From assembly GCA_012517375.1 (NCBI GenBank), contig JAAYVC010000014.1, positions 1-35,041 of the forward strand: a stretch of DNA of 35,041 bases, in the 5' to 3' direction. Below the pieces are notes generated by a model. It was not told the DNA's origin and made no database searches. It saw only the letters and a program-made list of their open reading frames with translations. The translations under genes were made by a program, and so were the position numbers. This DNA comes from a bacterium (GTDB lineage Bacteria; Hydrothermota; Tepidihabitantia; B3-TA06). Positions 1 to 35,041 of this stretch are shown here, in pieces. Numbering within the stretch: position 1 is the first letter of the stretch; every line of letters begins with the position of its first letter.

Positions 1-17
1 ATATCTATAGAAGAGAC

Positions 18-46
18 TTGACAGACTTGCTCGAATAGTCTATAAT
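18..46 (+). promoter_or_regulatory. Sigma70-type promoter, TTGACA-17-TATAAT
   Basis: A perfect consensus -35 box (TTGACA, 18-23) and -10 box (TATAAT, 41-46) are separated by 17 nt. The first plausible gene downstream begins at 213, so the transcript would have a leader of about 160 nt, including a CTTCTC/GAGAAG inverted repeat at about 65-85. A second promoter lies closer to the gene. Confidence 0.6.
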
Positions 47-137
47 AATCTAGTCGAAAATAGTCTTCTCCAGAATAGAGAAGAATCTTCAATAAGTGAG
101 CCCGGGGTTGCAGGTGGTTCTTGAGATACAACTGCTC

Positions 138-166
138 TTGATACGTGTCGGGATAGAGCCTAGACT
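138..166 (+). promoter_or_regulatory. Proximal promoter of the 213 gene, with an SD-overlapping hairpin downstream
   Basis: TTGATA (138-143) and TAGACT (161-166) are 17 nt apart. The leader that follows contains the perfect 7-bp hairpin TTCCCCG-ATA-CGGGGAA (187-203). Its 3' arm overlaps the first bases of the AAGGAGG ribosome site (202-208) of the gene at 213, so it could modulate initiation; that role is inferred. Confidence 0.55.
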
Positions 167-212
167 ATAGTAGAGGTTAACGTGCATTCCCCGATACGGG
201 GAAGGAGGAGAA

Positions 213-2795
213 ATGAGCACGCTTGTATTATCCATAACAATACTCTTGAACACGGGTGTGATGAAGGATGATTTTCTTGTCAACTCGGATTCACCCAACA
301 AGTGTACGAAAGGCAATGCCTTAGCAGCGCCATCGCCTAGTGGCTGGTTCGTTGCCTGGGAAGACACGAGAAACGCCCGTAACGATGAAAGTGACTTATT
401 CGGCCAGTTCCTTTCGACCGATCTTACAAAATCCGGAAGTAACAGGATGGTCACATCCGATTCGATGCATAGAGAGATTTCTCTTGTGTCTGTTTTTTCA
501 GATAGCTCAGGTAAAACTTACATTTTCTGGCGGGCTGGTGGCGATGCGGGTGAATACTGGCTGAGAAAGGTTTCAGCTTCTGGTCAACTTCTTGGAAAGG
601 ATACCATGCTTTTTGCCTTGGGTCCCTATCACGAAGCCGCCATGGCGATGAACGAAAACGGTGAATACGTTATATTATGGCAGGATGCCGGTTATATGGG
701 GCTTTTGAAGTTCAATGCAGATGGAACTCAGAATGGCAAAGTCCAGCATGTTCTTGAAGGTTCTGGTCTGAATCTGAAAGTATCGATTGCCTCCAACGGC
801 GCGGTTATTGCGGTTTGGAGTACAGAGATAGCGGATACGCTAATGGTATGTGCCCGTACATACAGACCAAATGGCGAACCGCGAGGTGACTGGTTTATGG
901 TTTTTGGCTATACGGAATGGGCTCATGTTCCATGGATCGCATCTCTTGATGTTGGTAGCGATCATTCAGGTAAGTTTGTTATCACATGGATTCTTCGAGA
1001 CGCTTTAATTACAACTCCTTATGTGCTTTATTTCAGAGCTTATCCCTGGGATGGAACTACTAGTGAACCCGCCAAGGCTATTCTCAAGATGAAATCTAAC
1101 CTCACCAGCATTAGCCCGCACAAGATGGCAGTGAGCTGGGACGGAAGCTTCTCAGTCGCCTGGAGTGACCAGCGGAGCGGGCATTACCGTTCTTATCTTC
1201 AGAACTTCTTTGCGGACGGTTCTCTCAGAGGTCAGGAGATGACGATAAGCGAGGAGGGACCTGAGGATTGCTTCCTCAAGGCGCTTGTTCTTCAGGCAGA
1301 TCAGTGGTTTGCAGTGTATTCAAGAACACGAGGTGGGCTTACAGAACTGTATGGACGCAGAGGAATGGTTTACGGCTCAATCATAGGCGACGAGATGCTC
1401 ATAACCGACGATGAAAGCTCGATCTTCGAGACTGGACCGCAAGTACTTGCGGATGACAATGGAAACTTTATCGCCCTCTGGGGCGAGGATTGGCGTTATG
1501 GAGCGTCCTGCTTGCGCAGGTTTTCAAATGAAGATGAATTTTTGAGCGATGTTTTATCGCTAAAGGACTCGTCAGATATCAACAGATTATTGCCCCAATA
1601 CTACGCCCGTACGAGCATGAATCGCAAGAACGGTGAGTTCGTATTTGTTTATAAAGCGACCGGCGATCCTTCGAAAATCCGAGCCCAGCGTTACTCGTCC
1701 GGAGGATACCCGGATAAAAATGAAGTTGCTTTTAAACTGAATGAGTATTCCTATGGTTACTTCAATGTTTCGATGAACCGCAAGGGTAGTTTTGCCGTTG
1801 CCTGGGTTCAAAAAATTGAGGGTTCATCCGTAATCTGCGTTAAACGTTTCGATAAAGACAACCTTGCTATTGACGATTCCGAAATAGTTATGGGCAAGCC
1901 GTCCATTTCGTCTTATTTTTACAATCCGCCTGCTATTGGTTTAAAGGACGACGGAGGTTTTGTAGTCGTATGGAAAGACTTGAGAGGCGGTATATGGATG
2001 CAGCGTTTTCGTTCTACCGCAGAACCCCTTGGAGAAGAGAATATGGTAAATGACGAGGGACCTTCCGACAATTGTCTGAAACCTGCGCTCGCGATTGACG
2101 AGAAAGGCAACTTCTGCATAGCGTGGACCGATTCCGTGTATACGTTCGTCCAGTTTTTTGATGCATTAGGTTCGAAACTCGGATCCAACATAAACACGGG
2201 AATTCAAGCAGGTACTTACACCAGCGTCAGCAACGCCTCTCTCCCCGGGGGCGGTTTTGTTGTCTATGCGACCGATTACTCAAACTCCGAGGATAATCCC
2301 GAGGTCTCAGCCGTATACTATCACTCGGACGGCACTGCCTGGAGCCGCAAGCTTCAGGTGAACGACCCTGATCAATTCTGCTTTCACTACCAGGTAGCGA
2401 ACTACAACTCTGTAGCTACCGGAGGCAACCGCATCATTTACGTGTGGCAGGACAACCGCCGGCACAAGGGCTGGGACATATACGCCAAGATTTACGACCT
2501 CGACATCACCGGCATCTCCGAACCCTCCCCCTCGCCCTCCTCGCCCGTAACACCCGTAACCCACCAAATCGACTTAGAGTCAGGGATAGGCTCGACGATT
2601 ACGCTCCGTTACTCGGACTTTCCGGAAGGCCTCCGAGCATCCGTGTACGACGCATCGGGCAGAAGGGTTGACCAGTTGTACACATCTCAGAAACAGGGCA
2701 CTATCCAATGGGGCCAAGACAGGGCGCCAGGCGTATACTTCATTGTGCCCGAGGCTTTGACGAGACGACCTTTGAAGGTGGTGCTGGTCCGTTAG
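213..2795 (+). CDS. Secreted repeat (beta-propeller-like) protein with C-terminal FlgD/Por-like sorting domain
   Basis: 860 residues. A short hydrophobic N-terminus (about residues 2-16) looks like an export signal. The body repeats units of about 50-70 residues built around a [FI]-x-[VI]-x-W-x-D-x-R core, for example VAWEDTR, VAWSDQR, VVWKDLR and YVWQDNR, the pattern of bladed propeller surface proteins. A proline/serine linker (PSPSPSSPVTPVT) leads to a final domain of about 75 residues (VYDASGRRVDQL, then APGVYF) that resembles FlgD-Ig/Por secretion tails. It is probably exported and surface-associated; no catalytic motif is visible. ATG 213 is supported by AAGGAGG. The linker DNA contains a nonamer repeat shared with the gene at 16154-18961. 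Confidence 0.75.
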   Translation: MSTLVLSITILLNTGVMKDDFLVNSDSPNKCTKGNALAAPSPSGWFVAWEDTRNARNDESDLFGQFLSTDLTKSGSNRMVTSDSMHREISLVSVFSDSSGKTYIFWRAGGDAGEYWLRKVSASGQLLGKDTMLFALGPYHEAAMAMNENGEYVILWQDAGYMGLLKFNADGTQNGKVQHVLEGSGLNLKVSIASNGAVIAVWSTEIADTLMVCARTYRPNGEPRGDWFMVFGYTEWAHVPWIASLDVGSDHSGKFVITWILRDALITTPYVLYFRAYPWDGTTSEPAKAILKMKSNLTSISPHKMAVSWDGSFSVAWSDQRSGHYRSYLQNFFADGSLRGQEMTISEEGPEDCFLKALVLQADQWFAVYSRTRGGLTELYGRRGMVYGSIIGDEMLITDDESSIFETGPQVLADDNGNFIALWGEDWRYGASCLRRFSNEDEFLSDVLSLKDSSDINRLLPQYYARTSMNRKNGEFVFVYKATGDPSKIRAQRYSSGGYPDKNEVAFKLNEYSYGYFNVSMNRKGSFAVAWVQKIEGSSVICVKRFDKDNLAIDDSEIVMGKPSISSYFYNPPAIGLKDDGGFVVVWKDLRGGIWMQRFRSTAEPLGEENMVNDEGPSDNCLKPALAIDEKGNFCIAWTDSVYTFVQFFDALGSKLGSNINTGIQAGTYTSVSNASLPGGGFVVYATDYSNSEDNPEVSAVYYHSDGTAWSRKLQVNDPDQFCFHYQVANYNSVATGGNRIIYVWQDNRRHKGWDIYAKIYDLDITGISEPSPSPSSPVTPVTHQIDLESGIGSTITLRYSDFPEGLRASVYDASGRRVDQLYTSQKQGTIQWGQDRAPGVYFIVPEALTRRPLKVVLVR

Positions 2796-2865
2796 CGATC
2801 AAGTCTCGAAAGAGATATTTACTCTAAAGCTGTAGGGAGCGTAAACACAACAAAAGTTTATGACA

Positions 2866-2893
2866 TTGCATTCCTTAAATAACTGCGTATATT
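2866..2893 (+). promoter_or_regulatory. Candidate promoter of comM
   Basis: TTGCAT (2866-2871), 16 nt, TATATT (2888-2893). The -35 box is weak. The transcript would start near 2900, just upstream of the AGGAGG site at about 2906-2911 that serves the ATG at 2919. Confidence 0.4.
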
Positions 2894-2918
2894 GAATTGA
2901 ATTTAGGAGGAATGCAAT

Positions 2919-4463
2919 ATGCTTGCAAAGGTTACGTCAGCAGGACTACTGGGAATCGACGCATACAAGGTAGAGGTCGAGGTTGACATCGCGCGCGGAC
3001 TGCCTGCGTTTACAACGGTTGGTCTTCCTGACGCTGCGGTCAAGGAATCAAAGGATCGCGTGCTTGCCGCGGTCAAGAACGCCGGTTTTCCGATACCCTC
3101 CTCGCGGATAACGGTTAACTTGGCTCCCGCAGACGTTAAAAAGGAGGGCGCCGCATACGACCTGCCCATAGCCCTGGGCATACTTGCCTGCCGGGGCATC
3201 GTGCCGCTTGAAGCCCTTTGTAAATACATCATCGTCGGCGAACTCTCGCTTGACGGAACGATGCGGCCCGTTCGCGGCGCTCTCTCGATAGCGGCTCTGG
3301 TAAAGGAACTGGGATTCGAGGGGCTCATTCTTCCAAAGGAGAACGCGGCGGAGGCAGCCATCCACGGCGACGGGTTTGTTTACCCCGCCTCATCCCTGGT
3401 CGAGGTAGCGCAGTTTCTTTCCGGCGAATTCGATATCGCGCCTGCCAAGGTCAATGTTGACGAGCTTTTCCGCGAGGAGATGGTCTGGGGCGTGGATTTT
3501 GCGGACGTCAAGGGTCAGGAGCACGCCAAGCGCGCTCTTGAGGTCGCGGCGGCAGGCGGGCATAACATCCTTCTTGTGGGACCGCCGGGCACAGGCAAAA
3601 CCATGCTCGCAAAGAGACTCCCGACCATACTTCCCTCCCTGTCGCTCGAGGAGGCGCTCGAAACCACGCGCATACACTCTGTCGCTGGCGCGCTCGAATC
3701 GGGTCGCGCGCTCGTCGCAATACGTCCGTTTCGCTCGCCCCACCATACAATCTCGGACGCAGGCCTTATCGGCGGGGGGCAGGTACCTAAGCCCGGCGAG
3801 GTGAGCCTTGCTCACAACGGCGTGCTGTTTTTAGATGAGCTTCCCGAGTTCCGCCGCAACGTTCTCGAGGTCATGCGCCAACCCTTGGAGGACGGCAAGG
3901 TCGTCATCAGCCGCGCAAAGGTCACCATAGGCTATCCGGCTCAGTTCACTTTGGTCGCTGCCATGAACCCGTGCCCGTGCGGTAATCTCACCGATCCCGT
4001 GAACGTATGCAGATGCACGCCGCCGCAGATTCAGCGCTACCGCTCCCGTATCTCCGGCCCGCTTTTGGATAGAATCGACATCCACATCGAGGTGCCGAAG
4101 CTTCGCTTTGACGAGATTCGCCGCAGGGAGCAGGGCGAGCGTTCGGAGGACGTGCGCGGCCGGGTGATGGCAGCGCGGAACGTTCAGCTCGCACGCTTCA
4201 AATCCTCCGTGCGCAAGAAGCCCATATACTCCAACTCCCAGATGGGCGCGAAGGACGTGCGAGCCTTCTGCGAGATTGGCCCGGACTCGGAGCATCTCCT
4301 GAAGACCGCGATGGAGCGCTTCGGGCTCTCCGCCCGCGCGCACGACAAGATTCTCAAGGTCGCAAGGACTATAGCGGATCTCGACTCCTCCGAACACATC
4401 AAGCCCCAGCACATCTCAGAGGCCATCCAGTACCGGAGCCTTGACAGGAAGGTGGAGGTGTAG
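2919..4463 (+). CDS. comM: YifB/ComM family Mg-chelatase-like AAA+ ATPase
   Basis: 514 residues, the normal length for the family. An N-terminal ChlI-like domain (about residues 20-150) is followed by an AAA+ core with Walker A GPPGTGKT (221-228) and Walker B LFLDELPE (303-310), then the family signature NPCPCG...CRC before the arginine-finger region [12 protein letters not shown], and a C-terminal Mg-chelatase domain (about 410-510). In characterised bacteria ComM is a hexameric helicase that promotes branch migration during integration of transformed DNA. AGGAGG sits ahead of ATG 2919. The stop codon abuts the next gene. GC content is clearly higher than in that next gene. Confidence 0.93.
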
Positions 4464-5627
4464 ATGGAGGAGAAAAAAAGCAAGTTGATTGTTGAAGGTC
4501 GAGTGTTTGAGATTTACGATTTAGGGCAACCAATGAACGAAGCATTTCGCCAACTTTTCTCTTCCTTCTTCAGTAGTCCTGTTCTTAACTTCGAAGAATT
4601 TGAGAAGGCAACCCTTGTATTCTTCGACTCAGTTGAAAACGATGGGACTCTTTCAAAACTCCAGAAAGCATCCAGCCACGATAAATTTTTCTCCAACTTT
4701 ACAATAATGTGGCAATGGTTTTGGAATCAAAGGCGGCTTAGTGATGCCGAGTATTTATGGGAACTCGCGGTAAAACCTGCCTTAGATTGGGAAACCAAAA
4801 ATAAGAATTGTTTAATACATAAAGGAACTGCCTTCTATTTCTGGGGCGGAACGGCCATCCTCAATGGTAATCTCGATAAAGGCTACCTCTTGATGCACCA
4901 GGCATTAGCTGAGGACAAACGAAAACATAGTGATCCAACGACATTGCCAGATACGCCCTCCTTCGTGTTTGTTACCTTAGATTACACGGATCCGCGAAAT
5001 ACTTTTAAAGAATGGACATTAGAACGAGTTAAATTCTTAGAGGAATTACTTAACAAATACCAATCCACTTATAGCAAACATATAACATCGGAAGAGCTTA
5101 GGTCTCGTCTCTTAAGAGGACATCGAGATATATCTTTGATAATTCTTTTTGCCTATACCTTAGCTCGTTTTTATAATCTGGAAAAAACTCCACCCTACGC
5201 CCAAGAGAGCGATTTTGCAGGACAACTTGATACAAACATGCTCTTCGACATTGCCGTAATTATCGAAGCATTAATCAAAACGAAAAGTGGCATCAGGTGT
5301 TGCTTCAAACAGCAAGCTAAATATTTTTCAGATCGAACTTCCCTAGGTTTTTCCGATCGACCTATCGATCAACTTCGCGAAGTCAATACTTATTTTGAAA
5401 ATGATTTTGATTTGACCTTGCGGCAATTGCTTGACGCTCCCTTTAGATTTTGTGATAGTAGTACAGTTTCAATCCCTGGTGGAAGGGATTTAGCGATAGC
5501 TTATGGGATTAGAAATCATGGCGCGCACAACATCTCATCCGTACCTGCAATTTGGGAAAGGTTTACTGATCTTCGCCAGAGTTTGTTCAACGTGCTGTTC
5601 CTCTGTATTGAAACGCTTTACCCTTAA
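4464..5627 (+). CDS. AT-rich hypothetical protein with HEPN-like C-terminal motif
   Basis: 387 residues, no full-length family recognised. The ATG follows the comM stop directly (4461-4463), with a purine-rich GGTGGAGG just upstream inside comM, so translation is probably coupled. The C-terminal third is helical and contains RNHGAH (R350-x4-H355), which fits the Rx4-6H motif of HEPN domains, many of which are ribonucleases in toxin or defence systems. The middle has helical, TPR-like character (about residues 80-150). The gene is visibly more AT-rich than comM and is followed at once by a repeat element, so recent acquisition is likely. A HEPN assignment from one motif is tentative. Confidence 0.6.
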   Translation: MEEKKSKLIVEGRVFEIYDLGQPMNEAFRQLFSSFFSSPVLNFEEFEKATLVFFDSVENDGTLSKLQKASSHDKFFSNFTIMWQWFWNQRRLSDAEYLWELAVKPALDWETKNKNCLIHKGTAFYFWGGTAILNGNLDKGYLLMHQALAEDKRKHSDPTTLPDTPSFVFVTLDYTDPRNTFKEWTLERVKFLEELLNKYQSTYSKHITSEELRSRLLRGHRDISLIILFAYTLARFYNLEKTPPYAQESDFAGQLDTNMLFDIAVIIEALIKTKSGIRCCFKQQAKYFSDRTSLGFSDRPIDQLREVNTYFENDFDLTLRQLLDAPFRFCDSSTVSIPGGRDLAIAYGIRNHGAHNISSVPAIWERFTDLRQSLFNVLFLCIETLYP

Positions 5628-5628
5628 T

Positions 5629-5808
5629 TCGTCATTGCGAACCACCGGAGGGGGTGTGGCTCCGAAGGGTGAGTGAAGCGTACCATCCCATGGTGTTGAA
5701 CCAAAATCATATGGCTCAATCTCACATTTCAAAGATAGTGCAATGAGATAGTTCCGCAAGCGTCACCCTTCGAAGCTTCGCCGCGTCACTCCTCGCAACG
5801 ACAGTCCC
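5629..5808. repeat. MITE-like imperfect inverted repeat in the 5628-6011 gap
   Basis: The left end (GTCATTGCGA, about 5630-5639) and right end (TCGCAACGAC, about 5793-5802) are near-perfect inverted copies. A second matching pair lies further in (CGAAGGGTGA near 5663 and TCACCCTTCG near 5762). No ORF is present, so this resembles a small non-coding nested-inverted-repeat element. A stable CCTCCCC/GGGGGAGG hairpin follows at about 5812-5831, and the rest of the gap up to the 5989 promoter shows only further short repeat-like GC-rich patches. Confidence 0.5.
5664..5692 (+). repeat. Dispersed 29-nt repeat, copy 1
   Basis: Begins GAAGGGTGAGTGAAGCG and ends CCCATG. It matches 6978-7006 over the first 17 bases exactly, and over the remaining 12 with a few mismatches. 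It lies within the inverted-repeat element. Confidence 0.6.
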
Positions 5809-5988
5809 ACCCTCCCCTGTCAAGGGGGAGGTAATTGGATAAAGCCCGCAGCATCCGACATTAAACGGGAAAGTGGTATGAAAGTGAGGTTGCTTCGCCC
5901 TTCGGACTCACGTCCTTCCGGCCTGCGGCCTCCACTCCTCAGAATGACATCTGGAATTTGGGTTTCGCCCCTTCACCCCCGGTCATCC

Positions 5989-6017
5989 TTGACACGCTCG
6001 TCCTTTGCCGCTATACT
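5989..6017 (+). promoter_or_regulatory. Promoter for a leaderless or nearly leaderless dehydrogenase transcript
   Basis: TTGACA (5989-5994), 17 nt, TATACT (6012-6017). Only 8 nt separate the -10 box from the ATG at 6026, and no ribosome site is present, so transcription should begin at or within a couple of bases of the start codon. Confidence 0.7.
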
Positions 6018-6025
6018 GCCTTATC

Positions 6026-6898
6026 ATGGAAAACAATAATATAGAAAAAAAGATATGCCTCATCACGGGCGCGAACGCCGGCATAGGCAAGGCCGCGGCC
6101 GTTCAAATCGCCGAAGCGGGGTACCGCGTCATAATCGGCTGTAGGAACAAGGAACGGGGCGAGGCGGCGCTCAAGGAGATTAAGGAAAAAAGCAAGAGCG
6201 GAGACGTCGAACTGATGATTATCGACATGGCTTCGCAGCGCTCAATCCGTGCCGCCGTCGACGCGCTCGCTTACCGGCAGGTGGACGCGCTGATTCACAA
6301 CGCCGCCGACTTCGACATCAGCAGAAAAACGCCCGAGTTCAGTGAGGAGAATATCGAAACCGTCTGGGCTACCAACCACCTTGGGCCAGTGCTTTTAACC
6401 AATCTTCTTACGGACAGACTGAAGCAAAGCGAGCAGGGCCGCGTGATAACGGTCGCCTCCAAGGGGCTCGTCATGCACCCGTTCCTCAAGGTAAGCCTCG
6501 ACGACCCCGAATTCAAGAACCGGCCGTACAGCGTGGAGAAGGCGTACTACCAGTCGAAGCTCGCGCAGGTGATGTACACGTACTGGCTTGCCGGGGAGCT
6601 GAAGGACACGAGAATAACGGTCAACTGCATCCGCGTCACGAACGTCAAGATAGACATCGAGCGCTATCCCAACCTTTCCGAGAAAATGAAATCCATCTAT
6701 GCGATGAAGAGCAAGTTCGCGATATCGCCCGAGGACATGGCGCGCACGTACACTCACCTGGCGACTTCACCCGATTTGAGCGCGGTCACGGGCAAGTACT
6801 TTGACGAGAAGAACAAGGAGGTCGCTTCCTCCGGCTACAGCAAGGACGCAAAGAACATTGCCGCCGTGATGGATATGACGATGAGGTATCTCAAATAA
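6026..6898 (+). CDS. Short-chain dehydrogenase/reductase (retinol/protochlorophyllide reductase-like)
   Basis: 290 residues from ATG 6026. It has the Rossmann nucleotide-binding motif TGANAGIG near the N-terminus, HNAAD in the position of the family NNAG, and the catalytic Y-x3-K in AYYQSKLAQ. It is therefore an NAD(P)H-dependent oxidoreductase of the classical/extended SDR group; its sequence style is nearest to the retinol dehydrogenase/WW-oxidoreductase branch. The substrate is unknown. A TTG 21 nt upstream would add seven residues, but it lies inside the promoter, so ATG 6026 is preferred. It is transcribed alone between two repeat-rich gaps. Confidence 0.88.
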   Translation: MENNNIEKKICLITGANAGIGKAAAVQIAEAGYRVIIGCRNKERGEAALKEIKEKSKSGDVELMIIDMASQRSIRAAVDALAYRQVDALIHNAADFDISRKTPEFSEENIETVWATNHLGPVLLTNLLTDRLKQSEQGRVITVASKGLVMHPFLKVSLDDPEFKNRPYSVEKAYYQSKLAQVMYTYWLAGELKDTRITVNCIRVTNVKIDIERYPNLSEKMKSIYAMKSKFAISPEDMARTYTHLATSPDLSAVTGKYFDEKNKEVASSGYSKDAKNIAAVMDMTMRYLK

Positions 6899-7507
6899 AG
6901 GGTCGAACACTTCATTAGAAGATACTCCGCTGCACCGCTTAATTGACAAGAATATGGAGGAGTTGGACCGAAGCTTAGAAGGGTGAGTGAAGCGAACAGT
7001 CCCATGTCACAAAGCTAATAACATGCGGTTCCATCCTTAAGACACGAGGAGACTTTCTTCCCACCTTATGAAGGGGGGTGGTCGCAGACCGGTGGGATCA
7101 TAATGAACATTCCCTCCTGGAATAGATTGCTTCACATCCCCGAGGGAGTTTCGTAAAGACATTTCTGATTAACTAGCGCGGTTTTCTCCAAACCTGACTA
7201 CAAACCGTCAACCCTTTATCCCACGAAATTGCTTCGCACTTACGTGGGGAACCCGCGTCTGAAATCGGTCCTGCCGAACGTATGCATCCTAGCGCTCGTT
7301 CGGCCAATGCGGCTTCCAGCCGCCACTTTTGTCCAGTTTCTGTCCGTGATTTCTGACTGCTATTCTTGAATCGCGACTAAGAAACTTGGCGCATATCTTT
7401 AATTCTGGCTTGACAAGGTAAATGATACATGACCACAAAGTGTTAAGCCTGAATACTAAAATTGCGGCGAGCTGCATTCAAATCTGGCATCGAGATGGTG
7501 TCACAGC
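6899..7507. other. Gene-free stretch with repeat remnants
   Basis: No convincing coding region on either strand. The only recognisable element is the 29-nt repeat copy at 6978-7006, followed by GC-rich patches such as AAGGGGGGTGG near 7074 that resemble the repeat region at 5628-5830. A 62-codon minus-strand open frame (7289-7477) has no ribosome site or recognisable motif. Confidence 0.5.
6978..7006 (+). repeat. Dispersed 29-nt repeat, copy 2
   Basis: Second copy of the sequence at 5664-5692, sharing GAAGGGTGAGTGAAGCG and a CCCATG end. The two copies flank the dehydrogenase gene in the same orientation. Confidence 0.6.
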
Positions 7508-7536
7508 TTGACATTAGAGCTAACTCGTATTAAAAT
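7508..7536 (+). promoter_or_regulatory. Promoter of the rpmE-prfB operon
   Basis: TTGACA (7508-7513), 17 nt, TAAAAT (7531-7536). Transcription would start near 7543, about 40 nt before rpmE. The leader contains CTCCCCGCGACGGAACGCCGGGAG, which can fold, and then an AAGGAG ribosome site. Confidence 0.7.
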
Positions 7537-7584
7537 TAAAGCTCCCCGCGACGGAACGCCGGGAGGCAAAAAGGAGATTTAGAA

Positions 7585-7896
7585 ATGAAGGACAAGATTC
7601 ATCCAAAGTACGCAGAAGTGACAGTTCACTGCGCTTGTGGATTTGAATACAAGACATATTCTACGCGAGAGAAGATAAGACTTGACATCTGTTCGCATTG
7701 TCACCCGTTCTTTACCGGCAAGACAAAGATAATCGATAAGGCAGGCCGTGTTGAACGCTTCCGTTCACGCTTCGGTGAAACAAAAGGAACAAAAATCCTT
7801 ACGGCAAAGGAAAAGACCGAACTTGAAGCCAAACAAGCCGCAGCAAAAGCCGAAGCAAAGAAAACGACAAGGCCCAAACGAAGCTCTAAAAAATAA
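7585..7896 (+). CDS. rpmE: 50S ribosomal protein L31 with a basic C-terminal tail
   Basis: 103 residues. The first 70 or so are L31: the N-terminus [12 protein letters not shown] and the zinc-type cysteine pairs HCACG and CSHC, followed by HPFFTGK and a VERF segment. This is the cysteine-containing (C+) form, which binds zinc and sits at the central protuberance of the large subunit. The last 30 residues are a Lys/Ala-rich low-complexity tail, longer than the usual 65-75 residue protein. AAGGAG precedes ATG 7585. It is co-transcribed with prfB, whose start lies 4 nt beyond the stop. Confidence 0.93.
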
Positions 7897-7899
7897 CTT

Positions 7900-8989
7900 A
7901 TGAAGGAACGTATCTCAGACCTGGAAGAAAAGTTCACCAGGATTAAGGAGTTCCTTTGACACAGCCGCTTTAGCGGCAACAAGAGATGAGCTGAGGGAAC
8001 GGGCTTCGGCACCTGATTTCTGGAATAACCAAAGAAAAGCGCGCGAAACAATGAGTGAACTTTCGCGCATTGAAAAAATCATCGAGACCCTTGAGCGCCT
8101 TGAAAAGGAAATAGGCGAGGCTGATGAACTTTATGAGATGTTTGCAGGCGATTCTCAGTCGGAAAAAGACCTTTCAAGGACGCTGGATAAAGCCGAGCAA
8201 GAACTTCGCGACCTAGAGATATCGCTTGTGCTCTCCGATCCGAACGATTCAAAAATGGCAATAATGACGATCCATCCAGGAGCCGGAGGTGTTGAAAGCT
8301 GCGACTGGGCGGAGATGCTCTATCGTATGTATCTGAGATACTTTGAGAGGAAGGGATATAAAGCGAATGTTCTCGACTTTCAGCCCGACGATGTTGCGGG
8401 AATAAAGGATGCAACCATTGAGGTTTCAGGCGAGTTTGCTTACGGAATGCTTAAAGGCGAATCAGGAATTCACAGACTGGTTAGAGTTTCTCCATTCGAT
8501 GCTGCAAAGCGCAGGCATACGTCGTTTGTGTCCGTTTTTGTAATGCCCGAGATAGAAGATGTAGAGGTCTCTATTAGTCCTGATGATTTAAGGATCGATA
8601 CTTACCGGGCGGGCGGTCATGGCGGGCAGAACGTCAATAAACTTTCAACCGCTATAAGGATAACTCATATTCCGACAGGCATTGTCGTTCAGTGCCAGAA
8701 TGAACGTTCGCAGCATCAAAACAAAGAGAATGCGATGAAGGTCCTGCGAGCACGGGTGTATGCCTATGAACAGGAAAAAGCGAACAAGGAGAGGGAGAAG
8801 CTGGAGGATGCCAAAACAGAAATAGCGTGGGGACATCAGATACGTTCATACGTGCTCTTTCCTTACCAGATGATTAAAGACCATCGCACCGAACACGAGC
8901 AACACAATGTAGATGCGGTACTTGATGGCGACATTGAGGAGTTTCTCAACGCAACGCTTCTCTGGCAAGCGAGCGCCCGTAAAAGCTAA
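7900..8989 (+). CDS. prfB: Peptide chain release factor 2, expressed by +1 programmed frameshift
   Basis: The gene starts at ATG 7900, runs 19 codons to an in-frame TGA (7957-7959), then continues in the +1 frame from GAC at 7958, giving a product of 362 residues (E. coli RF2 has 365). The full protein has the RF2 stop-recognition motif SPF (about 197-199) and the peptidyl-hydrolase GGQ (about 241-243, in GGHGGQNVNK). It releases nascent chains at UGA and UAA. The zero frame encodes MKERISDLEEKF, the expected RF2 N-terminus, so a start at ATG 8051 would wrongly remove the first domain. There is no clear ribosome site, and coupling to rpmE is likely. Confidence 0.93.
7945..7977 (+). promoter_or_regulatory. 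RF2 autoregulatory frameshift site plus downstream hairpin
   Basis: AAGGAG (7945-7950), UUC, then the slippery CUU-UGA-C (7954-7960): the same arrangement as E. coli AGGGGG-UAU-CUU-UGA-C. The internal SD-like element pairs with 16S rRNA, and slow reading of UGA at low RF2 favours a +1 shift. A short palindrome GCCGCTTTAGCGGC (7964-7977) begins 4 nt after the site; it is not part of the E. coli signal, and any role is inferred. Confidence 0.92.
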
Positions 8990-9001
8990 CAGACCTCAAA
9001 C

Positions 9002-9029
9002 TTGACGCTCCTATATTACAAATTACAAT
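9002..9029 (+). promoter_or_regulatory. Promoter placed for a leaderless transcript from 9036
   Basis: TTGACG (9002-9007), 16 nt, TACAAT (9024-9029), then exactly 6 nt to ATG 9036. No ribosome site is present. Confidence 0.6.
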
Positions 9030-9035
9030 AATACA

Positions 9036-9227
9036 ATGGATATGAAACAAAGCTTCCTTGCGGATGCGATGCTTGGCAAGCTCAGCAAATGGCTGAGGGC
9101 GCTTGGCTGGGATACAAGTTACATAAAAAATAAACCTGCAACAGAACTTCTGCAAACTGCTGAAACCGAAGGAAGAACCCTTAAAACACTCATGCCGACC
9201 TCCTTAGCGTTTAGAAAGCTAACTTAA
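9036..9227 (+). pseudogene. Truncated Mut7-C RNase-like (PF01927-type) fragment
   Basis: 63 residues. The first 45 or so (FLADAMLGKLSKWLRALGWDT, an EL-L segment, EGRTL) match the conserved N-terminal part of Mut7-C/DUF82 PIN-like RNases, including the early acidic residue in LAD. A complete domain is about 150 residues and should continue with a hydrophobic ILLTRD-type segment. Here the sequence becomes unrelated and stops at 9227, so the remaining active-site acids and the C-terminal zinc ribbon are missing. The promoter upstream is intact. It is most likely a decayed gene; a functional mini-protein cannot be ruled out. Confidence 0.6.
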
Positions 9228-9312
9228 ATATGGTTTATTTAAATGAAGTATATTGTGGGTAAAAGGGGTTGTCAAGGGTAAAATGGTATTACGAAATTCA
9301 TAATGAAGTTGC

Positions 9313-9636
9313 TTACCTGTGTATGTATGATAAAAGAAAGTATGACAAGTTAGGCAGGATATCATAATATTTAAACCATCCAAGTCTGAATAAGTAAAGT
9401 AATCCACGATCTTGGAATATCCAAACCAAGAGATAACTAATACTTGAGACCAAAAAAAATCCTGATCCTATCCAAGTAAATGCCCGATAATGGGTTGAGG
9501 TTTCTTTTTTTATAGCAAGCAATGCAAGTGAAATACCTGCGACAAACATGAATAGAAAATTGTACAGTAAGTAACCGAGAACTGCAATAAAGAGAATTAC
9601 ACCTAATTGTATGATGTTTTTAGTGCTATCTTTCAT
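9313..9636 (-). CDS. Small integral membrane protein
   Basis: 107 residues with about four hydrophobic segments: IIQLGVILFIAVLGYLLY, then FLFMFVAGISLALLAI, FTWIGSGFFLVSSISYLLVW, and a shorter C-terminal one near YFLLSY. No family or catalytic motif is recognised. GGAGG lies 4 nt before the ATG, and the start is only 18 nt downstream of the stop of the upstream membrane-protein gene (9655-10077), so the two form an operon. Confidence 0.65.
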   Translation of the reverse strand: MKDSTKNIIQLGVILFIAVLGYLLYNFLFMFVAGISLALLAIKKETSTHYRAFTWIGSGFFLVSSISYLLVWIFQDRGLLYLFRLGWFKYYDILPNLSYFLLSYIHR

Positions 9637-9654
9637 CTATTCCTCCAAAACAAC

Positions 9655-10077
9655 TCAAATTAGAGTACACTCGGCAATAAAAATATACGCCACCCTGAAG
9701 TAAACAGCTCGAGGATTGAATTCCAATTGATAAGCCATCTTGAAATCTAACCACATACCTGAGAGCATGAGTATAGTCACAATAGGTATGTAAAAGATAC
9801 CCCAGGAGAGTATTCTTTTAAAAAGCTGGAGATCAAGCGAACGGCAGGCTTTTCTGAGTAAAACCATCACGCATGTCAAAACACCTGCAATCAGCAATGA
9901 CGCAATCGTCACCTGCAGCCGGAACATGTTGGGATCAAGCGGTATGTCGGAGAAGTATGCTCTTGCCATTCTTTCCAGAGTGAAATCGTATATTGTTATG
10001 TATGGGAAGTAAGCGCAGAATCCTAATACAACCAATACTGCAAGAGAAGTCAGGATTATGGGTAATGTTTTCTTCAT
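9655..10077 (-). CDS. Membrane protein of unknown function
   Basis: 140 residues. An N-terminal hydrophobic segment (IILTSLAVLVVLGFCAYF) is followed by an extracytoplasmic-type loop (about residues 28-52), then segments around VTIASLLIAGVLTCVMVLL, GIFYIPIVTILMLSGMW and YFRVAYIFIAEC. AAAGGAGG precedes the ATG by 8 nt. It is the first gene of a two-gene membrane operon. No motif indicates a function. Confidence 0.65.
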   Translation of the reverse strand: MKKTLPIILTSLAVLVVLGFCAYFPYITIYDFTLERMARAYFSDIPLDPNMFRLQVTIASLLIAGVLTCVMVLLRKACRSLDLQLFKRILSWGIFYIPIVTILMLSGMWLDFKMAYQLEFNPRAVYFRVAYIFIAECTLI

Positions 10078-10104
10078 TAATTAAACCTCCTTTACTCTTA
10101 TAAG

Positions 10105-10132
10105 ATTATTTAATAATACTTGTGTTAGTCAA
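10105..10132 (-). promoter_or_regulatory. Promoter of the two-gene membrane protein operon
   Basis: Read on the minus strand: TTGACT (10132-10127), 16 nt, AATAAT (10110-10105). The leader of about 20 nt contains the AAAGGAGG site. Confidence 0.5.
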
Positions 10133-10233
10133 GTCTACCCTTGAAACATACCAGATGGAGCTCAAGGCCTTATCTAGTACGTCGTTTGGATTCCATATTA
10201 AGCAAACAAATGACGTCTGTCAGAAGACCGGCG

Positions 10234-13185
10234 CTATCGCCATTCGCCGATAAGAATGAACGGGGCCCAGAAGAAAGGATGGGAGTATTTTGAACTGTGT
10301 ATCAAATCCGACTGGGCTCTGCGAAGCGCCTCGGATTTGCTCATGGTTTTAAGATAGCCGTAGAAAGAGATCATGAAATCCCTTGTGGATTCGTCAGCTA
10401 CCGGCCAGAGGGTCGCCACAATCGAAGGCGGACCCTCCATAGCCAGAGAGAACGCTTTTGCCATGCTTTCCCATTCAAGACCTGGTTTGTCTGAACCAAT
10501 AGCGGTTTCGCACGCGGAAAGGGTCACAAGCTGCATTCTTCGCCATTCCTCGCCCGAAATCTCAGTCGCTGTCCACCGTCCGTCCGATTCCGCGGTCGAC
10601 GAGAGTTGGATGTATGACTCCCACGGCGATGTTGAATTAAGCCTGCAATGAGACGCTATGTGGAGGAATTTGATGTTCTTGCTCTTATCGGTGACCTCAG
10701 GTTCGGTTGCATTTTCGCCAAGAAGCAGTATCGAGCCGGGATACTCGCTGTCAATGGCTTGTGCCTCTATCTGGGATTCAGGCAGGTTAGCGCCGAGGGG
10801 ATTGCCAACAACTAGAAGGGTATCTGGCTTATCCGCAGGCCAGTCAGATCTTCGCTGGATGCACTTCAAGAGCTCGGCAGAAGTCAGGAGATTCCAGTTG
10901 ATCTTTTCAGATAAGAAGTGAAGGTTACCCTCCTTTTCGTAAGCGAGCGCTCCGAATGGAATATAGTAGAGTTCACTCGAAGGGATAAACGTCACGATCC
11001 TTGAGTTTTCCAGAGAAGCCTCAAACGGCTCAATCAAAAGATCGTAAAGCTTAGTCAATACATCCTTCAAAGGTTTAACCTCCCTTTCATAGAAAGCGCT
11101 GTCCGGTGAGTTCCAGTTCCACAGGGAGATGTTTTGATAGGCTATCAGCCTTAAACCTTTATCGAAGCACAGATAGCGGCATTGAGCAACGAGTCTTGAA
11201 ACAGAATCCCGGCTGATGTCTATGGACCTTGCCTCGTAGTTGGAATCCGAGACGAGAAATAGATACAGTTTTTTTTCTGATGGGTATGCCATGAGAAGCT
11301 TCTGTCCCTCGGGCAGTTCCTGTCTCAAAGATGCAAAGAGGACGGGATCGACAGTTACTGCGAAAGCGTAATCTGGTTCTGTCTTAATCTCGCTCACGAC
11401 CTTGAAGAACTCCGCCTTCGTCTCGGCAAGTATCTTTGAAAGGGATGCGATTCGCTCAGGGGCTTGTTCAAGCGTGTCCTTGCTTTTTTCCGCAAGAAGC
11501 TGTTCGGCTATAATGCCTTCTTCAAGCGAAAGCTCGTTTGCGAAATTCAATTTCTGTTTCAGGGAATCCTCGCCTAAAGCCATGCTTCCCTCTTCAAGCG
11601 AGGCCTTGAGTCTTTTAAGCTTTGAACGTTCAACAACCTCGAAGGCTTCTTCAAACCTTCCAGACGCCATAAGCAGATCTATATAATTCTCGTATATCTC
11701 GCTGTGCTTCTCGGCGTATGCCTTCCTGTACTCCGTTCCAACCCTCAGGCTGCTCTGTTCAAAGACATCTGCAGCCATGCTTGCATGGATTAAAGCCACG
11801 CTGTCCTGTCCAAGTGCTTTTTCAGCCTGGGAAAGATGAGTGTAACCTTTTGCCAGACTCAAAGGGGCTAGAGCGTAATTCTTCTCGTTAATCTGGACGC
11901 TTGCTTCAAAATATGCAAGCGCTTTTCCTGGGTTGCCGGCTTTAAGATAAGTCGCGCCTAATCCATCCATTGTTTCTGCGACACCGAAGCCCGTTCCAAC
12001 AGGACATTTCTCCCAAACGCTGAGCGCCTCATCGTAGTTCCTTACCGCTTCCGCATAGTTCCCTTTCTCGCGGTAACCGGTAGCCAGATCGTCAAGCGTA
12101 GATGCAAGTATTTGGGGATGAGAACCTTCGGGCAGGTTCCGCAGATTTTCAACGGCTTTGGAAAGAAGGTTCAGACCGTCATCGGTTTTGCCTTCCTTCA
12201 TTCGGATCTCGCCGAGAAGGCTGTAATATGCCCATACCCTGGGTCCCTCTTCGCCGAACACCTCTGTAAATACTTCAAGCGCCCTTGAGGCCAGCGAGTC
12301 GGCCTTCTCAAGCTCGCCTAACTCGAAATATGTGGATGCCAGATCGCTCATTGAAAGCGCAAGCCACCACGGAGAACCGGAGAGTTCTGCGAGTTCCATG
12401 GCATTGCTCCGGTATCCCAGGGCTTTTTCCTCGAATCCCAGCCCTGCATAGAGCTGGCCTGCAAAACCGTAAAAGGGAATCAGTTCAGGCGAGGAATCGC
12501 CTACAGCCGCACGAGCGATATCGATGCTTTTAAGGACAGCCGAGTCCATCATGGAGAGCCTGCCTTTTGCTCCCCAGGAAGCGGCAATCCACTGCCAGCT
12601 TCTCGCGGATTCGAGGGAATCGATCTCCGTGTAAATGGATGCCGCCGAAGAGAGTTCTACAATAGCGTCGTCGAAATGTGCAAACTGGAATTCGTACACC
12701 CCAAGGTCATAATACGCATCCGCTACGCGGCGGTGTTTGGTTCCGAGTGCGGCCAGTCGGATAAGCAATGACGCTTTGAGATGCTCCATCGCTTCTTTGT
12801 ATTTATTCAGACCGCCGTACGCTTTTCCCACAAGACCTTCCAGGCGCGCGGTCAAAGTATCTTCCCTGCCCATGAATCGAGCCGCAAGAGCAAGACCTCT
12901 CTCCGATGTGGTTAGCGCCGAATCATACTGCGATGAAAGAATAAGCACCCAGGAAAGACCACTCAGGGCGTCTACAAGACCGTTCGTATCCGAAATCAAT
13001 TCCCTCATTCCTATCTCTTGCGAGAGGTGAAACCGGGCAAGGTCGAGTTGATAGTCGCCAGCCGCCTGCATTCCTGATTCATGAAGACTGTCAGCCGCAG
13101 AACGCACGGAATCAGCGTTTTGGGAATACACAACACCCGCTGAGATCAAGAAGAGAATCAGTACCGTCGCGCGCCACGAATATAT
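10234..13185 (-). CDS. Exported TPR-repeat protein with C-terminal CHAT (caspase-like) domain
   Basis: About 983 residues from the proposed AUA start at 13185. The N-terminal half (about residues 50-480) is a run of tetratricopeptide repeats with typical A-Y-L-G spacing (DLGVYEFQFAHFDDAIVEL, LGATYLKAGNPGKALAYFE). A coiled helical linker (about 520-620) leads to a CHAT domain (about 710-983). The caspase-type dyad is visible as His in HIASHC (about 846) and Cys in LSACETAIG (about 892), followed by VATLWPVAD and FWAPFILIG. CHAT proteins are proteases or protease-like effectors, here preceded by a signal peptide ending near VVYSQ, so it should act outside the cytoplasm. It is a single-gene unit with its own promoter. 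Confidence 0.88.
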   Translation of the reverse strand: MYSWRATVLILFLISAGVVYSQNADSVRSAADSLHESGMQAAGDYQLDLARFHLSQEIGMRELISDTNGLVDALSGLSWVLILSSQYDSALTTSERGLALAARFMGREDTLTARLEGLVGKAYGGLNKYKEAMEHLKASLLIRLAALGTKHRRVADAYYDLGVYEFQFAHFDDAIVELSSAASIYTEIDSLESARSWQWIAASWGAKGRLSMMDSAVLKSIDIARAAVGDSSPELIPFYGFAGQLYAGLGFEEKALGYRSNAMELAELSGSPWWLALSMSDLASTYFELGELEKADSLASRALEVFTEVFGEEGPRVWAYYSLLGEIRMKEGKTDDGLNLLSKAVENLRNLPEGSHPQILASTLDDLATGYREKGNYAEAVRNYDEALSVWEKCPVGTGFGVAETMDGLGATYLKAGNPGKALAYFEASVQINEKNYALAPLSLAKGYTHLSQAEKALGQDSVALIHASMAADVFEQSSLRVGTEYRKAYAEKHSEIYENYIDLLMASGRFEEAFEVVERSKLKRLKASLEEGSMALGEDSLKQKLNFANELSLEEGIIAEQLLAEKSKDTLEQAPERIASLSKILAETKAEFFKVVSEIKTEPDYAFAVTVDPVLFASLRQELPEGQKLLMAYPSEKKLYLFLVSDSNYEARSIDISRDSVSRLVAQCRYLCFDKGLRLIAYQNISLWNWNSPDSAFYEREVKPLKDVLTKLYDLLIEPFEASLENSRIVTFIPSSELYYIPFGALAYEKEGNLHFLSEKINWNLLTSAELLKCIQRRSDWPADKPDTLLVVGNPLGANLPESQIEAQAIDSEYPGSILLLGENATEPEVTDKSKNIKFLHIASHCRLNSTSPWESYIQLSSTAESDGRWTATEISGEEWRRMQLVTLSACETAIGSDKPGLEWESMAKAFSLAMEGPPSIVATLWPVADESTRDFMISFYGYLKTMSKSEALRRAQSDLIHSSKYSHPFFWAPFILIGEWR

Positions 13186-13198
13186 TATTGTTCCTCCT
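13183..13198 (-). promoter_or_regulatory. Ribosome site that points to an AUA start codon
   Basis: AGGAGG (13198-13193, minus strand) is followed after 7 nt by the in-frame codon ATA at 13185 (another ATA is at 13188). No ATG, GTG or TTG occurs in this frame until TTG 13149, 43 nt beyond the site. Starting at ATA gives YSWRATVLILFLISAGVVYS, a complete signal peptide; starting at TTG 13149 removes its charged region and most of its core. Confidence 0.5.
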
Positions 13199-13215
13199 AA
13201 TCGGTTTCGAGTGCA

Positions 13216-13243
13216 AGTGTAAGAATCTCTTGGGCTATGTCAA
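13216..13243 (-). promoter_or_regulatory. Promoter of the TPR-CHAT gene
   Basis: Minus strand TTGACA (13243-13238), 16 nt, TACACT (13221-13216). The predicted transcript starts near 13209, about 10 nt before AGGAGG. Confidence 0.65.
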
Positions 13244-13289
13244 GTCCCGGATTGTAATCGCCCAGACTCCTTAATGGTGCGGAATTCGG

Positions 13290-13646
13290 CTAATCGTTCT
13301 GCAGGTTGGATGGAGTTTTGTTTGAGTCCGACGTTGCGTTTGATGTGTCTTCTCTCTCTTGTGTTATGAGCTTGTTAAGTGAGTCCTCATAGTCGTCTTT
13401 GCGCATTATGGTGATTTCGCCTCCAATCCTGTGAATCATTACCCAATCGATTCCCACCCTTGTTACGAATACCTTATCTAATGATTTCTTCCCGGTAAGA
13501 GATGAACCAGGAGACCTTTCGTTATCGGAGTCACGAATGATTGTATCTTCTGAGGAGAGTACGAAATTGATTGTTTCTTGAAATCCCTCTGCGGCGCTAA
13601 CACTAACTGTCGTTGTACAATATAAAACTAACAATAGTGTAAACAC
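13290..13646 (-). CDS. Small exported protein of unknown function
   Basis: 118 residues from GTG 13646. The N-terminus FTLLLVLYCTTTVSVSAAEG is a hydrophobic export signal with a likely cut after VSA. The mature part is hydrophilic and ends in a Ser/Asn/Asp-rich tail. A VTRVGIDWVMIHRIGG segment recalls proteins that state a unit or setting and link to an envelope role, but no family is recognised. The frame is open upstream of GTG, so the exact start is uncertain, and there is no obvious ribosome site. The GTG lies 5 nt beyond the stop of a 30-codon ORF (13652-13744), suggesting coupled translation. Confidence 0.5.
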   Translation of the reverse strand: MFTLLLVLYCTTTVSVSAAEGFQETINFVLSSEDTIIRDSDNERSPGSSLTGKKSLDKVFVTRVGIDWVMIHRIGGEITIMRKDDYEDSLNKLITQEREDTSNATSDSNKTPSNLQND

Positions 13647-13651
13647 AATGA

Positions 13652-13744
13652 CTATCTCAAAAGCCTGACTAGGCTTTCTAACTCAGACTGCGATTTTGCC
13701 CTCCATCCGCCTCTCTTCAGAACGCCGATTTCCTGTCTGTGCAT
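13652..13744 (-). CDS. Possible 30-residue leader ORF
   Basis: ATG 13744 to TAG 13652 encodes a basic peptide (begins MHRQEIGVLKRGGW, ends SLVRLLR). It lies about 50 nt downstream of a near-perfect promoter (13800-13827) and ends 5 nt before the GTG of the next gene. Its last codons overlap a 7-bp hairpin AAAGCCT-AGTC-AGGCTTT (13660-13677). The start codon sits at the edge of the palindrome GCATCTATAGATGC. It could be a leader peptide, the remnant of a larger gene, or chance; no Shine-Dalgarno site is seen. Confidence 0.25.
   Translation of the reverse strand: MHRQEIGVLKRGGWRAKSQSELESLVRLLR
13660..13677. other. Seven-bp perfect hairpin in the leader of the small exported protein
   Basis: AAAGCCT-GACT-AGGCTTT. 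On the minus strand it ends in a run of four T, so it could act as a weak attenuator between the promoter at 13800-13827 and the gene at 13290-13646. Confidence 0.35.
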
Positions 13745-13799
13745 CTATAGATGCGCCTGACCACAAAGAGCGGGACTAGTTGCCAAACTCGCTTACTTT

Positions 13800-13827
13800 A
13801 TAATAAGCCAAAAAAACGAGCTGTCAA
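13800..13827 (-). promoter_or_regulatory. Near-consensus minus-strand promoter
   Basis: TTGACA (13827-13822), 16 nt with a T tract, TATTAT (13805-13800). The transcript would begin near 13793 and read the 30-codon ORF and then the exported protein gene at 13646. Confidence 0.65.
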
Positions 13828-13930
13828 GTGTACTTCAAAGCGTTACATAAGGTGTTACTTCCACTGAAGATGCAGAATTCATACTTTTTTGCTGTGAAAA
13901 GTGCTTTTCAAAAAAATTAAAGTATGTTTC

Positions 13931-13958
13931 TTGACAAACATGAATTCCTTGATAAGCT
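13931..13958 (+). promoter_or_regulatory. Candidate promoter for a leaderless transcript from 13964
   Basis: TTGACA (13931-13936) is perfect. The -10 box TAAGCT (13953-13958) is poor, but its position (16-nt spacer, 5 nt before ATG 13964) repeats the arrangement seen at other genes in the window. Confidence 0.4.
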
Positions 13959-13963
13959 ATCTT

Positions 13964-15148
13964 ATGATATTCATATATGAGGATTCCTGGGAAAACTACA
14001 AGCCCCTTTCGCTGCTGAGGCCTGTAGCTGAGGTCCGTTGCGGAGCTCTCACCTTCAGACAAAAGATAGAGAGTGTATTTAAGGATGAAGTTCGGATGAT
14101 AGTTCGGGATCGTATGCCTGACCTCTGTCTTGAACAATGGCCTGAGGCGTCGCGGGGGATCAACGACGTACCGCAAGGCAGGCATCTTTTTATAGCTGCC
14201 GGCTCGATATTTACTGCTCCGATTCCAATGACCGGTTATGATGATACCTTCGTGGATGAAAAAGAGCGCATCCTGGGTTTCGAGACCGACTCGCTCGCCG
14301 GCTATGTGAGCGCCGAAAGCATCGCCGATTTCCTCGCGGATTCAACTCCTCAAAAGCGTTCCGTCCCTGGTAGAAGGATTCATTACCCCTGGGAGATATT
14401 CGCAGGGCTTGAACTTGAGGTTACAAGGGACTTTAAGGGAAAGCTCTCACAAGGCGCAATCGATTCGCATGTGGCGGTTTACGGCGATGCGCTAAGAATC
14501 GAAGAGGGCGCAGTAATAGAGGCAGGTGTCACCATAGATTGCAGAAAAGGGCCTGTGACGGTGGCAAACAACGCTTTAATCAAGGGTCCGACGCTTATAG
14601 AGGGTCCTGTATATGTCGGCGAGAAAACGGTTGTGGACAGCGCCCGGCTTCGTGCAGGAACCGTTCTCGGACCTCAGTGCCGCGTGGGCGGCGAGATTGA
14701 AGCCTCAATCCTTCACGGGTTCGTTAACAAGCATCACGAGGGTTTCATAGGTCATGCCTACGTCGGAGAATGGGTCAATCTCGGCGCGATGACGACGAAT
14801 TCTGACCTGAAAAACAACTACTCTCCGGTAAGGGTCGTTTTGAATGGCGAAGAGTACTCAACCGGGATTACAAAATTCGGCTGCATAATCGGCGATCACA
14901 CAAAGACCGCCATCGGGACTCTTATCCCAACAGGAGCCGTCATCGGCGTCTTTGCAAACATACTCGGAGGAGGCCTTTGCTCGAAGAACATTCCGTCCTT
15001 CTCCTGGGGCGAGGAGTCCGTCTACTCCCTTTCCCAGCTTGCCGAAACTGCGGAAAAGGTGATGGCGCGCCGGGATGTAAGCATTGGAAAAACTCTTCTG
15101 GAATTCATCTCGAACCTTCATTCAGAACATACTCAAGATGTCGGCTAG
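13964..15148 (+). CDS. GlmU-like putative sugar nucleotidyltransferase with left-handed beta-helix
   Basis: 394 residues from ATG 13964. The N-terminus IYEDSWENYKPLSLLRPVAEVRCG is typical of the NTP_transf_4-type putative nucleotidyltransferases, with the R-P-V-A-E-x-R-x-G element replacing the usual LxxGxGTRM loop. The C-terminal half (about residues 190-340) is a hexapeptide-repeat helix (VTVANNALIKGPTLIEGPVY, then the acyltransferase-like HEGFIGHAYVGEWVNLGAMT). Such proteins are thought to make nucleotide sugars for the cell envelope. A GTG at 13901 would add 21 residues covering the promoter and is rejected. The 3' end overlaps the ROK kinase gene by 11 nt. Confidence 0.85.
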   Translation: MIFIYEDSWENYKPLSLLRPVAEVRCGALTFRQKIESVFKDEVRMIVRDRMPDLCLEQWPEASRGINDVPQGRHLFIAAGSIFTAPIPMTGYDDTFVDEKERILGFETDSLAGYVSAESIADFLADSTPQKRSVPGRRIHYPWEIFAGLELEVTRDFKGKLSQGAIDSHVAVYGDALRIEEGAVIEAGVTIDCRKGPVTVANNALIKGPTLIEGPVYVGEKTVVDSARLRAGTVLGPQCRVGGEIEASILHGFVNKHHEGFIGHAYVGEWVNLGAMTTNSDLKNNYSPVRVVLNGEEYSTGITKFGCIIGDHTKTAIGTLIPTGAVIGVFANILGGGLCSKNIPSFSWGEESVYSLSQLAETAEKVMARRDVSIGKTLLEFISNLHSEHTQDVG

Positions 15149-16070
15149 CTTCCTCGGCATCGATATAGGCGGCACTACCGTCAGCCTGGGACTTGTGGAT
15201 GCTCATGGGAAGATAAAGAGTAAAAGAGAGATACCGACAATTATGAATGAAGCTCCGCAGAAGCTCGTTGATAGAATTTCATCCGCAGCGCTGGCAGCAG
15301 CCAAGACCGAAGCGATATCGAGGGTCGGAGCGGGGATTGCAGGTCTTATCGATCACCGCAGGGGTGTGGTTCGGTTTTCGCCGAACCTTTCAGGCTGGAA
15401 CGACATCCCTCTCGCTGATATGCTTTATGAACGCTTCAGGGTTCCTGTCGCAGTAGGCAATGACGTCAATGTGATAGCGTGGGGCGAGTTCAAATTCGGA
15501 GGGTACGAAACCAAGGATCTCTTTTGTTTCACCCTCGGAACCGGAATCGGAGGCGGAATAATATCAGGAGGCCGTCTCATCCTTGGCGCAAACGACGCCG
15601 CGGGCGAATTCGGACACACGTCGTTCGAACGCCAAGGACTCAAGTGTCTCTGCGGACTCAAGGGCTGCCTTGAGAGCTATGTCGGAACAAGGTATCTCGT
15701 AAAAGCCGCAAGAAGAAGGATGAAGAAGGGTTCGCCGCTCATGAAGCTTGCATCAAGCCATGAACTGACCCCCAAACTTCTTGCCGCGGCTGCAAGACAG
15801 GGCGACCAGGTAGCCCGTGAGATATTTACCGAGGCAGGAGAGCGGATAGGCAGAGCGCTCGGCAATGTAGTGCAGCTTCTTGATCCTGACGTCATCGTAA
15901 TCAACGGCGGAATAAGCAGGGCCGGCGAGTTGATTCTTTTGCCTATACGCGAATCGCTGAAACGCTACACAATGCCCCTTAAAGACCGCAGACTGCGTGT
16001 ACTGCGTTCACGTCTCGGGGATAAGGCAGGAATTCTTGGGGCTGCTGCGCTTACAGATATCGTTTCTTAA
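15138..16070 (+). CDS. ROK-family glucokinase
   Basis: 310 residues. It has the phosphate-binding GIDIGGTTVSLG at the N-terminus, the glucokinase GTGIGGGI motif, the sugar-binding AGEFGH and the ROK zinc cluster CLCGLKGCLES, and finally the adenosine motif VINGGIS. It should phosphorylate glucose or a related hexose (N-acetylmannosamine is an alternative) with ATP in the cytoplasm. ATG 15138 overlaps the nucleotidyltransferase gene by 11 nt, which suggests coupled translation and a joint role in activating sugars. An upstream in-frame start at 15084 would place 18 extra residues before the strand and is unlikely. Confidence 0.9.
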   Translation: MSASFLGIDIGGTTVSLGLVDAHGKIKSKREIPTIMNEAPQKLVDRISSAALAAAKTEAISRVGAGIAGLIDHRRGVVRFSPNLSGWNDIPLADMLYERFRVPVAVGNDVNVIAWGEFKFGGYETKDLFCFTLGTGIGGGIISGGRLILGANDAAGEFGHTSFERQGLKCLCGLKGCLESYVGTRYLVKAARRRMKKGSPLMKLASSHELTPKLLAAAARQGDQVAREIFTEAGERIGRALGNVVQLLDPDVIVINGGISRAGELILLPIRESLKRYTMPLKDRRLRVLRSRLGDKAGILGAAALTDIVS

Positions 16071-16153
16071 TCCCCTCTGTCCTCTCCTCCCTGTAAGATT
16101 TTACCGCTTTTTCAAATCAGGATAATGCAAAACCAGGCTCTTTCATGCTCGAA

Positions 16154-18961
16154 TTAATAGCTCAGCGGGTCTTTTTCCCACGGCTTCTTAATGAAATCGA
16201 GTCCGTCCTTGCGTTTTCTTCCCAGGTCTATCGGGATACTCGCATTAATGCTATACACGGGCTGAATGTCTCCGTCGCGCGTTATTGCTACTCCGAACAT
16301 CGGGTTAATGGTAAGGAAGTCCCAGGCTGCATGTATCTCAGGACCCATAAGAATGCCTGCGGAGGCTCCAAGAACCTCGTGCGAATCGAAAGCGGCATCG
16401 GCGAACACGCTCACGTAAAGGTCTTCGAAGAATATGTTCGGGTTCCATATCCCGAAGCGCATCTTCAGGAGCCTGCGCCGGTACTCAAGTGTCGCGGTCT
16501 GGAATGTCCAATCGGTGGTGGTAAGGGTTGTATAGTAGCCTCTTATAGGATTATAGTAGTAATATGCGGTCTGCTTCTGGGCGGAAAGATCCAGTCTCGA
16601 TGATATGTCTCCTATGATTACTCCGCCGAGAAGGTCGACGGCAGCTGCGCCTCTTAGAGCAAGAATCGAGCGCTCTCTCGTGGAGAATATTGGCGATTCC
16701 CAGCCGTGCGACGCCCTTGCGGCAAGGCTCCAGAATGGCCATGCGAAAGAAGCGCTTATCGAGCTTTCCAGACTACGGTAATCGAGCAATGGTCCGTACG
16801 CATTAAACCCTTCGCCCCAGTAAATGCTTCGCAGACCTCGTCGCGAGCGGGCGACAAGCGGAATGCTCATGGATGGGTTTATGCTGAAACTGTAGCCTGC
16901 CAGTGAGTCATTAATGTTCCACAAGGGACCGAAGCCTGCATCAAGAAACAAACCTAGCGGCCCGAAGCGGTAGTTGCTCCAGAAAACACTCGCGCTTGGC
17001 GCAAGACCAACTACGTCATAATCGGCGCGGATGGAGTAGGAGTTCTCGCCGAGCACGTCCGCTCCCTGGAAATAGAGCCCGGGAGCAAGATGAGTCAGGC
17101 CTTGCGCAGAAGACCACTCCATGGTAAAGTACGGAACTCGTACCCAGGGTCTCAGAAGAGTAAGATAGGGCGATAACGGTGAACGTTCCTTGAAATCGCC
17201 GTCCCAGGCAGGTTCGAGCGTCGACACCTGCTCCGTATAGGTCGAAGGGAAGACCGCTTCCGTGAGTGCTGGTTTTACCGAGTACAGGTCGTTTCCCCGT
17301 GGGTTAAGGCTCATAAAGTAAAGCCTATCGCCAAGCAATACAGGATTCTGGGTGTAGCTGGGGGTCTTGAACTGCTCAATTGCACCTGATTTCGGGTCGA
17401 GTACGTATGAGCCGACTGCACCGTCAGTGCCGTAAGGGTTTGCGGAGTACATTATCTTGCCTCCCATATCCAGAGAAAGACCTGTTTCGCTCCAGACACT
17501 ATTCGTCAATCTCCTCCAGGCGTCTTTGTCCGAGTACTCCCATATATCCCAGTTTTCGCCTTGCGTTCTTGCGCTCATGTAAATCTTTCCGTCATCCGAG
17601 GCAAGTATCTCTCCTATAAGGGTATCTCCCTCCCAGATTCGCTCGGTTTCGCCCCCCTCAGGAGGGATTCTTTCAAGTATCGAACCGAAGCGGGCGTTTT
17701 CGGGGTCTAAAGACAGGAGAAAAGACTCATCAGGCAGACGGTCGAAGGCGCGCACTCTGCCCTCGAATATGACTGCTTCGTGGCGGTCTTTAAGGTCTAA
17801 GGCGCGTATCTGGACGAGTTCGCCGAAGCTGAGCCCCGAAGTGTTGGGAAATCCGAGCCTGTTGACCGATGCGCCGTAATAAAGCACCCCGTCGTGTACG
17901 CGTATCGGGGAAGTAATGGATGTAAGCGGCCGTTTAAGAACCTCCTCAACACCCGTAACACCCGTAACACCCGCAACACCCGCAACACCCGCCTGAGGAT
18001 CGTATGCGACGATATCTATGTAAAATTTCCCGTACAATGGTGCAAGTTTCTTCCCGTACACGCGACAATAGTAGATTTTTTCGCCGTCGGTCGCCATACC
18101 TCCTGAAAAGTACCAGCCTTTTTTAGTTATCCTTTGGGCTGCGGAATCCGCTGGAATAAAGTCCGCAGCACGCTCCTTGACCGATTCCTGCCAGTCATCG
18201 AGCAGGGAGGGAAATCTCTGGTCGAAAGCGTCGCGGGCGCTTCTATCGAGTGAGAATATCGGAATGCGGGAACCGTGTTTCCTGTAGAAGGTTCCAATCG
18301 CCTCCTCGCCCTTGGTTTCGACTAGCCACTCGTAAAAGGGACCGCCGTAAGCGTAAATGGCGCCCAGAGGATATTCATAAAGGGAGCCCTCCATGTTCCA
18401 GTTTCTCGTAATCTTTCCCTCGCTTGCCCGTGTCAGAACATTGGCGTCGTACTCACCAGACTCGAGTCTGCCTTCATAGCCAACAATGTGGGATTCGGTG
18501 TAGACGGTAACTCCCTCTATAAGCCATCCTGGGGTGGCTGCGTTCGGAATCACCCATGGACCGAAGAGATATCCCAGGGCTTTCGGCAGGCCCCAAACGG
18601 ACGAGAGCGAGACCTCGTGAGCGTACTCGTGGATTCCTACCGTCCGCATCCAGTCGCGCGTAGAAAGGTCAAAACCAGAGGGCGGAGTCGTATATAGATG
18701 GATTTCGTTGCCCACAGGATTCGAGAAGCCGTTGACGGTCATTCCCATATCCTCAATGACAATCCAGACCTTGCCCGGGTCATAACCTACTAAATCATTT
18801 ACCTTGTCGCGTTTAGTCTCGAGCCACTGGATGGCTCGAGATGCCTGGCCGCCGTATCCTTTCGGAAAGACAAGATTGTAGTGCTCGCTCTGCAGAACCT
18901 GCCAGCGTACGGCGGCCGTCAGCAAAAGCGGCATTATCGAAAGTATCCCAAATCTTTTCAC
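16154..18961 (-). CDS. Exported gluzincin-type metallopeptidase-like protein with propeller and outer-membrane barrel
   Basis: About 935 residues. A signal peptide (KRFGILSIMPLLLTAAV) leads to a peptidase-like domain with HEYAH (about 113-117) and WLIEGVTVYTES (second Glu about 151), the HExxH...E zinc arrangement of MA-clan peptidases. A TolB-like propeller (about 270-590, blades with YFSGGMATDGEKIYY and KIYMSARTQGENWDIW) and a C-terminal amphipathic strand region (about 620-937) like an outer-membrane barrel follow. GTG 18961 is favoured because AGGAGG lies 8 nt ahead; ATG 18967 would sit only 2 nt from it. A GVAGVAGVTGVTGV stretch in the propeller comes from a DNA nonamer repeat. It is convergent with the ROK gene. 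Confidence 0.75.
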   Translation of the reverse strand: MKRFGILSIMPLLLTAAVRWQVLQSEHYNLVFPKGYGGQASRAIQWLETKRDKVNDLVGYDPGKVWIVIEDMGMTVNGFSNPVGNEIHLYTTPPSGFDLSTRDWMRTVGIHEYAHEVSLSSVWGLPKALGYLFGPWVIPNAATPGWLIEGVTVYTESHIVGYEGRLESGEYDANVLTRASEGKITRNWNMEGSLYEYPLGAIYAYGGPFYEWLVETKGEEAIGTFYRKHGSRIPIFSLDRSARDAFDQRFPSLLDDWQESVKERAADFIPADSAAQRITKKGWYFSGGMATDGEKIYYCRVYGKKLAPLYGKFYIDIVAYDPQAGVAGVAGVTGVTGVEEVLKRPLTSITSPIRVHDGVLYYGASVNRLGFPNTSGLSFGELVQIRALDLKDRHEAVIFEGRVRAFDRLPDESFLLSLDPENARFGSILERIPPEGGETERIWEGDTLIGEILASDDGKIYMSARTQGENWDIWEYSDKDAWRRLTNSVWSETGLSLDMGGKIMYSANPYGTDGAVGSYVLDPKSGAIEQFKTPSYTQNPVLLGDRLYFMSLNPRGNDLYSVKPALTEAVFPSTYTEQVSTLEPAWDGDFKERSPLSPYLTLLRPWVRVPYFTMEWSSAQGLTHLAPGLYFQGADVLGENSYSIRADYDVVGLAPSASVFWSNYRFGPLGLFLDAGFGPLWNINDSLAGYSFSINPSMSIPLVARSRRGLRSIYWGEGFNAYGPLLDYRSLESSISASFAWPFWSLAARASHGWESPIFSTRERSILALRGAAAVDLLGGVIIGDISSRLDLSAQKQTAYYYYNPIRGYYTTLTTTDWTFQTATLEYRRRLLKMRFGIWNPNIFFEDLYVSVFADAAFDSHEVLGASAGILMGPEIHAAWDFLTINPMFGVAITRDGDIQPVYSINASIPIDLGRKRKDGLDFIKKPWEKDPLSY
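17948..17992. repeat. Nonamer tandem repeat, five units of AACACCCGY
   Basis: Five in-frame units encode the (GVA/GVT) run of the large metallopeptidase-like protein. The same sequence, CCCGTAACACCCGTAAC, occurs at about 2544-2560, where it is read from the opposite strand as PVTPVT in the linker of the first gene. Confidence 0.8.
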
Positions 18962-19005
18962 GGGCATATCCTCCTTGGAACATTTAGCCTATCAGTTTTC
19001 TATAA

Positions 19006-19034
19006 ATGCCGTCTTCTCCGGAAAAACTATTATA
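19006..19034 (-). promoter_or_regulatory. Weak candidate promoter of the metallopeptidase-like gene
   Basis: The minus strand has a perfect TATAAT (19034-19029) but only a poor TTAAGA-type -35 box about 18 nt upstream, so the leader would be about 60 nt and end in AAGGAGG. The remaining sequence up to 19144 is AT-rich with a GCTAT/ATAGC hairpin near 19095-19115 and no gene. Confidence 0.35.
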
Positions 19035-19144
19035 AACCCCGAACTTAGCATATCTTAAGACGGGATTGCTGTATCCGTTGTTCCGAAAATATCGCTGCTA
19101 TACAATTTCATAATAGCAAAAAAAATAATTACTATAGAAGATTC

Positions 19145-19891
19145 CTAAAATCTGAGCTTTACACCCATGTTTATCCAGCCGAACATCCCTGCGTTTTCGG
19201 GTCTGTCTATATAGGCTTCGCCAACCTGACCTTTTACCGGACGGTTCTTGAAGAGATAGAGGTGAAGATCAATGACCGGAGTCTCAATGAAAAAAAGATC
19301 GAGGATGGCCGTATTGAGCCTTATGTTTATTCCAGGTGTGTATGCTCTCAAGGTGTATGTATCATCATCATACAGGGTATCCGTATAAGAATGGGATGTG
19401 TAGCCCAGGGGCGCCGCTGACAATATAGGGGTTACTGAAAGAACCGACCTCTGGTACGCAGGGATCTCGAAGAAGGAGATGCAAGGAGGGTAGAAGTCCA
19501 TATAGAGCCTTTGAACATTAAGGTGTCCCGCAAGATTGTCCCGGTTGCCTTCAATGCCTATAACGGAAGTCGTATCCCGAAGATGTTCGTTGCTCAAGTC
19601 CACGTTTATGGAAAGGATACGCCAGCCGAGGCGCTTCCACGCTTTGCCCCACCAGAACCGCTGACCGGCCACAACGGTATAGTTCTTAAATCCCAGATTC
19701 CTGAAGCGATTCTGCGAAAGCTCGGCGAACTCTATGCCGACGAATGCTCCGCGAAGCGTATCGCCCTTGCCGAAATAGACGATCCTGGGCTTTTTATCAG
19801 CTTCATTAGCAATATCTTGAGCAATGATTATTGAAGCAAAAAGAAAGAATACGGCCAAGATTTTTACAATGCATCTTCTTTTTGCATTCAT
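19145..19891 (-). CDS. Exported outer-membrane barrel-like protein
   Basis: 248 residues. The signal peptide (RRCIVKILAVFFLFASIIIAQ) ends near AQD. The mature protein alternates short polar turns with strands such as NYTVVAGQRFWWG, RILSINVDL, RLYMDFYPPC and TPGINIRLNTAILDLFF, and its last strand WINMGVKLRF ends in Phe, the usual BAM recognition signature. It is a likely small barrel of unknown role. There is no Shine-Dalgarno site; the start codon lies 6 nt from the -10 box. Confidence 0.7.
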   Translation of the reverse strand: MNAKRRCIVKILAVFFLFASIIIAQDIANEADKKPRIVYFGKGDTLRGAFVGIEFAELSQNRFRNLGFKNYTVVAGQRFWWGKAWKRLGWRILSINVDLSNEHLRDTTSVIGIEGNRDNLAGHLNVQRLYMDFYPPCISFFEIPAYQRSVLSVTPILSAAPLGYTSHSYTDTLYDDDTYTLRAYTPGINIRLNTAILDLFFIETPVIDLHLYLFKNRPVKGQVGEAYIDRPENAGMFGWINMGVKLRF

Positions 19892-19897
19892 GATGCC

Positions 19898-19925
19898 AGT
19901 ATAGAATCCGTAATTGGTTTGTCAA
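19898..19925 (-). promoter_or_regulatory. Promoter for leaderless transcript of the barrel gene
   Basis: Minus strand TTGACA (19925-19920), 16 nt, TATACT (19903-19898), then 6 nt (GGCATC) to the ATG at 19891. Transcription is expected to begin on the A of the start codon. Confidence 0.75.
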
Positions 19926-19995
19926 TGTCGTTTCATTACAGATGTCAGCCTAGCTATCGTCCGGTTATACACCCTCCTGCACGGTTTCAAGCGGC

Positions 19996-20023
19996 TTGAC
20001 AAGCTCTCAAATAAGTGTAGCAT
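19996..20023 (+). promoter_or_regulatory. Promoter of the cold-shock gene
   Basis: TTGACA (19996-20001), 16 nt, TAGCAT (20018-20023). The predicted transcript starts near 20030, leaving a leader of about 60 nt before ATG 20090 with AAGGAG at its end. Cold-shock genes often have structured leaders; none is obvious here. Confidence 0.6.
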
Positions 20024-20089
20024 AGAAGTTGTATAGACTGTTAGTGAAGTAACGGTTTATTGGTTGGAACCTTTTTCAAGGAGTGATTG

Positions 20090-20293
20090 ATGCCAACAGG
20101 CAAGGTAAAGTGGTTCGATAATAAAAAAGGCTACGGGTTCATTGAGATAGACGACGGCTCAGGGGATATATTCGTTCACTACTCGGATATCGTTGCTGAG
20201 GGGTTCAAATCGCTTACAGAAGGCGACTCGGTTAAGTTCGAGGTATCCGAATCAGAGCAGGCACGCAAGGCTGTTAAGGTTGAAAAGATTTAA
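20090..20293 (+). CDS. Cold-shock domain protein
   Basis: 67 residues, the full length of a single cold-shock domain. RNP1 (KGYGFIEID) and RNP2 (DIFVHYSDI) are both intact, preceded by GKVKWFDNK. It should be a small nucleic-acid-binding OB-fold protein that melts RNA secondary structure. AAGGAG lies upstream. The TTG directly before the ATG is not needed as a start. It is followed at once by folK. Confidence 0.95.
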   Translation: MPTGKVKWFDNKKGYGFIEIDDGSGDIFVHYSDIVAEGFKSLTEGDSVKFEVSESEQARKAVKVEKI

Positions 20294-20299
20294 AAAAAG

Positions 20300-20794
20300 G
20301 TGTCTTTAAGCAAAACACCTAAAACTATTTATCTTTCATTAGGCAGCAATCTGTGGAGGAGAGGGTTTCTCATAAAAGCGGTGAAACTTTTGGAAAGATG
20401 CGGATTTGCGATAAAAAAAACATCCGAGGCTTATCTCACAAAGCCTCTTGGATTCAGGTTTCAGCCGTCCTTCGTCAATCAGGTCATAAAAGCCCAGACA
20501 ACACTATCCCCGTTAGAGGCATTAGATATGATACAGAGAATTGAAAAAAAAATGGGCAGGTTGAGACTTTTCCCGAACGCTCCGCGCACGATTGACATTG
20601 ACGTTCTTTTCTATAATAATATGATGATGAATCACCCCCGGTTGATAATTCCGCACCCGCGACTGCAGGAACGAGCTTTCGTTCTCGTTCCGCTTTGCGA
20701 AATAGAGCCGGAATTGGCGCACCCTGTGACCGGCTTGAGCGCTCGAATGATGCTCTCTCGAGTGGATAAAAGCGGGGTACGAAGATGGTCATGA
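20300..20794 (+). CDS. folK: HPPK, 2-amino-4-hydroxy-6-hydroxymethyldihydropteridine pyrophosphokinase
   Basis: 164 residues. The N-terminal YLSLGSNLWRR, the FVNQV segment, the metal/substrate motif NAPRTIDIDVLFY and PHPRLQERAFVLVPLCEI define HPPK, which transfers pyrophosphate from ATP to 6-hydroxymethyl-dihydropterin in folate synthesis. The usual N-terminal D after GSNLG is absent, since WRR replaces GDR. GTG 20300 lies 6 nt after the cold-shock stop, with only a weak purine-rich site. An AGGTGT/ACACCT inverted repeat overlaps the start and may be a weak terminator of the cold-shock gene. Its 3' end overlaps the kinase gene. Confidence 0.92.
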   Translation: MSLSKTPKTIYLSLGSNLWRRGFLIKAVKLLERCGFAIKKTSEAYLTKPLGFRFQPSFVNQVIKAQTTLSPLEALDMIQRIEKKMGRLRLFPNAPRTIDIDVLFYNNMMMNHPRLIIPHPRLQERAFVLVPLCEIEPELAHPVTGLSARMMLSRVDKSGVRRWS

Positions 20795-21420
20795 AGCGGA
20801 CGCTCGTTTGCGTAGAAGGCGTTATCGGCGTCGGCAAGACGACGCTCGCTCTCAAGCTGGCAGAGGAGTGGGGGGCCGTTTCGCTCCTCGAGGATGCACT
20901 TGAGAACCCGTATCTTGAACGGTTTTACGACGATCCTGAGACCTTCTCCTTTCCTGCCCAGCTCCACTTCCTGACATCCCGCTTCAAGGAACTCTCAAGG
21001 CTCAAGCAAACGAGTCTCTTCGACAGGGTCGCTGTCGCCGATTACACTCTCTACAAGGATTGGGTATTTGCCTCCCTGAACCTCTCGGACGGAGATTTTG
21101 CGGTTTACGAGAAGATGTACCGCGAGATGGTGGAGCAGGTGCCGCAGCCCGACCTCATCATCCTTCTTCAGGCAAGGGTCGAGACGCTCCTGAGGAGGAT
21201 AGACCGCAGGGCTAGACCGATGGAGAAGGGCATCGAGCGCGACTACGTACAGAGCCTTGTTGAGGCGTACAACAGCTTCTTCCTTACTTACTACCAGGGG
21301 CCGCTTCTGGTCGTCAACACCGACAACCTGTCTCTAGTTGAGAACACTGAGCACTACAAGCGCCTTCTTTCAGAGATTGAGGCGACAGGCAACGGAAGGA
21401 GATTTCTTGGCTCTGCTTGA
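20785..21420 (+). CDS. Deoxynucleoside kinase (deoxyadenosine/deoxyguanosine kinase type)
   Basis: 211 residues. The P-loop GVIGVGKTT is followed by the family signatures FPAQLHFLTSRFKEL, SLFDRVAVADYTLYKDWVFA and PDLIILLQARVETLLRRIDRRARPME with the lid arginines. It phosphorylates deoxynucleosides for nucleotide salvage. Starts at 20785 or 20791 are both possible; either overlaps the folK stop. The same folK-kinase pairing is common in Bacteroidetes-like genomes, which supports the wider placement of the organism. Confidence 0.88.
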   Translation: MVMKRTLVCVEGVIGVGKTTLALKLAEEWGAVSLLEDALENPYLERFYDDPETFSFPAQLHFLTSRFKELSRLKQTSLFDRVAVADYTLYKDWVFASLNLSDGDFAVYEKMYREMVEQVPQPDLIILLQARVETLLRRIDRRARPMEKGIERDYVQSLVEAYNSFFLTYYQGPLLVVNTDNLSLVENTEHYKRLLSEIEATGNGRRFLGSA

Positions 21421-21522
21421 CGCGGTATTCAGCCCCGTGAGGAAGCCCGCTAATAGCTCCACCCTCTGCTTGAACTTAGAGATTCGTCGGATTCCTCTTT
21501 CAATCCCCAATCGAACAGAAAG

Positions 21523-22347
21523 ATGAGCAGCATTCCGAAAGAACCTCATCTAAAGCCCTTCACGGTTCCAGAGATAAAGCAAATGAAGGGTAAGGGTAAA
21601 ATCGCTTCTGTCACATGCTACGACGCCTCGTTTGCAAGGATTATAGACCGGACACCGGTCCAGCTTGTTCTTGTAGGCGACTCGGCGGCGAACGTGGTAT
21701 ACGGTCATGAAACGACTCTTCCCATAGGCATGGATGAGATGCTTATGCTGACCCGCGCCGTTGCCGCAGGTCTCAAGCTCCCCTTGCTCGTGGCCGATAT
21801 GCCATTCCTCTCCTACCAGCCTTCCGAGGCGACCGCCATAACCAATGCGGGTCTTTTCCTCAAGGCGGGCGCAAAGGCGGTAAAGGTTGAGGGAGGAGGC
21901 CCCCATATCCGACTGATAATCCGCAAGCTCGTAGAGATAGGAATCCCCGTTATGGGGCATCTTGGACTTACCCCGCAGTCCGTGCACAAGCTCGGCGGGT
22001 ACAAGCTTCAGGGAAGCAAAGATTTCAGCGCCAAGCTCATGATAGAGGAAGCGAAACAGCTCGAGGATGCGGGCTGCTTTTCAATCGTTTTAGAAAAGAT
22101 TCCAATGGAGCTCGCCGGGGCAATAACCGCAAGCGTCTCGGTACCCACGATAGGGATTGGCGCAGGCCCGGCTTGCGACGGACAGATACTAGTTTTGTAC
22201 GACCTTCTCGGGCTTGAGCCGGAATTCAAGCCGCGCTTCGTAAGACGGTACGCAGACCTTTCGCCCCTCATACAGGAAGCGCTGGAAAGATACTCTAAGG
22301 ATGTGTTTGAAGGCGCCTTTCCTTCCGATGATGAAAGCTTCAGTTAA
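21523..22347 (+). CDS. panB: 3-methyl-2-oxobutanoate hydroxymethyltransferase
   Basis: 274 residues, normal length. It carries VTCYDASFARI at the first strand, the metal-binding VGDSAANVVYG, ADMPF, KVEGG, MGHLGLTPQS and the catalytic VLEKIP together with IGIGAGPACDGQILVLYDLLG. It makes ketopantoate from alpha-ketoisovalerate and 5,10-methylene-tetrahydrofolate, so its position after folK links it to folate supply. The 102-nt gap after the kinase gene has no clear promoter, so read-through is likely. GAAAG is the only upstream purine run. Confidence 0.96.
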   Translation: MSSIPKEPHLKPFTVPEIKQMKGKGKIASVTCYDASFARIIDRTPVQLVLVGDSAANVVYGHETTLPIGMDEMLMLTRAVAAGLKLPLLVADMPFLSYQPSEATAITNAGLFLKAGAKAVKVEGGGPHIRLIIRKLVEIGIPVMGHLGLTPQSVHKLGGYKLQGSKDFSAKLMIEEAKQLEDAGCFSIVLEKIPMELAGAITASVSVPTIGIGAGPACDGQILVLYDLLGLEPEFKPRFVRRYADLSPLIQEALERYSKDVFEGAFPSDDESFS

Positions 22348-22377
22348 AAGATATCGATCTGCTTTTCAAAATAAGAC

Positions 22378-22405
22378 TTGACATACCGTGTATTCGGGCT
22401 AAAGT
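22378..22405 (+). promoter_or_regulatory. Promoter of the 22430 barrel gene
   Basis: TTGACA (22378-22383), 16 nt, TAAAGT (22400-22405). The leader is short and holds AAAGGA and GAGCGG before ATG 22430. Confidence 0.5.
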
Positions 22406-22429
22406 TATATAAACAAAGGAAGAGCGGAT

Positions 22430-23347
22430 ATGAAGTCTTTGTGGATTATGATAGCAGGGTTAGCGGTCTTGTCAGCAGTAAGTCCGTTAGGAGCGAAGAA
22501 GAACACGAGAGTGGAGGAGGGAATAAGAATCCCCGATACGGCAAACATTCAGGTTATCACGTTCCGGAAAGGCGCGGCGCTAATAGGCAGGGTATCATCG
22601 ATAACGGGCGACCAGATTGTATTCTCAACCGACGCAAAGGACACGGTCATCTTCATCCCCGATATCGGAAAGATAGAGGAGATTCCAAAATCCAATATAA
22701 GGAACGGCAAGTACTGGTATCCGGATCCCAATTCCGCAAGACTCTATCTTGTTCCTACTGCAAGACCGCTGCCAAAGGGTGAGGGATTCGTCTCGGGGTA
22801 CTACATCATAGCGCCGCTTGTAGCCTACGGGGTAAGCGATAATATCTCAATATCCGGCGGAGGGACGTTTCTACTATCCACAATGATAGGCGGGGTTTAT
22901 CTTCTGCCGAAGATAGGTTTTTCTTTCGGCAACTACGTATCCCTCGCCGCCGGAGCCGCTGGCGCAAAGGCATGGGGACCGGAGGGATTCGCGCCGTCGC
23001 TCGGCGCCTTGTACGCGCTCGGAACCTTCGGACCGCCCGAGATGAGCGCGACCGTTGGTGCAGGCTATGCCGCATACATGGGCACCACGGAGAACGACAC
23101 GGCGTTTTCCTTTACGCCCGCCTTCATGGTCGGAGGTAGCTTCAGGATACTCAGGAAGATGGCGTTCGTTACCGAGAATTACATGGTTAAAAACTGGCTC
23201 GATTACAGCCCCATTGTCACATACGGTCTGCGGTTCTTCGGCGAGCAGTTCACGCTCGACGTCGCATTCATAAACACAATCAATTACGGCGGGTTTTCAG
23301 GCAAGTTCCCCGGGCTTCCTGTTGCGGCTATTACGTACAAATTCTAG
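22430..23347 (+). CDS. Exported protein with C-terminal outer-membrane barrel
   Basis: 305 residues. After a signal peptide (MKSLWIMIAGLAVLSAVSPLGA) comes a domain of about 70 residues built on VITFRKGAALIGRVSSITGD, a small beta domain resembling repeats that recur in WOR-3-like exported proteins. From about residue 120 the chain consists of glycine-rich amphipathic strands (ISISGGGTFLLSTMIGG, SATVGAGYAAYMGT) that end VAAITYKF, a terminal-Phe barrel signal. No catalytic residues are seen. Confidence 0.7.
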   Translation: MKSLWIMIAGLAVLSAVSPLGAKKNTRVEEGIRIPDTANIQVITFRKGAALIGRVSSITGDQIVFSTDAKDTVIFIPDIGKIEEIPKSNIRNGKYWYPDPNSARLYLVPTARPLPKGEGFVSGYYIIAPLVAYGVSDNISISGGGTFLLSTMIGGVYLLPKIGFSFGNYVSLAAGAAGAKAWGPEGFAPSLGALYALGTFGPPEMSATVGAGYAAYMGTTENDTAFSFTPAFMVGGSFRILRKMAFVTENYMVKNWLDYSPIVTYGLRFFGEQFTLDVAFINTINYGGFSGKFPGLPVAAITYKF

Positions 23348-23426
23348 ATATTGGTTTATATCCACAAATACGCATCGCACAGTCCTTACACTCCCTGTGT
23401 CAAAAGGGCGCTCCAACACGTGTTGA

Positions 23427-23454
23427 TTGACATCGGGAGCTTTACGGCTAGACT
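23427..23454 (+). promoter_or_regulatory. Promoter of the aminotransferase gene
   Basis: TTGACA (23427-23432), 16 nt, TAGACT (23449-23454). The leader of about 35 nt ends in AAAAGGAG ahead of ATG 23496. Confidence 0.65.
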
Positions 23455-23495
23455 ACATCAAAAATCAAAGATAATTCCTGCAAAAAGGAGCAGTA

Positions 23496-24695
23496 ATGCC
23501 GAACACGAAAGAGATTCTTAAGAAAACGGAGCGCTACAGCGCAAACAACTACCATCCCCTCGATGTGGTGCTATCTAAGGGCAAGGGAGTCTGGGTATGG
23601 GACGTTGACGGCAGAAAGTACATGGACTGCCTTGCAGCATACTCGGCCGTGAACCAGGGGCACCTCCATCCGACCGTAATAAAGGCTGTAAGGGATCAGC
23701 TTGGCCGCATCACGCTTACTTCCCGCGCTTTTCACAACGACCGCATGGGCGATTTTCTGGAAAAGCTCTGCAAAGTAGCCGGAAAAAAGAAGGCGCTGCC
23801 CATGAATACCGGCGCCGAGGCCGTGGAGACTGCAATCAAAGCGGCGCGCAAATGGGGATACACGGTAAAGAAAGTGCCGAAGGGCAAGGCCGAGATAATC
23901 ACCTGCGAGGGAAACTTCCACGGACGCACCACAACAATCGTCGGCTTCTCGACCGAGGCACAGTATCAGGAAGGCTTCGGGCCGTTTACTCCGGGATTCG
24001 TAACCGTTCCATACGGCGACATTAAAGCCCTAAAGAAGGCGATTAACAAGAACACAGTCGCATTCCTCGTTGAACCCATTCAGGGCGAGGGCGGAGTAAT
24101 AGTCCCTCCGCCGGGATATCTTAAGGAAGCGGCTGCATTGTGCAAAGCCAACAAGATGTTGTTCGTTGCAGACGAGATTCAGACCGGCTTCGGCAGAACA
24201 GGCAGGATGTTCTGCACCCAGCACGAAGGAATCAATCCCGACATAATAATAGTCGGAAAGGCTCTTGGCGGCGGCGTCTATCCAGTATCCGGAATCCTCG
24301 CGGACGACCACATAATGCAGGTCTTTACGCCCGGCGATCACGGCTCCACGTTCGGGGGCAACCCGCTGGCATCGGCTGTCGCTTCGGCCGCTCTGGATGT
24401 TCTCGTCTCCGAAAAGCTCGCCCAGCGCTCAGAGAAGCTTGGCGAGTACTTCATGAAGGAGCTTCGCAAGCTTAATTCGCCGCACGTTAAAGAAGTCAGA
24501 GGCAAAGGCCTTCTCATCGGAGTTGAGGTGAAGAAGAGCTCAGGTCCAGCAAGACCCTTCTGCGAGAAGCTCAGGGATCTCGGAATCCTTGCCAAGGAGA
24601 CGCATCACCAGGTAATTCGATTTGCGCCTCCCCTGGTCATTACAAAAGAAGAGATAGACTGGGCGCTTAAAAGGATTAAGAAGGTTCTTGCCTAA
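23496..24695 (+). CDS. rocD: Ornithine--oxo-acid aminotransferase
   Basis: 399 residues, class III PLP-dependent fold. ANNYHPLDVVLSKGKGVWVW, MNTGAEAVETAIKAARKWGY and the PLP pocket CEGNFHGRT with VADEIQTGFGRTG, then the Schiff-base lysine in IVGKALGGG and GDHGSTFGGNPLA, fit ornithine aminotransferase better than acetylornithine aminotransferase. It converts ornithine and 2-oxoglutarate to glutamate semialdehyde (proline/arginine interconversion). It is monocistronic, with a promoter and a strong terminator. Confidence 0.92.
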   Translation: MPNTKEILKKTERYSANNYHPLDVVLSKGKGVWVWDVDGRKYMDCLAAYSAVNQGHLHPTVIKAVRDQLGRITLTSRAFHNDRMGDFLEKLCKVAGKKKALPMNTGAEAVETAIKAARKWGYTVKKVPKGKAEIITCEGNFHGRTTTIVGFSTEAQYQEGFGPFTPGFVTVPYGDIKALKKAINKNTVAFLVEPIQGEGGVIVPPPGYLKEAAALCKANKMLFVADEIQTGFGRTGRMFCTQHEGINPDIIIVGKALGGGVYPVSGILADDHIMQVFTPGDHGSTFGGNPLASAVASAALDVLVSEKLAQRSEKLGEYFMKELRKLNSPHVKEVRGKGLLIGVEVKKSSGPARPFCEKLRDLGILAKETHHQVIRFAPPLVITKEEIDWALKRIKKVLA

Positions 24696-24712
24696 TCCTT
24701 GTAAGAACACTC

Positions 24713-24740
24713 AAGGGCCGGTTGCACCCGGCCCCTTTCT
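24713..24740 (+). terminator. Intrinsic terminator of rocD
   Basis: GGGCCGG (24715-24721), loop TTGCAC, CCGGCCC (24728-24734), then CTTTCT. It separates rocD from the convergent end of the paralog array. Confidence 0.85.
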
Positions 24741-24763
24741 ATAGATGTGAAAACCCTGGATTT

Positions 24764-25342
24764 TTACTGGCGCAGCCAGCTAGCCTGCCAGGTGCATGAT
24801 TCATCCCCTTTATATATGCACGATTTCTCCTTCACCTTTACATCCCTCACATTCGCCATGGGGAGGATTCCTTCGATATAGCCCCTTATTGCCTGGCATC
24901 CCGCAGGACCAAGTTCGAAACCGTCCACGGAGATAATCGTCGATTGCCTGTCTGGAGTATCAGAAACTTCTCCTGCGTCGATATTTCCGCCCTTGTGGTA
25001 CTGCTTCCAGAAAGCAGGCATGCGCTTTATGAGCATCTCTATATTGATAAGTCTTGTAAGATACCTCAGGAATCCCTTCACGCTTTTGTCGGCTGCGTAC
25101 CTCCCGTAATCGACGAGTATTTCAGGGTATCGCCTGCCTAATTCCTCATCGATCACCTTGTATACTTCTTCCATAAGCGCTGCAGGGTACCATTCGCTGG
25201 CTTTTGGCTCAGATATCATCGCCCGCGCATCAAAGCCAAGCTTTGCAAGTATCTTTTCCAGTCCCTCCGAACCGAAGCGATCGGAAAGCCAGTTCTTGAC
25301 AAGCACGGCATTGACCCCGCGTTCGTGAGTAACCTTAGACAT
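24764..25342 (-). CDS. V4R-like paralog P1
   Basis: 192 residues. The three candidate zinc cysteines are C149, C175 and C183 (spacings 26 and 8). The zinc-bound cysteines reported for MopR are C155, C181 and C189, the same spacings with a constant offset of 6. Glu172, three before the second cysteine, sits where the fourth MopR ligand (E178) would be. P1 begins MSKVTHERG and closely resembles P2. The 43-nt gap to P2 has no promoter and no Shine-Dalgarno site, so P1 probably depends on P2 transcription. It is the last gene before the rocD terminator. Confidence 0.85.
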   Translation of the reverse strand: MSKVTHERGVNAVLVKNWLSDRFGSEGLEKILAKLGFDARAMISEPKASEWYPAALMEEVYKVIDEELGRRYPEILVDYGRYAADKSVKGFLRYLTRLINIEMLIKRMPAFWKQYHKGGNIDAGEVSDTPDRQSTIISVDGFELGPAGCQAIRGYIEGILPMANVRDVKVKEKSCIYKGDESCTWQASWLRQ

Positions 25343-25385
25343 ATTGAAAGCAAGTTTTAATGCTGTTAATTCTCACTTTCATCGT

Positions 25386-25961
25386 TCACGCATCCCAACT
25401 TACTTCCCAGGAACATTGTGAATTACCCTGATATATGCACGTCTTTTCCTTCACTTTCACGCCCTTTACGTTTGCGAAGGGGATAAGGGCTTCAAGGTAT
25501 CCCTGTATGACTTCGCAGCCTGAAGAACCGAGTTCGAAACCTTCTACTGTAATCAATGTCTTTTCCCTGCCCTGAGCCTCGGAGAACGCTCCGGCGCTGA
25601 TGCTTCCGCCCTTGTGGTACTGCTTCCAGAAAGCCATCATGCGTTTTGTGAGCGTTTCTATCGTTATAAGCCTGGCCAGATACCTCAGGAATCCTTTAAC
25701 GCTCTGATTTGCCGCGTATCTTCCGTATTCCACCAGGATATCCGGATACTTATCCTTATATTCGTTTCCGATGGTTGTGAATATCTCAGCCACTAATCCG
25801 GCAGGATACCAGTCGCTCATTACGGGTTCGAGAAGCATGACTGATGCGTTGGTGCTGAGCTTGCCGTTGATTATGTCCAAACCTTGAGTCCCGAAACGCT
25901 CCTTTAACCAGTTTTTTATAAGCACACCGTTAATGCCGCGTTCGTGAGTGACCTTGGTCAT
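25386..25961 (-). CDS. V4R-like paralog P2
   Basis: 191 residues from ATG 25961. An in-frame ATG 6 nt further up (25967) falls directly after the -10 box and would lie at or ahead of the transcription start, so the second ATG is preferred; it also gives MTKVTHERGINGVLIKNWL, collinear with P1. It keeps C-X25-C-X7-C and a Glu three residues before the middle cysteine. In the last motif GD is GN (CIYQGNSQC). It heads a P2-P1 unit. Confidence 0.85.
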   Translation of the reverse strand: MTKVTHERGINGVLIKNWLKERFGTQGLDIINGKLSTNASVMLLEPVMSDWYPAGLVAEIFTTIGNEYKDKYPDILVEYGRYAANQSVKGFLRYLARLITIETLTKRMMAFWKQYHKGGSISAGAFSEAQGREKTLITVEGFELGSSGCEVIQGYLEALIPFANVKGVKVKEKTCIYQGNSQCSWEVSWDA

Positions 25962-25967
25962 GAACAT

Positions 25968-25995
25968 ATCATAGCATCGTATGAGAGATTGTCAA
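25968..25995 (-). promoter_or_regulatory. Leaderless-type promoter of P2
   Basis: Minus strand TTGACA (25995-25990), 16 nt, TATGAT (25973-25968), 6 nt, ATG 25961. Confidence 0.75.
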
Positions 25996-26116
25996 CTTGA
26001 AAGCGCCTAATTAATCTGGTTAACCCGAGTGGACACGCACGATTCTCTTTAACACCTGCCCTCTATTCGAATTAAACCATCTTCCTCATGGTAAATCTTA
26101 AGTCTTCAATCGGCGG

Positions 26117-26683
26117 TTAGTCCCTCCATGATAGTTTCCATGAACAGCAGCCATCGCCCTTGTGGATGCAGGAATTCTTCGCAACCTGGACGTCGTTTGC
26201 TCCAGTCTTGCCGCATAGAACCTTGAAATACTCCTCGAGCACTATACAGCCCTTTGCGCCCAGATCGTAATCATGTACGGAAAAAACAACGTCCTTTTTT
26301 CCTTCGGCAGTTGAGACCGGTCCCATTTCTACCGTTGCTCCCCTGTTATATTGCTTCCAGAAGGCGCCTATCCTTTTGAGAAGCGCCTGCATGGTTACGA
26401 ACCGCATCAAGTAGCGCAGATATCCGCCTGCATCACGTTCGGCGTTAAAGCTTCCATAATCCTTGAATACGTCAGGGTGAGCGCTGCCGAACTCCTTGTC
26501 GATTGCTTCATACACCTCCTTAACAAGATATTCCGGATACCATTTTTTCGATTCGGGATTATCAAACATCTGACGGGCCTCTAAAGAAAGATTCGCCGAT
26601 ATCCTTGATACCCCTTCTTCACCGAATCTTTTGTTGAGCCAGAATCTGATAGAGGCGGGAAAAACGCCTTTGTTGTAGTTCAT
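26117..26683 (-). CDS. V4R-like paralog P3
   Basis: 188 residues, the shortest member. It starts MNYNKGVFPASIRFWLNKRF, and its cysteine motif is CIHKGDGCC with an extra adjacent cysteine; there is a further cysteine in VLCGKTG. FWKQYNRGA replaces the usual aromatic-W-K-Y-H-K-G-G. AAAGGAG lies 5 nt before the ATG, and the P4 stop is only 23 nt upstream, so P4 and P3 form an operon. The 150-nt stretch between P3 and P2 is AT-rich and carries the P2 promoter. Confidence 0.85.
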   Translation of the reverse strand: MNYNKGVFPASIRFWLNKRFGEEGVSRISANLSLEARQMFDNPESKKWYPEYLVKEVYEAIDKEFGSAHPDVFKDYGSFNAERDAGGYLRYLMRFVTMQALLKRIGAFWKQYNRGATVEMGPVSTAEGKKDVVFSVHDYDLGAKGCIVLEEYFKVLCGKTGANDVQVAKNSCIHKGDGCCSWKLSWRD

Positions 26684-26706
26684 AACGGCTCCTTTTCCGG
26701 ATTTGC

Positions 26707-27285
26707 CTATTCCTGCCAGCTTAATTCCCAGGAACAGAAATCATCACCCTTAAAGGAGCAGGTCTTCTCCTTGACGGCTAGATTCCTGACCCCGGCTTTC
26801 GTAAATACAACTTCAAAATAACCTTCCAATATGCGGCATCCGGGCAGTCCTTCATTGAAATTCCGGGCGATTATGGTTACGGCGGTTGCTCCTTTTTCCT
26901 GCTTCAAATTCTCAATCTCAAGAATCGAGCCTTTGAAGTAGTGCTTCCAGAACGATTGGGCGCGCTTCAATACCTGGATTCCCGATGCAATCCGAAGGAG
27001 ATATCTTAGAGGACCGCTTGTGGCGCGATCGGCATCATATCTTCCGTAAGCTCTGAAGAAGTTGGGGTCCCCTTTGCCGAATAATCCGTCTATTGTTTCG
27101 AAAAGTTCGCGGAGAAGGTCTTGGGAATACCACTGATTTGGGACTGGATTTTCGAACATATTTCTGGCTTCAGGGCTTAACAGCTGGAGTACCTTTGGCA
27201 CAGCTTGTTCTCCAAAAAGCTCAACAAGCCATTTTCTGGTCAAAACGGCGGTTGAACCCTTCTCGAAGGCATCCTTGTCTGGCAT
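26707..27285 (-). CDS. V4R-like paralog P4
   Basis: 192 residues, a divergent copy: WYP has become WYS, and FWKHYFKGS replaces the His-Lys-Gly-Gly turn. The zinc triad is retained (GCRIL..., then CSFKGDDFC), with Glu three before the middle cysteine as in P1 and P2. AAAGGAGG is 6 nt ahead of the ATG. The 120-nt gap to P5 has only a weak TATAAG -10-like box (near 27380), so promoter assignment is open. It is the first gene of P4-P3. Confidence 0.85.
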   Translation of the reverse strand: MPDKDAFEKGSTAVLTRKWLVELFGEQAVPKVLQLLSPEARNMFENPVPNQWYSQDLLRELFETIDGLFGKGDPNFFRAYGRYDADRATSGPLRYLLRIASGIQVLKRAQSFWKHYFKGSILEIENLKQEKGATAVTIIARNFNEGLPGCRILEGYFEVVFTKAGVRNLAVKEKTCSFKGDDFCSWELSWQE

Positions 27286-27405
27286 ATCAAGCCTCCTTTC
27301 GAGTCTTGCTGAACGCCCGCGCCTGCCCTGGGCCGCAGCGCAAGCCTTTTATTTCAAGTTTTTAATAACGTTCGCCTTATACTATCCTTGTTTAATGCAG
27401 ATAAG

Positions 27406-27975
27406 CTACCCCCAGCTGATTATCCAAGAACAATAACCGTCTCCATTGTAGAGACAGTCCTTCTTTTCCACGCGAACGTCTTTTGCCCTGGAATCGCTCA
27501 TCTTGGCGATTCCTTCAATAAAGCCTTGCATTGTCTGGCAGCCGGGAACGCCTGCATCATATTCGTAAATGGTAAACTTGAGTTTTTTCCCTGAACCTTC
27601 GCTTTCAAGCATTGTTGCCTCCGCTCCTCCGCCTTTGTTGAAATGCTTCCAGAAGGATTTGGTTCTCTTGAAGAGGTTCTCGATCGTCATATTCTTCATC
27701 AGGAATCTTAATATCCCGGTTGCGGATTTCTCGGCGCAATACCTGCCGCAATCGTACATTATGTCAGGGTTTTTCCCGGCATACTCATCGCTTACAGCCT
27801 TGTACACTTCCTTAATAAGCGGCGTCGGGTACCATGCGTTTGAATGGGTGTTCAAGAGCATATTACGGGCGTCGGCAGAAAGCTTTCCGGCAATCTTCTG
27901 GAAACCTTCGTCTCCAAACCGTTCTTTCAGCCAATCCCTGGTTAATACGGCTGTTGAGCCGCGGTCATACGTCAT
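27406..27975 (-). CDS. V4R-like paralog P5
   Basis: 189 residues. It is the only cysteine-bearing copy with altered spacing: C-X27-C-X7-C, a two-residue insertion in the loop KMSDSRAKDVRVEKKDC. Its N-terminus (DRGSTAVLTRDWLKERFG) is closest to P4's. CAGGAGG lies 6 nt before the ATG, and the gap to P6 is 26 nt; it is the last gene of the P8-P7-P6-P5 unit. Confidence 0.85.
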   Translation of the reverse strand: MTYDRGSTAVLTRDWLKERFGDEGFQKIAGKLSADARNMLLNTHSNAWYPTPLIKEVYKAVSDEYAGKNPDIMYDCGRYCAEKSATGILRFLMKNMTIENLFKRTKSFWKHFNKGGGAEATMLESEGSGKKLKFTIYEYDAGVPGCQTMQGFIEGIAKMSDSRAKDVRVEKKDCLYNGDGYCSWIISWG

Positions 27976-28001
27976 TTAAGGCCTCCTGTTTTTGAAATTT
28001 G

Positions 28002-28577
28002 CTACTCCCAGCTTACCTCCCAGGAGCACATGTCGTCTCCCTTGTGTATGCATTCCCTTTTTACTACCTTGACGTTCTTGCCGCCAGCCCTCTGGCCTAT
28101 AACGGCAAGGTATCCTTCGGGAGCCAGGCATGCCGGCTCGCCCGCATCGTAGCCGTGGAACGAGATTATTCTCTTCTTGCGTCCCTTTTCTTCGAGCAGT
28201 TCGCTTGATGTTATCTTTCCGCCTTTGTGGTAGTGCTTCCAGAACGCTTTCATCCTTTTGATCACCGCATCCATGTCTATGAATTTCATGAGAAACTTAA
28301 GGAGTCCCGAAGTGCTCTCCTCGGCTGAGAATCTGCCGTAGTCAACGAGCGCTCTGGGGTCCTTATCCTTGAGAACTTCGTGTATTGTGTTATATATTTC
28401 CCTTACCAGTTCTATGGGATACCATTCGTTACCGACGGGGGCAAGCAGAATATTTCGCGCCTCGGGCGACAGCTTCGCGGAGATTTTTTCCATGTCAGAA
28501 GGGGTGTAGCGTTTATCGAGCCATGCCTTTATTTCAAACAATTCAACCCCTTTTTCGTGGGTTACTACGTCTTCCAT
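28002..28577 (-). CDS. V4R-like paralog P6
   Basis: 191 residues with an acidic MEDVVTHEKGVELF start. Its closest relative within the array appears to be P9 (shared EESTS-x-LL, RMKAFWKHYHKGG, GEPxC). Unlike most copies, the residue before the first cysteine is Ala (EPACL). AAAGGAG lies 5 nt upstream, and the gap to P7 is 19 nt. It is an internal gene of the P8-P5 operon. Confidence 0.85.
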   Translation of the reverse strand: MEDVVTHEKGVELFEIKAWLDKRYTPSDMEKISAKLSPEARNILLAPVGNEWYPIELVREIYNTIHEVLKDKDPRALVDYGRFSAEESTSGLLKFLMKFIDMDAVIKRMKAFWKHYHKGGKITSSELLEEKGRKKRIISFHGYDAGEPACLAPEGYLAVIGQRAGGKNVKVVKRECIHKGDDMCSWEVSWE

Positions 28578-28596
28578 TCTTTCTCCTTTCTGCTTC

Positions 28597-29172
28597 CTAC
28601 TTCCAGCTTACCTCCCAGGAGCAAACCGTGTCTCCTTTGTTTACGCATTTTTTCTTCACGACCTTCACGTCATGAACACCGGTCTGGGCTATTAAAAGCT
28701 CTATGTACCCCTCAAGCACCTTGCAGCCTGCCTGACCTATTCTCGAACCCAGGATGTAGACCGTCGATTTCTTGCGTCCGGCCTCCTCGACAACGGGGTC
28801 TGTTTCTATGCCTCCGCCCCTGTTGAAGCTCTTCCAGAAAGCCTTCGCGCGTTTGAAGAGCTGCTGGACCGTGAGGAATTTGGCTAGAAAACTCAAGAAG
28901 CCCTTAACGCTTTGCTCGACCTCGTAATTCCCGAAATCGTGCAGGGCCTCAGGATATGTAGCGCCCAGCTCCAGGTCTATAGCCTCGTAGGCTTCCTTTG
29001 TCAGGGAAACCGGATACCACTCGTTGGGGTCTGGCTCGCGGAGCATTGCACACGCCTGGGGGCTGATTTTTGAACATATCTTATCGAGCGTATCCTGACC
29101 GAAGCGTTCCGAAAGCCACTTCCTTATCAAAACTGCGTTCACTCCCCTTATGTGGGTGGAAATATCTTCCAT
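28597..29172 (-). CDS. V4R-like paralog P7
   Basis: 191 residues. P7 and P8 are the most similar neighbours of the array: both have LTVQQLFKRA-x-AFWKS[FY]N[RK]GGGI, GRKK-[ST]-TVY, QxGCKVLEGYIE and TGVHD. The difference is greatest near the VSGT/ILGSR turn before the first cysteine. AAGGAG lies ahead of the ATG, and 17 nt separate it from P8. Recent duplication or gene conversion is the simplest explanation. Confidence 0.85.
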   Translation of the reverse strand: MEDISTHIRGVNAVLIRKWLSERFGQDTLDKICSKISPQACAMLREPDPNEWYPVSLTKEAYEAIDLELGATYPEALHDFGNYEVEQSVKGFLSFLAKFLTVQQLFKRAKAFWKSFNRGGGIETDPVVEEAGRKKSTVYILGSRIGQAGCKVLEGYIELLIAQTGVHDVKVVKKKCVNKGDTVCSWEVSWK

Positions 29173-29189
29173 CTATAGCTCTCCTTTCT

Positions 29190-29768
29190 TTACGACCAGC
29201 TTACGTCCCAGGAGCAGTCTTTGTCTCCTTTATTTACGCATGTTTTTTTCTTTACTACTATGTCATGAACGCCGGTTCGGGATATAAGCACTTCGATGTA
29301 ACCCTCAAGCACTTTACAGCCTTGCGCTCCTATGCCCGATGTGCCGCTGACGTAGACGGTGGTTTTCTTTCGTCCGTTCTCTTCGGTTATTTCATCGGTT
29401 CGAATGCCTCCTCCCTTGTTGTAGCTTTTCCAGAAAGCCTCTGCGCGCTTAAACAACTGCTGGACCGTGAGGAGTCTCGTCAAATACCGCAGAAAGCCTT
29501 TTACGCTCATTTCAGCGGAAAACCTTCCGAAATCAATGAGGGCATCCGGATTACTAGAATGAAGCTTTTTGTCAATAGCGTCGTATATTTCTTTAGTCAG
29601 CGAAGTTTCATACCATTTATTGGGATCGGCTGATTCAAGCATCTCCCGAGCCTTGGGGCTGATTTTTGCACTTATTTGTTCAAATGTCTCCTGACCGTAC
29701 TTTTCCACCAGCCATTTCTTGAGGAAAATCGAGTTTGTCCCCCGCATAAAGCCCATGGTATCATTCAT
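29190..29768 (-). CDS. V4R-like paralog P8
   Basis: 192 residues, first gene of the P8-P7-P6-P5 operon and sister of P7. WYP is replaced by WYE. The first cysteine lies in GIGAQGCKVLEGY and the last two in CVNKGDKDCSWDVSW. AAGGAGG is 6 nt before the ATG. The leader from the 29855 promoter is about 80 nt and includes an 11-codon mini-ORF (29834-29802) of uncertain meaning. Confidence 0.85.
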   Translation of the reverse strand: MNDTMGFMRGTNSIFLKKWLVEKYGQETFEQISAKISPKAREMLESADPNKWYETSLTKEIYDAIDKKLHSSNPDALIDFGRFSAEMSVKGFLRYLTRLLTVQQLFKRAEAFWKSYNKGGGIRTDEITEENGRKKTTVYVSGTSGIGAQGCKVLEGYIEVLISRTGVHDIVVKKKTCVNKGDKDCSWDVSWS

Positions 29769-29854
29769 AATTGGTCCTCCTTAGAAACCTTTTTGTTAGC
29801 CCTAGGTGCGTCCTTTAACGCCAAAATCAACCATCTCCAGATAATCTCCTGTTT

Positions 29855-29881
29855 ATGATAAGCTATTCACTCGATTATCAA
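29855..29881 (-). promoter_or_regulatory. Candidate promoter of the P8-P5 operon
   Basis: Minus strand TTGATA (29881-29876), 15 nt, TATCAT (29860-29855). Unlike the P2, P9, P10 and P12 promoters, it gives a transcript with a long leader and a strong ribosome site. Nothing else is seen in the 29769-29949 gap except the 11-codon ORF. Confidence 0.45.
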
Positions 29882-29949
29882 TATATATCCTCCTTTAACC
29901 GTCTCAGAACCGATAAAACGGACAAATGCTTGCAGAAAATATCCGGCTG

Positions 29950-30525
29950 CTATTCCCAACTTACCTCCCAGGAGCAGCATGAATCTCCGTGGTAGACGCA
30001 TGTTTTCTTTTCAACACGGGGCTTTGATACGCCGGTTTTTTCGGCGATGTAGAGAAAATAGCCTTCCTGTACTTGGCATCCTGGTTCGCCTGGGAAATAG
30101 CCCGAGATACTGATAAGACGTCTCTTTCGGCCCGCAATCTCATCCATTTCCTTCGCCTTTATCTCACCGCCCTTGTGATAATGCTTCCAGAACGCTCTCA
30201 TTCTGTTTATCGCGGTATCCATGCTTATGAATCTTACAAGATAGCGCAGCAGGCTCGAAGTACTCTCCTCGGCTGCGAATCTTCCGTATTCAAGAAGAAT
30301 GCGCGGGTTGTCCTTGCCCAACTGCTTGTGCGCGACCAGGTAGATTTCCGTCAAGAGATGAGCAGGGTACCACTCGTTTGGCGAGGGCTTCTCAAGCATC
30401 GTCCCTGCTTCGGCTGACAGCTCGCTCAGAATACTTTCAAGCTTTCCTTCTCCGAATCTTGTAATTATCCATTTTTTCATGAGCGCTGCATTTATTCCGC
30501 TGTCGTGAGTGACTTCGCTTTCCAT
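29950..30525 (-). CDS. V4R-like paralog P9
   Basis: 191 residues from ATG 30525, a start with no Shine-Dalgarno site. It begins MESEVTHDSGINAALMKKWI. It has C-X25-C-X7-C with CVYHGDSCC, where a fourth cysteine sits next to the third as in P3. It is similar to P6. The 89-nt gap to P10 carries its promoter. Confidence 0.85.
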   Translation of the reverse strand: MESEVTHDSGINAALMKKWIITRFGEGKLESILSELSAEAGTMLEKPSPNEWYPAHLLTEIYLVAHKQLGKDNPRILLEYGRFAAEESTSSLLRYLVRFISMDTAINRMRAFWKHYHKGGEIKAKEMDEIAGRKRRLISISGYFPGEPGCQVQEGYFLYIAEKTGVSKPRVEKKTCVYHGDSCCSWEVSWE

Positions 30526-30535
30526 ACCTATACCA

Positions 30536-30563
30536 ATTTTAGAATTAAACGACTACTCGTCAA
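30536..30563 (-). promoter_or_regulatory. Near-leaderless promoter of P9
   Basis: Minus strand TTGACG (30563-30558), 16 nt, TAAAAT (30541-30536), 10 nt to ATG 30525, so the leader would be about 3-4 nt. Confidence 0.65.
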
Positions 30564-30614
30564 TACATATTTTACCTTATACTTGTCGAGCAAAGGTTCA
30601 AGATTATTCTTCAT

Positions 30615-31193
30615 CTATTCCTGCCAGCTTACGAGCCATGAACATACACGATCACCCTTGCTTAGGCATGTCTGCTTTTCGACCCGGATATCTTTAGCTC
30701 CTGTCGCCTCGACGATAAAGCTTATATATCCATCCATAACCTTGCACCAGCCCTGCCCCGCATTATAGCCGCTTATGGTCATTACGCCTTTCTTGTGAGC
30801 GCCTTCATCCTTGATTACCGGGACCTCCGCCCTGCCTCCTTCGTGATAGTAGTTCCACAGGGTGCTTATCCGCCACACAATGGTCTTGACCGATATTATG
30901 CTGACTACGAGTCTCATAAAGCCGCGCAGTCCGTGATCGGCCATGAATCTGCCGAGCGATTCAAGCGCACGCGGTTCTTTTTCGGAAAACATCTCGTCGA
31001 GGACATCGTAAACCTCGCGCATGAGTTCGACCGGGTACCAATCGCCGGGTTTAGGGTCGGAAAGCATCTTTGCCGCTTCAGGGCTTAGACGTTCAATAAT
31101 CTTACCCGCCATCTCCCCGCCGTATTTTTCCTTGAGCCAAAGAACGATGTCGTACGCGATGATTCCGCGGTCGCGGACCGGCAGCCTCTCCAT
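30615..31193 (-). CDS. V4R-like paralog P10
   Basis: 192 residues. It belongs to the P10-P11-P12 subgroup with an x-W-K/N-x-Y-H-E/D-x-G turn (LWNYYHEGG) and a Trp or Phe before the first cysteine (QGWCKV). It lacks the FWK of the other copies. Its cysteine motif is CLSKGDRVC. It is a single-gene unit with a perfect leaderless-type promoter and no ribosome site. Confidence 0.85.
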   Translation of the reverse strand: MERLPVRDRGIIAYDIVLWLKEKYGGEMAGKIIERLSPEAAKMLSDPKPGDWYPVELMREVYDVLDEMFSEKEPRALESLGRFMADHGLRGFMRLVVSIISVKTIVWRISTLWNYYHEGGRAEVPVIKDEGAHKKGVMTISGYNAGQGWCKVMDGYISFIVEATGAKDIRVEKQTCLSKGDRVCSWLVSWQE

Positions 31194-31199
31194 GAACTT

Positions 31200-31227
31200 A
31201 TATTACTGGTGATATATACACTGTCAA
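31200..31227 (-). promoter_or_regulatory. Leaderless-type promoter of P10
   Basis: Minus strand TTGACA (31227-31222), 16 nt, TAATAT (31205-31200), 6 nt, ATG 31193. Confidence 0.75.
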
Positions 31228-31371
31228 CCCTTCTCAATCTCTGAAAGCCAGGAATTATTACCTGTTCAATAACTTTAGAGATTTCAACGAATTAAATAGA
31301 ACTTTTTCGTTATGCAGTATATCTCGATAAAAGGAAGACATCTACTTCAATAGCGCGTGAAGCGACCCGCG

Positions 31372-31950
31372 CTACTCTTCCCAGGTTGCTATCCAGGAGC
31401 AGTATTCGTCGCCCTTGTGGATGCACTTATCCTTTGTTACGGTGACATTCTTGGCATTCGTATAGGGAAGAAAACCCTCAAGATAACCCTTATGAGCGCT
31501 GCACCAGGACGCGCCGGCGTCGAAATCCCTGACGATGAAGGCTGCTTTATAGAACCCCTTTTCTTCAGACAGCATCTTTATCTCGATTCTGCCGGCATCG
31601 TGATAGCGTTTCCATATCGCGTCCGAGCGTGAGATAGCCGTCTTTACTGAGATAAGCTTTACGAAGTACTGCAGAAAACCGCTTATGCTTCGTTCGGCAA
31701 TCGCCTTGCCTACATCCCTTAAAGCGTCCGGGTATTCAGGACTGAACTCCTTATCCACCGCCTCAAACACCTCCTTGAGCAATTTTGTCGGGTACCACCC
31801 GTGCGGCACCGGCTTTGTAAACATCTGGCTGGCAAGACTCGATAGTCTTGAACTTACCTTTTGTACTCCCTCGGCGCCAAAGTTTTCCTTGACCCAGGCG
31901 TGCACGTACCGGGCATGAACGCCGCGATCGTTGGATTCTTTTACTCCCAT
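31372..31950 (-). CDS. V4R-like paralog P11
   Basis: 192 residues. It has HGWYP like P12 and IWKRYHDAG; its first cysteine is in GASWCSAHKGY. TAGGAGA lies upstream, and a gap of 68 nt separates it from the P12 stop, so the second position in a P12-P11 transcript is likely. The 178-nt region between P10 and P11 is AT-rich and holds only the P10 promoter. Confidence 0.85.
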   Translation of the reverse strand: MGVKESNDRGVHARYVHAWVKENFGAEGVQKVSSRLSSLASQMFTKPVPHGWYPTKLLKEVFEAVDKEFSPEYPDALRDVGKAIAERSISGFLQYFVKLISVKTAISRSDAIWKRYHDAGRIEIKMLSEEKGFYKAAFIVRDFDAGASWCSAHKGYLEGFLPYTNAKNVTVTKDKCIHKGDEYCSWIATWEE

Positions 31951-32018
31951 ATTCTATCTCCTATTTTTTGACACTCAGAATTCTATGCGTTGTTTCAACG
32001 GCACAGAGGCCGAACGCA

Positions 32019-32597
32019 TCATTCGTTCCAATTGATGCTCCACAGGCACTTTTCGTCGCCATTGTGGATGCAGGACCGTTTTTTAATTTCTATGTCCCTT
32101 GCTCCAGCCAGCCTGATGAACTCCTCAATGAAACCAGTGAGCATTAGGCAAAAGCCCTTTCCGGCATCGTAGCCGCTCACTGAAAACGTGCCGCTTTTGG
32201 CAGCGCCTTTTGATGCAAAGATCTGCGCCTCGGCTTTTCCTCCTTCGTGATAGCGTTTCCAAATCGCATCCAGTCTCGCTACTATCTTCTCCGTCGATAT
32301 GAGCCGCACGAGATACTGAAGGAACCCCTGAACGCTCTGGTCGGCGATGAACCTGCCTAAAGAATAGAGAACCTCCGGGTTCTTCCGGGCTAACTCGGAG
32401 TCAACCGCATAGTAGGCTTCACGCATCAGGTTAACGGGATACCATCCGTGCGGCACAGGCGCTCGAAGCATCCTTCCCGCCTCATGGGAGAGCTTTGAGA
32501 GAACCTTTTCCAGGCCATCCTGGCCATAAAATTCGACTATCCACATCCTTACGTACCGGGGGATAACGCCGCGGTCCATGAGCTTTGTTTCTCCCAT
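32019..32597 (-). CDS. V4R-like paralog P12
   Basis: 192 residues from ATG 32597 (MGETKLMDRG). An ATG at 32618 would add seven residues but lies upstream of the predicted transcription start, near the spacer of the promoter. It is the closest relative of P11 (HGWYP, IWKRYHEGG). The cysteine motif is CIHNGDEKC, with GKGFC for the first cysteine. It is divergent from the lipoprotein gene, and the two promoters adjoin. Confidence 0.85.
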   Translation of the reverse strand: MGETKLMDRGVIPRYVRMWIVEFYGQDGLEKVLSKLSHEAGRMLRAPVPHGWYPVNLMREAYYAVDSELARKNPEVLYSLGRFIADQSVQGFLQYLVRLISTEKIVARLDAIWKRYHEGGKAEAQIFASKGAAKSGTFSVSGYDAGKGFCLMLTGFIEEFIRLAGARDIEIKKRSCIHNGDEKCLWSINWNE

Positions 32598-32606
32598 ATT
32601 CAGGGA

Positions 32607-32634
32607 ATAATAGAACAAAAAAAAGATAAGTCAA
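32607..32634 (-). promoter_or_regulatory. Near-leaderless promoter of P12
   Basis: Minus strand TTGACT (32634-32629), 16 nt with an eight-T tract, TATTAT (32612-32607), 9 nt to ATG 32597. Confidence 0.7.
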
Positions 32635-32638
32635 GGTC

Positions 32639-32666
32639 TTTACAATGCAGACAGCTCACCTATAAT
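32639..32666 (+). promoter_or_regulatory. Promoter of the lipoprotein gene, abutting the P12 promoter
   Basis: TTTACA (32639-32644), 16 nt, TATAAT (32661-32666). Its -35 box lies only 4 bp from the P12 -35 box, so the two polymerases would compete for one site or share a regulator. Confidence 0.65.
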
Positions 32667-32690
32667 AAACTTAAAATAAAGGAGGCGGCT

Positions 32691-33662
32691 TTGAACAACA
32701 AGCTCCTGTTTCTTGTCCCGGTAATCTTCTTGTCAGGCTGCATCGATATACCGGATGTGGACTTCAAGAAGGAGATGGTAACGTTCGTCGCTGAAATTTC
32801 CCAGTACGCGAAATCTAAGCAACCATCCTTCTTCATCATTCCCCAGAACGCATCCGGACTGTGGTCCGAGCCCGGCTATCTCGATGCTGTCGACGCTATA
32901 GGCCAGGAGGATATCTATTACGGATACGAAAAGGACGCCGAGGCAACGCCTGCCGAAGTCACCTTGGAGCTTGAGCAGAACCTTGCGCATTTCACGGACG
33001 GCTCAAAGCTCGTCCTTACCATCGACTACCCGTTCTCCGATAGACAAAACCCCTCTTTCGACGCCCAGACAAGAAAGCGTATAGATTCGGCCTACACGAG
33101 CTCAACTGCTCATGGATTCGTGCCCTACTGTTCTGTCCGCGACCTCTCCTGGATTACCGTAAACCCCGGGCACGAGCCAGAGCCGAACGCCGAGCCTTTG
33201 ACATCTCTCTCCGACGTCAAAGACTTCCTCTACATCCTTCAGCATGACCCCGATATCCCCAAACAGGTGTTTCTCGATTCGCTAGCCTCGCTCGGCTTCG
33301 ACATCATCGTAATGGATTACGCATCCTCATTCGATGGTCTTGCCTACACTTCAGCCGATATCTCGTCGCTTAAGCAAAAGTCCGGAGCAATCCTCATTGC
33401 GTACATGTCGATAGGCGAGGCTGAGGACTACCGCCCGTACTGGAAGGAGGAGTGGAGCCGCAAGTCCAACCGGCCCGATTGGATTGAGCTGGAGAACCCA
33501 AGCTGGCCCGGCAACTATCTGGTGCGCTACTGGGACCCGGAGTGGAAGGCTATAATCTACGGAACGGACTCATCCTATCTCGACAGGATTATCTCTCAGG
33601 GATTCGACGGCGTCTATCTCGACAAGGTTGACGCCTACGAAGACTATCTCGATATGCTGTAA
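32691..33662 (+). CDS. Lipoprotein with GH114/TM1410-like TIM-barrel domain
   Basis: 323 residues from TTG 32691, 6 nt after AAAGGAGG. The signal LLFLVPVIFLSGC is a lipobox, with Cys17 lipidated. The C-terminal two thirds match the TM1410/MJ1477-type alpha-amylase-like fold of the GH114 polygalactosaminidase group: LGFDIIVMDYASSFD, ILIAYMSIGEAEDYRPYW and YWDPEWKAIIYGT, then GFDGVYLDKVDAYE; Asp and Glu residues in these segments are the likely catalytic acids. It would act on a cell-envelope or external glycan. It sits on the plus strand inside the paralog array, between P12 and P13, and stops 10 nt from the convergent P13 end. Confidence 0.8.
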   Translation: MNNKLLFLVPVIFLSGCIDIPDVDFKKEMVTFVAEISQYAKSKQPSFFIIPQNASGLWSEPGYLDAVDAIGQEDIYYGYEKDAEATPAEVTLELEQNLAHFTDGSKLVLTIDYPFSDRQNPSFDAQTRKRIDSAYTSSTAHGFVPYCSVRDLSWITVNPGHEPEPNAEPLTSLSDVKDFLYILQHDPDIPKQVFLDSLASLGFDIIVMDYASSFDGLAYTSADISSLKQKSGAILIAYMSIGEAEDYRPYWKEEWSRKSNRPDWIELENPSWPGNYLVRYWDPEWKAIIYGTDSSYLDRIISQGFDGVYLDKVDAYEDYLDML

Positions 33663-33672
33663 GTCGAGCCCG

Positions 33673-34275
33673 CTACTCCCAGCTCAGGGTCCACGAAAAC
33701 GTATCCTCGGAATTCGCGAAATCCTGCAGCGGCGTAATTGTGAGATTGCGGGCGCCGGCGAGTTTTACAATCGCTTCTATGAAGCCCTGCATCGCAATGC
33801 CCCCGGGCTTTGCCACAGGATAGCCGTATACCCTGACAATCCCCTGTTTAGAGCCATGCTCATCCCGAACGATCTCGGCCTCGACGCCCCCTCCCTTGTG
33901 GTAATGCTTCCAGAACGCCTTCATCCTCGATATGAGAACGCGTACGGATGCAAGACGCGCAAGGTAGCGCAGAAATCCGCGCGCGCTCTCATCTGCAACG
34001 TGCCGGCCCATCTTTAAAAGAATCTGGGGATCCCTTGCTGAAAGCTCCTTGTCCACACATTCATAAAGCTCCTTCATCAACTCCACCGGATACCAGGCGT
34101 TGACGTCCGGCTTTGAAAACATCTCCCGCGCCTGGGGACCAAGCCTAGATTCTATCCTACAAACAATATCCTCGCCCTCCTTGCCTCTTTCAACCTCTTC
34201 CCCGAATTCCTTAAGCAGGAATTTGCGGAACAAATTGGCCGCCACTCCTTTCTCGAAAAAGCCTTCATTCTCCAT
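33673..34275 (-). CDS. V4R-like paralog P13, without the zinc cysteines
   Basis: 200 residues, the longest copy, with about nine extra residues between the first two helices (VERGKEGED). It keeps WYP, the FWKHYHKGG turn and the terminal SWTLSW, but at the three cysteine positions has Gly (KPGGIAM), Asp and Phe (DFANSEDTF), while the spacings 25 and 7 are unchanged. GD in the last motif is also lost. It should fold but not bind a metal in the same way. CAGGAGA is 6 nt before ATG 34275. Confidence 0.85.
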   Translation of the reverse strand: MENEGFFEKGVAANLFRKFLLKEFGEEVERGKEGEDIVCRIESRLGPQAREMFSKPDVNAWYPVELMKELYECVDKELSARDPQILLKMGRHVADESARGFLRYLARLASVRVLISRMKAFWKHYHKGGGVEAEIVRDEHGSKQGIVRVYGYPVAKPGGIAMQGFIEAIVKLAGARNLTITPLQDFANSEDTFSWTLSWE

Positions 34276-34315
34276 CTATATCTCCTGCGGTCGTTATTGA
34301 GTTTTGCATCGCATT

Positions 34316-34342
34316 CCCTGCGGCGCCTATGGCGCCGCAGGG
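34316..34342. other. Perfect 12-bp hairpin in the P13 leader
   Basis: CCCTGCGGCGCC-TAT-GGCGCCGCAGGG. It lies 40 nt upstream of the P13 start, within the transcript. No T tract follows on either strand, so a simple terminator is unlikely. Confidence 0.7.
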
Positions 34343-34394
34343 CAGAACGGCCAAACCCGTATTCCCACTCTGCCCAACGGCCGCTCCGATTCTT

Positions 34395-34423
34395 ATACTA
34401 ATGCGTGAGGATGGTTGTGTCAA
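34395..34423 (-). promoter_or_regulatory. Promoter of P13
   Basis: Minus strand TTGACA (34423-34418), 17 nt, TAGTAT (34400-34395). The leader would be about 110 nt and include the 34316 hairpin. Confidence 0.6.
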
Positions 34424-34613
34424 GTGCAGAAAAAAATATCTGAAAGGTATCAATCTACCTGATGGAATCGCCACTTTCTCCTGATAGACTGAATCCCGGC
34501 AAGAGGGTTACACAAAAGTGCAACCCTCTCACCCTCCCCGCCCTCCTCCCTCTTCTAAATGCCAATTACAAGTTGAATAAAATATTACGCTTATGCGGTC
34601 TCCTGCCGTTCTC

Positions 34614-34642
34614 TTGCCCTGGCACGAAGGTTGCTATATAAT
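34614..34642 (+). promoter_or_regulatory. Promoter of the 34675 gene
   Basis: TTGCCC (34614-34619), 17 nt, TATAAT (34637-34642). The leader is about 26 nt and ends CGGAGGTAAAG. Confidence 0.6.
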
Positions 34643-34674
34643 TATCCGTAAACCGGTTTATTTCGGAGGTAAAG

Positions 34675-35041
34675 ATGAAAAAGATAGTTTTCTTGACCTT
34701 GCCAATATTTCTGGCATTATATGCTGGAGAAGGTTGGGTGAGGACATATGGAACGGAAAACACCGACGTAGCAACCTGTGTACAACAAACCTCTGATGGG
34801 GGCTATATCGCGGTAGGTTATAGGGACCTCTATTATGGACCAGGTTATTCTCATATATGGTTACTCAAAACTGATTCAAACGGTGACACATCGTGGACAA
34901 GAATTTACGGGAAGGGCTTTATTATAAAAGAGGGTTATACGAAAGCTAATTGGGTTGAACAAACATTAGACGGCGGTTACGTAATTGTTGCTAGTACTAG
35001 GTCATTTGGAGATAGTTGGAGTATATGGCTTCTTAAAACGG
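34675..35041 (+). CDS. Secreted repeat protein, partial at window end
   Basis: ATG 34675 opens a frame that runs out of the window (122 codons seen). The signal peptide MKKIVFLTLPIFLALYAGEG precedes repeats of the form QTSDGGYIAVGYRD...IWLLKTDSNGDTSWTRIYG and QTLDGGYVIVAST...IWLLKT, a pattern of large secreted beta-propeller proteins in candidate phyla that often end in a FlgD/Por tail. GGAGG lies 5 nt upstream. The gene belongs to the same exported-protein class as the gene at 213. Confidence 0.75.
   Translation, partial: MKKIVFLTLPIFLALYAGEGWVRTYGTENTDVATCVQQTSDGGYIAVGYRDLYYGPGYSHIWLLKTDSNGDTSWTRIYGKGFIIKEGYTKANWVEQTLDGGYVIVASTRSFGDSWSIWLLKT

Follow-up and report, generated by a model that had tools for sequence, protein, structure and literature searches.

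A tandem array of thirteen stand-alone proteins with a predicted haem-less H-NOX/V4R fold in a bacterium of candidate division WOR-3

Introduction

Why does a bacterium keep thirteen small proteins of one family, encoded on one strand and none fused to an output domain? The question is raised by one whole contig of 35,041 bp (G000:C14, here called the window) from a genome of 2.54 Mb and 97% completeness (G000). Its host is a poorly known bacterium of candidate division WOR-3. In the literature searched, no paper was found on TIGR02265 or on V4R in WOR-3. A first-pass annotation, made from the DNA sequence alone, had described a row of V4R/XylR_N-like proteins similar to the TIGR02265 paralogues and had proposed a multi-sensor or ligand-buffering system.

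Results

Layout of the array

Analysis of open reading frames in the window revealed thirteen intact frames of 188-200 amino acids each on the minus strand (24764-34275), designated P1 to P13. The array members are 31-59% identical to P1, share twelve invariant columns, match their own profile with E-values of 1e-73 to 1e-85 and form one clade in the tree. Ten further, more distant family copies lie on other contigs of G000. None of the thirteen copies carries a fused output domain. The description as one family on a single strand without fused output thus holds, but the row is not uninterrupted: the spacer of about 1 kb between P12 and P13 contains an opposite-strand GH114-family gene (32691-33662), which leaves twelve contiguous genes and one apart. 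The features are as follows, with orthologues in two other genomes (Q genes in G001, R genes in G003).

23496..24695, plus strand: class-III aminotransferase gene (PF00202), which flanks the array convergently in three genomes
24764..25342, minus strand: P1, stand-alone protein of predicted H-NOX/V4R fold with Cys149/175/183; the member modelled by AlphaFold
25386..25967, minus strand: P2, sister of P1; likely true start ATG at 25961
26117..26683, minus strand: P3, orthologue Q6 in G001
26707..27285, minus strand: P4, orthologue R1 in G003
27406..27975, minus strand: P5, orthologue Q5 in G001 (77% identical)
28002..28577, minus strand: P6, orthologue Q3/Q4 in G001
28597..29172, minus strand: P7, orthologue Q2 in G001 (76%, dN/dS 0.08)
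29190..29768, minus strand: P8, orthologue Q1 in G001 (77%, dN/dS 0.12)
29950..30525, minus strand: P9, array member
30615..31193, minus strand: P10, array member
31372..31950, minus strand: P11, array member
32019..32618, minus strand: P12, with the ATG at 32597 as its likely true start
32691..33662, plus strand: GH114-family gene (PF03537, E 6.5e-24), between P12 and P13
33673..34275, minus strand: P13, lacking all three cysteines (G/D/F)

An assembly artefact was rejected as the source of the array, because the locus, with eight collinear copies, recurs in the independently assembled genome of a different genus.

Predicted fold and the haem question

AlphaFold models of P1 (pLDDT 92.2 and 95.4) were compared with the PDB by Foldseek. 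H-NOX proteins came on top (E 1.7e-6 to 1e-4, TM 0.6-0.78, and 0.65-0.78 for the leading hits), followed by the aromatic-sensor domain of MopR/PoxR and by Bet3/TRAPPC3 (TM 0.40-0.55). The V4R/XylR_N likeness seen in the first pass is supported by the MopR/PoxR match, by the match of the 84-member family profile to MopR (E 7.8e-4) and by sub-threshold Pfam V4R matches (PF02830), for which the best array score was 27.8 (P6) against a gathering score of 31, and which 30 of the 84 relatives gave at E<0.01. The closest solved fold, H-NOX, had not been named in that first pass.

Like H-NOX (HNOB, PF07700), the array proteins are soluble single domains of about 190 amino acids, in which a glycine that follows the start of helix G is nearly invariant. 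Unlike H-NOX, they occur as thirteen tandem copies without an adjacent partner, and the best PF07700 score among the ten array proteins scanned was 23.0, below the gathering score of 25.5. The conserved proximal histidine of helix F is absent from the array, where no histidine column exceeds 54% and the highest, residue 116, falls where that helix ends. The YxSxR haem-propionate motif before helix G is also absent; YSSGR was found in four dispersed relatives, though located where helix F ends. A haem sensor was rejected on the lack of the conserved proximal histidine and of YxSxR in its place. The array proteins are predicted to have the shape of the animal nitric-oxide sensor without its haem.

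In contrast to the XylR/DmpR regulators, the array proteins have no fused sigma-54 AAA+ and HTH/DNA-binding output. Their monomer is closer to H-NOX than to the intertwined MopR chain, and the positions of the DmpR pocket residues Tyr155, Tyr159 and Tyr170, located by cysteine register, are not aromatic.

Membership in DUF2378/TIGR02265 was also rejected, because the curated model scores were not reached: P13 was the sole array match, with 11.9 bits against 22.2. These myxobacterial paralogues are likewise stand-alone and of about 200 amino acids, and a few relatives in the array's phylum match the models at E<0.01 (3/84 for TIGR02265, 2/84 for DUF2378; L104 lies just at the DUF2378 cut-off with 22.5 bits). 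The proposed TIGR02265 likeness is therefore real as a remote link, although no array member matches convincingly. DUF2378 has been reported as confined to myxobacteria (PMC9257966), and no tandem arrangement of DUF2378/TIGR02265 genes was documented in the literature searched.

A probable zinc site

Three cysteines (C149...C175-x7-C183, spacing 26 and 8) are present in twelve of the thirteen array members. In the profile alignment they are in register with the MopR sequence C...CVAQGDEHC, that is with the C...C-x3-GD-x2-C zinc motif of the XylR_N/V4R domains of MopR, PoxR, DmpR and XylR. The same spacing of 26 and 8 is found in DmpR, where C151, C177 and C185 bind zinc (PMC7264223), and in MaMsvR (C206/C232/C240; PMC3729527), a methanogen V4R redox regulator. 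Unlike MsvR, the array proteins have no N-terminal HTH domain; the NCBIfam MsvR model was matched in its V4R half only (E down to 5e-7), with scores of 17.8-28.2 far below the cut-off of 220. The register is also close to that of the zinc-type H-NOX subset of S. oneidensis and V. cholerae (spacing 25 and 8; PMC7108781).

The trio is all-or-none in 80 of the 84 family members (shuffled mean 37, maximum 48), and C149 stands at the beginning of helix G, preceding the near-invariant G154 by five residues. The nine aligned sequences that are linked to PAS-HD-GYP genes carry Cys-Cys-His instead. There is no fixed fourth zinc ligand: position C-3 is mostly Lys, where H-NOX has His or Gln. All three cysteines were lost in P13, whose orthologues Q9 (G001) and R2 (G003) retain them, and separately in the unrelated Q8, so the site is not essential to every member. 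A Zn(Cys)3 site in the C-terminal part of the array proteins is probable; the zinc itself we infer.

The trio might itself be the sensor, forming a disulphide and rearranging its zinc on oxidation as haem-free V. cholerae H-NOX does, so that the array would be a bank of redox switches whose paralogues differ in partner and not in ligand. We regard this as unlikely. The all-or-none trio and the register shared with V. cholerae H-NOX and MsvR agree with it, as does the distance from C149 to G154, identical to that of C149 and G154 in V. cholerae H-NOX. In the haem-free form of that protein cysteine oxidation alone leads to kinase inhibition (PMC7108781), and the V4R cysteines of MsvR are redox sensitive (PMC3729527). 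However, P13 and Q8 have been kept with intact frames and none of the three cysteines, the MopR/DmpR zinc site in the same register is described together with a separate phenol pocket (PMC7264223), and the existence of thirteen divergent copies does not follow from redox sensing alone.

Neighbouring genes and signalling partners

No signalling partner gene lies beside the array in the window, as first annotated, and none was demonstrated beside array members in G000, G001 or G003. A scan of the genome collection with the array profile under a strict pattern returned two close relatives. The survey of neighbourhoods of more remote homologues (14-23% identical to P1) revealed recurrent signalling partners elsewhere in the phylum, always on the same strand. 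A PAS/GAF-HD-GYP gene overlaps the single homologue or lies at most 3 bp downstream of it at ten loci in nine genomes. At L113 the homologue is flanked by a response regulator gene on one side and a PAS/histidine kinase gene on the other, at L118 it follows an NtrC-type response regulator, and at L057 (in G000), L090, L123 and L124 it follows a cyclic-nucleotide-binding gene. This pairing with kinases and cyclic-di-GMP enzymes is a further likeness to H-NOX. HD-GYP is absent from G000, where the search for an orthologue of the PAS-HD-GYP partner gave generic GAF/PAS matches only; the PAS N-terminal domain of that partner has no clear counterpart in G000 and its kin genomes. G000 encodes 23 members of the sensor family versus about a dozen histidine kinases and three GGDEF proteins. 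Since the relatives have recurrent signalling partners, the multi-sensor half of the earlier proposal is favoured and its ligand-buffering half disfavoured.

Rather improbably, the proteins would have no signalling output and would instead carry or buffer ligands, or serve metabolic enzymes as accessory subunits. V4R takes its name from a 4-vinyl-reductase-associated protein. The array has neither an output domain nor a signalling neighbour, its neighbours are the aminotransferase and GH114 genes, and the P13 orthologues in G001 and G003 lie beside a BadFG/BcrAD-type activase gene. Against this, the relatives are tied several times to signalling genes and to no enzyme consistently. Moreover, relatives without the array have 39 bp between their aminotransferase and GH114 genes, and the array lies exactly between these two; because the genes are adjacent in those relatives, we read the neighbourhood as an insertion site, not a pathway, and the GH114 gene as the outer boundary of the array.

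Transcription units

Four promoter-like sequences precede start codons of the array.

25968..25995, minus strand: sigma-70-like promoter TTGACA-16-TATGAT, its end 6 nt upstream of the likely P2 ATG
30536..30563, minus strand: promoter-like TTGACG-16-TAAAAT, its end 10 nt upstream of the P9 ATG
31200..31227, minus strand: promoter-like TTGACA-16-TAATAT, its end 6 nt upstream of the P10 ATG
32607..32634, minus strand: promoter-like TTGACT-16-TATTAT, its end 9 nt upstream of the P12 ATG

P2 likely has a leaderless start, and those of P9, P10 and P12 may be leaderless as well. No Shine-Dalgarno sequence was found ahead of the P9, P10 and P12 ATGs; each array start except that of P1 has a Shine-Dalgarno sequence or a promoter. 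A single operon was rejected for the G000 array, which, given these four starts, comprises several transcription units. In G001 the intergenic gaps are 2-21 bp and the array looks like one operon.

This tight spacing in G001, the conserved gene order and the fold similarity to Bet3/TRAPPC3, in line with the known homology of V4R and Bet3 (PMC2253512), could point to a hetero-oligomeric Bet3/TRAPP-type scaffold built from co-expressed paralogues. Such a scaffold is very unlikely: H-NOX is clearly the better fold match, copy numbers range between 8 and 13, the internal promoters in G000 do not enforce a fixed stoichiometry, and no partner subunit, other complex component or other TRAPP-like gene was seen.

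Conservation of the copies

Orthologous pairs in two genera keep their gene order and are 55-77% identical. dN/dS was about 0.1 (0.08-0.12) for the pairs with measurable dS, and pN was far below pS in every pair. Residues 79, 83 and 101 are identical in 7/7 orthologue pairs and different among paralogues. That the copies are functionless, decaying duplicates, a possibility raised in the first pass, is scarcely credible, even though P13 and Q8 lost the cysteine site and a C-terminal fragment (residues 104-192) left beside the aminotransferase gene in G005 shows that the locus can decay. This reading is largely refuted: the orthologues are collinear and evolve under purifying selection, thirteen frames out of thirteen are intact, and every start but that of P1 has a promoter or a Shine-Dalgarno sequence.

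Discussion

We consider it fairly probable that the array encodes soluble, haem-less sensors of the H-NOX/V4R fold which act in trans on signalling proteins and have been expanded into an input bank. Stand-alone H-NOX proteins regulate kinases and cyclic-di-GMP enzymes in trans (PMC8738867); for the array members themselves we infer ligand binding, hinge motion and signalling in trans. Each protein, an H-NOX-type alpha/beta domain with the probable Zn(Cys)3 site in its C-terminal part, would take up its own small ligand or read the redox state at the cysteine site. Its helical and beta halves would then shift about a hinge at G154, and the altered surface would bind and switch a separate signalling protein. 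In the lineage of the window, the sensor gene would have multiplied at least twelvefold in the gap that separates the aminotransferase gene from the GH114 gene, and the copies would have diverged into distinct conserved versions whose outputs are encoded elsewhere in the genome.

Less probably, the array may be a combinatorial input hub, in which a dozen or more haem-less sensors for different small molecules converge in trans on fewer kinases and cyclases. If it were so, receptor diversity would arise by tandem duplication of detached sensors, not by fusion of sensor and output.

The array belongs to a haem-less branch of the H-NOX/V4R superfold with a zinc-type cysteine site. Throughout a little-studied phylum this branch is associated with cyclic-di-GMP and two-component genes, and in one lineage it has grown into a tandem bank. 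It also provides a system in which ideas about the remote DUF2378/TIGR02265 paralogues can be tested. If our reading is right, bacteria may come to sense more by copying detached sensor domains with common outputs, and the collinear orthologues provide ready pairs for the mapping of ligand specificity.

Array layout and copy number

Thirteen minus-strand open reading frames of 188-200 amino acids each (P1 to P13) were found at 24764-34275, confirming that the array is made of same-strand genes of one family: the proteins could be aligned over their full length, with 31-59% identity to P1 and twelve invariant columns. The first-pass annotation had placed all thirteen in a row. This holds for the contiguous P1 to P12, but P13 is split off by one gene:

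32691-33662, opposite strand to the array, GH114-family gene (Pfam PF03537), between P12 and P13

The window is the entire contig C14 of a 2.54 Mb genome (G000, 97% complete). Ten further, distant family members, several as pairs or threes, are located on six other contigs, giving 23 members in total. The window also encodes a TPR-CHAT protein of 971 aa (10234-13149; CHAT is a peptidase-like domain).

Predicted fold and haem binding

AlphaFold models reached a pLDDT of 92 with 13 sequences and 95 with 84 sequences. The proposed V4R/XylR_N-like fold was borne out in part by Foldseek: the aromatic sensor domain of MopR/PoxR and then TRAPPC3/Bet3 were matched, but H-NOX came first (E about 2e-6, TM about 0.7). 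Sub-threshold Pfam matches on the same proteins, HNOB over the N-terminal half and V4R over the C-terminal part, suit one superfold. As no His column in the array alignment was conserved at 60% or above and the YxSxR motif was not found at its H-NOX position, H-NOX-type haem binding is not expected. The mode of working may resemble that of stand-alone H-NOX proteins and of XylR_N sensor domains, whereas the array family lacks the haem ligands of the former and the fused output of the latter; it was therefore filed as a superfold variant outside both families. A related protein from the WOR-3 phylum (L104, 1474-2031) scored 22.5 bits, just over the gathering cut-off of 22.2 for DUF2378, a family that has been presented as exclusively myxobacterial (PMC9257966).

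A conserved cysteine trio

Three cysteine residues, C149, C175 and C183 (P1 numbering), are spaced by 26 and 8. The zinc ligands of DmpR are C151, C177 and C185 plus Glu172 (PMC7264223), C206, C232 and C240 are redox-relevant in MaMsvR (PMC3729527), and the zinc-binding cysteines of the S. oneidensis and V. cholerae H-NOX are spaced by 25 and 8 (PMC7108781). An 84-member profile aligned the cysteine columns directly to MopR (E 7.8e-4). The trio, complete as Cys-Cys-Cys or, in the PAS-HD-GYP-linked group, as Cys-Cys-His, was all-or-none in 80 of the 84 proteins (shuffled mean 37), a count inflated by relatedness. The Cys-Cys-His form occurs in members linked to PAS/GAF-HD-GYP genes (L126, L128, L129, L130), and the gene overlaps at these loci reach 29 bp. 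On the tree of 84 relatives the site must have changed state at least seven times, and P13 and Q8 (from the related genome G001), which are not sisters, separately lost all three cysteines. A metal site is the simplest explanation for this pattern; since the fourth ligand position is variable, mostly Lys at C-3, zinc itself is what we infer.

Origin and maintenance of the copies

In G001, from another genus, a tight operon of eight members (gaps 2-21 bp) lies by the same convergent aminotransferase gene. A maximum-likelihood tree paired P8-Q1, P7-Q2, P6-Q3/Q4, P5-Q5 and P3-Q6, with the order of transcription conserved, and grouped P4 with a gene of G003 and P13 with Q9/R2 (from G001 and G003). 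The array formed a single clade (98%) among the 84 relatives. Together these trees indicate that much duplication is older than the split of the two genera.

P1 to P12 lie exactly between the aminotransferase and GH114 genes. In G002 and G004, of a third genus, the array is absent, and the aminotransferase gene and the GH114 gene that comes after it lie 39 bp apart. The sole remnant in G005 is a C-terminal fragment (residues 104-192; L143, 3840-4109) adjoining the aminotransferase gene, a sign of array loss in this sister genus. Thus, the array expanded at a specific intergenic position, from which it can also disappear. At L054 8465-13361 (G001) and L061 193-5910 (G003), P13 orthologues are divergent from a gene for a 1.36-kaa BadFG/BcrAD-type activase with DUF2229.

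The dN/dS was 0.08-0.12 for G000-G001 orthologue pairs with measurable dS. Identity in helices D-F was 71-82% between orthologues and 37-52% between paralogues; residues 79, 83 and 101 were the same in 7/7 orthologue pairs and different among paralogues. Such positions cluster again at 141-165 (10/26, p = 3e-4; region picked post hoc). These are the expected marks of what may be distinct, maintained specificities.

Expression signals

Shine-Dalgarno sequences precede P3-P8, P11 and P13. P2, P9, P10 and P12 have none; each carries a sigma-70 match of 10-11 of 12, with 6-10 nt between the end of the -10 box and the likely ATG (0.5% of the region's positions are equally good):

25968-25995, sigma-70-like promoter before P2
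30536-30563, sigma-70-like promoter before P9
31200-31227, sigma-70-like promoter before P10
32607-32634, sigma-70-like promoter before P12

P1 has neither signal. By this pattern, the genes of the G000 array probably belong to several transcription units, some of them leaderless, an arrangement that counts against the proteins forming a fixed-stoichiometry complex. A similar TTGACA box lies shortly upstream of the start in several dispersed copies (C73, C82, C43), and leaderless starts may be common in the lineage.

Signalling neighbours and possible outputs

As the first-pass annotation had remarked, no obvious partner gene was found within the window. Across the phylum, homologues occur in same-strand linkage with signalling genes; many other copies lack a signalling neighbour. 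At ten loci in nine genomes, the homologue either overlaps a PAS/GAF-HD-GYP-type gene or is at most 3 bp away from one (four assigned by Pfam, the others by similarity to those four). One homologue (L118) follows an NtrC-type regulator. In four cases from two distant lineages (L057, L090, L123, L124) it follows a cyclic-nucleotide-binding gene, as on contig C73 of G000:

L057 6824-7198, stand-alone cyclic-nucleotide-binding protein
L057 7380-7955, same strand, family member

G000 encodes about a dozen histidine kinases and three GGDEF proteins, and a search of the genome found no HD-GYP protein. Set against 23 members, these numbers suggest that one-to-one pairing of each sensor with an own output of those classes is unlikely. 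Contigs C24 and C57 carry open frames, 3252 and 2861 aa long, in which GAF/PAS-like matches occur together with a histidine-kinase ATPase domain.

Known regulators in trans of kinases and of cyclic-di-GMP enzymes include the stand-alone H-NOX proteins (PMC8738867). The three-gene unit of G134 (L113, 2688-5082), in the order response regulator, V4R-like protein, PAS-histidine kinase, is a promising test case for in-trans signalling. The reading that we favour as most likely, with moderate confidence, is that the array supplies a bank of H-NOX/V4R-fold sensors, detached and without haem, that would act in trans on signalling proteins.
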